A stretch of DNA of 64,000 nt from Burkholderiaceae bacterium (GTDB taxonomy: Bacteria > Pseudomonadota > Gammaproteobacteria > Burkholderiales > Burkholderiaceae_E). Both the position numbers and the translations under genes were made by a program. The notes under the pieces are model-generated. The model was not told where the DNA came from and did not search any database. It was given only the letters and a program-made list of their open reading frames with translations. This document shows positions 1-64,000 of this stretch, piece by piece (position 1 is the stretch's first letter; each line of letters begins with the position of its first letter). Where the stretch lies: contig JAHBZV010000007.1 in assembly GCA_019635275.1 (NCBI GenBank), positions 1-64,000 of the forward strand. Reading direction: 5' to 3'.

Positions 1-1
1 G

Positions 2-1447
2 ACGGTCGGGCTCGGCGATGCGCTGAACCACATCGGTCGCAAGGCGGTGATCTGCCTGCGCGAGCCGTCGCTCGGGCCGGTGTTCGGGATGAAGGGAGGC
101 GCCGCAGGCGGCGGCCACGCGCAGGTCGTCCCGATGGAGGACATCAACCTGCACTTCACCGGCGACTTCTCGGCGATCGGGCTGGCCAACAACCTGCTCG
201 CCGCGCTGATCGACAACCACGTCGCCCACGGCAACGAGCTCGGCATCGACCTGCGTCGAATCGAGTGGCGGCGCGTGCTCGACATGAACGACCGCGCGTT
301 GCGCGAGGTCGTCGTCGGGCTGGGCGGCACGGCCAACGGGTATCCGCGCGAGGACGGTTTCGACATCGTGGTCGCCTCCGAGGTGATGGCGATCTTCTGC
401 CTGGCGACCTCGCTCGACGACCTGAGGTCGCGCCTGGGCGAGATCGTCGTGGCTTACGACCGCGACGGAAGGCCCGTGCGAGCGCGCGACCTGAGCGCGC
501 ACGGGGCGATGACGGTGCTGCTGAAGGACGCGCTGAAGCCGAACCTGGTGCAGACGCTGGAGAACAACCCGGCGCTGATTCACGGCGGGCCATTCGGAAA
601 CATCGCGCACGGCTGCAACTCGGTGATCGCGACGCGGGCGGCGCTGAAGCTGGCCGATTACGTGGTGACCGAGGCCGGCTTCGGCGCCGACCTCGGCGCC
701 GAGAAGTTCCTCGACATCAAGTGCCGCAAGAGCGGCCTGTGGCCCGATGCCGCGGTGCTCGTGGCGACGATTCGCGCGATCAAGTACCACGGCGGCGTCG
801 ATCCGGCCGAACTCGAGCACGTGAACATGAAGGCGCTCGACAAGGGCATGGCGAACCTCGAGCGCCATGTCGACAACCTGCGCAACGTCCACCGTCTCCC
901 CTGCGTGGTGGCAATCAACCGATTCGCCTTCGACTCGCCTGCCGAGATCGAGGCCGTGCAGGCGCGCATCGCGAGGCTCGGCGTCGACGTCGTCACTGCG
1001 AACCACTGGGCCGAAGGCGGCCGCGGCGCGGCCGCCCTTGCGCGGGCGGTCGTCGCGCTGTGCGGGCAGCCCGCACGGCCGAGCTTCGTCTACGACGACG
1101 ACGACCCGCTCTGGCAGAAGATCGAGAAGATCGCGAGGAAGGTCTACCGCGCGTCGGAGGTGACCGCCGACAGCAAGGTGCGCGCCCGGATCCGCAAGCT
1201 GCAGGACGACGGGTACGGCCACTACCCCGTGTGCGTGGCCAAGACCCAGTATTCGTTCTCGACCGACCCGAAGCTGCGCGGCGCGCCGCAGGGACACGTG
1301 CTGAACATCCGCGAGGTGCGCCTCGCCGCCGGCGCGGGATTCATCGTGATGATCTGCGGCGACATCATGACGATGCCCGGGCTGCCGAAGGTGCCGTCGG
1401 CCAACGGCATCGACCTGGTCGATGGCAAGGTGGTCGGGCTGTTCTGA
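2..1447 (+). CDS. fhs: Formate--tetrahydrofolate ligase, 5'-truncated by window edge
   Basis: This cytosolic enzyme makes 10-formyl-THF from formate, THF and ATP. About 481 residues are visible, against roughly 556 in the family, so about 75 N-terminal residues lie outside the window, including the region that usually carries the P-loop. Family sequence is clear from the first codons: [20 protein letters not shown], then the GGAAGGG loop and [11 protein letters not shown]. The C-terminus reaches the usual MTMPGLPK...DGKVVGLF end. It converges with a methylene-THF reductase gene 28 bp downstream. The neighbourhood of THF enzymes suggests it handles formyl/formate flux from C1 catabolism. The family call is firm. 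Confidence 0.96.
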
Positions 1448-1475
1448 TCTGCGACGACCGGCGCGCGAGACGTCG

Positions 1476-2426
1476 CTAGAGTCGACGCTCGCCTTTCGGG
1501 GCCAGTTCGATGCCGTCGCCCCGATCGACGATGTCGAAGCGGCCCGAGGCCACGTCGCGAATCCACTGCGCCGAGTCGGCGAAATTCCCGAAGGCGAACA
1601 GGTGCATCCCGGCGACGCCGAGCTCGGCGGCGCGCGGCGCGATGGTGCGCGCGAGCCGCTCGGGGCCTTGCCGGGCCAGCATCCGGGTGAGCGAGACCGG
1701 TCGGGTGCCGAGCGCTTTCATCGAGGCGCCGATTCCGCACCGGACCGCATAGGCCAGCAGCGTGCGCACCGTTGCGGGACCGGCTGCCCCGACGCGCACC
1801 GGGAGCGTCACGCCCCGATTGCGCAGCCGATCGAGCCAGTCCAGCACCAGCTGCCCGTCGAAGCAGAACTGCGAGACGACGAACAGCTCGATGCCGTGCG
1901 CCTCGGCGTAGCGGATCTTGCGATCGAGCGCGTCGTCGAGCACGTGCTGCGCGATTCCGGGATGGCCTTCCGGATAGCCGGCGACGCCGACGCTGTGGAT
2001 ACCGCAAGCCTCGAAGACGCCGGTCTCGAGCACCTGCAGGCTCGACGAGAACGGGCCAGCGGCGGCATCGCTGTCGCCGGCGACGAGCAGCACGCGGCCG
2101 ACGCCTGCTTCGTCGCGCAGCCTGGCGACGAAGTCGGCGACCGCCGCGGCGCTGGCGAAGCGGCGCGCGGCCAGGTGCGGGACGGGGTTCAGGCCGACCT
2201 GCCGCAGCCGCGCCGCCGTGCTCAGGATGTGGTGGTACGGCGTGCCCGGCAGGAAGGTCACGTAGACGTCGGTGCCGGGCGCCAGGACCTGCGCATAGCC
2301 ACCGACGTCGGCGACGTTGTGGGTCGACGTCTCGATCGACGCGTTGCGCGCCAGCCCGACGATCGCGCCGCGCAGGTCGGCGCCGGCCGGGATGGTCGCG
2401 TCGTCCGTTGCGTGCCCGAAGTCCAT
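1476..2426 (-). CDS. Methylenetetrahydrofolate reductase family protein
   Basis: A protein of 316 residues, close to bacterial MetF length (about 296), in the FAD-dependent MTHFR TIM-barrel family that interconverts 5,10-methylene-THF and 5-methyl-THF. Family-like stretches include SIETSTHNVADV near the N-terminus, VYVTFLPGTPYHH, the GVAGYPEGHP segment and FVVSQFCFDGQ. The ATG start follows an AAGGGCGAG ribosome site, although the frame is open further upstream. It lies 11 bp after the methyltransferase gene, so the two are probably co-transcribed with the cyclo-ligase. With fhs alongside, it could work in the oxidative direction, as in methyl-group demethylation clusters, rather than for methionine synthesis. 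That role is inference. Confidence 0.85.
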   Translation of the reverse strand: MDFGHATDDATIPAGADLRGAIVGLARNASIETSTHNVADVGGYAQVLAPGTDVYVTFLPGTPYHHILSTAARLRQVGLNPVPHLAARRFASAAAVADFVARLRDEAGVGRVLLVAGDSDAAAGPFSSSLQVLETGVFEACGIHSVGVAGYPEGHPGIAQHVLDDALDRKIRYAEAHGIELFVVSQFCFDGQLVLDWLDRLRNRGVTLPVRVGAAGPATVRTLLAYAVRCGIGASMKALGTRPVSLTRMLARQGPERLARTIAPRAAELGVAGMHLFAFGNFADSAQWIRDVASGRFDIVDRGDGIELAPKGERRL

Positions 2427-2437
2427 GGTCTCGCCCT

Positions 2438-3838
2438 TCAGTCGCGGTGCCGCGAGATGATGTACGACTCGTCCTGGAACCAGAGTCCGTTGTGCTTGCG
2501 CAGCACCTCGCCGGTGACCTCGAGGTAGCGCCGGTCGCCCATGGCGGCCTCGAGCCGCGCGTCGTCGACCTGTCCGACATAGATCGCGGCGTTCCAGGCC
2601 GCGAACAGCATCGAGGTGCCGATCGATGCCGACAGCTCGGTGGGCAGCGTGTGCATGTCGAACCGGAACAGCGAGCGCGCGTCGGAATAGGCGTTGAAGT
2701 TCAGGTTGCGCGACGCCGCGCCGAGCGCCTCCTTCACTGCCTTCAGCATCTGGTGCCGGTCGTGCACGAACGGGTTCTCGCCGGGCCACATCTTCTGGAG
2801 GATCTCGAGTCCCGGGTCGTCGCCGCGCGAGTGGATCGCCAGCAGCCGCCCGCCCGGGGCGAGCGAGCGCGCCAGCGGCGCGATCACGCGGGCGGCCTTG
2901 AAGCGCAGGTCGGCGCGGGCGCGGTAGGGCTGCGACGCGATGACGAGGTCGAATCCCGTGTCGGCGCCGCCGCGCCGGGGGATCACCGACTCGAGCAGGA
3001 AGCGATGGTCGTCGCGGTAGATCACCAGCACCGTCGGCCGTGCGTAGACCGGGTTGCCGGTGGCCGGATCGATGTTCACGCGCCAGTTCTCGGCGAGGAA
3101 GGGCCCCAGCGCCGCGATCTGCTCTTCGAACTCGTGCGAGGTCGCGCCGGCGAGCGCGACCTCGTGCCAGACGAGGGTGGTCGCTGCGGCCATCGACGCC
3201 GGGGACAGCGACGGGGCCTCGGTGTAGTTCAAGTTGGTGAGCACGAGCACCGTGGCCGGGTGCTCGAAGAATCGGTCGGCCATCCGCTCGAGCGTCATGC
3301 GGACGTGCTCGACGCTGATCTCCTTGCCGACGACGTAGAACGGCATCGTGGCGAAGCGCTTGTGCATCGCGCGCATCACACGGATCAGCACCGTGCCGTC
3401 GCCGAATCCGGCGTCGAACACGCGCACGGCGGGCGGAGTCGGATGGATGTTCACCAGTTCCATCGCCACGCGCTGCGCGACCACCGATTTCTCCGAGCAG
3501 GTGCTGACGAACAGCTGGTACTTCTGCCGGTTGTCGAAGAAGCGGAAATTGCGGCCGACGTGCGCCGGCGGCTCCTGCGGGTCGGCCAGCGGGGCGGGCT
3601 CGCGCGCGGCGACGGGCGCGTCGATCAGGAACCGGCGTCCGGCGCGGGCGCCGGCGCGCGCGTCGCTGCTGATGAAGCGGCGCACCCGTTCGGCGGTCGC
3701 GGTCGTGATGCGCCCACCTTCGCGCAGCCGATTGACGAACTTGCCGTCGTTGACCGCGAACCGGCCGAACGTCGACTCGGCGACGCCCGCCTTGCGGCAG
3801 TATTCGACGATTTCGCGCAGCAGCGCATCGGCCTCCAA
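2438..3838 (-). CDS. SAM-dependent methyltransferase-like protein with N-terminal helix-turn-helix-like segment
   Basis: A 466-residue protein I cannot assign to a named family. Residues about 10-57 look like a small helical DNA-binding-type segment (CRKAGVAESTFGRFAVNDGK...). A Rossmann methyltransferase motif I, DAGFGDGT, sits at residues 142-149, followed by a long C-terminal half. No start other than the TTG used here lies upstream in frame before a stop, so TTG is the likely start. It is between the cyclo-ligase (58 bp upstream) and the MTHFR gene (11 bp downstream), all on the minus strand. This suggests a role in C1 or methyl transfer on THF, but the substrate is unknown. Confidence 0.6.
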   Translation of the reverse strand: MEADALLREIVEYCRKAGVAESTFGRFAVNDGKFVNRLREGGRITTATAERVRRFISSDARAGARAGRRFLIDAPVAAREPAPLADPQEPPAHVGRNFRFFDNRQKYQLFVSTCSEKSVVAQRVAMELVNIHPTPPAVRVFDAGFGDGTVLIRVMRAMHKRFATMPFYVVGKEISVEHVRMTLERMADRFFEHPATVLVLTNLNYTEAPSLSPASMAAATTLVWHEVALAGATSHEFEEQIAALGPFLAENWRVNIDPATGNPVYARPTVLVIYRDDHRFLLESVIPRRGGADTGFDLVIASQPYRARADLRFKAARVIAPLARSLAPGGRLLAIHSRGDDPGLEILQKMWPGENPFVHDRHQMLKAVKEALGAASRNLNFNAYSDARSLFRFDMHTLPTELSASIGTSMLFAAWNAAIYVGQVDDARLEAAMGDRRYLEVTGEVLRKHNGLWFQDESYIISRHRD

Positions 3839-3896
3839 CTGGGCACCTTGCGGGTGGGTCTCCTGCGGCCGATTTCAGTGGAACGGCGGTGGGCTG

Positions 3897-4538
3897 TCAA
3901 GGGTTTTTGCGGCCCATCGAAAAAGTGGGATCAGCAGTGGGACGTCGGCGGCGGAAGTCGGTTGCGCCATGCTCGGTGACGATCGCGTCCATTGGGACGT
4001 CGTGTGGCTGCGGGTCGATGCTGGAGAGCGCCGCCACGGAAGCGCCCACGCCGATGGCGAACGGGCGGGGCGTTGCGGCGGCGAGCGTGCGATCGTAGAA
4101 GCCGCCCCCGTAGCCGAGCCGGTGACCGCCGGCGTCGAACCCGACGACCGGAACGATCAGGACCTGCGGCGCGACGGGCGGGCCGTCGGCAGGCACGGGG
4201 ATGTTCCAGACGCCGCGCGCGAGCCGATCGCCCGGCCGCCAGGAACGGAACTCCAGCGGCGCGTTGGCGGCCACGACGACGGGCAGCGCGCAATGCGCCC
4301 CGCGTGCGCGAACCGACTCGAGCCATGGTCGCAGGTCGGGCTCGCCGCGGATCGGCCAGTAGGCGGCGATGACCAGGCCGGCGACATCCGCCAGCAGTTT
4401 GTCGAGCGCGGCGCCGATGCGCCGCGCGAGCCGGCGCCGCTCGACTGCCGGCATCGCCAGGCGCGCGGCGATCAGGCGCCGGCGCTCGGCGGCGCGCCAC
4501 GATGCCCATGGCCGGCCGGCCCCGATCGCGTCGCTCAT
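3897..4538 (-). CDS. 5-formyltetrahydrofolate cyclo-ligase
   Basis: A protein of 213 residues, a normal length for the family. It converts 5-formyl-THF to 5,10-methenyl-THF with ATP, returning a dead-end folate to the active pool. Hallmarks are the basic N-terminus (WRAAERRRLIAARLAM), IAAYWPIRGEPDLRPWL, the RGVWNIPVPADGPP segment and the glycine-rich GYGGGFYDR motif at residues 142-150. The ATG at 4538 was chosen because it starts just before the conserved N-terminal helix; a longer open frame upstream has arginine-rich, non-family sequence. It heads the minus-strand C1 run and is divergent from the MlaE-like gene. Confidence 0.93.
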   Translation of the reverse strand: MSDAIGAGRPWASWRAAERRRLIAARLAMPAVERRRLARRIGAALDKLLADVAGLVIAAYWPIRGEPDLRPWLESVRARGAHCALPVVVAANAPLEFRSWRPGDRLARGVWNIPVPADGPPVAPQVLIVPVVGFDAGGHRLGYGGGFYDRTLAAATPRPFAIGVGASVAALSSIDPQPHDVPMDAIVTEHGATDFRRRRPTADPTFSMGRKNP

Positions 4539-4612
4539 CGCCTCGTTCCGGGTTGGCCGCGCATCTGCGTATGCTAGTCTCGACCACGCACGCCGACGCC
4601 AATCCCCCCGCG

Positions 4613-5749
4613 ATGACATCCACCGACGCCAGCTGCCGCATCGAGCACGGTGACGCGGGCAGCGTGCTCCGCCTGGCGGGCAGCTGGCGGCTGGCGCGGC
4701 TGGGCGAGCTCGACGCAGCGCTGCGTCGCGCGCGCGCCGGGGCCGACAGGCTGCGCCCGCCGGTCGCGCTCGACGGCTCGGCGCTCGCCGATATCGACAC
4801 CGCCGCGGCGCTGCTCGTCTGGCGCCACCTCGCCGAGGCCGGCGCGCCGCCCGCGGACATCGCGTTGCGCGGCTTCGGCGGCGCGCACGCACGCATCGTC
4901 GACCTGGTGCGCGGGCACCTGCCGCCGTTGCGCCCCGCTGCGGCGCCTCGCCCGCGCAGTCCGCTCGGGCAACTCGGCGCGTCGAGCGTCGCGATGTTCG
5001 GTCTCGTGCACGGCCACCTCGACTTCCTCGGTCGGGTGATCGTCGAACTGGCGCGCGTCGCCGCCAGGCCGGCGATCCTGCGCGGGAGGGAGACCGCGGC
5101 GCAGTTCGCGCAGGTCTGCGTGTCGGCGATTCCGGTCGTCGCGCTGGTGTCCTTCCTGATCGGGCTGGTCATCGCGTACCTGCTGGGGCTGCAGGCCGAG
5201 CAGTACGGCGCCAACATCTTCGTCGTCGACGGGGTGGCGCTGGGCCTGGCGCGCGAGTTCTCGCCGCTGATCGTCGCGACGATCGTCGCCGGCCGCTCCG
5301 GGGCGGCGTTCACCGCGCAACTGGGCACGATGAAGCTCACCGAGGAAATCGACGCCATCCGCACGCTCGGGCTGTCGGCCGAGCAGGTCCTGGTCGTACC
5401 CCGCGTGCTCGCGCTCGTGGTGTCGCTGCCGCTGCTGGTGTTCGTCGGCGACGTGATGGGCACGCTCGGCGCGATGGTCATCGCCGAGCGCATGCTCGAC
5501 ATCACGCCGTCGACGTACCTGAATCGGCTGCACGATGCGCTCTCGCCGCGCCACTTCGTGATCGGGCTCGCGAAGGCCCCTGCATTCGCGCTGTTCATTG
5601 CGGTGATCGGCTGCCGGATGGGCCTGTCGGTGAGCCGTGACACGCGCTCGATCGGCATCAACACCACCTCGACCGTCGTGCAGAGCATCGTCGTGGTGAT
5701 CCTGCTCGACGCGCTGTTCGCGGTGCTGTTGCAGGAACTCGAGCTGTGA
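4613..5749 (+). CDS. MlaE-family lipid ABC transporter permease with fused N-terminal STAS domain
   Basis: A 378-residue inner-membrane permease. Residues about 1-105 form a STAS/MlaB-like domain (RLAGSWRLARLGELD...ALDGSALADIDTAAALL). From about 130 onward there is the MlaE/YrbE permease with at least four hydrophobic segments and the family stretch EFSPLIVATIVAGRSGAAFTAQLGTMK. In E. coli MlaB and MlaE are separate proteins; here they are one chain. The gene overlaps the ATPase gene by 4 bp (GTGA), so the products are surely co-translated. An alternative in-frame ATG lies at 4571. Role: phospholipid or sterol-type lipid transport across the envelope, by family. Confidence 0.92.
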   Translation: MTSTDASCRIEHGDAGSVLRLAGSWRLARLGELDAALRRARAGADRLRPPVALDGSALADIDTAAALLVWRHLAEAGAPPADIALRGFGGAHARIVDLVRGHLPPLRPAAAPRPRSPLGQLGASSVAMFGLVHGHLDFLGRVIVELARVAARPAILRGRETAAQFAQVCVSAIPVVALVSFLIGLVIAYLLGLQAEQYGANIFVVDGVALGLAREFSPLIVATIVAGRSGAAFTAQLGTMKLTEEIDAIRTLGLSAEQVLVVPRVLALVVSLPLLVFVGDVMGTLGAMVIAERMLDITPSTYLNRLHDALSPRHFVIGLAKAPAFALFIAVIGCRMGLSVSRDTRSIGINTTSTVVQSIVVVILLDALFAVLLQELEL

Positions 5750-6516
5750 GCGATCCGGTCATCGAGATCGACGCGCTGCGCACGCGCTTCGGCGCGCAGG
5801 TGGTGCACGACGGCGTCGACCTTCGAATCGGCCGCGGCGAGCTGGTCGCGCTCGTCGGCGGCAGCGGCAGCGGCAAGTCGGTGCTCCTGCGCGAGATCAT
5901 CGGGCTGCACCGGCCGACCGCGGGGCGCGTCAGGCTGCTGGGCACCGACGTCTGGGGCGCGAGCGCGTCGGAGCTCACGGCGCTGCGGCGCCGCATCGGC
6001 GTGATGTTCCAGGACGGCGCGCTGTTCTCGTCGCTCACGGTGGCGGGCAACGTGGCGACGCCGATGCTCGAGCACGGTGGCATCCCGCCGCACCTGGTGG
6101 CGCCGCTGGTCGACCTGAGGCTGTCGATGGCCGGACTGGCGCCGGCGACCGGGGCGAAACGTCCGAGCGAGCTGTCGGGCGGCATGCGCAAGCGCGCGGC
6201 GATCGCGCGCGCGCTCGCGCTCGAGCCCGAGGTGCTGTTCCTCGACGAGCCGACCTCGGGCCTGGATCCGATCACCGCGCGCGCGTTCGACGCCTTGCTG
6301 GCCTCGTTGTGCCGCGACCTCGGCATCACGGTGCTGCTGGTCACGCACGACCTCGATACGCTGTTCTCGATCGCGCGGCGCGTCGTCGTCCTGGGGCAGG
6401 GGCGGGTGGTGGCCGACGGCACGCTCGAGCAGGTGACGGCAACCGACGATCCCTGGATCCGTTCGTACTTCGAGGCCCGTAGAATGCTGGCGGAGGGATC
6501 ACCCGATGGAGCCTGA
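5746..6516 (+). CDS. MlaF-like lipid transport ABC ATPase
   Basis: A 256-residue cytosolic ATPase that powers the MCE-type lipid transporter. It has Walker A GGSGSGKS, the Q-loop in MFQDGALF, signature LSGGMRKR, Walker B VLFLDEPTSGLDP and the H-loop in LLVTHDLDTL. The GTG start overlaps the permease stop codon; the 3' end overlaps the MCE gene by 11 bp. This four-gene overlap makes it a single transport unit. Confidence 0.95.
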   Translation: MSDPVIEIDALRTRFGAQVVHDGVDLRIGRGELVALVGGSGSGKSVLLREIIGLHRPTAGRVRLLGTDVWGASASELTALRRRIGVMFQDGALFSSLTVAGNVATPMLEHGGIPPHLVAPLVDLRLSMAGLAPATGAKRPSELSGGMRKRAAIARALALEPEVLFLDEPTSGLDPITARAFDALLASLCRDLGITVLLVTHDLDTLFSIARRVVVLGQGRVVADGTLEQVTATDDPWIRSYFEARRMLAEGSPDGA

Positions 6517-7474
6517 AGCCCGGTACACGCTGGTGGGCGCGATCGTGCTGGCGCTGGTCGCGGCGGCCAGTGCCGCGTACGTATGGCTCGCGCACGGCGG
6601 AGGCGCGGCCGGCTACCACTTCTATGCGATCCACTTCGAGAACCAGTCGCTCGACGGCCTGCAGCTGGGCAGCGACGTCAACATGCGCGGCGTGAAGGTC
6701 GGTCGCGTGCAGGAATACTCGATCTCGCGCGACAACATCAATCGCGTCGAGGTCGTCGTCCGCGTCGATCGCGAGACGCCGGTCAGTCGCAACACCAAGG
6801 CCGTGATCGCCCGCAACCTGGTCACCGGGTTGGCGCGAATCGACCTGGTCACCCCCGGCACGCCGGGGCCGGAACTGGTCGAGGTGATGCCGGGCGAGCG
6901 ATACCCGCTGATCCCGGAGGGCACTTCCGATCTCGAGCAGATCGCCGGCGCGCTGAGCCGCCTGACGGTCACCGGCGAGTCGGCGCTGTCGAACCTCGAG
7001 CAACTGCTCAATGCCGAGAACCGCGAGACGCTGGTCGGTGCCGTGGTGGCGGTGCGCGACCTCGCGAACGGGCTGGACAAGCGGCTCGAGCGGCTCGACG
7101 TCGCCGCCGACAGCATCCGCGACACTGCGCTCGCGATGCAACGCTCGAGCCACGAGATCGCGGCATCGATCGGCCAGGTGGCCCGCGATGGCAGCGCGGC
7201 GTTGCGCGACATCCAGCCGATCGGCCGCCAGGCGCAGTCGGCGCTGGCAGACCTGTCGTCCGCCGCCAGGGCCCTCGAGCGCGAGTCCGCCGCGATCGCG
7301 CAGCGGCTCGAGTCGACTGCCGACGCTGGCGCGCTCGAGCTGCGGGCCACGGCGCGCGAGCTGCGCCAGGGCGCCGAGCAACTCTCGCGCGCCGCCGAGC
7401 GCCTGCGCGATCCGCGCGCGGCGCTGCTCGGGCCGTCGCCGTCCCAACTGGGGCCGGGGGAGAAGCTGCCGTGA
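6506..7474 (+). CDS. MCE/MlaD-family periplasmic lipid-binding protein
   Basis: A 322-residue protein anchored by one N-terminal membrane segment (residues about 8-28). An MlaD/MCE beta-barrel domain follows at about 38-115, with the family stretch SDVNMRGVKVGRVQ and LVTGLARIDLVTPG. The rest is a long, mostly helical region with coiled-coil character (residues about 150-300). It is longer than E. coli MlaD (about 183), nearer to proteins whose helices help bridge the periplasm. Gene overlaps on both sides tie it to the ATPase and the lipoprotein. Confidence 0.92.
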   Translation: MEPEARYTLVGAIVLALVAAASAAYVWLAHGGGAAGYHFYAIHFENQSLDGLQLGSDVNMRGVKVGRVQEYSISRDNINRVEVVVRVDRETPVSRNTKAVIARNLVTGLARIDLVTPGTPGPELVEVMPGERYPLIPEGTSDLEQIAGALSRLTVTGESALSNLEQLLNAENRETLVGAVVAVRDLANGLDKRLERLDVAADSIRDTALAMQRSSHEIAASIGQVARDGSAALRDIQPIGRQAQSALADLSSAARALERESAAIAQRLESTADAGALELRATARELRQGAEQLSRAAERLRDPRAALLGPSPSQLGPGEKLP

Positions 7475-8136
7475 GCGGCGTGTTCCGCAGGCAACTGGTC
7501 ATCGCCCTGGGCGCGGCGCCGCTCGCGTCGGTGCTGGCGGGGTGCGTCGGGCTCGGCGAAGCACCGGCCCACGTCTACTACGAGCTCGACGACATCGCCG
7601 CGGCGGCGCGACCGCCGCAGGCGGCTGGCGGCCCGACAGGCGCCGGCGCCGGTGCCGCACGTGCGCGCACGCTGCTGGTCGCGGGGAATGCGGCGAGTGC
7701 CTTCTACGACAGCACTGGCCTGGCCTACAGCCGCTCGGCAGGCGCCCGCGCGCACTACCAGCTCGCCAGCTGGACCGAGCGGCCGGCGGGTCGCATCGCC
7801 CGCCTGCTCGAGCGTCGGCTCGCGGCGAGCGGCGCTTTCGCCGACGTCGCGTCGGCGACCGCCGCAGTCCGCGGCGACTGGCTGCTCGAACTGCAGCTCG
7901 ATCAGCTCTACCACGACGACTCGACGCCGCCCGGCGTTGCGCGCATCGAGCTGACCGCCGAGCTGACCGACTGGGTCGCGCGCCGCACGATCGGCCGCCG
8001 CCGCTTCGCGCAGGCCGAGCCGCTGGCTAGCGAGTCGGCCGCGCAGGCGGTGGCCGCTTTCGAGCGCGCGCTGGCGCGGCTGCTCGACGACGCGCAGCGC
8101 TGGGTGCTCGCGCAGGCCGACCGACCCGCGGCCTGA
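7471..8136 (+). CDS. ABC-type transport auxiliary lipoprotein (PqiC/ABC_trans_aux type)
   Basis: A 221-residue outer-membrane lipoprotein candidate. The N-terminus is a signal peptide ending in the lipobox LAGC, with the modified Cys near residue 25. The body matches the auxiliary lipoproteins that accompany MCE transporters (FYDSTGLAYSR..YQLASWTERPAGRIARLLERRL), which are proposed to sit at the outer-membrane end of the lipid path. The GTG start overlaps the MCE stop by 4 bp. It is the last gene of the operon; 139 bp of non-coding sequence follow. Confidence 0.88.
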   Translation: MSGVFRRQLVIALGAAPLASVLAGCVGLGEAPAHVYYELDDIAAAARPPQAAGGPTGAGAGAARARTLLVAGNAASAFYDSTGLAYSRSAGARAHYQLASWTERPAGRIARLLERRLAASGAFADVASATAAVRGDWLLELQLDQLYHDDSTPPGVARIELTAELTDWVARRTIGRRRFAQAEPLASESAAQAVAAFERALARLLDDAQRWVLAQADRPAA

Positions 8137-8275
8137 TCCGCCTGTCCGGCGCGTCGCGCCGTCCATCGGCGACAGCAGGAAATCCGTCACGCCGTTTTGA
8201 GATCGTTCGCGCAACGAGGGGAAGGCGCCGCGGCCAAAGCGAACCGCGCCCCCGACTCAGCAATGCGGGGATGTC

Positions 8276-9988
8276 ATGAGACCGTTGTTCAGGCGCGTCC
8301 TGGTCGGCGCGCAGATCGCGGCCTTGTCGTGGGTGCTGGCGGCTTGCGGCGGCGGTGAGGGTTCCAGCGGGCCGCCGGTCCTTCCGAAGGAGCAGCAACC
8401 CGCCCAGAAGGACGTGGTGCGCTTCCTGTCGCAGGCGGGGTTCGGGGGGGCAGGCGCCGACATCGACCGCACGCAGCGGATCGGATTCCCGGCCTGGATC
8501 GACGAGCAATTCTCGCTGCCGCAGGACCGTCACCAGGGGTACGTCGACTCGCAGATCGCCGCGGCCACGCTCGCGGGGCAGTCGACGAACCAGCAGAACT
8601 GGATCTACGAGAGCTTCTGGCGCACTGCCGTGTCCGGCAACGGACAGCTGCGGCACCGGGTCGCGTTCGCGCTGTCGCAGGTCTTCGTCGTCTCGCTGGC
8701 CGACAGCAGCGTCGGCGAGAACACCCGCGGCGTCGCGAGCTACCTGGACATGCTCGGTCGCAACGCGTTCGGCAATTTCCGCACGCTGCTGCAGGACGTG
8801 ACGCTGCACCCGATGATGGGGCTGTACCTGTCTCACCTCCGGAACCAGAAGGAGGACCCGTCGCGCGGACGCGTGCCCGACGAGAACTACGCGCGCGAGG
8901 TGATGCAGCTCTTCACGATCGGCCTGTACGAATTGAACCTCGACGGCACCGTGAGGCTGGACAGCCGCAACGAACCGATCGAGACGTATACCAACGAGGA
9001 CGTGACGGGGCTGGCGAAGGTCTTCACCGGCTGGAGCTGGGCGGGGCCGGACAAGTCGGATACGCGCTTCTTCGGAGGCAACGCCTCCGCCGACCGCGCG
9101 GTGCTGCCGATGCAGTCCTACCCGAAGTACCACTCCACGTCCGAGAAGCGCTTCCTGGGCACGGTCATTCCCGAGCAGGCGAGCGCGGATCCGGAGGCGA
9201 GCCTGCGCGCCGCGCTCGACCGGCTGTTCTCGCACCCGAACGTCGGCCCGTTCATCGGCAAGCAGCTGATCCAGCGGATGGTGACGAGCAATCCGTCGCC
9301 CGCCTATGTCGCCCGCGTCGCGTCGGCGTTCAACGACAACGGCTCGGGCGTGCGCGGAGACATGAAGGCGGTGATCCGCGCGGTACTGCTCGATCCCGAG
9401 GCGCGCAGCCCGCTGGCCGGCGCGACCGATTACGGCAAGCTGCGCGAGCCGGTGCTGCGCATCGCGCACTGGCTGCGCGCATTCGGCGCGCAATCGGCGT
9501 CGGGCCGGTTCCTCATCGGCAACACCGACAACCCGAACAGCAGCCTCGGGCAGACGCCGATGCGCTCGCCGTCGGTGTTCAACTTCTACCGGCCCGGCTA
9601 CGTGCCGCCGAACACCGACATCGCCGCGGCCGGCCTGGTGGCGCCGGAGATGCAGATCACGCACGAGTCGTCGGTCGCCGGCTACCTGAACACGTTGCGC
9701 AGCGTGATCTCGAGCGGCATCGGCAGCGGCAGTCCCCGCGACGTGCAGCCGGACTACGGTGAAGTCATCGGCCTGGCCGACCGGCCCGATGCGCTCGTCG
9801 ACCGCATCGGCGCCATGCTGATTGCCGGCGACATGTCGCCCGAACTGCGAGCGCAGGCGATCGACGCCGTGGGCTCGGTCGCCGTGTCCACGTCCAATGC
9901 CCAGTCGGCCGCGACCGCGCGGCTCAACCGGGTGAAGCTGGCGGTCTTCCTGGTGATGGCCTCGCCGGACTATCTCGTGCAGAAGTGA
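8276..9988 (+). CDS. DUF1800 family lipoprotein
   Basis: A 570-residue exported protein with a lipoprotein signal peptide (lipobox LAAC, Cys about 24) followed by GGGEGSSG. The remainder is the DUF1800 family, recognisable from VVRFLSQAGFGG, the HRVAFALSQVFVVS helix, DENYAREVMQLFTIGLYELN and the C-terminal SPSVFNFYRPGYVPP. The biochemical role of the family is unknown. DUF1800 and DUF1501 genes commonly occur as a pair, as here; the next gene begins 14 bp downstream. Likely in the periplasm or outer membrane. Confidence 0.9.
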   Translation: MRPLFRRVLVGAQIAALSWVLAACGGGEGSSGPPVLPKEQQPAQKDVVRFLSQAGFGGAGADIDRTQRIGFPAWIDEQFSLPQDRHQGYVDSQIAAATLAGQSTNQQNWIYESFWRTAVSGNGQLRHRVAFALSQVFVVSLADSSVGENTRGVASYLDMLGRNAFGNFRTLLQDVTLHPMMGLYLSHLRNQKEDPSRGRVPDENYAREVMQLFTIGLYELNLDGTVRLDSRNEPIETYTNEDVTGLAKVFTGWSWAGPDKSDTRFFGGNASADRAVLPMQSYPKYHSTSEKRFLGTVIPEQASADPEASLRAALDRLFSHPNVGPFIGKQLIQRMVTSNPSPAYVARVASAFNDNGSGVRGDMKAVIRAVLLDPEARSPLAGATDYGKLREPVLRIAHWLRAFGAQSASGRFLIGNTDNPNSSLGQTPMRSPSVFNFYRPGYVPPNTDIAAAGLVAPEMQITHESSVAGYLNTLRSVISSGIGSGSPRDVQPDYGEVIGLADRPDALVDRIGAMLIAGDMSPELRAQAIDAVGSVAVSTSNAQSAATARLNRVKLAVFLVMASPDYLVQK

Positions 9989-10002
9989 GCGGGGAGACCA
10001 CC

Positions 10003-11418
10003 ATGAAACGAATCGATGCTTCCAGACGCGAATTCCTGCGTACGTCCTCGCTGCTGTCGGTGCTCGGGCCCGCCGGCGTGCCTTTCGCGCTGAACCTCGC
10101 GACGATCGGCGCCGCCGCCGCGCAGACTGCCGACGACTATCGCGCACTCGTCTGCGTGTTCTTCTTCGGCGGCAACGATCACCACAACACGGTGATCGCG
10201 ACCGACACGGCCTCGTGGAACGAGTACCAGCGGCTGCGCTCGACCCCGCCCGACCCGATCGCGTTGCCGGCGCCGGGCGCGGCGGGTGGCGTGCTGCCGA
10301 TCGAGCCGAACACGCCCCAGACCGGCCGATCGTTCGCGTTACACCCGAACCTCGCGCCGCTGAAGACGCTGTTCGACGCGGGGCGCGCGGCGGTGGTGGC
10401 CAACGTCGGCCCGCTGATCGCGCCGATGACGAAGGCGCAGTACACCAGCGGCAGCGTGCCGCGCCCGCCGAAGCTCTTCTCGCACAACGACCAGCAGTCG
10501 ACCTGGCAGGCCTACGCGCCCGAGGGAGCGCGCTTCGGCTGGGGCGGGCGGATGGGAGACCTCCTGGCGAGCCGCAATGCCGCATCGACCTTCACCTGCA
10601 TGTCGCTGTCGGGCAATGCGGTCTGGCTTGCCGGCCAGTCGACGTTGCAGTACCAGGTCGGTCCCAACGGCGGGATTCCGATCGCCGGCCTGACCGGTTC
10701 GCAGTTCGGTTCGGCCAGCGCGGCCAGCGTGCTGCGCTCGATCGTGACGGCCGATCGCGCGCACCTGCTCGAGCGCGAGCTCAATCGGGTCACCGCCCGC
10801 TCGATCGACGCGCAGGCGGCGCTGAACGCCGCCATGCTGCCGGCCACCAGCGTCGAGGCCGTGCCCGTGGTGCCCGGCACGACGCAGGCGAACCCGCTGG
10901 CGGCGCAACTGCAGACCGTCGCGCGCGTGATCGGGGGGCGCGGCGCGCTCGGGGCGAAGCGGCAGGTGTTCTTCGTCAGCATCGGCGGCTTCGACACCCA
11001 CGACGCGCAGCGCGTCAACCAGGGCAACCTGATGACGCGGATCGGCCAGGCGCTGGAGTACTTCGATCGGCTGCTGGCGAGCCCGGCGGTCAACGCGCTG
11101 AACGACGTGACGTTGTTCACTGCGTCGGACTTCGGTCGCACGCTGACGAGCAACGGCGACGGCACCGACCACGGCTGGGGCGCGCATCACTTCGTGAGCG
11201 GCGGCGCAGTACGAGGCAAGGACATCTACGGGCGCTTTCCCGTCATCGGCGTCAACACCGACGACGACGTCGGGCAGGGCCGTCTGCTGCCCGGCGTGTC
11301 CGTGGACCAGTACGCCGGCACGCTCGCGCGCTGGTTCGGGCTGAGCGCGACGCAGCTCGACGAGGTGTTCCCGAACCTGCGCAATTTCCCGGTGGCCGAC
11401 CTCGGCTTCATGACCTGA
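10003..11418 (+). CDS. DUF1501 family Tat-exported protein
   Basis: A 471-residue protein of the DUF1501 family, which has an alkaline-phosphatase/sulfatase-like fold by family knowledge. The N-terminus contains the twin-arginine motif SRREFL followed by a hydrophobic run and AAAAQ, so it should be exported folded by Tat. Family stretches include VCVFFFGGNDHHNTV, FSHNDQQSTWQ, FFVSIGGFDTHDAQ and FTASDFGRTLTSNGDGTDHGWG. The ATG at 10003 follows a GGGGAG ribosome site; an upstream GTG at 9985 is less likely. Probably co-transcribed with the DUF1800 gene. Confidence 0.92.
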   Translation: MKRIDASRREFLRTSSLLSVLGPAGVPFALNLATIGAAAAQTADDYRALVCVFFFGGNDHHNTVIATDTASWNEYQRLRSTPPDPIALPAPGAAGGVLPIEPNTPQTGRSFALHPNLAPLKTLFDAGRAAVVANVGPLIAPMTKAQYTSGSVPRPPKLFSHNDQQSTWQAYAPEGARFGWGGRMGDLLASRNAASTFTCMSLSGNAVWLAGQSTLQYQVGPNGGIPIAGLTGSQFGSASAASVLRSIVTADRAHLLERELNRVTARSIDAQAALNAAMLPATSVEAVPVVPGTTQANPLAAQLQTVARVIGGRGALGAKRQVFFVSIGGFDTHDAQRVNQGNLMTRIGQALEYFDRLLASPAVNALNDVTLFTASDFGRTLTSNGDGTDHGWGAHHFVSGGAVRGKDIYGRFPVIGVNTDDDVGQGRLLPGVSVDQYAGTLARWFGLSATQLDEVFPNLRNFPVADLGFMT

Positions 11419-11424
11419 AGCGGG

Positions 11425-11442
11425 CCGTGCGCCGGCGCACGG
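11425..11442. terminator. Perfect 18-bp palindrome between convergent genes
   Basis: CCGTGCGCCGGCGCACGG is a perfect inverted repeat located 6 bp after the DUF1501 stop and 17 bp from the 3' end of the convergent membrane-protein gene. There is no T-run. Its position suggests a bidirectional stem terminator, but this is inference. Confidence 0.4.
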
Positions 11443-11459
11443 GGGGCGCAGGGGGCGCG

Positions 11460-11807
11460 CTATGCGCGCCAGCGGGGGATCAGCGCGCTCACCGCCCAGC
11501 TGATCAGGCTGTAGGCGATCGCGCCCAGCACGGCCCAGCCGAAGCTGCGCACCTCGAAGCCCTCGAGGAAGCGCGAGGCGAGCCAGAACAGGAACCCGTT
11601 GATCACGAAGGTGAACAGCCCCAGCGTGAGCACGTTGACCGGCAGCGTCAGCACGAGGAGCACGGGGCGGATCACCGCGTTGAGCAGGCCGAGCACGAGT
11701 ACCACGACGAGCGCGGTGCCGAAGCTTGCGACGTTCACCGCCGGCATGATCCAGGTGAGCAGCAGCAGGCTGACCGCGTTGATCGCCCAGCCGATGATCA
11801 GCGACAT
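11460..11807 (-). CDS. Phage-holin-like four-TM small membrane protein (PF04020 type)
   Basis: A 115-residue protein that is almost entirely hydrophobic, with about four membrane spans (residues 5-25, 30-50, 55-80, 90-112). It resembles the mycobacterial-type 4-TM holin superfamily, widespread in bacteria without phage lysis activity and better regarded as membrane proteins of unknown role. It ends 25 bp before the Usp gene on the same strand, so it is probably downstream in one transcript. Confidence 0.8.
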   Translation of the reverse strand: MSLIIGWAINAVSLLLLTWIMPAVNVASFGTALVVVLVLGLLNAVIRPVLLVLTLPVNVLTLGLFTFVINGFLFWLASRFLEGFEVRSFGWAVLGAIAYSLISWAVSALIPRWRA

Positions 11808-11832
11808 GGCCGTCTCCTGTCCGGTTGATGGC

Positions 11833-12258
11833 TCATCTCACCAGCAGCACCGGCACCTTCGAGATCTCGGCCACCCGCTTGGCGACCGAGCCGATCAGCA
11901 GGTCCTTCAGCGCGCTGCGTCCCTTCGAGCCCATGACCAGCAGGTCGAACTTGCCACGCTCCGCTGCCTCGACGATCTCGGTCGCGACGTGTCCGGTGCG
12001 GATGATCATGTCGTGCGAGACGCCGGCCTTGTCGAGCGTCTTGCGCGCGTCGGCGAGGTCCTGCTCGCTCAGCTCGCGAAGGTAGTCGGCCACCGCTTCC
12101 TTGCCCACGAAGCGACGCGCGTGCCTGAGCGCGACGTCGTCGTGCACGCTGATCAGCGTGATCGATCCGCCCTCGGACACGCGCCCGAGCAGCTGGATCG
12201 CGTACTTGACCGCGTGTAGCGCGTTCTTCGATCCGTCGGTGGCGACGAGCATCTTCAT
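11833..12258 (-). CDS. Universal stress protein, UspA family
   Basis: A 141-residue single-domain Usp. The N-terminus [20 protein letters not shown] and the C-terminal ATP-binding signature [24 protein letters not shown] (G-x2-G-x9-G-S/T) are intact, so it is probably of the ATP-binding type. Cytosolic; role in stress survival by family. Its start codon overlaps the ubiX stop by 4 bp (ATGA), so it is translationally coupled to ubiX, an uncommon pairing. Confidence 0.92.
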
Positions 12259-12851
12259 CGGGATTCTCCTTCTTCGGCGGCGCGCAGGCCGCCCCAGCGC
12301 GGGGCCAGCCGGTGCTCGACCCCGAACAGGTCGAGCACGCGTGCGCAGGTATGGTCGATCAGGTCGTCGATGCCCTGCGGCCTATGGTAGAACGCGGGCA
12401 GCGGCGGGAAGACGATGCCGCCCATCTCGGTGACGGCGGTCATGTTGCGCAGGTGCGCGAGGTTCAGCGGCGTTTCGCGCGCGAGCAGCACGAGCCTGCG
12501 CCGCTCCTTGAGCACGACGTCGGCGGCGCGCGTGACCAGGTTGTCGGACAAGCCGTGGGCGACGGCGGCCAGCGTCTTCATCGAGCACGGCGCGACGATC
12601 ATGCCGTCGGTCTGGAACGACCCGGACGCGAGACTGGCCCCGACGTCACGCACGCCGTGCACCACGCTGGCGAGCGCCTCCACCTCGTTGCGCGAGCGCT
12701 GCAACTCCTGGTCGATGTTCATCCACCCGGCGGGCGTGACGATCAGGTGGGTCTCGATGCCCGGCGTCGCGCGCAGCAGCTCCAGCAGCCGCACGCCGTA
12801 GACGGCGCCGGTGGCGCCAGTGATCGCAACGATGAGTCGGCGGGAAGTCAC
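12255..12851 (-). CDS. ubiX: Flavin prenyltransferase UbiX
   Basis: A 198-residue enzyme that attaches a dimethylallyl group to FMN, making the prenylated cofactor of UbiD-type decarboxylases in ubiquinone synthesis. The family sequence is clear: [49 protein letters not shown] and [19 protein letters not shown]. The GTG start lies 6 nt after a TAGAAT box (12858-12863, minus strand), which would put the transcription start on the start codon. In related bacteria ubiX is close to grxD; here the interval holds two palindromic repeats and an insertion sequence. Confidence 0.96.
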
Positions 12852-12857
12852 GGCGCC

Positions 12858-12863
12858 ATTCTA
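12858..12863 (-). promoter_or_regulatory. -10 box of ubiX, leaderless spacing
   Basis: TAGAAT on the minus strand, 6 nt from the ubiX GTG. The spacing predicts transcription beginning at the G of the start codon. No clear -35 is seen. Confidence 0.45.
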
Positions 12864-12899
12864 CTTGCCGGCGCCGGCCGCGTTCGTTGGCCGGCGCGA

Positions 12900-13162
12900 G
12901 CAAAGGCGCGGGCGACGGCGCGGGCCGTCGGCCGCCGGCGCGCCTGGTGCTTGCCCCCGCTTCGCGGGGGTGCCCTGCGATGCTCGCCGCACCGGCTGGC
13001 GCGGCGAAACTCGCTCCGCGCGCTTCGCGCGCTGCGCTCAGACAGTCGCCGCGAGAATGATGGACGATGCGCGCTGCGCGCGCCGCCGGTGCAGCTGCGC
13101 TTCTCGGCTGCGCACGAGGCGCGCCGGCGGCCGACGGCCCGCGCCGTCGCCCGCACCTTTGC
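12900..13162. repeat. Long palindromic element 1 (structured repeat family)
   Basis: A 263-bp element bounded by 51-bp inverted arms (12900-12950 and 13112-13162) that match with about two mismatches. Inside are smaller perfect hairpins such as CCCCCGC-TTC-GCGGGGG (12954-12970) and a conserved core (about 12985-13055) with the motif cagacagtcgccgcg. The same core occurs reversed in element 2 at about 13360-13425, while the stem sequences differ. No protein-coding reading is convincing here. Element 1 lies just upstream of ubiX. Confidence 0.7.
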
Positions 13163-13562
13163 CGATACCGTCGTGGTGTTCGTGAGCAACGGGTCCGTCT
13201 AAGTTTCGAGTACCGATGGAGTTTCCCGAGCGACCGGCGGCGGGCCGGGCTCAGGGGCCGGGCAGCGGCAGGCGCGGGGGCTCTCGGTGCGGCGGGGCGC
13301 TGTCGGCGGCGCCGAGCAGCGCAGCTTCGGGGTCGGCGCGCGAAGCGCGCTTCGTACTTCTGACTCGCGGCGACTGTCTGAGCGGAGCTCGCGAAGCGAG
13401 CGCAGCGAGTTTCGCCGCGCGACCCCGGGGCGAGATGGTATGGACGCCTCCCACCCCTTCCCCGCGCCCCATCTGATCGGAGGTGGGGCCTCGCGCACAG
13501 CGGCATCGAGTGCCAAAGTGAGTGGTCGTGTCGAGCAACCCTCTTGTGACGGAGGCCCCGAA

Positions 13563-14594
13563 GTGAATGTTACGACGTATGCGGTGGATACGGCCAAGAA
13601 CGTGATGCAGCTGCACTGGGTCGATGGCCACACCGGCGAGATCGGCCGACGCAAGCTCAGCCGCGCCAGGTTCTTCGAGTTCTTCGCACAACGCCCCGGC
13701 TCCCACGTCGTCATGGAGGCCTGCGGGGGCTCGCACCACCTGGCGCGTCGGCTGGGCGCACTGGGCCACGACGTCGAACTGCTGCCGGCGCGCCAGGTGC
13801 GTCCCTTCGTCAGCGGCAACAAGGACGACGCCGCCGACGCACGAGCGCTGTGGCTGGCCAGCCGGCACCCCGACATTCGCCGCGTGCCCGTCAAGACCGA
13901 GCAGCAGCAGGCCGTCCTGTCGCTGCACCGCATGCGCGCGCACTGGAGCAGCGTGCGCACGGCCACCCTCAATGCGCTGCGCGCGCTGCTGTACGAGTTC
14001 GGCGTTGTCCTGCCCCGTGGCAAGGCCTGCGGACTCAAGACCCTGGCCGAGCGGCGCGCCGAGTTCGACGCGCAGTTGCCGGCGCTGATGCAGCGCCTGG
14101 TGGACCAGCACCTCGCGGCGCTGCGCCAGATGGATCTCGAGGTCAAGCGCATCGAGGCCGAGCTCTGCGCGGTGCAGGCCGCCGACCAGAACGCGCGCCG
14201 GCTGCGCGAGGTGCCTGGCATCGGGCTGCTCGGCGCCACGGCACTGTCCGCGACGCTGGGAGACGCCCGCGCGTGGCGCCGGGCGCGCGACTTCGCCACG
14301 AGTACCGGCCTGACACCGCGCCACACCGGCACCGGCGGCAAGGTCCGCATGGGCGGCATCAGCAAGCGCGGCGATCCATACATCCGCACGCTGCTGGTCA
14401 GCGGTGCACGATCGCTGCTGAACTCGCCCAGCGCCCCGCAGTGGGCCCGGCAGATGCTGCTGCGACGGCCGGTCAACGTGGTCGTGGTGGCGCTGGCCAA
14501 CAAGCTCGCCCGCACGGCCTGGGCACTGGTGGCCCACGACGGCGCGTTCGATCGCCGCTGGGGCCGCCCCGATGCGGTGGGCACGACCGGGTGA
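13563..14594 (+). CDS. IS110-family transposase (DEDD recombinase)
   Basis: A 343-residue recombinase. The N-terminal RuvC-like domain shows D9 (YAVDTAKN), E52 (VVMEACGG) and the DD pair at about 88-92 (GNKDDAADA). The C-terminal Tnp2 domain has REVPGIGLLGATALSATLGD, RHTGTGGKVRMGGISKRG and the candidate catalytic serine S280 in LLVSGARSLL. The GTG start at 13563 follows a CGGAGG site; the open frame upstream is repeat sequence. All expected residues are present, so the protein may be active. Confidence 0.92.
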   Translation: MNVTTYAVDTAKNVMQLHWVDGHTGEIGRRKLSRARFFEFFAQRPGSHVVMEACGGSHHLARRLGALGHDVELLPARQVRPFVSGNKDDAADARALWLASRHPDIRRVPVKTEQQQAVLSLHRMRAHWSSVRTATLNALRALLYEFGVVLPRGKACGLKTLAERRAEFDAQLPALMQRLVDQHLAALRQMDLEVKRIEAELCAVQAADQNARRLREVPGIGLLGATALSATLGDARAWRRARDFATSTGLTPRHTGTGGKVRMGGISKRGDPYIRTLLVSGARSLLNSPSAPQWARQMLLRRPVNVVVVALANKLARTAWALVAHDGAFDRRWGRPDAVGTTG

Positions 14595-14889
14595 CCCGCG
14601 TGCCGGACCGGGCGACGAAGGGCTGAGACGTAACGAGTGTGCGAGAGGAGTCGAGCAGGTGATGGTGAAGCGGTCAAGACCGTGGGTCGGCAAGGCAGTT
14701 GCGCTGCTCGGGCCAGCACCAGGCTGAGCCCACGGGCGAGATGTGCCCCGACCTCGCGAATGACCATCAAGGCCACGCATTCGGTGACTGCGGCCTTCGT
14801 GCCGACGTACGTGAGTGCAACCCGTAGGCCGGATATGAGACCGCAGTTGATCCGCCACACCGCCGCCTGCAACACTCCCCTTGCAGCAC
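14595..14889 (+). ncRNA. Candidate bridge-RNA region of the IS1111-type element
   Basis: A 295-nt non-coding segment between the transposase stop and the right subterminal repeat. In IS1111-group elements the guide (bridge) RNA is encoded on this side of the recombinase. I see no good ORF here. The assignment rests on position and family knowledge; I did not resolve target- and donor-binding loops. Confidence 0.35.
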
Positions 14890-15056
14890 GGGAGGCGTCC
14901 ATATAAGCAGCACAGGGAAGTCGGTGCGAAGCACCGACCGCCGTCGTCAGCGCCCCGCCGCACCGAGAGCCCCCGCGCCTGCCGCTGCCCGGCCCCTGAG
15001 CCCGGCCCGCCGCCGGCCGCGACGCGCCGAGGCCCGAACGTACGCCCCGCTCGGCG

Positions 15057-15377
15057 TCAGGCCTGCGCGGCCTGCGGGATCAGCTTCTGCAGCTCGCCAG
15101 ACTGGAACATCTCGTACATGATGTCCGATCCGCCGACGAACTCGCCGCCGATGTACAGCTGCGGAATGGTCGGCCAGTTCGCGTAGTCCTTGATGGCCTG
15201 GCGCACCTCGTCGTCTTCGAGCACGTTGACGGTGACCAGGTTCTTCACGCCGCACGACTTCAGGATCTGGATCGCGCGGCCGGAGAAACCGCACTGCGGG
15301 AACTCGGCCGTGCCTTTCATGAACAGCACGACGGGGTTTTCGGTGACGGTCTTCTGGATGAATGCCTTTGCGTCCAT
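15057..15377 (-). CDS. grxD: Monothiol glutaredoxin Grx4/GrxD type
   Basis: A 106-residue protein with the monothiol CGFS active site (C29) and the glutathione/Fe-S binding features KGTAEFPQCGFS, WPTIPQLYIGGEFVGGSDI. This family carries and delivers [2Fe-2S] clusters in the cytosol. The ATG at 15377 follows a GAGG site; a longer open frame upstream adds a proline-rich, unlikely extension. It follows prmC on the minus strand, as in other Burkholderiales, and its 3' end is 41 bp from the right arm of palindromic element 2. Confidence 0.95.
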   Translation of the reverse strand: MDAKAFIQKTVTENPVVLFMKGTAEFPQCGFSGRAIQILKSCGVKNLVTVNVLEDDEVRQAIKDYANWPTIPQLYIGGEFVGGSDIMYEMFQSGELQKLIPQAAQA

Positions 15378-15459
15378 GAATGCCTCGGGAGGGTCGGGAG
15401 TGCCCGGGTCGGGCAATCGTCGATTCTAGGAACGAGCGGAACCCATCGTCAAACCGGGG

Positions 15460-16332
15460 TTATTCGGGCATGCGACCGAGCGTCACGCGGGGCAGGCCCG
15501 ATACGTCGCGAAGCGTCTGGATCGACTCGAATCCGGCGCCGGCCAGCAGCGCCCGCAGCGCCCCGTCCTGGTCGCAGCCGTGTTCGAGCAGGAGCCACCC
15601 GGCGGGCCTCAGGTGCCTCGGAGCGCCCGCGACGATCTCGCGCAGCGCGTCGAGCCCGCCGCCGCCGGCCACGAGCGCCTGCTGCGGCTCGTAGCGCAGG
15701 TCGCCCTGCGCGAGGTGCGGATCGCCCGCCCCGATGTACGGCGGATTCGACGCGACCAGGTCGAAGCGATCCTGCGCATCGAGTGCGTCCCACCAGCTGC
15801 CGGCGCGCCAGAGCAGCCGGGCGCCGGCCAGCGCCTGGCCGGCCAGGCGCTGCGCATTGCGGCGAGCCACCGCCAGCGCCTCGGGCGAACGGTCGGTTGC
15901 GACGACGTACAGGTCGGCGCGCTCGCAGGCCAGGCTGATCGCGATCGCGCCGCTTCCGGTGCCCAGGTCGAGCACCCGCGCGCCAGGCAACGCGCGATCG
16001 AGCACCGCCTGCACCAGCAATTCGGTCTCGGGACGAGGGATCAGCACGGAAGGCGAGACCTCGAAGTCGCGGCCGAGGAACTCGCGCGAGCCGGTCAGGT
16101 AGGCGACCGGCTCGCCGTCGCGACGCCTGCGCGCCAGTCCGGCGAAGGCATCGGCTGCCCGCGCGTCGGCGATCTCGTCGCCGTGCGCGAGCAGCCACTC
16201 GCGCCGGCGACCGCTGGCATGCTCGAGCAGCACCCGGGCCTCGAGTCGCGGCAGGCCGCTGGCGAGCACGAGCCGGTCCCAGCTCGGCGTCGCCGGGCCG
16301 AGGGCCGGCGCGATCGTCCAGCGGCCGCTCAC
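15460..16332 (-). CDS. prmC: Peptide chain release factor N5-glutamine methyltransferase
   Basis: A 290-residue enzyme that methylates the GGQ glutamine of release factors. It has the PrmC N-terminal helical domain ([11 protein letters not shown]...REWLLAH..), [33 protein letters not shown] motif [15 protein letters not shown] and the catalytic NPPY at 196-199. The GTG start overlaps the end of prfA, encoding its substrate, by 4 bp, so the two are translationally coupled. Confidence 0.95.
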
Positions 16333-17414
16333 GCCGCACCTTCGCCGAGTTCGGCGAGCATGCGTGCCTGGTGCTCGGCCGACAGCGCGGCGATCAGCTC
16401 GTCGAGGTCTCCGTCCATCACCTGCTGCAGCTTGTACAGCGTCAGGTTGATCCGATGATCGGTCACGCGGCCCTGCGGGAAGTTGTAGGTGCGGATGCGT
16501 TCCGAACGATCGCCCGAGCCGATCAGCGACTTGCGCTGCGCAGCTTCGCGCGCCTGCGCCTCGCGCATCTGGCGGTCCTTCAGGCGCGTGGCGAGCACCT
16601 GCATCGCGCGATCGCGGTTGCGGTGCTGCGATCGGTCGTCCTGGCATTCGACGACGATGCCGGTGGGCAGGTGCGTGATGCGCACCGCGGACTCGGTCTT
16701 GTTCACGTGCTGGCCGCCGGCACCCGACGCGCGGAACACGTCGACGCGGATCTCGTCGGGGTCGATGTCGATCTCGCCGACTTCGTCGGCCTCCGGCATC
16801 ACCGCCACCGTGCACGCAGACGTGTGGATGCGGCCCTGCGCCTCGGTCTCCGGCACGCGCTGCACACGGTGGCCGCCGGACTCGAACTTCAGCTGCGAAT
16901 AGGCGCCGTCGCCGACGATCCGCACGATCACCTCCTTGTAGCCGCCCAGTTCGGACTCGCTCGCGGAGAGGATCTCGGTCTGCCAGCGCCGCCGCTCGGC
17001 GAAGCGCAGGTACATCCGCAGCAGCGCGCCGGCGAAGAGCGCCGATTCGTCGCCGCCCGTGCCGGCGCGGACCTCGAGCAGCACGCTGCGCTCGTCGTTC
17101 GGGTCCTTCGGCAACAGCAGACGCTGCAGCAGCGCCTCCTGCTCGCTGGCGCGGGCGGCGGCGGCGCTCGCCTCTTCGTCGGCGAACTCGCGCATGTCCG
17201 GGTCCGAGCGCATCTGCTCGGCTGTGCGCAGGTCGGCGACTGCGTGCTTCCATGCGGAGAAACAGTCGATGACCTGCGAGAGCTCCGCGTGCTCGCGGCT
17301 GGCCCGGCGAAACGCGTCGAGGTCGCGCGCGGCGTCCTCGCTGGACAGCAGCAGGTTGACTTCGGCCAGGCGGCGTTCGAGTTGCTCGAGCCTGGCCTGC
17401 ATCGAGGCCTTCAT
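16329..17414 (-). CDS. prfA: Peptide chain release factor 1
   Basis: A 361-residue release factor that terminates translation at UAA and UAG. The GGQ motif is at 233-235 ([15 protein letters not shown]). The tripeptide position that reads PAT in E. coli RF1 is PET here (188-190), still within the PxT pattern. The ATG at 17414 gives the normal length; the upstream open frame is not family-like. It sits between hemA (8 bp upstream) and prmC (4-bp overlap) in a classical hemA-prfA-prmC operon. Confidence 0.97.
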
Positions 17415-17422
17415 GCCCGCAG

Positions 17423-18739
17423 CTAACTCGACGCGGAGCGCGAGTCGTCGTCGCTGCCGGACGCGCCGGGCGCAGTGGCGGCGCGGTCGGGCAGCAGCTG
17501 GTCGATGATCGGAAGCAGGTGCTCGCGCTGCGCGTTCGGGCCGTGCAGCAGCGAGGTGGGGCCGTGCAGGAACTTGGCGGTCAGCGCGTGCGCCAGCTGC
17601 TCGACGACCTGCTCGGGAGACTCGCCGCGCGCCAGCGCGCGGCGCGCGCGCTCGAGCTCGGCGTGCCGGATCGCGTCGCCGCGCGCGTGCAGCGACCGGA
17701 TCGCGGGCACCGCCTGTCGCGTGGACATCCACTGCATGAACGCGTCGACGCGCGTCTCGATGATCGCCTCGGCCTGCGCGACGGCCGCCCGCCGGTTCTC
17801 GTGGCCTGCGGCGACCTGCCTGCCCAGGTCGTCGACGGTGTAGAGGAACACGTCGTCGAGGCGGGCAACCTCCGCCTCGATGTCGCGCGGCACTGCCAGG
17901 TCCACCATGAACATCGGCTTGCGCCGGCGCGCGCGCGTCGCTCGCTCGACCATGCCCAGCCCGATGATCGGCAGCGAGCTCGCGGTACAGGACACGACGA
18001 TGTCGAACTCGTCGAGCCGGTCGGACAGTTCGGCCAGCCGAAGGCTCTCGGCGCCGAAGCGCTGCGCGAGCCGGTTCGCGCGATCGATCGTGCGGTTGGC
18101 GACGACGATCGCCTTCGGGTGCTGGGCGGCGAAGTGGGTGGCCGCGAGCTCGATCATCTCGCCGGCCCCGACGAACAGCACGCGCGTCTCGCGGAGGTCT
18201 TCGAAGATGCGCCGCGCCAGCCGTACGGCGGCGGCGGCCATCGACACCGAGTGCGCGCCGATCTCGGTCGTGCTGCGCACTTCCTTGGCGACCGCGAACG
18301 AGCGCTGGAACAGCTGGTGCAGGTGCGAGCCGAGTGCGCCGGCCTCGTGCGCGACGCGCGCGGCCTGCTTCATCTGGCCGAGGATCTGCGGCTCGCCAAG
18401 GACCATCGAATCGAGGCCCGCGGCAACCCGGAATGCATGCCGCACCGCCTCGCCGTTGGGCAGCGCGTACAGGTGCGAATGCAGGCCCGGGCCTTCGAGT
18501 TCGTGGCGGCGGTCGAGCCAGCCGGCGATCGCGACCTGCGCGTCGTGCGGCTGGCGCGTCGCACAGTAGATTTCGGTGCGGTTGCAGGTGGACAGGATCG
18601 CCGACTCCGGGGCGACCGGATGCAGCCGCTCGCGCAGGTCGGCGAGCGCCGCACGCAGCGTCTCGCCCGGGAACGACACGCGCTCGCGCAGCGACAACGG
18701 CGCGGTCTGGTGGTTCAAGCCGAGCGTGAGCAGTTGCAT
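17423..18739 (-). CDS. hemA: Glutamyl-tRNA reductase
   Basis: A 438-residue enzyme that reduces glutamyl-tRNA to glutamate-1-semialdehyde with NADPH, the first committed step of C5-pathway tetrapyrrole synthesis. The nucleophilic cysteine is C52 in [11 protein letters not shown]; the NADPH domain shows [17 protein letters not shown]. The ATG at 18739 begins [14 protein letters not shown], the usual HemA start. A TAATAT box lies 10 nt upstream (18750-18755), so the leader is very short. First gene of hemA-prfA-prmC. Confidence 0.97.
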
Positions 18740-18749
18740 AAGGGCTTGA

Positions 18750-18755
18750 ATATTA
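18750..18755 (-). promoter_or_regulatory. -10 box of hemA
   Basis: TAATAT on the minus strand, 10 nt before the hemA ATG. It predicts a leader of about 4 nt. No ribosome site fits in that space. Confidence 0.4.
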
Positions 18756-18806
18756 TCGGATTCTGGCGCCGCTGGCTTGATCGGAGTCACCCCCGCCGCC
18801 TGCCGC

Positions 18807-20330
18807 TCAGGCCGAGTGCGCGCCGAGGAACAGCCGGTAGGCCGGGTGCTGGCTCTCGTCCCGGTGCGGATACCCGAGCGTGGCGAGGAACTCGCGGAAC
18901 TGCTTCTTCTCGCCGGCGGGCACCTGGATGCCGACCAGGATGCGCCCGTAGTCGGCCCCGTGGTTGCGGTAGTGGAAGAGCGAGATGTTCCAGTTCGGGC
19001 TCATGCTGGACAGGAAGCGCATCAGCGCGCCGGGTCGCTCCGGAAACTCGAAGCTGTACAGCAACTCGTTCCTCGCGAGCGCCGAGTGCCCGCCGACCAT
19101 GTGCCGCAGGTGCAGCTTGCCCAGTTCGTCGTCGGTGAGGTTAAGCGTGCGAAATCCCGCGGCCTCGAAGGCGCCGGCGATCTGCTCGGCCTCGCCCGGG
19201 CGCGAGATCTGGATGCCGACGAACACGTGCGCCTGCGCCGGGTCGGCGATCCGGTAGTTGAATTCGGTGACGTTTCTCGGGCCCACCGTTTCGCAGAAGC
19301 GGCGGAAGCTGCCGCGCTCTTCGGGGATGGTCACCGCGAACACCGCCTCGCGCTTCTCGCCGATCTCGGCACGCTCCGAGACGAAGCGCAGCCGGTCGAA
19401 GTTCATGTTCGCCCCGCAGGCCACTGCCACCAGCGTCTCGTCGTGCAGCCGTTCGCGCTCGACCCAGGCCTTCAGCCCGGCGACCGACAGGGCGCCTGCC
19501 GGCTCGAGGATCGACCGGGTGTCCTGGAACACGTCCTTGATCGCTGCGCAGATCGCGTCGGTGTCCACCACCACGATGTCGTCGAGCAGCGCCCGGCACA
19601 GGCGGAAGGTCTCCTCGCCGACCTTCTTCACGGCGGTGCCGTCCGAAAACAGGCCGACGTCGTGCAGCTCGACGCGCCGGCCCGCCTTGATCGAGCGCGC
19701 CATCGCATCGGAGTCGGTGGTCTGCACACCGATCACGCGGATCTCCGGGCGCACCTGCTTGACGTACGCGGCAATTCCGGCCGCAAGGCCGCCGCCCCCG
19801 ATCGCCACGAAGACCGCGTGGATCGGCCCCTGGTGCTGGCGGAGGATCTCCATGCCGATCGTGCCCTGGCCCGCAATCACGTCGGGGTCGTCGAACGGGT
19901 GCACGAAGGTGAGCCCCTCGCGCGCCTGCAGCCCGGAGGCGGCGGCTGCGGCGTCGCTGTAGGACTCGCCGGTGAGCACGACCTCCCCGCCCAGCGCCCG
20001 CACCGCGTCGATCTTGACCTGGGGCGTGGTGACCGGCATCACGATCACGGCGCGGCAGCCGAGCCGGCGCGCGGCCAGCGCCACGCCCTGCGCGTGATTG
20101 CCGGCAGAGGCGGCGATCACGCCGCGCGCCAGCTGCTCCGGCGACAGGCGTGCCATCCGGTTGTACGCGCCGCGCAGCTTGAACGAGAACACCGGCTGCA
20201 TGTCCTCGCGCTTGAGCAGCACGCGATTGGACATCCGGGCCGACAGGATGCCGGCCGTCTCGAGCGGGGTTTCCTGGGCGACGTCGTAGACCTTCGCCGT
20301 GAGGATGCGTTTCAGGTAGTCGATGGACAT
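18807..20330 (-). CDS. ilvA: Threonine ammonia-lyase, biosynthetic
   Basis: A 507-residue PLP enzyme that makes 2-oxobutanoate from threonine for isoleucine synthesis. The PLP lysine is K51 in [22 protein letters not shown] and the IGGGGLAAG phosphate loop follow. Two ACT-like regulatory repeats occupy about 335-505 ([22 protein letters not shown] and [21 protein letters not shown]), so it should be the isoleucine-inhibited long form. A TAGAAT box lies at 20341-20346, 10 nt before the ATG. Confidence 0.96.
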
Positions 20331-20340
20331 GGGCCGGCAG

Positions 20341-20346
20341 ATTCTA
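20341..20346 (-). promoter_or_regulatory. -10 box of ilvA
   Basis: TAGAAT on the minus strand, 10 nt before the ilvA ATG, leaving a leader of about 4 nt. Same spacing as hemA. Confidence 0.4.
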
Positions 20347-20441
20347 CCGTTCCGGGCGGGCCGAAGTGCCGACTCCCGCCTGCGGCCAACGCCGCCCCGC
20401 CGCGGCGGCGCCGATCGACTCGCTGATAGACTGCTTGGCCG

Positions 20442-20939
20442 ATGGAAGCCCTGGCCCGGATCCTGCTCGACTGGTTCGCCCTGCCCGAGCACGGGCTGTC
20501 GACGATCTTCGTCGTCGCGTTCGTTTCCGCGACGCTACTGCCGATGGGCTCGGAGCCGGCGGTCTTCGGCTTCGTGAAGCTCAACCCCGATCAGTTCTGG
20601 TTGGCCGTGCTGGTGGCGACCGCCGGCAACACGCTGGGCGGCGTCGTCGACTACTGGCTGGGCCTGGGCGCGCACGAAGCGGTGGCGCGCGGCAAGCGCA
20701 CTGTCCACCTGCGGTGGCTCGAGCGGCTCGGGCCCAGGGCGCTGTTCTTCGCCTGGCTGCCTGCGGTGGGCGATCCGCTGTGCGCAGTCGCGGGCTGGTT
20801 GAAATTGCCGTTCTGGCCGAGTGTCGGCTGGATGGCGGTCGGCAAGTTCCTGCGCTACGTGCTGATGACCGCCGCGCTGATGGGCGTGCCCGATGCGTGG
20901 TGGCACGCAGTGCTGCGGCTGTTCCAGGGGGGCGGATGA
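20442..20939 (+). CDS. YqaA-family small membrane protein (DedA/SNARE-associated type)
   Basis: A 165-residue inner-membrane protein with about four hydrophobic segments. The YqaA pattern is visible in FVSATLLPMGSEPAVFGFV, ATAGNTLGGVVDYWLGL and FFAWLPAVGDPLCAVAGWLKLPFW. DedA-related proteins include lipid transporters, but YqaA function is not established. The ATG at 20442 lies 9 nt after a TAGACT box, again a short leader. It diverges from ilvA. Confidence 0.85.
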   Translation: MEALARILLDWFALPEHGLSTIFVVAFVSATLLPMGSEPAVFGFVKLNPDQFWLAVLVATAGNTLGGVVDYWLGLGAHEAVARGKRTVHLRWLERLGPRALFFAWLPAVGDPLCAVAGWLKLPFWPSVGWMAVGKFLRYVLMTAALMGVPDAWWHAVLRLFQGGG

Positions 20940-20985
20940 ATGGCTCGCCAGCGGCGCCGCGCCGGCTGCCGTGACCCCGCTCCGC

Positions 20986-20991
20986 TAAAAT
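20986..20991 (+). promoter_or_regulatory. -10 box of the large FAD/Fe-S oxidoreductase gene
   Basis: TAAAAT, 10 nt upstream of the ATG at 21002. Predicts a 3-4 nt leader; no ribosome site is possible in that space. Confidence 0.4.
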
Positions 20992-21001
20992 CCCGGATTC
21001 G

Positions 21002-24000
21002 ATGAACGCCTCCCTTCCCGTCACGGCTGCCGGTACCGTTTCCGAACCGGCAGCGCCCGCCGATGCGCAGGCTGCCGGCGCCGTGCGCCTGCGCGAGATC
21101 CCCTACAACTACACGTCGTTCTCCGACCGCGAGATCGTCATCCGCCTGCTCGGTCCCGAAGGCTGGAGCATCGTCGGCGAACTGCGCGCCGAGCGGCGCA
21201 CCGGGCGCTCGGCGCGGATGCTCTACGAGGTGCTGGGCGACATCTGGGTCGTGCGGCGCAATCCTTACCTGCAGGACGACCTGCTCGACAACCCGAAGCG
21301 CAGGCGGCTGCTGGTCCAGGCATTGCATCACCGGCTGGGCGAGATCGAGAAGCGCCGCGCGCTCGACCTGAGCGCGCGCGCCGACGAGGCCGCGGGCGAG
21401 CGCAGTGCACGGGTGAGCCGGCTGCTCGAACTGGCGCGAGCAGCGGTCGCGTCGTTCGAGAGCGAATGCGAGCGCACGTCGGTGCTTCGCGCGCGCGTGC
21501 TGAGGCGCCTGTCGCGGCATACGGCGCGCGACAACATCCGCTTCGACGGCATGAGCCGGGTTTCGCACGTCACCGACGCGACCGACTGGCGCGTCGAGTA
21601 TCCGTTCGTCGTGCTCACGCCCGACAGCGAGTCCGAGATCGCAGCGCTGGTCGCCGCCTGCATTGAGCTGGGCCTGACGATCATCCCGCGCGGCGGCGGC
21701 ACCGGCTACACCGGCGGCGCGATTCCGCTCACGCCGATGTCGGCGGTCATCAACACCGAGAAGCTCGAGCGCCTCGGCGACGTCGAGCGCATCCGGCTGC
21801 CCGGTGTCGATCAAGAGGTGCCGACCATCTTCGCCGAGGCCGGCGTGGTCACGCGGCGCGTGACCGACGCCGCCGACCGGGCAGCGCTGGTCTTCGCGGT
21901 CGATCCGACTTCGCTGGACGCGTCCTGCGTCGGCGGCAACATCGCGATGAACGCAGGCGGCAAGAAGGCGGTGCTGTGGGGCACGGCGCTCGACAACCTC
22001 GCCTGGTGGCGGATGGTCGATCCCGACGGCAACTGGCTCGAGGTCACGCGAGTCGGGCACAACCTGGGCAAGATCCACGAGGCGCCCACCGCCACGTTCG
22101 AGTTGAAGTGGTATGCGCCGAAGCAGCTGGCGAGCGACGGCACGATGCGCGGCGATCCGGTCCGCAGCGAGCGTCTCGACATCGAGGGACGGCGCTTCCG
22201 GAAGGCCGGGCTGGGCAAGGACGTCACCGACAAGTTCCTCGCCGGCCTGCCCGGCGTTCAGAAGGAGGGCTGCGACGGCCTGATCACGTCGGCGCGCTGG
22301 GTGCTGCACCGGATGCCGAAGTTCATCCGGACCGTCTGCCTCGAATTCTTCGGCCAGCCCAAGGACGCCGTGCCGTCGATCGTGGACATCAAGGACTGGC
22401 TCGACACGCGCCCGCACGGGGCGATCCTCGCGGGCCTCGAGCACCTCGACGAGCGCTACCTGCGCGCGGTGGGCTACACGACCAAGTCGCGGCGCGGCGG
22501 CCTGCCCAAGATGGTGCTGATCGGCGACATCGTCGGCGACGACGACGAGGCGGTCGCGCGTGCCGCCTCTGAAGTGGTGCGGCTGGCCAACCGGCGCAGC
22601 GGCGAGGGTTTCGTCGCGGTCTCGGCCGACGCGCGCAAGGCATTCTGGGCCGATCGCGCGCGCACCGCCGCGATCGCGCGCCACACTAACGCGTTCAAGA
22701 TCAACGAGGACGTGGTCATCCCGCTCGCGCGGATGGGCGAGTACACCGACGGCATCGAGCGCATCAACATCGAGCTGTCGACGAAGAACAAGCTGGCCGT
22801 GCTCGACGCACTCGACCGCCTGCTGGCCGACGAGGCGCACCTGCCGCGGCCCGCGGCGGGCCGCGACGAGGCCGCCGACGAGGAGATGACCGCCGAGCGG
22901 CGCCGCCATGCGCTCGAACTGGTTTCGTCGACGCGCCGGCGCTGGCGCCTGCTGCTCGATCGCATCGACGAGCCGCTCGCGCCGCTGCGCGACGCGCTCG
23001 GCGGCGTCGGCCTCGGCCACCTGCGCGGCGCACTCGACGAGCGCCTCGCGCAGGAGCCCGACGCGACGCTGTTCCGCGTGCTGCAGGACCGCACGATCCG
23101 CGTGTCCTGGAAGGCGGAGGTGCGCGCGCCGCTCGAGAAGATCTTCTCGGGACTCGCCTTCGCGCCGCTGCTCGATGCCGTCGACGCGATCCACCGCAAG
23201 GTGCTGCGCGGGCGCGTGTTCGTCGCACTGCACATGCATGCCGGCGACGGCAACGTGCACACGAACATCCCGGTGAACTCCGACGACTACGCGATGCTCA
23301 AGGAGGCCGAGGCCGCGGTGGCGCGCATCATGGCGCTGGCACGCTCGCTCGACGGCGTGATCTCGGGCGAACACGGCATCGGCATCACCAAGCTCGAGTT
23401 CCTGACCAGCGACGAGGTGGCCGATTTCCGCGCCTACAAGCGGCGCATCGACCCGGAGGGGCGATTCAACCGCGGCAAGCTGCTCGACGATCCCGAGCTT
23501 CCGGGAGACCTGCGCAACGCGTACACGCCGAGCTTCGGGCTGATGGGTGCCGAATCGCTGATCCTGCAGCAGTCCGACATCGGCTCGATCGCCGATTCGG
23601 TGCGCAACTGCCTGCGCTGCGGCAAGTGCAAGCCGGTCTGCGCCACGCACGTACCGCGGGCGAACCTGCTCTATTCGCCGCGCAACAAGATCCTCGCGAC
23701 GTCGCTGCTCGTCGAGGCGTTCCTGTACGAGGAGCAGACGCGGCGCGGCGTGTCGATCCGGCACTGGGACGAGTTCTCCGACGTGGCCGACCACTGCACC
23801 GTCTGCCACAAGTGCCTGACGCCGTGCCCGGTCGACATCGACTTCGGCGACGTGTCGATGAACATGCGCAACCTGCTGCGCAAGATGGGCCGCAAGAAGT
23901 TCAATCCCGGCAACGCCGCCGCGATGTTCTTCCTGAATGCCACCGATCCCGACACGATCCGCGCCACGCGCGCGGCGATGGTCGGCATCGGCTATCGCGC

Positions 24001-25075
24001 GCAGCGGCTGGCCGCCGACCTCCTCCGGCGGCTGGCCAGGGAGCAGACGCGCCGGCCGCCGGCGACGGTCGGCAAGGCGCCGCTGAAGGAGCAGGTGATC
24101 CACTTCGTCAACAAGAAGATGCCGGGCAACCTGCCGACGAGGACGGCGCGCGCGCTGCTCGACATCGAGGACCACCGCTACGTGCCGATCATCCGCGATC
24201 CGCAGTCGACGAGCGTCGACGCCGAAGCGGTGTTCTACTTCCCGGGCTGCGGCTCCGAACGACTGTTTTCGCAGGTCGGGCTGGCCACGCAGGCGATGCT
24301 CTGGCACGTCGGCGTGCAGACCGTGCTGCCGCCCGGCTACCTGTGCTGCGGCTATCCGCAGCGCGGCTCGGGCCAGTACGACAAGGCGGAAAAGATCATC
24401 ACCGACAACCGCGTGCTGTTCCACCGCGTGGCCAACACGCTGAACTACCTGGACATCCGGACGGTGGTCGTCAGCTGCGGCACCTGCTACGACCAGCTGC
24501 AGGGGTACCAGTTCGACCGGATCTTCCCGGGCTGCCGGATCGTCGACATCCACGAGTTCCTGATGGAGAAGGGCGTTCGCCTCGACGGCGTGACCGGCGC
24601 GCGCTACATGTACCACGACCCCTGCCACAGTCCGATCAAGGAATACGCGCCGCTGAAGGTCGTCAATGCGCTGATCAACGACTCGCTGAACGGGCGGGTC
24701 GAGAAGAACGACCGCTGTTGCGGCGAGTCCGGCACGCTGGCGGTGTCGCGGCCCGACATCAGCACGCAGGTGCGTTTCCGCAAGGAAGAGGAGATGCGCC
24801 GCGGCGCCGATGCGCTGCGCGCGCTGCCGGTGGTGGCCGCCGCAGGCGACGCCGGGGCTGCGGCTGCGGGCGCGCCGGGCGGCTTTGCGGGGCCGGTGAA
24901 GGTGCTGACCTCGTGCCCGTCGTGCCTGCAGGGCCTGTCGCGTTACGAGGAAGACGCCGGCGTCGAGGCCGACTACGTCGTCGTCGAGCTCGCGCGGCAC
25001 ATCCTGGGCGAGGGCTGGCTGCAGGACTACGTGCGTCGCGCCAACGATGGCGGCATCGAGCGCGTCCTGGTCTGA
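21002..25075 (+). CDS. DUF3683 FAD-linked oxidase / Fe-S / CCG-domain fusion oxidoreductase
   Basis: A 1357-residue D-lactate/glycolate-dehydrogenase-type enzyme. Order: DUF3683 (about 25-120); FAD-binding type-4 domain (about 190-350, with [19 protein letters not shown]); FAD-oxidase C-terminal region (about 690-830, ending [17 protein letters not shown]...[14 protein letters not shown]); two 4Fe-4S motifs near 868 ([11 protein letters not shown]) and 931 ([12 protein letters not shown]); then two CCG domains near 1114 (CCGYP) and 1239 (CCGES). It would oxidise a 2-hydroxyacid and pass electrons through Fe-S to the respiratory chain. The substrate is not determinable here. Such fusions are known in Burkholderiales. 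Confidence 0.9.
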
Positions 25076-25094
25076 CGGCGCGGCACGCCCGACG

Positions 25095-25544
25095 ATGGAC
25101 GACGGCCCGAACCCCGATCGCGGCTGCGCGCTGTGTGCGGCCGACGGCGGCGAGCCGGTCGTGCGCGCGCAGGCGTGGCGGATCGTGCTGGCCGGCGATC
25201 CCGACTACCCGGCCTTCACGCGGGTGATCTGGAACGCGCACGTCGCCGAGATGAGCGAGCTCGGCCGCGCCGATCGCGACGAACTGATGCGCGTGGTGCT
25301 CGCCGTCGAGGAGGTGCAGCGCGCGTCGCTGTCTCCGGACAAGGTCAATCTCGCGAGCTTCGGCAACGTGGTCGCGCATCTTCACTGGCATGTCGTTCCG
25401 CGCTGGCGCGACGACCGCCATTTTCCCGAGCCGGTGTGGGGCCGTCCCGCGAGCGGGCGCGACCCGGCCGTCGAGGCGAGGCGCGCATCGGTGGCAGCGC
25501 GCATCCCTGCGTATCTCGAGGAGCTCAGGCGCCGACTGGGCTGA
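25095..25544 (+). CDS. HIT family protein
   Basis: A 149-residue histidine-triad nucleotide hydrolase or transferase. The triad HLHWHVVPR (HxHxHxx) is intact near residues 97-105, and the N-terminus has a CALC pair that may bind zinc. The protein resembles stand-alone proteobacterial HIT proteins of unknown substrate. It begins 19 bp after the FAD/Fe-S oxidoreductase gene and is probably in its operon. Confidence 0.9.
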   Translation: MDDGPNPDRGCALCAADGGEPVVRAQAWRIVLAGDPDYPAFTRVIWNAHVAEMSELGRADRDELMRVVLAVEEVQRASLSPDKVNLASFGNVVAHLHWHVVPRWRDDRHFPEPVWGRPASGRDPAVEARRASVAARIPAYLEELRRRLG

Positions 25545-25559
25545 TCGGCCGCAGCAGGG

Positions 25560-25589
25560 GGCCGACCGACGGTGCGCCGCCGGTCGGCC
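25560..25589 (+). terminator. Terminator-like hairpin after the HIT gene
   Basis: GGCCGACCG (25560-25568) pairs perfectly with CGGTCGGCC (25581-25589) around a 12-nt loop, 15 bp after the stop codon. No T-run follows. Termination is inferred from position and stem strength. Confidence 0.45.
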
Positions 25590-25693
25590 TGAGCCCACCG
25601 TTCGTCCCGCGGGGCGCCGCGGCGTGCAGCAGTGCCGATCCGGCAGGCGCGCGGCGGCGCACACTGGCACCCTCAGCGATCGAAAAGGCTGCC

Positions 25694-27346
25694 ATGAGCG
25701 TTGGATCGGACCCGGTTCTCGCGCGCGTTCGCGACGCGACTTCCTGCCGGCAGTGGCTCGGCGAGTTGCCCGCCGGGGCGGCCGAACGTCTTTCGGCCAT
25801 CGGCGGGCTGATGGCCCAACTGGCCCGTCCGGGCATCGAGCCCGATCCGCTGTTCGAGGTGCTCGAGCAGGTGCGCATCGAGCAGGTACGCGCGATCGAT
25901 CGCTGGCTCGCGCCGCTGGTCGTCCGCCCGGTGCCCTATGCGGAGTCGGAGTGGGAGCGGCTCGCCAGTGCGTTGTCCAGCCTTCGCGCGAGCCGCGACC
26001 TCTTCAAGCGTGCCTACTCGGCGATGCTGGGCAGGCACGGCGACGACACCCGGTCGATCATCCCCGGCGCGACCAACGCGCTGCGCGTCGCGATGCCGCT
26101 GGCGCGCGCGCTCGATGCGCAGGCGCGCATCGTCTCGCTGCTCCTTCGTCATCGCTGCGCGCCGCTCGCCGCGGATTGGGATGCGCTGTGCGTGCTCGCC
26201 CGGCACATGCGCCGCACGACGTTCCAGGACGAGACGTTGCTCGACGAGGTGCCGCTGGTCAAGCCGATGACGGCCCGCGCACTGTTCGTCTATCCGCTGC
26301 TTCTGCAGGCGGCGGCGCTGCCGTCGCGCGTTCCCGCGGAAAGCGACTTCGCCGACCGGCTCGCCAGCCGGCTCGCCGCCAAGGTCGGGTACCGGATCGA
26401 CCACGGCGCGCCCGAAGACAACCCGTACGGCCCGACTTTCGCGCTCACGCCCGAGCACGCCGTACGATTCGACGCCCACCGCTTGCCCGCGAGCATCGCG
26501 CGCCGGCGCCAGCAGTGGCTCGCGGCGGTGGGCGAATCGCCGTCGCGCAAGTCGATGCCGCTCGCCGAGAGCGCCACGCACGCGCTGCTAGAAGACCTCG
26601 AGCGGCGCTGGACCGGCGCCTCGCTGTTCGTCGCGCCGGGCGCCGCCGGCGCCGACGCCGCGCCGACCGCGCGGCTGCGCTTCGGCCTGCCGCGCATCCA
26701 CGCTGCCGACATGCAGGCGAGGCCGGACGTACGCGCGCAGGAGGGGGCAGCCGATGCGCCGTACGAGTACGGCGGGCGCTGGGAGCAGAACACCATCATG
26801 CGGCTCGCGCTCGGCAGCGACGTCGATCGACGCAATCCGGCGGCACTGGTCATGGCCGAGGGCGAGACGGTCGACCATGTCGAGACGGCCCCGGGCGCGC
26901 GGATATCGTTCGTGCGCCACGGTTCGACGCCGCGCGCCGAGCTCGGCGCGCTGGTGGCGATCGCGCCGGCGACGGGCTTGTCGCTCGCGACGATCGAGTC
27001 GATCGAGCAGATTCCCGAGCCCGACCACTCGCGCTCGAGCGGGCAGCGGATCACGACGCGCTGCTGGCCGGGCAAGCCGGTGCCGGCAGGCGTGAAGATC
27101 GGCGAGGCCCTGTCCTTCATCGACGCCTGGCTGCTGCCGGGCGATGCCGCCGTGGGCGAATTGCCCAGCCTGCTCGTCGCGCCCGGTCGCGCGCACGCCG
27201 GAGCGCGCGCGGTGCTTCGCGAACCCGAGCGCGACGTGCCGATCCGCTTCGCTTCGCTGATCGAGCGGGGGCCGGGCTACGAGCGGCTGTCGCTGCGAAT
27301 CGAAAGCCCGCGACCGTCGAGGGGACCCGCCGGCGAATTCAGCTAA
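25694..27346 (+). CDS. Uncharacterised 550-residue cytosolic protein
   Basis: I do not recognise the family. There is no signal peptide and no obvious membrane span. The first 300 residues are mostly helical and leucine/arginine-rich (LASALSSLRASRDLFKRAYSAML, ALRVAMPLARALDAQARIVSLLLRH). The last 170 are beta-rich (ISFVRHGSTPRAELGALVAIAPATG, GQRITTRCWPGKPVPAG) with a PilZ-like feel but without a convincing RxxxR...DxSxxG motif. The ATG at 25694 is preceded by GGCTGCC. Located between the HIT and DUF971 genes. Codon use is like its core neighbours. Confidence 0.7.
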   Translation: MSVGSDPVLARVRDATSCRQWLGELPAGAAERLSAIGGLMAQLARPGIEPDPLFEVLEQVRIEQVRAIDRWLAPLVVRPVPYAESEWERLASALSSLRASRDLFKRAYSAMLGRHGDDTRSIIPGATNALRVAMPLARALDAQARIVSLLLRHRCAPLAADWDALCVLARHMRRTTFQDETLLDEVPLVKPMTARALFVYPLLLQAAALPSRVPAESDFADRLASRLAAKVGYRIDHGAPEDNPYGPTFALTPEHAVRFDAHRLPASIARRRQQWLAAVGESPSRKSMPLAESATHALLEDLERRWTGASLFVAPGAAGADAAPTARLRFGLPRIHAADMQARPDVRAQEGAADAPYEYGGRWEQNTIMRLALGSDVDRRNPAALVMAEGETVDHVETAPGARISFVRHGSTPRAELGALVAIAPATGLSLATIESIEQIPEPDHSRSSGQRITTRCWPGKPVPAGVKIGEALSFIDAWLLPGDAAVGELPSLLVAPGRAHAGARAVLREPERDVPIRFASLIERGPGYERLSLRIESPRPSRGPAGEFS

Positions 27347-27402
27347 CATCGCGCCTGATGCCGGGCCCTTCCGCCCGGAGCAGATCAGGCTGCGATCCAC
27401 CC

Positions 27403-27819
27403 ATGGCTGGTTCCGATTCCACTGGCGCGTCGCCGACGCGCGTCGTCGTCCATCAGGGCTCGCGCGTCCTCGAGATCGAGTTCTCCGACGGCAAGCTGTT
27501 CCGGCTGCCGTTCGAGTTCCTGCGCGTTCATTCGCCGTCGGCCGAGGTGCGCGGCCACGGCCCCGGCCAGGAGACGCTGCAGACCGGAAAGGCCGACGTC
27601 GGCATCGACTCGGTCGAGTCGGTCGGCCACTACGCAATCCAGCCGCAGTTCAGCGACGGCCACAACACCGGCATCTACGCTTGGGACTACCTGTACTGGC
27701 TGGGCGAGAACCAGGAGCCGCTGTGGCAGCAGTACCTGGCCAGGCTCGAGGCGGCGGGTGCCAGCCGCCACGCGGCCGCGCCGATCCATTCCACCGCCGC
27801 GAAGCGCCCGAAGGGCTGA
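27403..27819 (+). CDS. DUF971 (gamma-butyrobetaine hydroxylase-like N-terminal) protein
   Basis: A 138-residue single DUF971 domain, recognisable from [51 protein letters not shown] and [13 protein letters not shown]. Such stand-alone domains have been linked to Fe-S cluster handling; the role here is unproven. A further in-frame ATG at 27358 lies 9 nt after a TAACAT box and would add 15 residues in a leaderless reading. It precedes ubiE by 16 bp, the standard betaproteobacterial order. Confidence 0.88.
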
Positions 27820-27835
27820 GTGCACCGGCGCGCCG

Positions 27836-28576
27836 ATGAGCGATCCGCGTACCACCCACTTCGGCTACGAGACCGTCGACGAGGCGTCGAAGGCGGCACG
27901 CGTGGCCGGCGTCTTCCATTCGGTGGCGGCCCGCTACGACCTGATGAACGACCTGATGTCGGCGGGGCTGCACCGCATCTGGAAGGCGTTCACGATCGGG
28001 CAGGCGGCGGTGCGTCCGGGCATGCGCGTGCTCGACGTCGCCGGCGGAACGGGCGACCTCGCACGCGCATTCGCGCGCCGCGTCGGGGCGCAGGGCGAGG
28101 TCTGGCTCACCGACATCAACGGCTCGATGCTCACCGTCGGGCGCGACCGCCTGGTCGACGACGGTTGCCTTCAGCCGGCCGTGCAGTGCGACGCCGAGGC
28201 GCTGCCGTTCCCCGACGGCTACTTCGACCGCGTCACGGTCGCCTTCGGCCTGCGCAACATGACGCACAAGGAGCGCGCGCTGGCCGAGATGCGCCGCGTG
28301 CTCAAGCCGGGAGGTCGCCTGCTGGTGCTCGAGTTCTCGCAGGTGCGTAAGGCACTGGCCCCGCTGTACGACATCTACTCGTTCTCGGTGTTGCCGTGGC
28401 TCGGAAAGCGCGTCGCCGGCGACGAGGCCAGCTATCGATACCTGGCCGAGTCGATCCGGATGCACCCGGACCAGGAAACGCTGAAGACGATGATGGAGGA
28501 GGCGGGCTTCTCGCGCGTGCGCTATTTCAACCTCACCGGCGGCGTCGTCGCGCTGCACGAGGGGTTCAGGCCTTGA
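27836..28576 (+). CDS. ubiE: Ubiquinone/menaquinone C-methyltransferase UbiE
   Basis: A 246-residue SAM-dependent C-methyltransferase of ubiquinone synthesis. Hallmarks: [25 protein letters not shown], motif [44 protein letters not shown] and [15 protein letters not shown]. It lies in the DUF971-ubiE-Tim44-ubiJ group with small gaps. Confidence 0.97.
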
Positions 28577-28610
28577 TGGCCTAGCCGCGGGTTTGCCCGT
28601 GTTGGTTTTC

Positions 28611-28625
28611 GGGGTCTTCGACCCC
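28611..28625 (+). terminator. Short GC hairpin between ubiE and the Tim44 gene
   Basis: GGGGTC-TTC-GACCCC-type perfect stem (6 bp, 3-nt loop), 34 bp after the ubiE stop and 41 bp before the Tim44-domain gene. It could attenuate transcription or stabilise the ubiE 3' end; there is no U-tract. Confidence 0.35.
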
Positions 28626-28665
28626 ACTATCGGGTCGTCGGAACGGCCCTGACTGCGGAGTGTCC

Positions 28666-29595
28666 ATGAAGCGCTTGATGTCCCGGATCCTGTCGATAGG
28701 CGTTGCGGTCGTCGCGGCGATCGCCATTGCGGCCCCCGAAGCCGAGGCGCGGCGCATGGGCGGCGGCAAATCGATCGGCCAGCAATCCAGCAGCGTGACG
28801 CAGCGCAGTGCGACGCCGCAGCAGCCGGCGGCCGCGCCGCAGGCCGCGTCGCGTCCGGCGCAGGGCGCGGCGCCGGCCAGCACCGGCAACCGCTGGCTGG
28901 GCCCGATCGCCGGCATCGCCGCGGGCCTCGGCCTGGCGGCGCTGGCCAGCCACCTCGGCTTCGGCGAGGAACTCGCCTCGTTCATGCTGATCGCGCTGCT
29001 GGCCTTCGCGGCGCTCGCCGTGTTCCGCATGCTCGCCAGCCGGCGTACGCAGGGCGCGCCGCAGGCCGCGTACCAGGGCGCCGGCTATTCGCCGGCCAAC
29101 CTCGGCCAGGAGGCCACGGTGCGCTATTCGCCGCTGCCCCAGGGGGGCGCCGGCACCGACGTGCGCCAACCCGTTCCGTCGGTCGCGCCCGCGGCCGCCG
29201 CCGGATCGGGCACCTGGGCGATCCCCGCCGATCTCGACGTCGACGCGTTCGTGCGCACGGGCAAGGTCCAGTTCGTGCGTCTTCAGGCCGCGTTCGACGC
29301 CGGCGACCTGAACGACCTGCGCGAGTTCACCACGCCCGAGATGTACGCCGAACTCAAGCTCGAGATCGACGAGCGCAAGGGCGCGCCCAACCGCACCGAC
29401 GTCGTCAGGCTCGACGCCCAACTGCTCGGCGTCGAGACCACTTCGGTCGAGCACATCGCGAGCCTGCGCTTCACCGGCATGATCCGCGAAGAGGCCAACG
29501 GCGAGGCCCGGCCGTTCGACGAGGTCTGGAACCTGGTCAAGCCGGTCAGCGGCAGCGGCGGTTGGGTGCTCGCGGGCATCCAGCAGCTCGGCTGA
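28666..29595 (+). CDS. Tim44-domain membrane protein
   Basis: A 309-residue protein with an N-terminal signal or anchor (about 1-25, ending EAEARRMGGGKSIGQQSS), a Gln/Ala/Pro-rich linker, two membrane segments (about 82-100 and 105-125) and a C-terminal Tim44-like domain (about 195-309: VRLQAAFDAGDLNDLREFTTPEMYAEL...). The family has no established bacterial function. The ATG at 28666 has a GCGGAG site 5 nt upstream, better than the GTG two codons earlier. Part of the ubi group. Confidence 0.87.
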   Translation: MKRLMSRILSIGVAVVAAIAIAAPEAEARRMGGGKSIGQQSSSVTQRSATPQQPAAAPQAASRPAQGAAPASTGNRWLGPIAGIAAGLGLAALASHLGFGEELASFMLIALLAFAALAVFRMLASRRTQGAPQAAYQGAGYSPANLGQEATVRYSPLPQGGAGTDVRQPVPSVAPAAAAGSGTWAIPADLDVDAFVRTGKVQFVRLQAAFDAGDLNDLREFTTPEMYAELKLEIDERKGAPNRTDVVRLDAQLLGVETTSVEHIASLRFTGMIREEANGEARPFDEVWNLVKPVSGSGGWVLAGIQQLG

Positions 29596-29642
29596 CCGAT
29601 CGGTCAGGGCGGGCCGCCGCAAAAGGCGACCCGCCGAACGGC

Positions 29643-30371
29643 ATGAGTCCCGGAGAGTCCGCCGCCAGCACCGCCGAGCCGTCGGGCGCAGGTCCGGCCA
29701 GACCTGAGCTACCGGTGCTGCGCCGCCTGATCGAGGGCGGCGCATCGTTGCTCGTGGCGGGACTCGCCCACGTGTTGCAGCAGAACGACTGGGCCCGCGT
29801 CCGGCTCGCGCCGTTCTCGGGTCGCGTCGTCAGGGTCGGTGTCGATGCGCCCGGCTTGCCCGGCCTGCCGCCTCCGCAGCTGCTTGCGCGCATCCTCGAC
29901 GGGGGCCTGGTCGAGTCCGTGCCCTGGCCCGAAGAGGGCGAGCCCGAGGCATCCGTCCGCATGCTGCTGCGCCCCTCGATCGACGCCGCATTCGCGCTGC
30001 TGCGCGAGGGCCCCAGGGCGCTTACGCCGCACGTGCGCATCGACGGCGAGGCGTCGCTGGCCGAAGCGTTGGGCGAGATCGCCCGGCAGATCCGCTGGGA
30101 CGCCGAGGAGGACCTCAGTCGTGTGGCCGGCGACGCGCTTGCGCGCCGCATCGGCACCGGCGTCGAGTCGGGCCGGGCGGCGGCTCGCGACCTGCGCGCG
30201 CGGGTCGAGACGTCCGCAGTCGGCCACCTCGCGGGGGACGGCGGCCAATTGGTTCCCCGGGCCGAACTGGCGGCGTTGAGCGTGGCGCTCGACGCGCTCG
30301 AATCCAGGGTCGCGCGCCTCGACGCCGGTGCCGGCGTCAGCCCTGCGTCGCGGCCCGGCGGCGCGCACTGA
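29643..30371 (+). CDS. ubiJ: Ubiquinone biosynthesis accessory protein UbiJ (SCP2-like)
   Basis: A 242-residue protein with an SCP2 lipid-binding domain (about 22-120: LLVAGLAHVLQQNDWARVRLAPFSGRVVRV..) and a C-terminal helical region (LVPRAELAALSVALDALESRVARLDA) as in UbiJ. By family it organises the Ubi complex and binds polyprenyl intermediates. In many relatives ubiB follows; here it does not, and an exported hypothetical gene follows. Confidence 0.85.
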   Translation: MSPGESAASTAEPSGAGPARPELPVLRRLIEGGASLLVAGLAHVLQQNDWARVRLAPFSGRVVRVGVDAPGLPGLPPPQLLARILDGGLVESVPWPEEGEPEASVRMLLRPSIDAAFALLREGPRALTPHVRIDGEASLAEALGEIARQIRWDAEEDLSRVAGDALARRIGTGVESGRAAARDLRARVETSAVGHLAGDGGQLVPRAELAALSVALDALESRVARLDAGAGVSPASRPGGAH

Positions 30372-30384
30372 AGTCGGCACCGTC

Positions 30385-31176
30385 GTGAGGCGCATCGCGC
30401 CGATCGCGGCGACGTCCGCGTCGATCGCAGCGACGCCTGCGACGCTTGCCCTCGCTCTCGCGCTCTGCTTCTCGCCAGGCGGGGCCGTTGCCGGCGAAGC
30501 CCGTGCCGTCGGCGCGCCGCCTGTTGCCCGGGCCACCGGCGCCGCCTCGCCCGCCGATGCCACCGATCCGGCAACGCTTCCGCCAGCGTTGCTCGAGGCC
30601 TTGTCGGCGGCAGGCCTCACCGGTCGCGGCGAGCGGGTCGCCGCATTCGACTGGACCCTCGAGATCCGCCGGCCTGCGCGGGGGCCGAGGCAAATCCGCG
30701 AGCGCTTCGCGGGGTCGCAGCCAGGCCTGCCGTTGGGCCTGAGCCCGGTCCTCCACGAAACCCTGAGCCCCAGGCCGCGCGGCCCGCACCAGGGTGTCAG
30801 CGTGCGCGGCCTGACGGTCTTGTATCCCGGCGACACGGTCGCGGACGTGAGCGTCGCGGAGCTCTCGCTGCCGCTCGCGCCGGGCGCCCGCTTCCGGCTC
30901 GACTACGCCGAGGACGGAGCGTCGCTGTCGCAGGCTTGCGTGGTCGGCGCATCGGTGCCGGCCTCGAGCGTGCATCCGGCGATGCCGGGCAATGCGTGGT
31001 CGATCGAATGCAGCGGGCGCGGCCGCTACCACGGCATTCCGGTTCAGGCCGGCGCCACGGTGCTGTACTTCGTGCGTCTCGGCGTGTTCCTCGAGGTCGA
31101 GCAGCGGATCGACAGTCCGCTCGGGCGCCTTCGAGGCGGCACCCGGGTGATCAGCTTCGAGATGGCGAAACCCTGA
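30385..31176 (+). CDS. Exported protein of unknown function
   Basis: A 263-residue protein from the GTG at 30385, which gives a plausible Sec signal peptide (VRRIAPIAATSASIAATPA..LALALALCFSPGGAVAGEA). The mature part has no family I recognise; it is beta-rich (GLTVLYPGDTVADVSVAELSLPLAPGARFRLDY) and contains two cysteines (CVVGAS, IECSGRG) that could form a disulfide. It lies 13 bp after ubiJ and overlaps the convergent GTPase gene by 26 bp. Confidence 0.65.
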   Translation: MRRIAPIAATSASIAATPATLALALALCFSPGGAVAGEARAVGAPPVARATGAASPADATDPATLPPALLEALSAAGLTGRGERVAAFDWTLEIRRPARGPRQIRERFAGSQPGLPLGLSPVLHETLSPRPRGPHQGVSVRGLTVLYPGDTVADVSVAELSLPLAPGARFRLDYAEDGASLSQACVVGASVPASSVHPAMPGNAWSIECSGRGRYHGIPVQAGATVLYFVRLGVFLEVEQRIDSPLGRLRGGTRVISFEMAKP

Positions 31177-32497
31177 TCCCGTCCAGAAAGCGGCCGACGA
31201 TCTCGTCGAGACGCGCGCCGCCGCGCTGCTCGAACGCGTAACGCGCGCGCACGACCGGCACGGCGATCCCCAGCATCGCGGCGAGGTCGACGGGCGTCCC
31301 GGCGACCACCAGCTCGGCCCCGCTGCCCGCGATGCAGCGCGCGAGTTCCGCGCGCTGCGCGGCGCCGTAGCCCATCGCAGGCAGCACCGGCCCGATGTGC
31401 GGATACGCCCGGTAGACTTCGGCCACCGATCCATCGGCGAATCGTCTCGGGTCGACGATTTCGGCGGCGCCCGCCGCCAGCGCCGCAACGTGGCCGGCTC
31501 CGGTCGCCATGCCGCCGTGGGTGATCGTCGGCCCGTCCTCGACCACCAGCACGCGCCGGCCGCGCACGGCCTGCGGGTCGTCCAGTCGCACCGGCGACGC
31601 CGCCCGGACGATCGGCGCCCGCGGATTGACCGCGTGCAGCCGCGCCTCGAGCGCCGCGACCGCGGTCGGCGACGCCGCGTCGACCTTGTTGATGACCAGC
31701 GCGTCGGCCATCCGCGCCACCGCTTCGCCCGGATGGTGGGTGTCGACCTGCTCCGGCCGCAGGGCATCGGCGAGCACCAGGTGCAGGCCGGGACGCACGA
31801 ACGGGAAATCGTTGTTGCCTCCGTCCCAGACGATCAGGTCGGCCTCGGTCTCGGCGCGGCGCAACACCGCGGCGTAGTCGACGCCGGCAAAGACGAGATT
31901 GCCGGCGGCGAGGTGCGGCTCGTACTCCTCGCGCTCCTCTGCCGTGCAACCGGCGGCGTCGAGGTCGGCGCGCGTCGCGAAGCGCTGCACGCGCGCGGCG
32001 ACCAGGTCGCCGTAGGGCATCGGGTGCCTGAGCACCGCGACCCGCCAGCCGCGCTCGCGCAGCCACGTCGACAGCCACCGGGCGACCTGCGACTTCCCGC
32101 AGCCGGTGCGCACCGCCGAGACCGCGATGACCGGCAGGCGCGACTCGAGCATCGTCGCCGCCGGCCCGAGCAGGCTCACGTCGCAGCCTGCCGCGAGCGC
32201 GCGCGATGCGCAGTGCATCACGTGCGCGTGCGTCACGTCGCTGTAGGCGAAGACCACGCGATCGACCCGCAGCTCGCGGCACAAGGCCTCGAGGCGCGCT
32301 TCGTCCTCGATCGGAATGCCGTGCGGGTAGCGCGTGCCGGCCAGTTCCGCCGGGTAGCGCCGCCCGGCGATGCCGGGGATCTGCGTCGCGGTGAACGCGA
32401 CCACCTCCACCGCGGGGTCGTCGCGATAGACCCGGTTGAAGTTGTGGAAGTCGCGCCCCGCGGCGCCGAGGATCAGGATGCGGGTCGGTGCAGTCAT
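31151..32497 (-). CDS. Cyclic 2,3-diphosphoglycerate synthetase-like GTPase
   Basis: A 448-residue P-loop protein. The N-terminal Rossmann-like part (ILILGAAGRDFHNFN...VVAFTATQIPGIAGRRYP) is followed by a P-loop region VSAVRTGCGKSQVARWLS, ADLIVWDGGNNDFPFVRP and VINKVDAASP (NKxD-type). This resembles proteins annotated as cyclic 2,3-diphosphoglycerate synthetase in archaea and GTPase-like relatives in bacteria. The bacterial function is not established. It precedes rlpA on the minus strand with a 4-bp overlap. Confidence 0.75.
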   Translation of the reverse strand: MTAPTRILILGAAGRDFHNFNRVYRDDPAVEVVAFTATQIPGIAGRRYPAELAGTRYPHGIPIEDEARLEALCRELRVDRVVFAYSDVTHAHVMHCASRALAAGCDVSLLGPAATMLESRLPVIAVSAVRTGCGKSQVARWLSTWLRERGWRVAVLRHPMPYGDLVAARVQRFATRADLDAAGCTAEEREEYEPHLAAGNLVFAGVDYAAVLRRAETEADLIVWDGGNNDFPFVRPGLHLVLADALRPEQVDTHHPGEAVARMADALVINKVDAASPTAVAALEARLHAVNPRAPIVRAASPVRLDDPQAVRGRRVLVVEDGPTITHGGMATGAGHVAALAAGAAEIVDPRRFADGSVAEVYRAYPHIGPVLPAMGYGAAQRAELARCIAGSGAELVVAGTPVDLAAMLGIAVPVVRARYAFEQRGGARLDEIVGRFLDGIRVSPSRS

Positions 32498-32967
32498 GGT
32501 CGGGTGGCGTCGGAGGGGCCGAGCAGATCGAGCCGCGCCTCGACGACGCCGCTGCGCAGCATGCCGAGCGCGCGCGCCGCGGCCAGGCTCACGTCGGCGA
32601 TTCGTCCGCCGGTGTGCGGCCCGCGGTCGTTCACGCGCACGACCACCGACCGGCGGTTGCGCAGGTTGGTCACGCGCACCAGCGTGCCGAACGGCAGTGC
32701 GCGATGCGCCATCGTCAGCGCTTCCGGGTCGAACGGCTCGCCGCTCGCGGTCCTGCGGGTCGCGAACCGGCGACCGTACCAGGATACCCTGCCGCGAAGC
32801 CGATGCGAGCGCGCAGCGGCGGGCGCCTGCGCCCGGGCCGGCGCCAACGCGACCAGCGGCCAGAGCATCAGCACGGCCAATCGCCGGCGGCGCGGCGACT
32901 GCGGCTCGGGCAAGGGCGTCGAACTCGGTTCCACGATCGCATAATGCACGCGGGGCGCCACAACCAT
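32494..32967 (-). CDS. RlpA-like septal ring lytic transglycosylase (double-psi beta barrel)
   Basis: A protein of up to 157 residues with a signal peptide (RRRRLAVLMLWPLVALAPARAQA) and the RlpA domain GRVSWYGRRFATRRTASGEPFDPEALTMAHRALPFGTLVRVTN..VVVRVNDRGPHTGGRIADVSLAAARALGM. RlpA cleaves denuded glycan strands at the septum in Pseudomonas; here there is no SPOR domain and no lipobox, so it is a minimal version. The start is uncertain: ATG at 32967 or GTG at 32934. It overlaps the GTPase gene by 4 bp. Confidence 0.85.
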   Translation of the reverse strand: MVVAPRVHYAIVEPSSTPLPEPQSPRRRRLAVLMLWPLVALAPARAQAPAAARSHRLRGRVSWYGRRFATRRTASGEPFDPEALTMAHRALPFGTLVRVTNLRNRRSVVVRVNDRGPHTGGRIADVSLAAARALGMLRSGVVEARLDLLGPSDATRP

Positions 32968-32991
32968 CGGGCCGTTCGTCGGGAGGTCGTC

Positions 32992-33741
32992 ATGCACATC
33001 TCTTTCACGCGCCGCAGGGTGCTGGTCGCTGGCGGCAGCCGGGGAATCGGGCGTTCGATCGCGCTCGGGTTCGCAGCCGCCGGCGCCGACGTGGCGATCT
33101 GCGCGCGCGGTGTCGAGCGACTGCGCCAGACCGAGGCCGAGCTGCGCAACCTCGGTGCCACCGTGCACGCGAGCCCCTGCGACCTCGCCGACGGCGATGC
33201 GGTCTCGACGTGGGTCGACGACGCCGCCGAGTCGCTCGGCGGCCTCGACGTGCTGGTGAACAACGCGTCGGCGTTCGCGGGCACCGACGACGAGGCAGGT
33301 TGGGGCGCGAGCCTCGACGTCGACCTGATGGCCAGCGTGCGCGCATCGCGCGCCGCACTGCCGTGGATGGAAGAGGCCGGCGGCGCGATCGTCAACGTGG
33401 CGTCGATCTCGGGCCTGAGATCGAGCGCACGCGCGCCGGCCTACGGCGCGGCGAAGGCCGCGCTGATCCAGTACACCGCGTCGCAGGCCGTCGCGGTGGC
33501 CGGCCGGCGCATCCGCGTGAACTGCGTCGCACCCGGCTCGATCGAGTTCCCTGGCGGCATCTGGGACGAACGGCGGCGCAAGCAGCCCGAACTCTACGAG
33601 CGGGTCCTGCGCGGCATCCCGTCCGGGCGCATGGGGCGTCCGGAAGAAGTCGCGCAGGCCGTGCTGTTCCTCGCCAGCGACCTCGCGAGCTGGATCACCG
33701 GCCAGACGCTGGTCGTCGATGGCGGGCAGATGTCGGGGTGA
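32992..33741 (+). CDS. SDR-family oxidoreductase
   Basis: A 249-residue classical short-chain dehydrogenase. Cofactor loop GGSRGIGRSIALGF (TGxxxGxG type), NNAS, the catalytic S in VNVASISGL, YxxxK as YGAAKAAL and the C-terminal ITGQTLVVDGGQM. Substrate unknown; the length and tail resemble FabG-like reductases. The ATG follows GGGAGG. It diverges from rlpA across about 25-57 bp, depending on the rlpA start. Confidence 0.9.
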   Translation: MHISFTRRRVLVAGGSRGIGRSIALGFAAAGADVAICARGVERLRQTEAELRNLGATVHASPCDLADGDAVSTWVDDAAESLGGLDVLVNNASAFAGTDDEAGWGASLDVDLMASVRASRAALPWMEEAGGAIVNVASISGLRSSARAPAYGAAKAALIQYTASQAVAVAGRRIRVNCVAPGSIEFPGGIWDERRRKQPELYERVLRGIPSGRMGRPEEVAQAVLFLASDLASWITGQTLVVDGGQMSG

Positions 33742-34005
33742 GCAGGCAGGGTGGGCCAGGGGGAGGCCGGATCGGTCCCCAGCGGGGGCGCACCAGGAAG
33801 GTGCGACAAATTTGCTAGGATTCGCCGTCCGGCGTTTCGCTGCCCGCGCATCGCCAAGGGTTTCCTGTGCCCGTCCCGGCGCCAGTCGGGGCATCGAGGC
33901 GCCGCGCGACGGTCCGCCTCGCGCGAAACGGCCGACCGAACGTCCTGACATGCATCGCGGGTGGCGCGGCGCCACCCATTCAACGATCCCGATCCAGGAG
34001 TCCCG

Positions 34006-35349
34006 GTGAAATACACCAGCCCGGAAGCGTTCCTCGCGGGCGTCGCGCAGCGCGACCCCCATCAGCCCGAGTTCCTGCAGGCCGTCAAGGAGGTCATGAC
34101 GAGCATCTGGCCGTTCCTGCAGGAGTACCCGCAGTACGCCGATCACGCGCTGCTCGAGCGGCTGGTCGAACCGGACCGCGTGCTGCAGTTCCGCGTGTCG
34201 TGGGTCGACGACGACGGCAACATCCACGTCAATCGCGCATTCCGGGTCCAGCACAGCATGGCGATCGGCCCCTACAAGGGCGGGATGCGCTTCCATCCGT
34301 CGGTGAACCTCTCGATCCTGAAGTTCCTCGCATTCGAGCAGACGTTCAAGAACGCACTCACCTCGCTGCCGATGGGCGGCGGCAAGGGCGGCTCCGACTT
34401 CGACCCGAAGGGCAAGAGCGACGGCGAGGTGATGCGCTTCTGCCAGGCGCTGATGCTCGAGCTGCACCGGTACCTCGGCTCGGACACCGACGTGCCGGCC
34501 GGTGACATCGGCGTGGGCGCCCGCGAAGTCGGCTTCATGGCGGGCATGATGAAGCGGCTCGGCAACGACGCCTCGTGCGTGTTCACCGGCAAGGGCCTGA
34601 GCTACGGCGGCAGCCTGATGCGTCCCGAAGCCACCGGATTCGGAACGGTCTATTTCGCGCAGGAGATGCTGCGCCGCGTGAACCGGTCGTTCGAGGGCAT
34701 GAAGGTCTCGGTGTCGGGTTCGGGCAACGTCGCGCAGTACGCGATCGAGAAGGCGATGGACCTCGGCGCCACGGTGATCACCGCGTCCGATTCCGGCGGC
34801 ACCGTGCATGTTCCCGAGGGCTTCGACGAGGACAAGCTGGCCGCACTGATGACGCTGAAGAACGAGCGCCGCGGCCGCCTGCAGGAATTCGCCGAGAAGT
34901 TCGGCCTGCGCTTCGAGGCCGGCCGCCGGCCGTGGCACATCCCGACCGACATTGCGCTGCCGTGCGCGACGCAGAACGAGCTCGACGAGCACGACGCGCG
35001 CACGCTCGCGGCCAACGGCGTGACCTGTGTCGCCGAGGGCGCCAACATGCCGTGCACCCTCGAAGCGGTCGAAGTGTTGCACCACGGCCGTGTGCTGTAC
35101 GCGCCGGGCAAGGCGAGCAACGCGGGCGGCGTCGCGACCTCGGGCCTCGAGATGTCGCAGAATGCGCAGCGCCTGTGCTGGACGCACGCCGAGGTCGACG
35201 AGCGGCTGCACGCGATCATGAAGGCGATCCACGAAAGCTGCGTGCGCCACGGCAAGCGCGACGACGGCAGCATCGACTACGTCGTCGGCGCCAATGTTTC
35301 AGGATTCGTCAAGGTCGCCGACGCGATGATCGCCCAAGGCGTGATCTGA
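34006..35349 (+). CDS. gdhA: NADP-specific glutamate dehydrogenase
   Basis: A 447-residue hexameric-type GDH that aminates 2-oxoglutarate. Family motifs: the KGGMRFHPSVNLSILKFLAFEQ lysine site, LPMGGGKGGSDFDPKGKS, GDIGVGAREVGFM and VSGSGNVAQYAIEKA. The GTG at 34006 follows AGGAG at 5-nt spacing and gives the standard length. Upstream, 33742-34005 is non-coding: a TAGGAT box at 33816-33821 would give a leader of about 180 nt, unusually long beside the short leaders elsewhere. Confidence 0.96.
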   Translation: MKYTSPEAFLAGVAQRDPHQPEFLQAVKEVMTSIWPFLQEYPQYADHALLERLVEPDRVLQFRVSWVDDDGNIHVNRAFRVQHSMAIGPYKGGMRFHPSVNLSILKFLAFEQTFKNALTSLPMGGGKGGSDFDPKGKSDGEVMRFCQALMLELHRYLGSDTDVPAGDIGVGAREVGFMAGMMKRLGNDASCVFTGKGLSYGGSLMRPEATGFGTVYFAQEMLRRVNRSFEGMKVSVSGSGNVAQYAIEKAMDLGATVITASDSGGTVHVPEGFDEDKLAALMTLKNERRGRLQEFAEKFGLRFEAGRRPWHIPTDIALPCATQNELDEHDARTLAANGVTCVAEGANMPCTLEAVEVLHHGRVLYAPGKASNAGGVATSGLEMSQNAQRLCWTHAEVDERLHAIMKAIHESCVRHGKRDDGSIDYVVGANVSGFVKVADAMIAQGVI

Positions 35350-35394
35350 GGTACGCTCGCCCTTTTCGGAAGAAGTACGCCGGAAAGGACACCG

Positions 35395-36258
35395 ATGCCT
35401 CCTCCGAACACGCCTCCCGCTTCCACCGCGGGCCCGCCGTGGTGGCTGGTCCTGTTGGCGATCGCCGCGATCGCCGGTGGCGTCTACCTGTGGCAGCGCG
35501 ACACGCCGAAACCGGTGCCGCCCGCGACCACCGCGCCGGCGCAGGGTACTGCACCGGCTGCCGCCGACGCTGCGCCGGCTCCGGCGCAACCGACCGAGAC
35601 CGTTCCGCCGGTGCCCGCGCCGGTCGCCGACGGCCCGAAGTTTCCGCTACCCGGCACCGTGCCCGACGCGGCGTCGATGCCGCCGGCCGATCGCAGCGAC
35701 GCACCGATCCTCGAGGCGCTGCTGGCCCTGGCCAAGCGCGACGCGCTCGGGCAGGTGCTGAACATGCAGGACTTCGCGCGGCGCTTCGTCGTGACGGTCG
35801 ACCACCTGCCGCGCCAGTTGATTCCCGCGCAGTTGAGCGCGGTGAAGCGGGTGCCGGGGCAACTCGCCGTGGCGCCGGCCGGTGACTCGCTGACGCTGCA
35901 GCCCGGGAACTACGCGCGCTACGACGCGTTCGTTCGCCTGGCCGAGTCGCTCGACCCGAAGACGATGGTGTCGATCTACCTGCGCTTCTACCCGCTGCTG
36001 CAGCAGGAGTACCGCGCCATGGGATTTCCGCAGGGCCACTTCAACGACCGGGTGGTCGAGGCGATCGACGACATGCTCACGGCACCCGAGGTCAGCGGGC
36101 CGATCCGCCTGGTCCAGCCGCAGGTCAACTACAAGTTCGTCGATCCGCTGCTCGAAAAGCTGTCGGCAGGGCGAAAGATCATGATCCGCATCGGCCCCGA
36201 GCACGCGGCGAAGATGAAGAAGGCGTTGCGGGCGTTGCGCGCCGAGCTGGTTCGCTAG
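35395..36258 (+). CDS. DUF3014 membrane-anchored protein
   Basis: A 287-residue protein with one N-terminal membrane span (about 15-33, PPWWLVLLAIAAIAGGVYLW), a Pro/Ala-rich periplasmic linker (about 38-85) and a DUF3014 domain (about 95-287: LGQVLNMQDFARRFVVTVDHLPRQ...FNDRVVEAIDDMLTAPEV). Function unknown. It follows gdhA by 45 bp and converges with the CAP-domain gene. Confidence 0.85.
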   Translation: MPPPNTPPASTAGPPWWLVLLAIAAIAGGVYLWQRDTPKPVPPATTAPAQGTAPAAADAAPAPAQPTETVPPVPAPVADGPKFPLPGTVPDAASMPPADRSDAPILEALLALAKRDALGQVLNMQDFARRFVVTVDHLPRQLIPAQLSAVKRVPGQLAVAPAGDSLTLQPGNYARYDAFVRLAESLDPKTMVSIYLRFYPLLQQEYRAMGFPQGHFNDRVVEAIDDMLTAPEVSGPIRLVQPQVNYKFVDPLLEKLSAGRKIMIRIGPEHAAKMKKALRALRAELVR

Positions 36259-36286
36259 GGTCGGATACGTCGACGCGGAGCGCCGG

Positions 36287-36934
36287 TCAGAGCGGCCGGC
36301 CGAAGTCGAGCGTCCACCAGGTGCGGTACGTGTTCGACGAAGTACCCGGCTTCATCGCGAGCGCCACATCGACGAAGTCCGGGTGCATGATGTTCCGGCA
36401 ATGCCCTTCGCTCGCGAGCCAGGCCGCGATCACGCTCGTCACGTCGGGCTGGCCCGCGGCGATGTTCTCGCCGACCATCTTCCACGCGTAGCCGGCGGCG
36501 GTCACGCGCGTGCCGACGGTCGAGCCGTCGGCGCCGGTGTGGCTGAAGGTGTCGTTCGCCTGCATCCATTCGGAGTGACCGACCGCGGCCTGCTCGAGGG
36601 CGGCATTCCAGCGCAGCGGCGGAACCGCCGGCATCAGGGTCGTCCCGCAGGTGCGCGCGACGGCGCGGGCCGCGTTCAGTTGCTCGAGTGCGCTCGCTGC
36701 GTCGATGTTCGACGACGTCGCCGCAGGCGCCGTCGCGGCACTGGCTGGCGACACTGCGCTGGCGGTCGAGACGGTGGCCGTCGTGGCGGCGCCATCGCTG
36801 CCACCGCCGCCGCAGGCTGCCAGCAGCAGGCCGAGCAGCGCGGCGCCCGTTGCGCGAAAACGGTGCGGCGATGCGCTCCGCCCGAACGGGTGGCGGGGGT
36901 TCGAAGGCGGGAGAGGGTGGCGAGTCGTCTGCAT
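36287..36934 (-). CDS. CAP/SCP-domain lipoprotein
   Basis: A 215-residue secreted protein. The signal peptide ends in lipobox LAAC (Cys about 42) followed by GGGGS. The CAP domain (about 82-213) shows LRWNAALEQAAVGHSEWMQ, FSHTGADGSTVGTRVTAAGY, VGENIAAG and GHCRNIMHPDFVDVALA. Bacterial CAP proteins are of mostly unknown role. A likely disulfide involves the Cys in RTCGTTLMP. Confidence 0.88.
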   Translation of the reverse strand: MQTTRHPLPPSNPRHPFGRSASPHRFRATGAALLGLLLAACGGGGSDGAATTATVSTASAVSPASAATAPAATSSNIDAASALEQLNAARAVARTCGTTLMPAVPPLRWNAALEQAAVGHSEWMQANDTFSHTGADGSTVGTRVTAAGYAWKMVGENIAAGQPDVTSVIAAWLASEGHCRNIMHPDFVDVALAMKPGTSSNTYRTWWTLDFGRPL

Positions 36935-37120
36935 CCTTCAATGGTCGGATTTTCGGCCGCATCGCGCCTGCGCGGCCGACGAGCGGTCGGCCGACGCCGA
37001 AGGCTGGCACCGGTGCAAGCCTGGGCGGATAATTTCGACGAAAAGTATCCGGCGCCACGGGCGCTGCCACGGGATGCCCCGCGACGCCGTCTCCGGCAAC
37101 TCGCTCGACGGGAGGTTCTC

Positions 37121-37816
37121 ATGCGCGTTCCCCTGCATCGCTGCGCAATCCTGGCCCTGACGACGGCCGGCGCCGTGCTCGCGGCCGGCGCCACGTTCGC
37201 CCAACAGCCCGCGCCGCCGGCAGCGGGCACGACGCCGCCGGCCGGCATGACGCCGCCGGCCGGATACCGGATGGGACCGGGAATGATGGGTGGGTACGGC
37301 CCCGGCTATGGCCCGGGCTACGGTCCCGGTCCCGGCTACGGTCCCGGCTACGGTTACCGGATGGGTCCCGGCATGATGGGCGGTTACGGCCGCGGCTACG
37401 GCATGGGTCCGGGGATGATGGGCGGATTTGGCCCGGGCTTCGGCATGGGCTTCGGGATGATGGGGGGCTACGGCATGATGGGCGCCGGCGTCGGCCGCGC
37501 GCTCTGGTCCCTCGACCTCGACGACGCGCAGCGCAAGCAGGTGCTCGCGATCCAGGAAGACCTGCGCAAGAAGCAGTGGGAACTCGCCGGCAAGAGCCAG
37601 GAAGAGATGGCGAAGTTGCGCGACGCCTGGTGGACGTCGGGCAAGCGCGACCGCGCGGCGATCCTCGCCAGCTCCAGGCGGCTGAGCGAGCTGCGCCAGC
37701 AAGGGCTCGAGCAGTCGCTCGACGCGGCCGACCGTCTCGACAAGGTCCTCACGGAGCAACAGCGCGAGCAGCTCAGGCGCTGGGGGCCGTGGTGGATGCA
37801 CGGCGACGGTGAGTAG
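37121..37816 (+). CDS. Spy/CpxP-like periplasmic protein with Gly/Met-rich repeats
   Basis: A 231-residue exported protein. A signal peptide (about 1-27, ending AGATFAQ) is followed by a low-complexity region (about 45-125) made of repeated RMGPGMMGGYG and GPGYGPGYG units, then a helical domain (about 128-225: WSLDLDDAQRKQVLAIQEDLRKKQWELAG...LTEQQREQLRRWG) with the LTxxQ-type pattern of Spy/CpxP chaperones. The methionine-rich repeats could bind Cu(I); this is inference. The ATG follows GGGAGG. Confidence 0.82.
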   Translation: MRVPLHRCAILALTTAGAVLAAGATFAQQPAPPAAGTTPPAGMTPPAGYRMGPGMMGGYGPGYGPGYGPGPGYGPGYGYRMGPGMMGGYGRGYGMGPGMMGGFGPGFGMGFGMMGGYGMMGAGVGRALWSLDLDDAQRKQVLAIQEDLRKKQWELAGKSQEEMAKLRDAWWTSGKRDRAAILASSRRLSELRQQGLEQSLDAADRLDKVLTEQQREQLRRWGPWWMHGDGE

Positions 37817-37839
37817 CCGGGGCGTCCCCGGCCGACCGG

Positions 37840-38073
37840 CTACATCCCGACCAGATGCGCGCCCAGGCCGCGTCGCCTCACGCTCTCCAGGATGGCCTGC
37901 GCGCTGATCACGCGCGGGTCGTAGCCGACCAGCATCATGCGTTCGAGCCGCTCGCTGGGCTGCGCGTGGACGACGCCGGCGAGGTCGGCCAGCGTCGAGC
38001 GGATCTCGTGCAACCGCGCGGGGTCGAGACCGCGCTCGAGATCGACGATCACGTTGACGATGGGCTTGTCCAT
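37840..38073 (-). CDS. Small HMA-like (ferredoxin-fold) protein lacking CxxC
   Basis: A 77-residue protein with the length and alternating pattern of heavy-metal-associated domains (VNVIVDLERGLDPARLHEIRSTLADLAGVV..RMMLVGYDPRVISAQAILESVRRRG), but the CxxC metal site is absent. The ATG has an AGGAGG site. Its 3' end is 23 bp from the Spy-like gene's end (convergent), and it diverges from the SHOCT-domain gene across 156 bp. Metal binding is therefore unlikely; a regulatory or protein-contact role is possible. Confidence 0.65.
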   Translation of the reverse strand: MDKPIVNVIVDLERGLDPARLHEIRSTLADLAGVVHAQPSERLERMMLVGYDPRVISAQAILESVRRRGLGAHLVGM

Positions 38074-38229
38074 GGCGCGCCTCCTGCGGGGTGGATGTGG
38101 CTCGGTGAGACCGGGCTTCAGGTCCTGCCCGTCTTCACGCCACTCTGAGCGCGAGAGGTAACGAGGCGATTTCAGCCGCTGGCCGGATTGTTGCCGTTTC
38201 GTTTCGGCGTCGGCCGCAGGGAGGCTTCG

Positions 38230-38496
38230 ATGATGTGGTACGGGACCGACGGGTGGGGCTGGGGCTGGACCTGGGGGCTCGGGATGATCCACGGGCTGCT
38301 GTGGTGGGTGTTCGTCATCCTCGGGATCGTGCTGCTGCTGCGGCTGCTCGCGCGCGGTTCGGGCGGGTCGTCGGCGCCGCCGGCTTCGCCGCACCCGCCC
38401 GCCGAGACGGCGCTCGACATCCTGAAGAAGCGCTATGCGCGCGGCGAAATCGGGAAGGCGGAGTTTGAGGAGAAGAAGCGGGACCTGCAGGAGTGA
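38230..38496 (+). CDS. Small membrane protein with C-terminal SHOCT domain
   Basis: An 88-residue protein: Trp/Gly-rich start (MMWYGTDGWGWGWTWG), one membrane span (about 18-40), a Pro/Ser linker and a C-terminal SHOCT motif (LDILKKRYARGEIGKAEFEEKKRDLQ). SHOCT proteins are widespread, with no general function known. The ATG lies 5 nt after GGGAGG. Such genes are often near metal-handling loci. Confidence 0.85.
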   Translation: MMWYGTDGWGWGWTWGLGMIHGLLWWVFVILGIVLLLRLLARGSGGSSAPPASPHPPAETALDILKKRYARGEIGKAEFEEKKRDLQE

Positions 38497-38635
38497 TGGC
38501 GGCCATCCGCGGAGGTGGGGAGCGGCCATTCGCGAGTTGTCCGGCCGCCCCTTCATGACGTCGATTCGACACTGACGCTCGCCATCAGACCGACTCCGGG
38601 CGTCACGATCCCGTCGCTTCGAACTCGCTCGCCGG

Positions 38636-39111
38636 TCACGATCGGCTTCGGCGCGGGACCAGCATGCCGACCTCGGCACGATAGCGGCGGTAGCGTTCGC
38701 CGAATTGCGCGATGAGATCGCGCTCTTCGAACCAGATTCCGGCGAGGATGTAGCTGCTGAGCCCCATCGAGAACAGCAGGTGTCCTGCCGTCATCACCGG
38801 TACCGACCAGAGACTGAGCAGGACGCCGAGATACAGCGGATGGCGCACGTACCGATAGAGGAGCGGCGTCCTGAACTCCGGCGCCGGCATCGCGCGACCG
38901 GTCAATCGTGCGAAGACCTGCTGCAGGCCGAAGAGCTCGAAGTGGTTGATGAGGAACGTGCTGATCAGTACCAGCGCCCATCCGAGCCAGAACGTCGCCC
39001 ACAGCAGCTCGGCGGCGGCCGCATTCCCGATCCGCCAGACGATCGGCTCCGCAATCGGCCGCCATTGCCAGAACAGAAGGGCCAGCACGACGCTGGTCGT
39101 GAGCACGTACG
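38636..39111 (-). pseudogene. N-terminally truncated MddA-like methanethiol S-methyltransferase
   Basis: The remaining about 158 codons match the C-terminal two thirds of MddA/isoprenylcysteine-methyltransferase-like proteins (normally about 250): TYVL...LLFWQWRPI, LLWATFWLGWALVLISTFLINHFELFGL, YRYVRHPLYLGVLLSLWS, FEERDLIAQFGERYRRYRAEV. The normal N-terminus, with about two membrane spans, is gone: the reading runs straight into the inverted repeat of an IS3-family element at 39112. The missing 5' part is not found on the other side of the IS. MddA makes dimethylsulfide from methanethiol; this copy is probably dead. Confidence 0.75.
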
Positions 39112-39129
39112 TGAATCGCCCCGGCTTCT

Positions 39130-40041
39130 CTAGACACATTCGAGCCGGTTCGTGTGGCGTCGTTCGAACTCGACCGGCGAGAGCCGATCGGTATGCCCGT
39201 GACGCCTCACGGGGTTATAGAACATCTCAATGTACTCGAACACGTCCTGGCGGGCGGCGTCGCGGCCCGGATAGATCCTGCGCCGAATTCGCTCCCGCTT
39301 GAGCAACTGGAAGAAGCTCTCGGCCACCGCATTGTCGTGACAGTTGCCGCGTCGGCTCATGCTCGCCACTAGTCCGTGTGCCTTCAGGAAGGCCTGCCAG
39401 TCATGGCTACCGTACTGACTGCCCTGGTCGGAGTGGACGATGACCTCGTGCTTCGGTTGGCGTCGCCATACCGCCATCAACAGCGCATCGAGCACGAGTT
39501 CGCGATCGATCCTTGACTGCATCGACCAGCCGATCACCTGCCGCGAGAACAGGTCGAGCACCACCGCCAGGTACAGCCAGCCTTCGTAGGTCCGGATGTA
39601 CGTGATGTCGGTCACCCAGACCCGGTTCGGTTCGGAGACGTTGAACTGCTGCTGCAGCCGGTTCGGCGCGACCACCGACGGACGTCCGCCGCGGGGCGCG
39701 GGCCTGCGGCGATAGCCTGACTGTGAGCGAAGCCCCTCGGTGCGCATCAGGCGATACACGCGGTGCTTGCCGCAGCTGATGCCCAGCTCGCGCAGATCGG
39801 TGTGCACCTTGCGATAGCCGTACACGCCGCCGCTCTCGAGCCAGGAGTGCTTGATGTGACCGAGCAGCGCCTCGTCCTCGCGACGCCGTCGGCTCTGCGG
39901 CGTGGCCAGCCAGGCGTAGTACCCGCTCGGATGCACACGCATCATCCGGCAAAGCGTTCGCACCGCGTGCTGCACCTGCTGCTCGCGGATGAAGGCGTAC
40001 CTCACGTGGACTGCTTGGCGAAGTACGCCGTGGCCTTTTTT
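39130..40041 (-). CDS. IS3-family transposase OrfB (DDE integrase)
   Basis: About 303 codons downstream of the frameshift site. The retroviral-type integrase core shows D in WVTDITYIRTYEGWLYL, D in IVHSDQGSQYGS and E in HDNAVAESFFQLLKRE, with the HTH_21 segment (GVYGYRKVHTDLRELGI) before it. Expression needs a -1 frameshift on AAAAAAG (40041 to 40035, minus strand) from orfA. The catalytic triad is intact, but the orfA start is displaced by IS66, so transposase production is doubtful. Confidence 0.9.
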   Translation of the reverse strand, partial: KKGHGVLRQAVHVRYAFIREQQVQHAVRTLCRMMRVHPSGYYAWLATPQSRRRREDEALLGHIKHSWLESGGVYGYRKVHTDLRELGISCGKHRVYRLMRTEGLRSQSGYRRRPAPRGGRPSVVAPNRLQQQFNVSEPNRVWVTDITYIRTYEGWLYLAVVLDLFSRQVIGWSMQSRIDRELVLDALLMAVWRRQPKHEVIVHSDQGSQYGSHDWQAFLKAHGLVASMSRRGNCHDNAVAESFFQLLKRERIRRRIYPGRDAARQDVFEYIEMFYNPVRRHGHTDRLSPVEFERRHTNRLECV

Positions 40042-40283
40042 AGGATGTCGCGTTCCTCGGTCACGCGCCGCAGTTCCGACTTCAGCCGCCGAATCTCCGC
40101 GGCCGCGTCCTGCGCGGCCGCCGCGGTCGGGCCGTCGGCCTCGCGATGCGCCCGCAACCACTGGTACAGGCTCCAGGGCGATACGCCCAAGCGCGTCGCC
40201 ACTTCCCGCACCGGATACCCACGCTCGACGACCTGCTTCACCGCCTCGGCCCTGAACTCGGCCGTGTACCGTAAGCGTCCCAC
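40002..40283 (-). CDS. IS3-family OrfA, N-terminus replaced by IS66 end
   Basis: A 93-codon reading from a GTG inside the IS66 terminal repeat: a Tnp HTH domain (RYTAEFRAEAVKQVVERGYPVREVATRLGVSPWSLYQW) then a leucine-zipper helix (AAEIRRLKSELRRVTEERDILKK). The original first codons (MGTSQT) lie at 42795-42813 on the far side of IS66. It ends past the A6G slippery site typical of IS3 programmed frameshifting. Confidence 0.8.
   Translation of the reverse strand: MGRLRYTAEFRAEAVKQVVERGYPVREVATRLGVSPWSLYQWLRAHREADGPTAAAAQDAAAEIRRLKSELRRVTEERDILKKATAYFAKQST
40263..40270. repeat. IS66 target-site duplication, left copy
   Basis: CGTGTACC immediately outside the GTAAGCG terminus. The identical 8 bp lie at the other end, the expected duplication length for IS66. 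Confidence 0.9.
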
Positions 40284-40325
40284 GAAGTCAGGTTGACAGC
40301 GAACGGCGTGAGCCGATTTCGGTCG

Positions 40326-41918
40326 TCAGACGGGCAGCGGGGTCCAGCGATGCGGGAGCAGCGCGTCGATCTCGCGGGCTCGCTGGGTGGGCAGGCGCTC
40401 GAGGACGTCCTTGAGATAGGCGTAAGGATCGTGCCCGTTGAGCTTGGCCGACTGGATCAGGCTCACGATCGCCGCCGCGCGCTGGCCCGCGGCCAGCGTT
40501 CCGGCGAACAACCAGTTCTTGCGACCCGTCGCCCATGGACGGATCTGCTGCTCGTCATGGTTGTTGTCGATGGGCAGGCGTGGATCGTCGAGGTACCGCA
40601 CGAGCGCGCGCCAGCGGTTCAGGCTGTAGTCGATCGCCTTGGCCGTGGCCGTTCCGTCGCTCACCCGGACACGCTGCGCGAGCAGCCATTCGTGCAGCGC
40701 CCTGGCCACCGGTGCCGCTCGGGTCCGCCGCAGCTGCAGCCGCTCCTGCGGCGCGAGGTCCCTGGCGTCGCGCTCGACGTCGTAGAGCTTGCCGATCAGT
40801 TCGAGCGCCGCCCGCGCGATCTCGCTCTTGTTGGCGACGTGCAGTTCGACGAACTTGCGCCGCGCGTGCGCCATGCAGCCGACCTCGGTCACCCCGCGCT
40901 CGAACAGCCACTTGTACCCCGAGAAGTCGTCGCACACCAGGTGCCCCGTCCACGGGATCGGCTCGCGTTCGCACCGATCACGGTCATGGCCGAGGAACGC
41001 CCTGGCGTGTTCACCCGAGCGGCTGGCGGTGAAGTCGTAGACGACGGCCTGGATCGATTCGTGCGCCGCGGCCGTCCACGCCCACAGGTAGGCGCGGTGC
41101 GTCTTGCCCGTGCCCGGTGCGAGCATCGACACCGGCGTCTCGTCGGCATGCAGCACCGCGCACTCGAGCAGCCGCGCCTTCAGCGCTTCCACCAATGGTT
41201 GCAGCCGTGCTCCACACTGACCCACCCACGCAGCGAGCGTCGAGCGCGCAATCGCCATACCGGCCCGCGCAAAGATCGCCTCCTGCCGGTACAGCGGCAG
41301 GTGATCGGCGTGCTTGGCCACCAGCACCTGTGCCAACAACCCCGCCGTGGGAATCCCCTTGTCGATGACCTGCGCGGGCACCGGCGCCTGCACCAGCGTG
41401 CGGCAGTGCGCGCAGGCCCACTTGCCCCGAACGTGGCGCTCCACCGTAAAGACGCCCGGCGTGTAGTCCAGCTTCTCGGCGACGTCCTCGCCGATGCGTT
41501 TGAGTTCGCACCCGCAGCCGCAGGTCGTGCTCTCGGGCTCATGCCGGATCTCGCGCCGCGGCAGGTGCGCGGGCAGCGCCTGACGCTTCGGGGGCTGCTT
41601 GGGCGCCTCCGATTCCCCGAGCGGGGGCAGTGTCGCCTGCAGCTGCTCGATCTGCGCTTCGATCGCGGCGATGTCGGCCTGCACCGACTCCTCGAACAGC
41701 GCGCGCTGCTCGGCGTTGATCCGCTCGCTGCTCGCGCCGAACTTCAGGCGCTTGAGCTGCGCGATCTCGAAGGTCAGCTTGTCGATCTTGGCGTCGCGCC
41801 AGACCAACTCCTGCGCGTCGCGGTTGGCGCGCTCGATCAGCTTGGCAGCGAGCGCACGCAGCTGCTCGGCGTTCAGTGCGTCGAGCTGGGCGGGGTCGAT
41901 CTGCGTGCCGTCGATCAT
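40326..41918 (-). CDS. tnpC: IS66-family transposase TnpC
   Basis: A 530-residue transposase with N-terminal coiled coil (about 15-90), the IS66 zinc-binding region (CGCGCELKRIGEDVAEKLDY...CAHCRTLVQAP), the catalytic core (HADETPVSML, LVCDDFSGYKWLFE, VGCMAHARRKFVEL) and the C-terminal IDNNHDEQQIRPWATGRKNWLFAGT...DPYAYLKDVLERLP. Length and motifs are complete, so it is probably functional. Confidence 0.95.
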   Translation of the reverse strand: MIDGTQIDPAQLDALNAEQLRALAAKLIERANRDAQELVWRDAKIDKLTFEIAQLKRLKFGASSERINAEQRALFEESVQADIAAIEAQIEQLQATLPPLGESEAPKQPPKRQALPAHLPRREIRHEPESTTCGCGCELKRIGEDVAEKLDYTPGVFTVERHVRGKWACAHCRTLVQAPVPAQVIDKGIPTAGLLAQVLVAKHADHLPLYRQEAIFARAGMAIARSTLAAWVGQCGARLQPLVEALKARLLECAVLHADETPVSMLAPGTGKTHRAYLWAWTAAAHESIQAVVYDFTASRSGEHARAFLGHDRDRCEREPIPWTGHLVCDDFSGYKWLFERGVTEVGCMAHARRKFVELHVANKSEIARAALELIGKLYDVERDARDLAPQERLQLRRTRAAPVARALHEWLLAQRVRVSDGTATAKAIDYSLNRWRALVRYLDDPRLPIDNNHDEQQIRPWATGRKNWLFAGTLAAGQRAAAIVSLIQSAKLNGHDPYAYLKDVLERLPTQRAREIDALLPHRWTPLPV

Positions 41919-41987
41919 CGGCCGCAGTGTGCCGGCTCGCGTGCGTGCGAGCCATCGGTGAATGCTCGACTTGCCAGCGACGGCGAT

Positions 41988-42323
41988 CTACAGCACGCTG
42001 ATCACGCCGTTCTCACCGACCCGATGCCAGGGCAGGCCGAGCACCAGGGCATGAAGTTGCTCGTGCGTGATCGAGTGCGGCGCACCGTTGCCCCCACCAG
42101 GCCAGACGAAGCGGCCCCGGTACAGGCGGCGCGCGGCCAACCAGATCCCGATACCGTCGTGAACCAAGACCTTGAGACGGGTCGAGCGCTTGTTGGCGAA
42201 CACGTACGCGTGATGCGGGTGCGCGGCGCCGAACACCCTGACCACACGCGCCAGCGTCGTGTCGGTACCGGCTCGCATGTCCATCGGCTCGATGCACAGC
42301 CACACCGCTTCGATTCGGATCAT
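41988..42323 (-). CDS. tnpB: IS66 accessory protein TnpB
   Basis: A 111-residue IS66 Orf2 protein (RVVRVFGAAHPHHAYVFANKRSTRLKVLVHDGIGIWLAARRLYRGRFVWP). It is required for transposition in studied IS66 elements. The ATG at 42323 overlaps the tnpA stop (ATGA). Start and length match the family. Confidence 0.95.
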   Translation of the reverse strand: MIRIEAVWLCIEPMDMRAGTDTTLARVVRVFGAAHPHHAYVFANKRSTRLKVLVHDGIGIWLAARRLYRGRFVWPGGGNGAPHSITHEQLHALVLGLPWHRVGENGVISVL

Positions 42324-42709
42324 CGCAGCCAGTCGCGAAGCCACGCCGCGCAATCGCGCGCAGCCGCCGCCGGCCAGGTAATGCTCACCGTCGTGCCGGC
42401 GCGCTGCAGTTCGATGCGGATATCGCCCTGCACCGAGGGCGCGCTCAGCGCCAACGGAACGAACGTGGGCGGCACGGGCTCAACCTCCTGCGCCTGCTGC
42501 GTCGCCGCTACCGCTCGCTTCGGCGGCAGTCTGTGCTCGGCCTCGATCACCCACTTGCGCAGCATGTTCGCGTTCAGCCCATGATGCAGCGCCACCGCGG
42601 CAATCGACACGCCGGGCCTCATGCACTCGCCGACGACCGATTGCTTGAACTCCGCACTGTGCCGGCGACGACGTCGCCGGCCCATCAGGTCAACCCCGTA
42701 AGTGTTCAT
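42320..42709 (-). CDS. tnpA: IS66 accessory protein TnpA (helix-turn-helix)
   Basis: A 129-residue protein with a basic start (GRRRRRRHSAEFKQSVVGE), a Tnp HTH (RPGVSIAAVALHHGLNANMLRKWVIE) and a variable C-terminus. First gene of the IS66 operon, coupled to tnpB by ATGA. Confidence 0.92.
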   Translation of the reverse strand: MNTYGVDLMGRRRRRRHSAEFKQSVVGECMRPGVSIAAVALHHGLNANMLRKWVIEAEHRLPPKRAVAATQQAQEVEPVPPTFVPLALSAPSVQGDIRIELQRAGTTVSITWPAAAARDCAAWLRDWLR

Positions 42710-42786
42710 GTGTCCGCCTGTCTACGCGGACACGAGCATCCTAAGAACGCCGCCTGCCGGTCAACATGGGTTCGCTGGCCGCTTAC

Positions 42787-42794
42787 CGTGTACC
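42787..42794. repeat. IS66 target-site duplication, right copy
   Basis: CGTGTACC directly after the CGCTTAC terminus, identical to the left copy. Confidence 0.9.
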
Positions 42795-42985
42795 GCGTCT
42801 GACTCGTTCCCATCTGACCTCCGTTCGCCTCATTGTGAGGCTCGAAGGTGTCTACGAAAAGCGGGGCGATTCAGGAAATCGACGGCCGCCTTGTCTTCCG
42901 CATCAAGGCGTCGCCAGCGCACAAGGGTGTTCTTGCTGGCCGAGAGGGCTGGGGCAATGAGAAGAAGATCGTTTGGTGAATCGTG

Positions 42986-43064
42986 GCCTGACCCGTCGTT
43001 GCACCCGACGCGCTACGACTGGCTTTCGCCAAGCTCCGCCCGTGAGTGAACTCTAGCGTTAGAC
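42986..43064 (+). other. Integron attC-like site upstream of a cassette-type ORF
   Basis: The segment runs from GCCTGAC (R''-like, 42986-42992) to GTTAGAC (core GTTRRRY, 43058-43064), 79 bp, with the ATG of the next gene touching the core site. The interior resembles the attC sites of environmental and Xanthomonas-type cassettes as I know them. Stem pairing is imperfect, so the site may be degenerate. The stretch 42795-42985 shows no gene beyond the IS3 end. Confidence 0.5.
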
Positions 43065-43391
43065 ATGCTCAAGCTCCTGCGTACGATTGCCGAAGACGAC
43101 GCCGCCGTAAAGTCGCTGTTCGATCACGTACGAAACCTCGGCATTGCGGCGGCGGTTCTCGGAGCGGCTTTGTGGAAGTTTCGGAACGCGGAGCCACAGA
43201 TCTTCTACTTCGAAATGTTTATCGTGGCGCTCCTCGCCGGTTTAGGAGCGTTCCTGTTCTTCGTGAACCAGTTCCACGGCATTCGCAAGCTCAGAAGCGC
43301 AGGTTATCCCGCATGGGTATACCACCTCGTGCTTCACACGTACTCTCTCGTCGCGGTAACCATCATCCTGGCGCTCGCGTGGAGGTACTAG
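43065..43391 (+). CDS. Small membrane protein, probable gene-cassette ORF
   Basis: A 108-residue protein of unknown family with two or three membrane spans (about 26-41, 49-68, 88-106) and a short charged N-terminus (MLKLLRTIAEDDAAVKSLFDHVRN). The ATG directly follows a GTTAGAC core site, as in integron cassettes. Base composition is visibly lower in GC than core genes, suggesting transfer. Its own 3' attC is missing: a resolvase gene begins to overlap its stop codon. Confidence 0.65.
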   Translation: MLKLLRTIAEDDAAVKSLFDHVRNLGIAAAVLGAALWKFRNAEPQIFYFEMFIVALLAGLGAFLFFVNQFHGIRKLRSAGYPAWVYHLVLHTYSLVAVTIILALAWRY

Positions 43392-43972
43392 CCAGGTGGT
43401 GCGTTCTCTCGAATGGACACTATCGTCCCGCGCGATACCCCGTATCGTTTCGCCGCCGCGGTCACCGTCTCGCCCCCCGCGAGCCGCTGAACAATCTCCG
43501 CCCGCTGCTTCTCGGTCGTCTTGGCGGGCCTGCCGAACTTCTTGCCCTGCGCGCGAGCGCGCGCCTGGCCGGCGAGCGTTCGCTCGATGATCAGGTCACG
43601 TTCGAAGTCCGCGACCGCCGCGAGCACCTTCACGGTCATCTCGCCGGTGGACGACGTAAGGTCCAAGCCACCGAGTTGCAGGACATGCAGTCGGATGCCT
43701 CGCTGCTTGCAGAGCTGAACCGTGTGCTGGACGTCGATCGAGTCTCGGCCGATGCGGTCGAGCTTCGTGACAACCAGCGTGTCCCCCTCTTCGAGCTTGT
43801 CCATCAGCTTGGTGAAGCCCGGCCGCTGCATGGCCGGCACCGACCCGCTGATCTTCTCCTCGATGTACCGGCGAGGTTGGATCGCAAAACCGGCCTGCCC
43901 AATCTCGGCGAGCTGATTGACAGGGTTCTGCTCGACAGTCGAGACACGAGCGTAGGCGAAGACGCGAGACAT
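43388..43972 (-). CDS. Serine recombinase (resolvase/invertase)
   Basis: A 194-residue small serine recombinase: FAYARVSTVEQNPVNQLAEI with the nucleophile serine in RVST, IEEKISGSVPAMQRPGFTKLMDKLEEGDTLVVTKLDRIGRDS, then ADFERDLIIERTLAGQARARAQGKKFGRPAK and a C-terminal HTH (GGETVTAAAKRYGVSRGTIVSI). Typical of Tn3-family TnpR. No Tn3 transposase is present nearby, so it is a transposon remnant. A repeat-rich res-like region lies immediately upstream. Confidence 0.92.
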   Translation of the reverse strand: MSRVFAYARVSTVEQNPVNQLAEIGQAGFAIQPRRYIEEKISGSVPAMQRPGFTKLMDKLEEGDTLVVTKLDRIGRDSIDVQHTVQLCKQRGIRLHVLQLGGLDLTSSTGEMTVKVLAAVADFERDLIIERTLAGQARARAQGKKFGRPAKTTEKQRAEIVQRLAGGETVTAAAKRYGVSRGTIVSIRENAPPG

Positions 43973-43985
43973 GACGGCCTCCGAG

Positions 43986-44070
43986 TGTCAGAAAGTGCCG
44001 TCAGAATACAAGAACCGTCAGAAACACTGCAATGGGTATATTTCTGACAGTGATCAAGTAGCCGTCAGAA
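43986..44070. promoter_or_regulatory. res-like repeat region upstream of the resolvase gene
   Basis: Four direct copies of (C/T)GTCAGAA (43986-43993, 43999-44006, 44016-44023, 44063-44070) and one inverted TTCTGACA (44042-44049) lie just upstream of the resolvase start. This arrangement fits resolvase-binding subsites and self-regulation. The rest of the gap, 44071-44315, has no gene I can support. Confidence 0.6.
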
Positions 44071-44315
44071 AATGATCACCTTCTGGCGATGCGTGATCCG
44101 TCCGCCAGCACTGCGGTTCTCGGCCTCAGGGACACGTCAGGCCCTCGCACCGAAATGCACCGCACCGCATCGGCGTGTTCGGATAAGGTCCATGCCGTCG
44201 ATACTAGTTGCGTACTACTATGGTTGGAGTACTTGGAGGCCCGGGCCTTGGCCGAATGCGGGACCGGTGACGTACGAAGGAAGACTGCGTTTCTACACCT
44301 TCCGAGCTCGGATGC

Positions 44316-45065
44316 ATGACCGATCGCATTTTCGAAAAGTTTGCGGACGCCAGCGGCTTCGCGAGACAGATGGCCCAAGATACTGGCCGGGCCGTACGTG
44401 TTGTACGCGTGGGTGATCACTTTTGCGTCAGTGCGCCGGAGTCGGCGCCGCCGGCCAATCCGAGTGCCGTGACCGCGATCACGGATCGCCCTATTCACGA
44501 GATCGTCGAGGCTATTCGGGAGAATCTGACAGAGAACCCCAACGAGCATGAGGTTCTCGAGTGGGTCCAGCAGGGTCTCGACTCGCTGCGTGGCCTCTAC
44601 CCTCATAAGAGAGATAGCTTCTCGCCAGGCGATATCGCCTTTCTTCAAACGCTCCCAGAGTACTCAGTAACCCTTCAGGAATTCTTCGACGCCCTAGACG
44701 ACGCAAAGTCGGTCAGGACAAAGGATGACGCGATCGAGGTCGCAAGTACCTTCGCTAATCTCGCTGAGAGGCTTAACGCCACCAAACTCGCCGATCGAGC
44801 ACGGAAGGAATCTCGCGAACTCGTGGAGCGTATTCCCAAGTTGCCGGGCAGGAGCGCTACGGAGGAGGAGGCCAGGAAACGCCATCAGGAGAGTCTGGTG
44901 TCGGCGCACGCGCCACCGTGCGGGAAATGCGGCGCTCGGATGGCGCTTCGCGGGGGTTCCAATTGGTACTTTTGGAGCTGCAGTCGGTTTCCTGATTGCT
45001 CCTCGACGCGATGGTTGAGCAAGTTCGAAGCCGCACGATTGGCTGATCAGAGCCAAACTGACTAA
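44316..45065 (+). CDS. Unknown protein with C-terminal topoisomerase-type zinc finger
   Basis: A 249-residue protein. Residues about 1-190 have no recognised family: charged and helical, with a DDA/KDDAIEVASTFANLAERL region. The C-terminus (about 205-235) has the four-cysteine topoisomerase-I type zinc ribbon, CGKCGARMALRGG..WSCSRFPDC, suggesting DNA or RNA binding. It is visibly less GC-rich than core genes and sits in the mobile island. The start at 44316 is the first ATG; an upstream 76-codon reading overlaps it by ATGA but has no support of its own. Confidence 0.7.
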   Translation: MTDRIFEKFADASGFARQMAQDTGRAVRVVRVGDHFCVSAPESAPPANPSAVTAITDRPIHEIVEAIRENLTENPNEHEVLEWVQQGLDSLRGLYPHKRDSFSPGDIAFLQTLPEYSVTLQEFFDALDDAKSVRTKDDAIEVASTFANLAERLNATKLADRARKESRELVERIPKLPGRSATEEEARKRHQESLVSAHAPPCGKCGARMALRGGSNWYFWSCSRFPDCSSTRWLSKFEAARLADQSQTD

Positions 45066-45297
45066 CGCGCCCCTTGCTGCCGGAAAACCGTATTCCGAGG
45101 TTCTGTGCCGGCTTGCGGAAGGCCGCGCAAGCGCCAACAGTTGGCCATCTTCGTCGTCTAGCGCACGGATTCTTTTGATGGCCAGGAGCGCCTCGGAAGA
45201 GCTCAAGCGACGCAACAAGGCGACGTGTCACTCTGGAAGCTCGTCGGACTCGCGCGAGTTTCTGTACCACGGACACGGCATCAGAGCCTGGTCGATC
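45066..45297. other. Intergenic stretch without a supported gene
   Basis: 232 bp between the zinc-finger gene and the left end of the IS3/IS407-type element. A minus-strand reading beginning LRRLSSSEALLAIKRIRALDDEDGQ is phage-integrase-like at best and runs antisense into the neighbouring gene. I see no RNA gene or repeat. Confidence 0.4.
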
Positions 45298-45380
45298 TGA
45301 CGTCGTCCCGAAAAACTTAGGCAGTTCAAAACTGGAGTAGGCTGCTTCGCAGGTCCCATGAAGAGGACGACGGAGGAGCG

Positions 45381-45647
45381 ATGAAGAAGTCGAGGTTCAC
45401 CGAAGAGCAGATCGCCTACGTGCTGCGCCAGGCCGAGGCTGGTACGCCGGTTGCAGACGTGTGCCGCGGGGTCGGGGTCTCGGAGGCAACGTTCTACGTC
45501 TGGAAGAAGAAGTACGCCGGGCTGGGCGTGAGCGAGTTGCGGCGCCTGAAGCTGCTCGAAGACGAGAACACGCGCCTGAAGCGCCTGGTGGCCGATCTGA
45601 CGCTGGACCAGCACATCCTGAACGAGGTGATCCGAAAAAAGCTCTGA
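45381..45647 (+). CDS. IS407-type transposase OrfA
   Basis: An 88-residue IS3-family OrfA (MKKSRFTEEQIAYVLRQAEAGTPVADVCRGVGVSEATFYVWKKKYAG) with HTH and a zipper helix (LKLLEDENTRLKRLVADL). It ends just past AAAAAAG, where a -1 slip joins it to OrfB. The ATG follows GGAGGAGCG. Confidence 0.93.
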   Translation: MKKSRFTEEQIAYVLRQAEAGTPVADVCRGVGVSEATFYVWKKKYAGLGVSELRRLKLLEDENTRLKRLVADLTLDQHILNEVIRKKL

Positions 45648-46492
45648 AGCCGTCACGCCGCAAAGAGATCACGCACTGGATTCGCGATCGGTTCCAGGTG
45701 AGTACGGTGCGGGCGTGTCGGCTCGGAGGGATCAGTCGGGCCGCGTGGTATCGCAAGAGCACGGCGCGGGATCAGACGGCGCTGCGGATGCGGATTCGGG
45801 AGATTGCGCTCGATCGGCCGCGGTTCGGGTTTCAACGCATCCACATCGTGCTGCGCCGCGAGGGGTGGAAGGTCAACCGCAAGCGGGTCCATCGGCTGTA
45901 CCGGCTCGAGGGCCTGCAGGTGCGAATGCGGGTGCGCCGGCGCAAGCGCCTGAGCCTGCACCGCGGGCCAGCGCCCAAGCCGACGGCGCTCGGGGAGCGT
46001 TGGAGTATGGACTTCGTGCACGACCAGCTCGTCGACGGACGGGCGTTCCGGGTCCTCACGGTCGTCGACAACTGGAGTCGCGAGAGTGTGTTGCTGGAGG
46101 CGGGTTTCCGGCTCACCGGCGAGAGCGTCGCGGCCGCCCTGTCGCGGGTCGCACGGCACCGACCGTTGCCGCGTTCGATTACCGTCGATCACGGCACGGA
46201 GTTCACGTCGCGAGCGCTCGATCAGTGGGCGTGGGAAAACGGTGTGCTGCTCGACTTCACAAGGCCCGGAAAGCCCACGGATAATGGGCTGTGCGAGTCG
46301 TTCAACGGGCGGCTGCGCGATGAATGCCTGAACGTTCATGAGTTCGGATCGATCGAGCAGGCCAGGAAAAAGATCGAAGCCTGGCGAGTCGACTACAACG
46401 ATCATCGGCCGCACGGCGCACTCGGTCATCTGACCCCGAGTGAGTACGCCAGATCAGGTCGGACACGGGACGTCGAAGAGGCGCCACTCTAG
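45641..46492 (+). CDS. IS407-type transposase OrfB (DDE integrase)
   Basis: About 283 codons after the frameshift: HTH_21 segment (RFGFQRIHIVLRREGWKVNRKRVHRLYRLEGL) and a DDE core with D in WSMDFVHDQLVDGRAFRVLTV, D in ITVDHGTEFTS and E in GLCESFNGRLRDECLN. The full-length reading and intact triad suggest an active element. It has no good start of its own; it is made as an OrfAB fusion. Confidence 0.92.
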   Translation, partial: ALKPSRRKEITHWIRDRFQVSTVRACRLGGISRAAWYRKSTARDQTALRMRIREIALDRPRFGFQRIHIVLRREGWKVNRKRVHRLYRLEGLQVRMRVRRRKRLSLHRGPAPKPTALGERWSMDFVHDQLVDGRAFRVLTVVDNWSRESVLLEAGFRLTGESVAAALSRVARHRPLPRSITVDHGTEFTSRALDQWAWENGVLLDFTRPGKPTDNGLCESFNGRLRDECLNVHEFGSIEQARKKIEAWRVDYNDHRPHGALGHLTPSEYARSGRTRDVEEAPL

Positions 46493-46662
46493 TTCAGAAC
46501 TGTCTACTAATGGGGCCAACGTCATCGTACAGAACAGTCCACTTCCGAATGTCTGCCGACCAGGGGAGCTTACGGTGCCACGAAGCCAGACGGGCTCGTC
46601 AGACGCTGGCTGCAGTTGTGCCACACTGATAAGCTAATACTCTCTGAATCAGGACGTTCGAT

Positions 46663-46983
46663 ATGAAGCGCTGCGTAGTCGGTATACGTCGCCCCGAGAT
46701 GCCCGGACCGACGGCGAGGAGGGGCACGCCGACCGTCTGGTTCCCCTCGATGGCCACGATGGCAGCGGTCCTGTCGGAGGACAACCAGGCCCTGCTGCAG
46801 CTCATTCGTGATCAGCGGCCCAAGTCGCTGACCGAGTTGGCCGAGCTGACGGGGCGCCAAGTGCCGAATCTGTCGCGCACCTTGCGGATGATGGAGAGCT
46901 ACGGCTTGGTGACATTGAAGAAGAACGTGCGCGAGATCGAGCCCATCGCGCTGGCGACCAGCTTCAAAGTCTTGATCAACTGA
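46663..46983 (+). CDS. Winged-helix regulator of the R-M operon (HVO_A0114/MarR-like)
   Basis: A 106-residue DNA-binding protein: VWFPSMATMAAVLSEDNQALLQLIRDQRPKSLTELAELTGRQVPNLSRTLRMMESYGLVTLKK is a winged-helix pattern of the HVO_A0114-like family. The ATG follows an AGGACG site, and the gene stops 24 bp before hsdR. Position at the head of the operon suggests it controls R-M/SIR2 expression. A TAATAC box at 46635-46640 is a candidate -10. Confidence 0.8.
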   Translation: MKRCVVGIRRPEMPGPTARRGTPTVWFPSMATMAAVLSEDNQALLQLIRDQRPKSLTELAELTGRQVPNLSRTLRMMESYGLVTLKKNVREIEPIALATSFKVLIN

Positions 46984-47007
46984 AGGGCGACGAGGAGGAG
47001 GCAGGCA

Positions 47008-49410
47008 ATGCGCGATGGTGTGATCACCGAAGCAGATACCTGCCGAGAATTCGTGACGCCCCGGCTGGTTGAGGCGGGATGGGGCGCGGCGCCGCACGCC
47101 ATTGGGGAGCAGCGCAGCTTCACCAACGGTCGCATCATCGTGGCGGGCGGCAAGGTCCGGCGCGGCAAGCAGAAGCGTGCCGACTACCTGCTTTACTACC
47201 GTCGCGACTATCCGCTGGCCGTCGTCGAAGCCAAGGAGATCGGTCTGCCCGTGGAAACCGGCGTGCAGCAGGCCCGCGAGTACGCGGAAATCCTGGGGCT
47301 CATGTTTGCCTACGCCACCAACGGCCACCGCATCATCGAGATCGACTACGCCGCCGGCACCGAGCGCGAGGTCGACCGCTACGCCACGCCTGACGAGCTG
47401 TTCGCCCGCCTAACCGACGCGGCGCATCTGCCCAAGGAAGCTGCGTCACACCTGCTGGAGCCGTTCAACCTAGCGTCGGGCAAGGTGCCGCGCTATTACC
47501 AGCAGATCGCCATACATCGCGTGCTCGAGGCGATACTGCTCGGGCAGAAGCGCATCCTCGCCACCCTGGCCACCGGCACCGGCAAGACCTGCGTCGCGTT
47601 CCAGATCTGCTGGAAGCTGTGGAGCAGCCGATGGAACCGCACAGGCGAATACCGCCGACCGAAGATCCTGTTCCTGGCCGACCGGAACATCCTGGTCGAC
47701 GACCCGATGGCCAAGATGTTCGCGCCCTTCGGCGATGCCAGGCACAAAATCGCTGGCGGCGACGTGAGCCAGAGCCGGGACATGTACTTCGGCATCTACC
47801 AGGCGCTGTCCACCGCCAGCACCGACGTCTTTCGGCAGTACCGGCCTAACTTCTTCGACCTGATCATCATCGACGAGTGCCACCGCGGCTCCAGCCGCGA
47901 CGAGAGCGCCTGGCGTGCCGTGCTCGACTACTTCGCCCCGGCGGTGCAGTTCGGCATGACGGCGACGCCGCTGCGCGAGGAGTCGCGCGACAGCTACGAG
48001 TACTTCGGCAACCCGGTCTACACCTACAGCCTGCGCCAGGGCATCGAGGACGGCTTTCTCGCACCGTACCGCGTGCACCGGGTGATCACCACCGTCGATG
48101 CGGCCGGCTGGCGGCCGAGCAAGGACGAAGTGGACCGCTACGGCCGAGAGGTGCCCGACGAGGAGTACCAGACCAAGGACTTCGAGCGGGTTGTCGCCCT
48201 GCGCGCCCGCACGCGGGCGATGGCCCGGCACCTGACCGACTTCCTCAACGGCACCGACCGCTTCGCCAAGACGCTGGTGTTCTGCGTCGACCAGGAACAC
48301 GCCGCCGAGATGCGGCAGGAACTCGTCAACCTCAACAGCGACCTAGTCAAACAGTACCCGGACTACGTCTGCCGCGTGACGGCCGATGAAGGCGCCATCG
48401 GCCTGACCCACCTGGCGCACTTCCAGGACGTGGACAAGCCGGCGCCCGTCATCCTCACCACGTCGCAGCTGCTGACCACCGGTGTCGATGCCGAGATGGT
48501 CAAGAACGTGGTGCTGGCACGCGTCGTCGGCTCGCGCGCCGAGTTCAAACAGATCGTCGGCCGCGGCACGCGTCTCAAGGTCGACTACGGCAAGGAGTAC
48601 TTCAACATCATCGACTTCACCGGCACGGCGACCCGCCACTTTGCCGATCCGGACTTCGATGGCGAGCCGGCACGCATCGAGGAGGTGACGGTCGATGAGT
48701 CAGGCGAACAAGTCAGTGTCACGGAGACGGAGCCCGACACGCCGCCCGAAGCCCAGCCTGTGGAGTACGAGGTGCCAGAAGAGCAGATCGGGCCGGATGC
48801 AGGCGGCGTGCTCATCAACGAACCACCGCCCGAACCGCGCAAGTTCTACATCGACGGCGGCGAAGTCGAAGTCATCGGCCACCTGGTCTACGACCTGGAC
48901 ACGGATGGTAAGAAGCTGCAGGTGGTGAAGTACACCGAGTATTCCGGCCGCGCCGTGCGCACCTTGTACCCCACCCGCGAGGCCCTGCAGTCGGCCTGGG
49001 CCGACCCAGATACGCGCAGCGAGGTGCTGCGCGAGCTGACCGAGCGTGGCATCAGCTTCGAGGAGCTGGCCGCCAGCAGCGACCAGCCGGATGCCGACCC
49101 CTTCGACCTGCTTTGCCACTTGGCCTGGAACGCACCGCTGCTCACGCGCCGACAGCGCGCCGAAGCGGCCCGTCGCCGGGCGCAGGACCTGTTCGGCCAG
49201 TACGGCGACACCGCACGAGAGATCCTTTCGCTCCTGCTCGAACGCTACGTCGAGCGCGGCATCCTGCAGTTCGGCGCGCTGTCGGAGCTGATGAAGGTCC
49301 AGCCCTTCGACCGCTACGGCAGCCCGGCGGAGATCGCCACCCGCCATTTCGGCGGCGTGCGCGGCATGAAGGATGCCGTCTCCCGCCTGCAGACCGCGCT
49401 CTATCAGTAA
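47008..49410 (+). CDS. hsdR: Type I restriction enzyme R subunit
   Basis: An 800-residue translocase-nuclease of EcoAI/type-IB-like size. The N-terminal PD-(D/E)xK nuclease has D59 and E74-A-K76 (KRADYLLYYRRDYPLAVVEAKE). The SF2 motor has Walker A TGTGKT (K193) and DECH at 289-292, and VGRGTRLK as motif VI. A helical C-terminus (about 620-800) binds the methylase. All catalytic residues are present. First of hsdR-hsdM-hsdS; the gap to hsdM is 15 bp. Confidence 0.96.
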   Translation: MRDGVITEADTCREFVTPRLVEAGWGAAPHAIGEQRSFTNGRIIVAGGKVRRGKQKRADYLLYYRRDYPLAVVEAKEIGLPVETGVQQAREYAEILGLMFAYATNGHRIIEIDYAAGTEREVDRYATPDELFARLTDAAHLPKEAASHLLEPFNLASGKVPRYYQQIAIHRVLEAILLGQKRILATLATGTGKTCVAFQICWKLWSSRWNRTGEYRRPKILFLADRNILVDDPMAKMFAPFGDARHKIAGGDVSQSRDMYFGIYQALSTASTDVFRQYRPNFFDLIIIDECHRGSSRDESAWRAVLDYFAPAVQFGMTATPLREESRDSYEYFGNPVYTYSLRQGIEDGFLAPYRVHRVITTVDAAGWRPSKDEVDRYGREVPDEEYQTKDFERVVALRARTRAMARHLTDFLNGTDRFAKTLVFCVDQEHAAEMRQELVNLNSDLVKQYPDYVCRVTADEGAIGLTHLAHFQDVDKPAPVILTTSQLLTTGVDAEMVKNVVLARVVGSRAEFKQIVGRGTRLKVDYGKEYFNIIDFTGTATRHFADPDFDGEPARIEEVTVDESGEQVSVTETEPDTPPEAQPVEYEVPEEQIGPDAGGVLINEPPPEPRKFYIDGGEVEVIGHLVYDLDTDGKKLQVVKYTEYSGRAVRTLYPTREALQSAWADPDTRSEVLRELTERGISFEELAASSDQPDADPFDLLCHLAWNAPLLTRRQRAEAARRRAQDLFGQYGDTAREILSLLLERYVERGILQFGALSELMKVQPFDRYGSPAEIATRHFGGVRGMKDAVSRLQTALYQ

Positions 49411-49425
49411 CGAGAACCCGAATCG

Positions 49426-51288
49426 ATGCCCCGTTCCAAACGTTCAGCGGCCAACGCAACGACCGCCGACGCCACCGTCGGAAAGAAGCCCCGCGCTGCG
49501 CGCAAGGCCAAGGCGCCGCTCACCACCCGCGAGAACCTGTCGGCGCTGATCGGCACCGCCCGGCAGATTCTGCGCAAGGACAAGGGGCTCAACGGCGACG
49601 TGGATCGTCTGCCCCTGCTCACTTGGGTGATGTTCCTCAAGTTCCTCGACGATCTCGAAGCCGTCCACGAGCAGGAGGCCGAACTCGATGGCAAGCGCTA
49701 CCAGCCCATCATCGAGGCGCCGTACCGTTGGCGCGACTGGGCCGCGCGCGAGGACGGCCTCGCGGGCAACGAGCTGCTGGCCTTCATCAACCAAGACGAA
49801 ACGCATCGCGCCGACGGCTCACGCGGCGTTGGGCTGTTTGCCTATCTGCGCGGGCTGGCCGGCAGCGGCGAGAAGGGCAGCCAGCGCGAGGTCATCGCCA
49901 ACGTGTTCAAGGGCGTACAGAACCGCATGGTCAGCGGCTACCTGCTGCGCGACATCATCAACAAGATCAACGGCATCCACTTCAACAGCAGCGAGGAGAT
50001 TCACACCCTCTCGCACCTGTACGAGTCGATGCTACGCGAGATGCGCGACGCCGCGGGCGACTCGGGCGAGTTCTATACCCCGCGCCCGGTCGTGCGCTTC
50101 ATGGTGCAAGTCACCGACCCACGTCTGGGCGAGACCGTGCTCGACCCGGCCTGCGGTACCGGCGGATTCCTGGTGGAGGCCTACGACCACCTCGCCCCGC
50201 AGGTGGCCACGCCCGAGCAGCGCCGCACCCTGCAGCGCAACACGCTCTACGGCCAGGAGGCCAAACCGCTGCCTTACATGCTGGCGCAGATGAACCTGCT
50301 GCTGCACGGCCTGGAAGCCCCGCAGATCGCCTACGGCAACACGCTGGAGCGGCGCATCAACGAAATCGGCCACAGCGAACGCGTGGACGTAATCCTCACC
50401 AACCCGCCCTTCGGCGGCGAGGAAGAGGTCGGCATCAAGGCCAACTTCCCGCCCAACATGCAGACGGCGGAAACCGCGCTGCTCTTCCTGCAGTACATCA
50501 TGCGCAAGCTGCGGGTGGCCGGCGCGCCCGTGCCCGGCAGCAAACCCGCCGAGCGTGGCGGCCGCGCCGCCGTGATCGTGCCCAACGGTACCTTGTTTGG
50601 CGATGGCATCAGCGCCGTCATCAAGGAGGAGCTGCTTAAGGAATTTCGCCTGCATACCATCGTTCGTCTGCCGCAGGGCGTGTTCGCACCCTACACCGAC
50701 ATCCCGGCCAACCTGCTGTTCTTCGAACGCGGCGGCCCGACCGACACCATCTGGTACTACGAGCTTCCCTTGCCAGAAGGGCGCAAGAAATACAGCAAGA
50801 CCGCGCCGCTTCAGTTCGAGGAATTCGCACCGGCCCTCGCGTGGTGGAACGCCCGCGAGGAGGGGCCGCAGGCGTGGAAGGTGGGCTTCGCTGCCAGGCG
50901 CGCTGCCGCCGTGGAGGCCGCCACCCCCCACTGGCAGCGGGCCGAGGCCAAACGCGATGCGGCTCTCGCCTTGGGCAAGCCCATCCGCGAAATCGAACAG
51001 GCAGTTCAGGTGGCTGCGAACGGCGACAAGGCCGCGTTGCAGGAACGGCTGCGCGCGCTGAAGGCCGAGCAGCAGGCCCACGAGCAAGCCGCCAAGTCGG
51101 CCCAAGCCGAGGGCGACGCCCTGTACTGGCCCATCTACAACCTCGACCTCAAGAATCCGCACGCCCGCGCGGGCCTAGAGCACGCCGACCCGAAGGACCT
51201 GATCGCATCGATGCGCTGCCACGAGGCCGAGGTGATGCGGCTCTTGGGCGAGATCGAGGCGTTGGTCAGCGCGGTGGATGCCACATGA
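49426..51288 (+). CDS. hsdM: Type I restriction-modification M subunit (N6-adenine methylase)
   Basis: A 620-residue methylase. A basic N-terminal extension (about 1-35, Lys/Arg/Ala-rich) precedes the HsdM N-terminal domain (LLTWVMFLKFLDDLEAV). SAM motif I is DPACGTGGF (240-248) and catalytic motif IV NPPF (326-329). C-terminal helices (about 500-620) mediate HsdS contact. The stop overlaps the hsdS start by 4 bp. Confidence 0.96.
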   Translation: MPRSKRSAANATTADATVGKKPRAARKAKAPLTTRENLSALIGTARQILRKDKGLNGDVDRLPLLTWVMFLKFLDDLEAVHEQEAELDGKRYQPIIEAPYRWRDWAAREDGLAGNELLAFINQDETHRADGSRGVGLFAYLRGLAGSGEKGSQREVIANVFKGVQNRMVSGYLLRDIINKINGIHFNSSEEIHTLSHLYESMLREMRDAAGDSGEFYTPRPVVRFMVQVTDPRLGETVLDPACGTGGFLVEAYDHLAPQVATPEQRRTLQRNTLYGQEAKPLPYMLAQMNLLLHGLEAPQIAYGNTLERRINEIGHSERVDVILTNPPFGGEEEVGIKANFPPNMQTAETALLFLQYIMRKLRVAGAPVPGSKPAERGGRAAVIVPNGTLFGDGISAVIKEELLKEFRLHTIVRLPQGVFAPYTDIPANLLFFERGGPTDTIWYYELPLPEGRKKYSKTAPLQFEEFAPALAWWNAREEGPQAWKVGFAARRAAAVEAATPHWQRAEAKRDAALALGKPIREIEQAVQVAANGDKAALQERLRALKAEQQAHEQAAKSAQAEGDALYWPIYNLDLKNPHARAGLEHADPKDLIASMRCHEAEVMRLLGEIEALVSAVDAT

Positions 51289-52433
51289 AGGCGTGGCCCA
51301 AGGTTGCTCTGGGAGAGTTGCTGCGGCGAGCCGATGAGACCGCGGTACTTGACCCCGCAGCCGAATACCACGAAGTGACGATCAAGCTGTGGGGCAAAGG
51401 CGTCGTCGGCCGAGGCAAGGTCCGCGGCGGCGATGTCGTTACGGTGCGCCGTGTCGTTCGCGCCAACCAGCTGATCCTGTCCAAGATCGACGCGCGCAAT
51501 GGCGCCATTGGTCTGGTGCCGCCCGAGCTCGACGGCGCTATCGTCAGCAACGACTTCCCGTCGTTCGCGTTTCGCGACCCTGAGCGATGCGACGCGGCTT
51601 TCATGGGCTGGCTCGTGCGCTCGGCGCCTTTCGTCGAGCTGTGCAAGGCCGCCAGTGAAGGCACCACGAACCGAGTGCGTATCAAGGAGGGCCGGTTTCT
51701 CGATCAACAGATCGAGCTTCCTCCACTGCTCGACCAGCAAGCCATCGTCGCCCGCCTCGACGCGCTGGCCGAGAAGACGCGGGAAGTCGAGGCGCATCTG
51801 GATGCCGTCGAACGTGATGCCGAGCACCTGCTGGCCTTGCGCTTTCGCGACATCACCGCCGATGCACCGCTGAGATCGATGGCGGAAGTGGCGCCTCTGG
51901 TGCGGCGGGAACAATCCATCGACCTGGATGGAAGCTATCCGGAACTGGGTATCCGCTCGTTCGGCAAAGGAACCTTCCACAAGCCGCCGCTTTCCGGCAG
52001 CGAGGTCGGCACCAAGCGCCTGTACCGCATCGCGCCGGGCGACTTGTTATTCTCCAACGTGTTCGCCTGGGAGGGAGCCATCGCCATCGCACAGCCGACA
52101 GATGCCGGCCGCTTCGGTTCCCATCGCTTCATCACCTGCCGAGCGGCTGCGCATCTCGCTACCGCTGAGTTCTTGCACTACTACTTCCTGACCGACGAAG
52201 GGATGCTGAAGATCGGCGAGGCGTCGCCGGGCGGTGCTGGCCGTAACCGCACGCTGGGACTGGAGAAGCTGATGGCAATCGAGGTACCCGTACCGCCCTT
52301 GGCCGCGCAGCAGAGCTTCGACCGTCTGCAAGCCGATGTCGCGGCCCTGAAGGCCAGACACGCCGCCATCCGCCAAGCCAACGCCGCCCTAATTCCGGCG
52401 ACGCTGGAGCGGGTGTTCGCCGGAGACCCGTAG
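51285..52433 (+). CDS. hsdS: Type I restriction-modification specificity subunit
   Basis: A 382-residue protein with the standard pair of target-recognition domains (about 1-150 and 195-345), each followed by a conserved helical spacer (IELPPLLDQQAIVARLDALAEKTREVEAHLD and IEVPVPPLAAQQSFDRLQADVAALKARHAAIRQAN). The two TRDs differ, so the site should be bipartite and asymmetric; it cannot be read from sequence alone. The ATG overlaps the hsdM stop; its TAG shares a base with the GTG of the SIR2 gene. Confidence 0.93.
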   Translation: MKAWPKVALGELLRRADETAVLDPAAEYHEVTIKLWGKGVVGRGKVRGGDVVTVRRVVRANQLILSKIDARNGAIGLVPPELDGAIVSNDFPSFAFRDPERCDAAFMGWLVRSAPFVELCKAASEGTTNRVRIKEGRFLDQQIELPPLLDQQAIVARLDALAEKTREVEAHLDAVERDAEHLLALRFRDITADAPLRSMAEVAPLVRREQSIDLDGSYPELGIRSFGKGTFHKPPLSGSEVGTKRLYRIAPGDLLFSNVFAWEGAIAIAQPTDAGRFGSHRFITCRAAAHLATAEFLHYYFLTDEGMLKIGEASPGGAGRNRTLGLEKLMAIEVPVPPLAAQQSFDRLQADVAALKARHAAIRQANAALIPATLERVFAGDP

Positions 52434-55400
52434 TGCAGTTCATCACGAACGGCCCGGATATCCCCGATGCGCTTCTGCAGGCACACGAGGAAGGCCGCGT
52501 GGTGTTCTTCTGCGGAGCGGGCGCTTCCTATCGCGCTGGGCTTCCTGGTTTCGAGGGCCTGGTTCAAGAGATCTATCGGTACAACCGTACGGTGCCCTCG
52601 GAAATTGAACTCGAGGCGTTGGCGCGTAAGCAATTCGATGCCACCCTCGACCTGCTGGAGCGACGCCCGCCAGGCCAGCGCCGTGCCGTCCGCCGCGCGT
52701 TAGCACAGGCGCTGAAGCCGAAGTTGCGCCGCAAGGGCGCCACCGATACGCATGCAGCGCTGCTGCGACTGGCGCGCAACCGTGAAGGCGCGCTGCGGCT
52801 AGTCACCACGAACTTCGACCGCGTCTTTCATGCCGCGGCCAAGCGCTCCGGGCAAGTGTTCCAGGAACATGCGGCGCCGATGTTGCCGATCCCGAAGAAC
52901 AGCCGCTGGAAGGGGCTGGTCTATCTGCACGGCCTGCTGCCCGAGAAAGCGGACGACACGGCCTTGGATCGGCTGGTAGTCACCAGCGGGGACTTCGGGC
53001 TGGCCTACCTGACCGAGCGCTGGGCGGCGCGCTTTGTAAGCGAGCTGTTCCGCAACTACGTGGTGTGCTTCGTCGGCTACAGCATCACCGACCCTGTGCT
53101 TCGCTACATGATGGACGCCTTGGCAGCCGACCGCAGGCTGGGCGAAGTCACGCCGCAGGCTTGGGCGCTGGGCGACTGCGAGCCTGGACAGGAAGCGCGC
53201 AAGACGATCGAGTGGGAAGCCAAGGGCGTCACGCCGATCCTGTACCACGTGACGGCCGGCACGCACGACCATTCCGCGCTGCACGAGACGTTGCACGCCT
53301 GGGCGGAGACCTACCGAGACGGTGTGACGGGCAAGGAGCGCATCGTGGTCGCGCATGCATTGGCACGGCCCTCGGCCAGCACGCGCCAGGATGACTTTGT
53401 GGGCCGGATGCTGTGGGCCTTGTCGGACCCGTCCGGTCTACCAGCCAGTCGGTTTGCGGAGTTCAATCCGGTGCCATCACTGGACTGGCTGCTGGATGCC
53501 TTTGCCGTAGACCGGTATGGGCATACCGACCTTGCCCGGTTCGGCGTGCCACCGCGAGACAAGTTCGACGCAAAGCTGCGGTTCAGCCTCATCCACCGCC
53601 CGGCCCCGTACCCACTCGCGCCGCCGATGCGGCTGGTTGCCTGGGGCGTCTCGCACGCGCAGTGGGACCATGTGATGGTCCAGCTCGCGCGCTGGCTGGT
53701 GCGGCACTTGAATGATCCGCGGCTGGTTCTGTGGATCGCGGAGCGTGGCGGCCAGCTGCACGAGCAATGGATCTGGCAGATCGAGCACGAACTGGATCGC
53801 CTGACGCGGCTGGAACGCGACGGCAAGACGACTGAGCTAGATGACATTCGCGCCCACGCCGCCAATGCCATCCCGGGGCCGCTGATGCGAACCGTGTGGC
53901 GCCTGCTGTTCAGCGGGTGCGTCAAGTCGCCGTGGCGCGAATCCGACCTCTACCGGTGGAAGAGCCGGCTAAAGCGCGAGGGTTTGACGGCCACACTGCG
54001 GCTGGAGCTGCGTGAGCTTCTGTCGCCCAAGGTGAGCTTGCGGAAGCCATTCCGTTGGAGCGAGGAGTCGGTTAGCGTCGACGAGCCCACGAGTCTGCGG
54101 CAACTGGTGGACTGGGAGCTGGCGCTGGCCGCCGATCATGTGCACTCGGCCTTGCGCGACTTGGCCGATGCGCAATGGCAAGCGGCCTTGCCGTCGCTGC
54201 TGGAGGATTTCCAGCAGCTTCTGCGCGATGCGCTGGATCTCCTGCGCGAATTGGGTGAGGCCGACGAGCGGAGCGACCGCTCCCTTTGGGATATCCCCTC
54301 GATCAGCCCGCACTGGCAGAACCGGGGCTTCCGCGACTGGGTGTCCTTGATTGAGCTGCTGCGGGATGCGTGGTTAGCGGTGCGCAGTACCGATGGAGTT
54401 CGCGCGGCGCGGATCGCGGCGGCGTGGTTCGAACTTCCGTACCCTACCTTCAAGCGTCTTGCCCTGTTCGCTGCGAGCCAGGAGGGATGCATTGCCCCCG
54501 AGCGATGGGTGGACTGGTTGGTGGCCGATGATGCTTGGTGGCTGTGGGCGGTTGATACGCGGCGGGAGGTGTTGCGGCTGCTGGTGTTGCAGGGTGGCCA
54601 GTTGACGCCGGCGTCGCAGGAACGGCTTGAGTCGGCCATTCTGGCAGGGCCGCCACGCGAGATGTACCGAGACGGTCTCGAGCCCGATCGATGGCAAGAC
54701 CTAGTTGCTAAATCGGTCTGGCTACACTTGGCCAAGCTGGGCGTATCCGGCCGGGCCCTCGGTGCGACCAGTGCGGCGCGGTTGGCGGAGCTTTCGCAAA
54801 AGCACCCGCAATGGCAATTGGCGGCCAATGAGCGCGATGAGTTCTCGCATTGGATGAGTGGCACCGGCGACCCGGGCTTCGACGAAAGCCGGGAGGTCGA
54901 TATCGCCCCACGCAAGAGGCGCGACCTCGTGCACTGGCTCGTCAAGCCGCAACCGGAACGGCGCCCGTTCGACGAGAGCACGTGGCGCGACGTCTGTCGA
55001 ACCCGGTTCTTTCACAGCCTGTACGCGCTGTGTGACCTGGCGCGTGAAAGCGTATGGCCGGCGGGACGATGGCGGGAGGCGCTGCAGGTCTGGAGCGAAG
55101 ACGGAATGGTGTCGCGGTCCTGGCGCTACGCCGCGCCGCTGGTGCAGACCATGCCCGAACCGGTGATCCAGGAAATCGCGCAAGGCGTGACGTGGTGGCT
55201 GGAGGCTGCATCCAAGTCGATCGAGCGACACGAGGCGATCCTGCTGGATCTGTGTCGGAGGGTCCTGGACCTGCCGCTGGACGAGGACTCCGGCATCAGA
55301 CGCGGCGATGGCGAGCCGCTGCGGCAACCAGTCAGCGAGGCGATCAATCACCCGATTGGCCACGTTACACAAGCACTGATCAACCTCTGGTTCAATCGAG

Positions 55401-56263
55401 CGCCCAACGACGGCGACCGGCTTCCCGGGGACATCGCACCCTTGTTCACCCGGCTGTGTGATGTGCGGGTCCACCGGTTCCGTCACGGCCGAGTCCTGCT
55501 GGCCTCCCAGTTGGTTGCGCTGTTTCGCGTGGATCGCCCGTGGACCGATCAGTACCTGCTGCCACGGCTCGACTGGACGTCGGACCCGATAGAAGCCAAG
55601 GCCGCGTGGGAGGGCTTTCTCTGGTCCCCGCGCTTGTACGGGCCTCTGCTGCTTGCGTTCAAACCCCAGTTCCTCGAAACCGCGCGCCACTATGGCGAGT
55701 TGGGTGAACACGCTCAGCAGTTCGCAGCCTTCCTAACGTATGCGGCGCTGGGGCCGGTCGATGGCTACACGGCGGAGGATTGGCGCGCGGCGATTGGAGC
55801 ACTGCCGAAGGAGGGGCTGGAGGAATCAGCGGAAGCACTCGCGCAGGCGCTCGAAGGGGCAGGCGATCAGCGTGAGGAGTACTGGAAGAACCGCATACAG
55901 CCGTTCTGGCAGGACGTCTGGCCGAAGTTGCTGGACCTAAGCACTGCCGGCATAGCCGAATCTCTCGCCCGGACGTGCATTGCCGCGGGCGCCGAGTTCC
56001 CTGCGGCTCTGACCACGGTTCTGGACTGGTTGCGCCCCATCGAGCATCTGCACTCCGTCATCCATCGCCTGCACGAGTCGGGGCTATGTAGCCGCTTCCC
56101 TGTCGACGCCTTGCGACTGATGGCGGCGATCGTCGACGAACAGCCTTGGGGTGCGCCCGAACTGGGGCAATGCCTGGAACTCATCTTGAAGGCGGACGCT
56201 AGCCTTGCCCAAGACCCGGGCTGCCAACGCCTCCGCGAGTACGCCAGAAGGCGGGGAGGATGA
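52433..56263 (+). CDS. SIR2-domain anti-phage protein, Dsr1-like
   Basis: A 1276-residue protein. The N-terminal SIR2/NADase domain (about 20-290) has GAGAS (28-32), N128 in VTTNFDRVF, H166 in YLHGLL and GYSITDPVL (215-223), so the NAD-hydrolysis residues of Dsr-type sirtuins appear intact. The remaining about 980 residues are helical and Trp/Arg-rich with no motif I recognise; length fits the phage-sensing part of Dsr1. The GTG start is one base into the hsdS stop (TAGTG), so it is coupled to the R-M operon. By family it depletes NAD when phage components are sensed. Confidence 0.82.
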   Translation: MQFITNGPDIPDALLQAHEEGRVVFFCGAGASYRAGLPGFEGLVQEIYRYNRTVPSEIELEALARKQFDATLDLLERRPPGQRRAVRRALAQALKPKLRRKGATDTHAALLRLARNREGALRLVTTNFDRVFHAAAKRSGQVFQEHAAPMLPIPKNSRWKGLVYLHGLLPEKADDTALDRLVVTSGDFGLAYLTERWAARFVSELFRNYVVCFVGYSITDPVLRYMMDALAADRRLGEVTPQAWALGDCEPGQEARKTIEWEAKGVTPILYHVTAGTHDHSALHETLHAWAETYRDGVTGKERIVVAHALARPSASTRQDDFVGRMLWALSDPSGLPASRFAEFNPVPSLDWLLDAFAVDRYGHTDLARFGVPPRDKFDAKLRFSLIHRPAPYPLAPPMRLVAWGVSHAQWDHVMVQLARWLVRHLNDPRLVLWIAERGGQLHEQWIWQIEHELDRLTRLERDGKTTELDDIRAHAANAIPGPLMRTVWRLLFSGCVKSPWRESDLYRWKSRLKREGLTATLRLELRELLSPKVSLRKPFRWSEESVSVDEPTSLRQLVDWELALAADHVHSALRDLADAQWQAALPSLLEDFQQLLRDALDLLRELGEADERSDRSLWDIPSISPHWQNRGFRDWVSLIELLRDAWLAVRSTDGVRAARIAAAWFELPYPTFKRLALFAASQEGCIAPERWVDWLVADDAWWLWAVDTRREVLRLLVLQGGQLTPASQERLESAILAGPPREMYRDGLEPDRWQDLVAKSVWLHLAKLGVSGRALGATSAARLAELSQKHPQWQLAANERDEFSHWMSGTGDPGFDESREVDIAPRKRRDLVHWLVKPQPERRPFDESTWRDVCRTRFFHSLYALCDLARESVWPAGRWREALQVWSEDGMVSRSWRYAAPLVQTMPEPVIQEIAQGVTWWLEAASKSIERHEAILLDLCRRVLDLPLDEDSGIRRGDGEPLRQPVSEAINHPIGHVTQALINLWFNRAPNDGDRLPGDIAPLFTRLCDVRVHRFRHGRVLLASQLVALFRVDRPWTDQYLLPRLDWTSDPIEAKAAWEGFLWSPRLYGPLLLAFKPQFLETARHYGELGEHAQQFAAFLTYAALGPVDGYTAEDWRAAIGALPKEGLEESAEALAQALEGAGDQREEYWKNRIQPFWQDVWPKLLDLSTAGIAESLARTCIAAGAEFPAALTTVLDWLRPIEHLHSVIHRLHESGLCSRFPVDALRLMAAIVDEQPWGAPELGQCLELILKADASLAQDPGCQRLREYARRRGG

Positions 56264-56433
56264 GCGAACGGCGTAGGCGCCGCGGCCGTATGAAAGCCGT
56301 CTTAGATGGGCCTGGTTCATCGAGCAGATCGCCAGGACTCGGGGAGGATGAGGAGGTGCATGCCGGCATCGTGCCGGATCGGAGGGCGCGGGCGGTATCG
56401 GTCGGACGGCCTATGTCGACTCGCACGAACTAG
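56260..56433 (+). CDS. 57-residue basic ORF coupled to the SIR2 gene
   Basis: The ATG overlaps the SIR2 stop (ATGA) and is preceded by GGGGAGGA, a strong ribosome site. The product is short, very basic at the start (MSERRRRRGRMK) and otherwise Ser/Gly/Glu-rich with no family. It could be a real small partner or a chance reading; the spacing argues for translation. No gene follows until tRNA-Phe; 56434-56566 holds nothing I can identify. Confidence 0.4.
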   Translation: MSERRRRRGRMKAVLDGPGSSSRSPGLGEDEEVHAGIVPDRRARAVSVGRPMSTRTN

Positions 56434-56566
56434 CGTCTAGTTCCCGGTGCGCTTTCGGGGGCCGGAACCTTCGCGTTGATCCACCACGGCTACATGGCGG
56501 CTACATGAGCGAAGCAGGACCTCGTGGACGTTAGTAGCTGCTTCGCTGGAAGCGCAGGCTAGAGGA

Positions 56567-56642
<76 letters not shown>

Positions 56643-56724
56643 GCCGGGGCGCAGGCCAGAACGCCGCGCCCGAAAGCCGGCAATCATAGCAGAACCGGCC
56701 CGATGGTCGGGTGCCCCGCCGCCC

Positions 56725-56730
56725 TATAAT
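56725..56730 (+). promoter_or_regulatory. -10 box of the UbiH-family gene
   Basis: Perfect TATAAT, 7 nt before the ATG at 56738 and 28 nt before the alternative ATG at 56759. No ribosome site precedes either start, which supports a leaderless mRNA. Confidence 0.5.
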
Positions 56731-56737
56731 CGGGCGC

Positions 56738-58024
56738 ATGCATTCCCGCCCTGCCGTCATGCAGGCCGACGTCGCGGTCGTCGGCCGCGGGGGCGTCGGC
56801 CTGGCCACCGCGCTGGCGCTGTCGCGCGCCGGGCTCTCGACGGCGCTGGTCGGCGCGCCGCTCGCGGCCGACGCAGCCGATCCCTGGGACCTGCGGGTCT
56901 TCGCGCTGTCGCCGGCCACGCGCGCGCTGCTCGAATCGATCGGCGTCTGGCACGCGCTCGACGCTGCGCGCGTCGCGCCGGTTTACGACATGCGGGTCTT
57001 TCCGGCCTTCGGCTCCGATCGCGATCCGCTGCACTTCAGCGCCTACGAGGCGCGCGTCGATGCGCTCGCCTGGATCGTCGAGCAGCGCAACTTGTTGCGC
57101 GCGCTCGAGCAGGCAGTGCGCTTCGCCGGCCTGCCGGTCGTCGACGAGCGTTTCGACGGCATCCACGCCGATTCCGCGCCCGGGCAATCGGCCGCGGCCA
57201 CGACGCCGTCGGGCGCGGGAGCGCTGCCGCCGCCGTCGCTCGCGCTGCGACTCGAAGGCGGCCGGCGGCTCGACGTGCGCCTGCTCGTCGGCGCCGACGG
57301 CGCCGGATCCCGGGTGCGCGATGCGGTCGGTCTCGGGTGGACCGTCTCCGACTACCCGCAGCGCGCGCTGGTCGCGCACTTCGATACCGAGCGGCCGCAT
57401 CGCGACATCGCCTGGCAGTGGTTCGACACCGACGGCATCCTGGCGCTGCTGCCGTTGCCCGCCGGCGAAGGCCCGGGGGCCGCGGCCGGGCGAGTCAGCA
57501 TGGTCTGGTCTGCGCCGCACGAACTGGCCGACGCGCTTCAGGCGATGTCGCCCGATGCGCTCGCGGCACGGGTCCGCGAGGCCGCCGGCTCCGCGCTCGG
57601 CGCGATGACGGCGATCTCGCGCGTCGAGGCGTTTCCGCTGCGTTTGGGCCGCGTCTCGTCGATGATCGCGTCGCGCGTCGCGCTGGTCGGCGACGCCGCG
57701 CACCTCGTCCATCCGCTGGCCGGCCAGGGGATGAACCTGGGCTTCGGCGACGTGGCGGCACTGGCGCAGGTGCTGCGCGAGCGCGACCCTGGCCGCGACC
57801 CGGGCGACCGGCTGGTGCTGCGCCGCTATGCGCGTGCGCGCGCCGAACCGGTCGCGGCGATGCGCACCACCACCGACGGCCTGCAGCGCCTGTTCGACCC
57901 GACGCGCCGGCCGGTTCCGCAGGCGCTGGCCCCGCTGGTCGAATCGATGGTCGCGCTCGGCTGGCGGGCGGTGGAAGGTTCGGCCTGGCTCAAGCGACAA
58001 TTGGTGTCGCAGGCGGTCCGCTGA
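56738..58024 (+). CDS. UbiH/UbiF/COQ6-family FAD monooxygenase
   Basis: A 428-residue flavoprotein hydroxylase: FAD motif VAVVGRGGVGLATALALSRAG, GADGAGSRVRDAVG, and the second FAD motif VALVGDAAHLVHPLAGQGMNLGFGDV near residues 310-335. It should hydroxylate an aromatic ring intermediate in ubiquinone synthesis, but which carbon cannot be told. The start is 56738 (leaderless with TATAAT) or 56759. It is followed by dsbC 65 bp downstream, as in other Burkholderiales. Confidence 0.9.
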   Translation: MHSRPAVMQADVAVVGRGGVGLATALALSRAGLSTALVGAPLAADAADPWDLRVFALSPATRALLESIGVWHALDAARVAPVYDMRVFPAFGSDRDPLHFSAYEARVDALAWIVEQRNLLRALEQAVRFAGLPVVDERFDGIHADSAPGQSAAATTPSGAGALPPPSLALRLEGGRRLDVRLLVGADGAGSRVRDAVGLGWTVSDYPQRALVAHFDTERPHRDIAWQWFDTDGILALLPLPAGEGPGAAAGRVSMVWSAPHELADALQAMSPDALAARVREAAGSALGAMTAISRVEAFPLRLGRVSSMIASRVALVGDAAHLVHPLAGQGMNLGFGDVAALAQVLRERDPGRDPGDRLVLRRYARARAEPVAAMRTTTDGLQRLFDPTRRPVPQALAPLVESMVALGWRAVEGSAWLKRQLVSQAVR

Positions 58025-58089
58025 GGCGGGCGGCGCCGCTCCATGACAACCCGCGCGACCGCGGTCGCGCAGCCGAGGATGCAGGACCC

Positions 58090-58875
58090 ATGATCGATTC
58101 GAAGCGTTTCACCCGCGTCGCCGCCTTCGCCGTGGCGGTGCTGGCCGCCGCCACGCTCTGGTTCGCCGCCGCGCCGGCGCCGACGCGGGCACAGGGCGTA
58201 TCAGGCAGCGATCCGGCGATCGCGCGAGTTAAGGCCGCGCTGGCGCCTATCGTGAAGGGCAGTCGTTACCAGGTCGAGGAGGTTCGCCCCACGCCGATAC
58301 CCGGTATGTACGAGGCACGCCTTGGAAACGACATGCTCTTGTACGTCGACGCGCAGGGCCGCTACATGTTCTTCCAGGGCGACTTGGTCGAGATCAAGTC
58401 GCAGCGCAACCTCACGCAGGAGCGCGTCGAGGAACTGCTCACGATCGACTTCAAGACACTGCCGCTCGATTTGGCCATCAAGCAGGTCAGCGGCAACGGC
58501 AAGCGGGTCGTGGCCGTGTTCGAGGACCCGAACTGCGGGTACTGCAAGCGGCTGCGCGCCGACCTGGTCAAGCTGGACGACGTGACGATCTACACGTTCC
58601 CGATGGCGTTCCTCGCCGCGGATTCCGAGTCGAAGGCGCGCAAGGCGCTGTGCGCCGCCGACAAGGCGCGTGCGTGGAACGACCTGCTGCTGAACAACCA
58701 CGTGCCCGGCAACGCCGGCACCTGCGACACGCCGCTGGCGCAGGTGCGCGACCTCGCGCACAAGCTCGGCATCACGGGCACGCCGGTGCTGTTCTTCGCG
58801 AACGGCAAGCGGCTGCAGGGCTATGCGCCGCCGGAGCGCTTCAACCGGATGCTGGCCGAGAACTCGAAGGGCTGA
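58090..58875 (+). CDS. dsbC: DsbC-family thiol:disulfide interchange protein
   Basis: A 261-residue periplasmic isomerase. Signal peptide about 1-35 (ending PTRAQG), an N-terminal dimerisation domain (GSRYQVEEVRPTPIPGMYEARLGNDMLLYVDAQGRYMFFQGDLVEI) and a thioredoxin fold with CGYC active site (VFEDPNCGYCKRL) and cis-Pro loop GITGTPVLFFANG. A second Cys pair (LCAADKAR...TCDTPLA) matches the structural disulfide of DsbC. The 3' end overlaps the convergent mltA by 35 bp. Confidence 0.94.
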   Translation: MIDSKRFTRVAAFAVAVLAAATLWFAAAPAPTRAQGVSGSDPAIARVKAALAPIVKGSRYQVEEVRPTPIPGMYEARLGNDMLLYVDAQGRYMFFQGDLVEIKSQRNLTQERVEELLTIDFKTLPLDLAIKQVSGNGKRVVAVFEDPNCGYCKRLRADLVKLDDVTIYTFPMAFLAADSESKARKALCAADKARAWNDLLLNNHVPGNAGTCDTPLAQVRDLAHKLGITGTPVLFFANGKRLQGYAPPERFNRMLAENSKG

Positions 58876-59971
58876 CGGCAGGGCCGGCCGGCAGCGGTCT
58901 CGGCAACCCCTTCGGCCACAGCAGCCACATCCGCATCGGCTGCTTGGCGAGGCCGGCCAGGCGGCCGGCCTCGTCGCCCGATCCCCAGAACAGGTCGGCC
59001 CGCGCAGCGCCGGTGATCGCGGCACCGCGGTCCTGGCTCACCACCACCTGCCGCAACGGCGTGCCGTCGTCGGGACGGGTCGAGTCGATGAACAGCAGCG
59101 CGCCCGGGGGCACGTGCGCCGGGTCGGTGGCCACCGAGCGCATCGGCGTCAGCGCGACGCCGAGCGCGCCGGGCGGGCCGTCGTCGCCGCCGGGCAACTC
59201 GCGGAAGAACACGTAGCGGGGGTTCCGCTGCATCACGGCGGCCGCCTCTCCGGGGTGCGCGCGCAGCCAGGTCTTGATCGCGTCGGCGTCGACGGCGCCG
59301 GCCGGCAGCGCGCCGCGGGCGACGAGCTCGCGGCCGATCGGGAAGTAGGGTTGGCCGTTGTGGTCGGCGAAGCCCACGTGCATCGTGCTGCCGTCGCGCA
59401 GCCGCACGCGCCCCGATCCCTGCACGTGCAGGAAGAACGCCTCGACCGGGTCGTCGAGCCAGACCAGTTCCCGGCCTTCGAGCAGGCGCCCGGCCTCGAT
59501 CTGCGCCCGCGTCGGATAGGGCGCCAGCGTGCGTTGCGCCGGCGCGGCGCCGCCCGCTGCCGCGTCGCCAGGGCGCGCGCGCATCCGGGCGCCGTCGGCG
59601 CCGCGCACGAGGTCGGGCGGCGGCCGGTACAACGGTGCCTGGCCCGGGTGTTCGCGCACGCGGCTGCCGCTGACCACCGGCTCGTAGTAGCCGGTGAGCA
59701 GCCCCGCGGCGCCGTCGCCGCGCTCGAGCGGCCAGGCGGTGAAGTTGGCGCCGAGCCAGCCCTTCAGCGCATCGGCCGGCGGCAGGCCGGCGCACAGCGC
59801 GGGCCACGGCGCGGGCGGCCGCGGCAGCGCGCACTGCCGCGCCAGCGCCCGGTGCAACCCGGCAAGCGTGTCGTCGCTCCAGCCCGGCAGCCCGTCGAGC
59901 GCCCGAGGCGCCGGTTGCGCGGTCGCGCAGCCGGCGAGGCACAGGGCGGCGAGCGCCAGCGCCGCGCGCAC
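58841..59971 (-). CDS. mltA: Membrane-bound lytic murein transglycosylase A
   Basis: A 376-residue outer-membrane lipoprotein that cleaves peptidoglycan glycan strands. The GTG at 59971 gives a short signal ending in lipobox LAGC. The MltA domain is recognised by GLLTGYYEPVVSGSR, FFLHVQGSGRVRLRDGSTMHVGFADHNGQPY and PRYVFFRE. The C-terminal 3D domain shows FIDSTRPDDG, VVSQDRGAAITGAARADLFWGSGDEAGRLAG with the catalytic-type Asp. The frame is open well upstream but non-coding in character. Confidence 0.92.
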   Translation of the reverse strand: MRAALALAALCLAGCATAQPAPRALDGLPGWSDDTLAGLHRALARQCALPRPPAPWPALCAGLPPADALKGWLGANFTAWPLERGDGAAGLLTGYYEPVVSGSRVREHPGQAPLYRPPPDLVRGADGARMRARPGDAAAGGAAPAQRTLAPYPTRAQIEAGRLLEGRELVWLDDPVEAFFLHVQGSGRVRLRDGSTMHVGFADHNGQPYFPIGRELVARGALPAGAVDADAIKTWLRAHPGEAAAVMQRNPRYVFFRELPGGDDGPPGALGVALTPMRSVATDPAHVPPGALLFIDSTRPDDGTPLRQVVVSQDRGAAITGAARADLFWGSGDEAGRLAGLAKQPMRMWLLWPKGLPRPLPAGPAVSPSSSRPASG

Positions 59972-60016
59972 CGGTATTCGCGCGGGGCGCTTCGGCGCAG
60001 GGCTAGAATCCTCCCC

Positions 60017-60109
60017 ATGGACGACGCGTGGATCCTGTTCGCCGAAGCCGGCGGCGTGCTGGCGCTGATGCTGTTCTTCGTCTGGTGGACGATGCGCGGC
60101 AAGAAGTGA
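60017..60109 (+). CDS. 30-residue single-span membrane peptide
   Basis: MDDAWILFAEAGGVLALMLF begins the peptide, followed by FVWWTMRGKK: an acidic N-end, one membrane helix and a basic tail. A TAGAAT box at 60004-60009 lies 7 nt before the ATG, so it would be leaderless. It is divergent from mltA and ends 35 bp before the convergent apaG stop. Too short for most annotation pipelines; the promoter and ideal topology support it. Confidence 0.5.
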   Translation: MDDAWILFAEAGGVLALMLFFVWWTMRGKK

Positions 60110-60144
60110 CGCGCGTCGCGGCCGGCTGCGGCTCATCGCACTGG

Positions 60145-60525
60145 CTAGTGCAGCGTGCGCGGCATGCAGAGCGCGAACTCCTCGATCGGGACCTCGAAGC
60201 GGTGCCCGTCCTCGGCGACGAAGAAGTAGCTGCCGCGCATCGTGCCGGTGGGCGTGGCGATCTGGCTGCCGCTGGTGTACTCGAAGCGGGCGCCGGGTTC
60301 GAGCAGCGGCTGCTGCCCAACCACGCCGAGTCCCTTGACCTCGATCACGCGGTCGGTCTCGTCGCGGATGATCCAGTGCCGGCTGATCAGCTGCGCGGCG
60401 ACGTTGCCGGTGTTGGCGATGCGCACCGTGTACGCGAACGCGTACTGCGCGTCGTCCGGCTTCGACTGCTCGGGCAGGTAGACGGCCTGCACCTCGACGC
60501 GGAACTGGTAGCGCTTGTCGGTCAC
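60145..60525 (-). CDS. apaG: ApaG (Co2+/Mg2+ efflux-associated protein, DUF525)
   Basis: A 126-residue fibronectin-III-like domain protein. Family stretches: [75 protein letters not shown] and [14 protein letters not shown]. Molecular function is not settled. Divergent from rpe; the shared palindromic promoter is described at 60568. Confidence 0.96.
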
Positions 60526-60567
60526 TGGGGATTCGGGTTCGATCAGGCGGGCCGGCCGGGCCGGTCG

Positions 60568-60585
60568 CTACAATCGCGATTGTAG
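60568..60585. promoter_or_regulatory. Perfect 18-bp palindrome carrying divergent -10 boxes for apaG and rpe
   Basis: CTACAATCGCGATTGTAG. Each half supplies TACAAT: plus-strand 60569-60574 for rpe (leader about 52 nt) and minus-strand 60584-60579 for apaG (leader about 47 nt). No -35 elements stand out. The symmetry could serve overlapping divergent polymerases or a dimeric regulator. Confidence 0.55.
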
Positions 60586-60632
60586 ACAAAGCCGCGCCGC
60601 GGCCCCGAACCAACCACAGGCAGTACTCCACC

Positions 60633-61331
60633 ATGACGCGCGCCTTCCGAATCGCCCCGAGCATCCTGTCCGCCGACTTCGCCCGCCTCGGCGAGGAGGT
60701 GAGGGCGGTCGAGGCCGCTGGCGCCGACATGATCCACTTCGACGTGATGGACAACCATTACGTGCCGAACCTGACGATCGGCCCGCTGGTCTGCGAGGCG
60801 CTGCGCCCGCACCTGCAGATCCCGATCGACGTGCACCTGATGCTCAGTCCGGTCGACCGCATCGTGGGCGACTTCGCCAAGGCGGGCGCCAACCTGATCA
60901 CCTTCCACCCGGAAGCATCCGACCACATCGACCGCACGCTGCAACTGATCCGCGACTGCGGCTGTCGCGCCGGGCTGGTGTTCAACCCGGCCACGCCGCT
61001 GTTCTACCTCGATCACGTGATGGACAAGCTCGACATGGTGCTGCTGATGTCCGTGAACCCGGGCTACGGCGGCCAGAAGTTCATTCCGGCGACGCTGCCG
61101 AAGATCCGCGCGGTGCGCAGCCGCATCGACGCGCACGTCGCGGCCGGCGGACAGCCGATCTGGCTCGAGGTCGACGGCGGGGTGAAGGTCGACAACATCG
61201 CCGAGGTGGCGCGCGCCGGCGCCGACACCTTCGTCGCGGGCTCCGCGGTGTTCAGCGCAGCCGATCCCGACGGCGGATATCGTGGGGTGTTCGAGAAGCT
61301 GCGCGGGGCGCTCGCGGCTTCCGGGGTCTGA
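60633..61331 (+). CDS. rpe: Ribulose-phosphate 3-epimerase
   Basis: A 232-residue TIM-barrel metalloenzyme interconverting ribulose-5-P and xylulose-5-P. Motifs: [55 protein letters not shown] and [31 protein letters not shown], with the catalytic aspartates present. The stop is 5 bp before gph, as in cbb-type and core operons. Confidence 0.97.
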
Positions 61332-61336
61332 TCACG

Positions 61337-62020
61337 ATGCGCGGCACCTTCCGCGCGTCGGGCGTCGCGATCGACCTCGACGGCACGCTGCTCGACACCG
61401 TTGCCGACCTCACCGCGGCGGTCAATGCGATGCTGGTCGACTTCGGCAGGCCGCCGCTGCCCGAGGCGACGGTGCGCAGCTACGTCGGCAAGGGGGCGCG
61501 CATTCTCGTGCACCGCGCGTTGTCGGGGTCGCTCGACGGGCGCGTCGACGACGCGACCGCCGAGCGCGGCCTGAAGTCGTTCGAGCATCACTACACGCGC
61601 GAGAACGGCCGCTCGGCGACGATCTTCCCCCACGTGGTCGAGGGGCTCGCCGCGATGCGCGCCAAGGGCCTGCGGCTGGCCTGCGTGACGAACAAGCCGC
61701 AAGCCTTCGCGGACGTGCTGCTCGCGCGCACCGGCCTGGCCGCGCACTTCGAGTTCACGATCGGCGGCGACGTGCTCCCGCGGGGCAAGCCCGACCCGAT
61801 GCAGCTCCACCACGTCTGCGAGCACTTCGGGATGGCCCCGTCGCAGATGGTGGCGATCGGCGACTCGCTGAACGACGCGCAGGCCGCGCGCGCGGCCGGC
61901 ATGCCCGTGATGATCGTTCCCTACGGCTACAACGAAGGACGGCCGGCGAGCTCGATCGACGCCGACGCGATCGTCGACGACCTGCTCGATGCCGCTGGGC
62001 GGATCGAGGCGGCGGGTTGA
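61337..62020 (+). CDS. gph: Phosphoglycolate phosphatase
   Basis: A 227-residue HAD hydrolase that clears 2-phosphoglycolate. Motif I is AIDLDGTLLDTVADL, motif II VTNKPQAF, motif III GKPDPMQLHHVCEHF and motif IV IGDSLNDAQAARAAGMP. The start follows rpe after 5 bp; the two are co-transcribed. The trp promoter overlaps its last codons. Confidence 0.93.
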   Translation: MRGTFRASGVAIDLDGTLLDTVADLTAAVNAMLVDFGRPPLPEATVRSYVGKGARILVHRALSGSLDGRVDDATAERGLKSFEHHYTRENGRSATIFPHVVEGLAAMRAKGLRLACVTNKPQAFADVLLARTGLAAHFEFTIGGDVLPRGKPDPMQLHHVCEHFGMAPSQMVAIGDSLNDAQAARAAGMPVMIVPYGYNEGRPASSIDADAIVDDLLDAAGRIEAAG

Positions 62021-62047
62021 CGGCCGTGCGCGCCTTGGTGTTATAGT
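62017..62047 (+). promoter_or_regulatory. Candidate trp operon promoter
   Basis: TTGACG (62017-62022) and TATAGT (62042-62047) with a 19-bp spacer, 38 bp before the leader peptide. It overlaps the gph stop codon. Confidence 0.5.
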
Positions 62048-62085
62048 CCGCGTCGTCGAGAACCGAGCAACACATCCTTTCCCTC

Positions 62086-62163
62086 ATGCGTCCCGTTCAG
62101 GAAATGCAGTCGGCCCGCAACGCCAACGGTTGGCGGGCCTGGCGCTGGTGGTGCTGGCGCTGA
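62086..62163 (+). CDS. trpL: trp operon leader peptide
   Basis: A 25-residue peptide ending GWRAWRWWCWR before TGA, so five of the last ten codons are Trp. This is a classical attenuation leader: ribosome stalling at the Trp codons senses tryptophan supply. It lies 135 bp upstream of trpE and directly overlaps hairpin 62112-62139. It is too short for routine gene calling. Confidence 0.88.
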   Translation: MRPVQEMQSARNANGWRAWRWWCWR

Positions 62164-62290
62164 TCGCCGCGCACCGGCCGAGCCGATAGCGCCCTCGCGG
62201 CGCACCGCCTCCGGCCACATTTCCCGACACATCCAGTGCGCCCCGAGACGGGCGCCGCAGGCCCGAACCGGGGCCGGACGCAGGTCCCAG
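62112..62290 (+). promoter_or_regulatory. trp attenuator region
   Basis: GGCCCGC (62112-62118) pairs with GCGGGCC (62133-62139), forming a stem that includes the first Trp codons. GC-rich segments downstream (gccctcgcggcgc at about 62190-62202 and further) can form alternative stems before trpE. This is the layout of transcription attenuation; I did not resolve the exact terminator and there is no clear T-run. Confidence 0.6.
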
Positions 62291-62298
62291 AGGGAACC

Positions 62299-63780
62299 AT
62301 GACCGAGATCGAATTCAGGGCGATTGCCGCCCAGGGTTACAACCGCATTCCGCTGTTGCTGGAGTGCTTCGCCGACCTCGACACGCCGCTGTCGCTGTAC
62401 CTGAAGCTCGCGCACAAGCCCTACAGCTTCCTGCTCGAGTCGGTCGTCGGCGGCGAGCGCTTCGGGCGCTATTCGTTCATCGGGCTGCCGGCGAGCACGA
62501 TCATCCGCTCCACCGCCACGGGCGCCGAGGTCGTGAAGAACGGCGAAATCGTCGAGCGCCACGAGGGCAACCCGCTCGATTTCGTCGACGCCTACCAGAA
62601 GCGCTTCAAGGTCGCGGTGCGCCCCGGGCTGCCGCGCTTCTGCGGCGGGCTCGCCGGCTATTTCGCCTACGACGCGGTGCGCCACATCGAGCCGCGCGCG
62701 GCCGGCCGCAACAAGCCCGACCCGGTCGGCGTGCCCGACGTGTTCCTGCTGCTCACCGAAGAGCTGGCGATCGTCGACAACGTGACCGGCAAGATCTACC
62801 TGATGGTCTACGCCGATCCGTCCGAGGGCGAGGCTTACCAGCGCGCGCGCAAGCGCCTGCGCGAGCTCTACGCGCAACTGTCCCGTCCGGTGAGCGTGCC
62901 GTCGTTCAAGCCGAGCTACGAGACCGAGACGCGGCGCGAGTTCGCGAAGGACGACTACCTCGCGGCCGTCGCGCGCGCCAAGGAATACATCATGGCCGGC
63001 GACGTGATGCAGGTGCAGATCGGGCAGATGATCGAGAAGCCGTTCCGCGATTCGCCGGTCACGCTGTACCGGGCGCTGCGCTCGATCAACCCGTCGCCGT
63101 ACATGTACTTCTACAACCTCGGCGACTTCCACATCGTCGGCGCGTCGCCCGAGATCCTGGTGCGCCAGGAGCGCCAGCCCGACGGCGACCGCATCACGAT
63201 CCGCCCGCTCGCCGGCACGCGCCGGCGCGGCGCGACGCCCGCGCAGGACGACGCGCTGGCGAAGGAACTGCTCGCCGACCCGAAGGAGATCGCCGAGCAC
63301 GTGATGCTGATCGACCTCGCGCGCAACGACATCGGCCGCATCGCCGAGATCGGCAGCGTGCGCGTCACCGACCAGCTCGCGATCGAGAAGTACTCGCACG
63401 TGATGCACATCGTCTCGAACGTCGAGGGCAAGCTCAAGCCGGGTATGGGCCCGATCGACGTGCTGCGCGCGACCTTCCCGGCGGGCACGCTGTCGGGCGC
63501 GCCGAAGATCCGCGCGATGGAGATCATCGACGAGCTCGAGCCGACGAAGCGCGGCATCTACGGCGGCGCCTGCGGCTACATCTCGTTCGTCGGCGACCTC
63601 GACCTCGCGATCGCGATCCGCACCGCGGTGGTCAAGGACGGCACGCTCTACGTCGAGGCCGCCGCCGGCGTCGTGGCCGACTCGATCCCCGAGAACGAGT
63701 GGGTCGAGACCGAGAACAAGGCGCGCGCCGTGCTGCGCGCGGCCGAACTGGTGCAGGCCGGCCTGGACGGCCAGATCTGA
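62299..63780 (+). CDS. trpE: Anthranilate synthase component I
   Basis: A 493-residue chorismate-utilising enzyme making anthranilate with ammonia from TrpG. The feedback-binding LLES is present ([19 protein letters not shown]), as are [41 protein letters not shown] and [32 protein letters not shown]. The ATG follows AGGGAAC. Regulated by the upstream leader peptide and probably by Trp inhibition. Confidence 0.97.
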
Positions 63781-63797
63781 CGCGGCGGGGAACGAAC

Positions 63798-64000
63798 ATG
63801 CTGCTGATGATCGACAACTACGACAGCTTCACCTGGAACCTGGTGCAGTACTTCGGCGAGCTCGGCGAGGACGTGCGCACGGTGCGCAACGATGCGATCG
63901 GGCTCGACGAGGTCGCGGCGCTCGCGCCGGCACGCATCGTGATCTCGCCGGGGCCGTGCACGCCGAACGAGGCCGGCATCTCGCTGGCGCTGATCCAACG
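63798..64000 (+). CDS. trpG: Anthranilate synthase component II (glutamine amidotransferase), 3'-truncated by window edge
   Basis: The first 67 codons of the glutaminase partner of Trp[21 protein letters not shown], then [15 protein letters not shown], typical of class-I amidotransferases. The catalytic Cys-His-Glu triad lies beyond the window. The start is 17 bp after trpE with a GGGGAACG site. Confidence 0.96.

Follow-up and report, generated by a model that had tools for sequence, protein, structure and literature searches.

A multicopy mobile palindromic repeat of Burkholderiales with a selected core fold and outer stems apparently kept by arm-to-arm copying

Two neighbouring palindromic elements, E1 and E2, found in a window of 64,000 nucleotides (the whole stretch of DNA analysed here, the start of contig JAHBZV010000007.1 of a Burkholderiaceae bacterium), belonged to a multicopy repeat family and were not a chance resemblance. 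The family is mobile as well as multicopy, and its core is a fold under selection. Its extended arms are, unusually, mostly private palindromes, apparently maintained by copying from arm to arm, a mechanism that we infer from a directly observed pattern. On balance we lean towards reading E1 and E2 as a divergent pair of interspersed mobile palindromic repeats of Burkholderiales, with a core that works as a folded strand and a stem that is copied between its arms.

The composite repeat occupied positions 12895-15022 of the window and comprised E1, a spacer and E2, whose core was inverted relative to that of E1 and was split by an IS110-family insertion sequence. It was flanked by two genes running in the same direction, both named from a reading of their translations, and lay downstream of grxD (15057-15416, minus strand) and upstream of ubiX (12255-12851, minus strand). 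E1 (12895-13165, minus strand, outer limits approximate) carried arms at 12900-12950 and 13112-13162 (plus strand), a 51-nt inverted repeat that was 96% complementary and whose longest exact run was 38 nt (12908-12945 with 13117-13154). Its conserved core matched the profile at 12937-13124 on the minus strand, the one that gives it the same sense as E2 and is likely the functional strand. The spacer (13166-13229) was conserved in part across aligned copies. The arms of E2 (13230-13311 and 14939-15020, plus strand) formed an 82-nt inverted repeat, again 96% complementary, within which 69 bp were exact (13234-13302 with 14948-15016). The E2 core matched the profile in two plus-strand segments, 13297-13436 on the 5' side of the insertion and 14904-14954 on its 3' side. 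Between the elements, the inner cores were homologous in opposite orientation over 136 nt (12994-13129 versus 13290-13425, 79% complementary). The preliminary description of this DNA, made from the letters alone, was thus accurate in its 51-bp and perfect 69-bp arms, its opposed homologous cores and the inner hairpins that it quoted, all of which were present in the sequence. Elsewhere in the window, the sole Rfam match above gathering score was a tRNA gene at 56570-56642 (minus strand).

The same description had spoken of two copies of an element family. Both elements were real, but they formed one composite unit: of 39 fetched loci that contained E1 and E2 exactly once each, 37 showed this divergent arrangement. 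What separated the two parts of E2 by about 1.47 kb was the IS110-family insertion. This insertion sequence (approximately 13435-14906, plus strand) sat within the E2 core at a junction that was identical in three copies examined. Its transposase gene (13563-14594, plus strand, start codon chosen) matched the IS110 transposase model NF033542 with 288.9 bits against a cut-off of 140, and Pfam PF02371 and PF01548 above their cut-offs. Exact subterminal inverted repeats of 14 bp were situated at 13439-13452 and 14890-14903 (plus strand). The host genome contained two more near-full copies, at 99% and 95% identity, as well as a fragment of one end, and all three near-full copies were inserted at one E2-core junction. 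Within the 3' noncoding part, 11 of the 12 bases at 14699-14710 (plus strand) complemented the insertion target, and this stretch may represent a bridge-RNA guide.

Copies of the repeat were widespread among relatives. With E1 as query, 32 matches were found in its own genome (some overlapping or self-complementary) and matches in 22 of 41 genomes with that genome counted, and none in the PLSDB plasmids searched. E2 with its flanks, taken from the same genome, matched all 18 genomes of the genus, one of them weakly (G004, E 7.5e-4). A degenerate core pattern run over GTDB species genomes returned at least 108 stretches; by record title, the 80 matches listed include Rubrivivax, Hydrogenophaga, Inhella, Aquabacterium, Rhizobacter, Variovorax and Lautropia sp. 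SCN 69-89. In one Rubrivivax genome, six loci had two oppositely oriented core-pattern matches with a spacing of exactly 300 bases. The preliminary description had looked to relatives for further copies, and these occurred both throughout the genus and in other genera. Profile matching in the window and in the loci fetched by place retained 174 matches, 64 to E1 and 110 to E2, of which 49 E1 and 99 E2 passed a length filter and 47 E1 and 97 E2 had sufficient flank for scoring of their arms. Lone elements also occurred, as a single E2 in 49 loci and a single E1 in 11. At L018 (1494-1707), E1 and E2 were seemingly fused via a shared core, as if the intervening part had been deleted, and at L022 (1650-1693) apparently just the outer arms of E1 were left beside a full E2. 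Near one Rubrivivax element (L217:2374-2428) we found a xanthine riboswitch (Rfam RF03054, 46.3 bits).

Comparison of the window site across relatives was consistent with mobility. In G005 and G014 the gap between grxD and ubiX was short and the element absent; G015 and G009 had a short gap as well, but no ubiX match. In the close relative G006, about 20 nt matched the outer end of E2 by eye and was taken as a remnant. We read the site as a gain followed by near-complete loss, a reading of the sequence that a single 20-nt tract could mislead. This gain and loss favours the transposable palindrome that the preliminary description had offered as one candidate. Its other candidate, a HEARO/omega-RNA-like or other described RNA family, was not supported, as Rfam at both gathering and lax thresholds gave nothing over the elements and only a chance-level match in the transposase gene. 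A Y1_Tnp (RAYT) transposase (PF01797) was detected in none of the four genomes searched, and in 5 of 14 controls. No target-site duplication could be defined at the one site compared, and neither a parent transposon nor firm terminal repeats were found; similar element ends were seen by eye in Rubrivivax loci.

The conserved core was about 187 nt long. Folded as single-stranded DNA, the E2 element and stem of a relative (L066 in G005, rather than the window copy) reached -213.9 kcal/mol against -125.6 +/- 4.05 in 100 dinucleotide shuffles, none of which was as good (z -21.8). Among 89 E2 cores, 34 of the 63 predicted pairs showed two-sided changes, with 399 cells of two-sided change compared to 105.9 in shuffles. 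Cells that could pair made up 97.7%, against 89.5% in shuffles and 24-50% when partners were slid. In each of the five measures of core covariation the observed value was higher than in any of 500 shuffles or six slid controls, so the stem changes of the core were compensatory, as had been proposed from the two window copies. The wobble pairs were biased by strand. On the E2 plus strand, G.T outnumbered A.C by 179 to 12 on a structure predicted from that strand; because of this origin, the count was repeated on pairs predicted on both strands, giving 20 to 4 in E2 (p 0.0015) and 30 to 7 in E1 read in the E2 core sense (p 0.0002). The E1 arms, with 31 A.C and 8 G.T in the E1-plus sense, agreed with the core strand; the E2 arms had no clear strand bias (78 G.T to 64 A.C). 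Across 148 cores, 656 hairpins were found, 513 with triloops, of which 397 were GCGNAGC in the E2-plus sense; wobble bias and GCGNAGC triloops favoured the same strand in E1 and E2. GCGNAGC and GNA loops form unusually stable DNA mini-hairpins. Since covariation exceeded its controls and wobble pairs were strand-biased, selection on a folded RNA or single-stranded DNA is the natural reading for the core. Single-stranded DNA is favoured over RNA as the active form, though not proved, as GNA loops and wobble bias are compatible with RNA too.

Outer stems ranged from 22 to over 130 bp in the family, and were mostly private when long and largely shared when short. Anchored on the core, with each copy compared to five drawn other copies, the mean arm complementarity score was 59.7 with a copy's own arm and 3.7 with other copies in E2 (n=97), and 29.1 and 6.7 in E1 (n=47), a comparison in which anchoring misses sharing of the outer stem. 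We therefore also compared stems without anchoring, treating those of at least 50 nt as long and leaving out the outer 25 nt. Good arms were present in 91 E2 stems, 67 of them long (6 of 97 E2 and 3 of 47 E1 copies had none). With the outer 25 nt set aside, each of the 67 long E2 stems had a left arm that matched its own right arm, whereas only 18 of 2211 copy pairs matched each other; 26 of the 67 matched at least one other copy. Of 44 good E1 stems 11 were long, with the own partner matched in 10 of these and one match in 55 copy pairs. Stems below 50 nt were largely shared between copies (33 of 33 in E1, 16 of 24 in E2), so privacy is a property of extended stems. In the window, the E2 stem was of the long kind and that of E1 short (38 nt). 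Five copies in G002 (L137-L141) had nearly the same 36-bp E2 stem, unlike the private long stems elsewhere.

How the arms change was followed in 11 copy pairs picked because they were alignable. These contained 145 paired changes, 34 one-sided changes and 3 two-sided unpaired changes. Indel columns were common to both arms in 88 cases and not in 52, of which 42 came from the pair L126/L129; with that pair left out the count was 65 against 10. L081 had 8 extra nt relative to L012, identical in both arms and thus an exact mirrored insertion, and L069 exceeded L126 by 6 nt that differed at one position between its own arms. In 126 of 134 copies the two arms differed by no more than 2 nt in length. 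Mirrored multi-base insertions of this kind suggest that one arm serves as the template for the other. The preliminary description took paired change as a sign of selection on folded RNA or single-stranded DNA. This stands for the core, but in the long outer arms paired change cannot on its own show selection, as mirrored insertions point to copying. Orthologous sites showed a range of outcomes: mirrored changes at L076/L123 and L012/L081; hardly any change at L022/L115, with three one-sided and no paired changes; and, at L016/L114, unrelated long arms between flanks that were both about 97% identical. E1 core and spacer differed there as well, which may reflect replacement of the entire element. 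In G005, two copies located at separate sites (L073 and L075) had 86% of their arms in common, perhaps through recent transposition or conversion. Inversion of the core by arm exchange was also considered, and the placement of end motifs gave little sign of it: the E2 motif (n=96) was on the right only in 32 copies, left only in 1, both in 5 and neither in 58, and that of E1 (n=47) on the left only in 19, right only in 0, both in 2 and neither in 26. Copying thus seems not to swap the arms.

Stem length differed between genomes. The median E2 stem was 25 bp in G001 and G011, 36 bp in G002 and 57-96 bp in the nine other genomes with at least two scored copies, among which single short stems were present (24, 26 and 26 bp in G012; 26 and 26 in G017; 35 in G015; 37 in G000). 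The single G016 copy scored 86, with a good stem of about 27 bp; stems in G003 and G008 were about 33-40 nt including core bases, save one G008 copy extending into an imperfect repeat, and the G007 copy ran off its contig. Imperfect CGAGCC/GAGCTC-like repeats flanked one G008 element (L328) and prolonged its palindrome. The SbcD model matched in 6 of 18 genomes, always below cut-off (G001, G003, G007, G008, G011 and, weakly, G004); the other 12, in a set with several incomplete genomes, had no SbcD-like match. In a recA tree of 16 genomes, from which G004 and G009 were left out, G001, G003, G007, G008, G011 and G016 were separated from 10 others with support 90/95. Despite its side of the tree, G016 (65% complete) lacked an SbcD-like match. 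The G003 match lay in a gene of 424 aa that itself matched Mre11/SbcD models below cut-off; its protein, which we take to resemble YhaO/YhaN, was present in 4 of 18 genomes, and a 200-aa piece of a neighbouring frame matched no NCBIfam family. SbcC gave weak matches in all 18 genomes, mostly as short pieces, and was thus uninformative alone. Mre11/SbcD-like hairpin nucleases may cap stem length, which with one tree contrast, the G016 exception and several incomplete genomes is a lead only.

Under the reading we lean towards, the core of about 187 nt acts as a folded single strand in one fixed sense (E2 plus, E1 minus), a fold and strand indicated by the pattern of pairs, and the active strand would more likely be single-stranded DNA than RNA. 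A putative enzyme would recognise the folded core and move the element. The outer stem could be extended by sequence that is not conserved, and template switching between arms during replication or repair would write the substitutions and insertions of one arm into the other, with hairpin nucleases as a possible check on length. That this makes up a new class of mobile DNA, in which folded single-stranded DNA with GCGNAGC mini-hairpins carries a stem rewritten by hairpin-primed arm copying, giving long-stemmed copies private and near-perfect palindromes whose length is limited by a host nuclease of the Mre11/SbcD type, is a bolder proposal that we consider possible but doubtful.

Other explanations would place the repeat in RNA. 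One, which we consider possible but doubtful, is a structured noncoding RNA in the E2-plus sense, in which ordinary compensatory selection would maintain core and stem alike and which could be antisense to the 3' end of the gene next to it. Covariation and strand-biased wobble pairs fit such an RNA, as does a fixed polarity: with genes guessed from codon bias, 90 of the 93 cases that could be scored had the outer end of E2 towards the 3' end of a gene. Against it, mirrored multi-base insertions are hard to obtain by independent mutation, Rfam returned no match, and the triloops were GCGNAGC, where tetraloops are usual in RNA. The same polarity, together with the very stable fold, could also be expected of an element that serves the neighbouring gene as a terminator or stabilises the 3' end of its mRNA, and that spread because strong hairpins were selected. 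We regard this as unlikely: the favoured strand is opposite to the neighbour's mRNA, a terminator does not need a conserved 187-nt core, and the E1 side was mixed (of 49 by the same guess, 18 towards a 3' end, 8 towards a 5' end and 23 unclear).

Selection for pairing alone could in principle keep arms mirror-perfect without any copying, and the one-sided changes, including all three between L115 and L022, speak for it; the excess of indel columns mirrored in both arms makes it an improbable account. Palindromes might finally be products of assembly, as several fetched contigs ended in or beside elements and most named genomes were MAGs. This is very hard to credit, given that similar arms recurred at orthologous sites of separate assemblies (95% for L022/L115, 89% for L076/L123) and that G005, with 41 matches, was assembled into 4 contigs, one of 3.73 Mb. 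The repeat makes it possible to trace compensatory change in dozens of long stems from related genomes, many of them at orthologous sites, and mirrored insertions help to tell copying from ordinary compensatory mutation. It also carries a warning that paired change, the usual mark of functional RNA, can come from DNA copying. If true, the nuclease lead would provide a natural example of hairpin-cleaving enzymes limiting palindromes.

We found no description of this repeat in the open-access journal literature covered. Several known systems resemble it in part. Like REP, BIME and REPIN sequences as described in PMC1525189, the copies were dispersed, intergenic, palindromic, often in inverted pairs (37 of 39 loci with E1 and E2) and targets of IS110-family elements. 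REPs are given as 20-40 bp in PMC3733652, a palindrome size well below that found here, where the core alone measures about 187 nt and the stems run from 22 to over 130 bp; the repeat also differed from REPIN-RAYT systems in that all four genomes searched lacked Y1_Tnp. Dispersed noncoding copies with insertion polymorphism are shared with MITEs, from which the repeat differs in that neither a transposon as parent, nor a duplicated target, nor firm terminal repeats were found. The long perfect inverted repeats, of up to 284 bp, reported in PMC6649704 for Nematomorpha are comparable in form, although the Nematomorpha repeats are located within protein genes of an animal mitochondrial genome and ours in a noncoding bacterial repeat family. 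Template-switch corrected hairpins offer a further parallel. According to PMC8794818, template switching can make and mend stems, and ordinary compensatory mutation poses a long-standing dilemma; the likeness lies in multi-base paired changes that arise when one side of a stem is copied from the other. That source predicts an excess of G-C over C-G and of U-A over A-U in the 5' arm. Here, G over C held (0.496 and 0.331 in the E2 5' arm) and T over A did not, being near-equal in E2 (T 0.088, A 0.084) and reversed in E1 (A 0.127, T 0.074). The hairpins treated in that source are short stems of RNA genes, whereas the repeat described here has long noncoding stems, in many copies and at orthologous sites.
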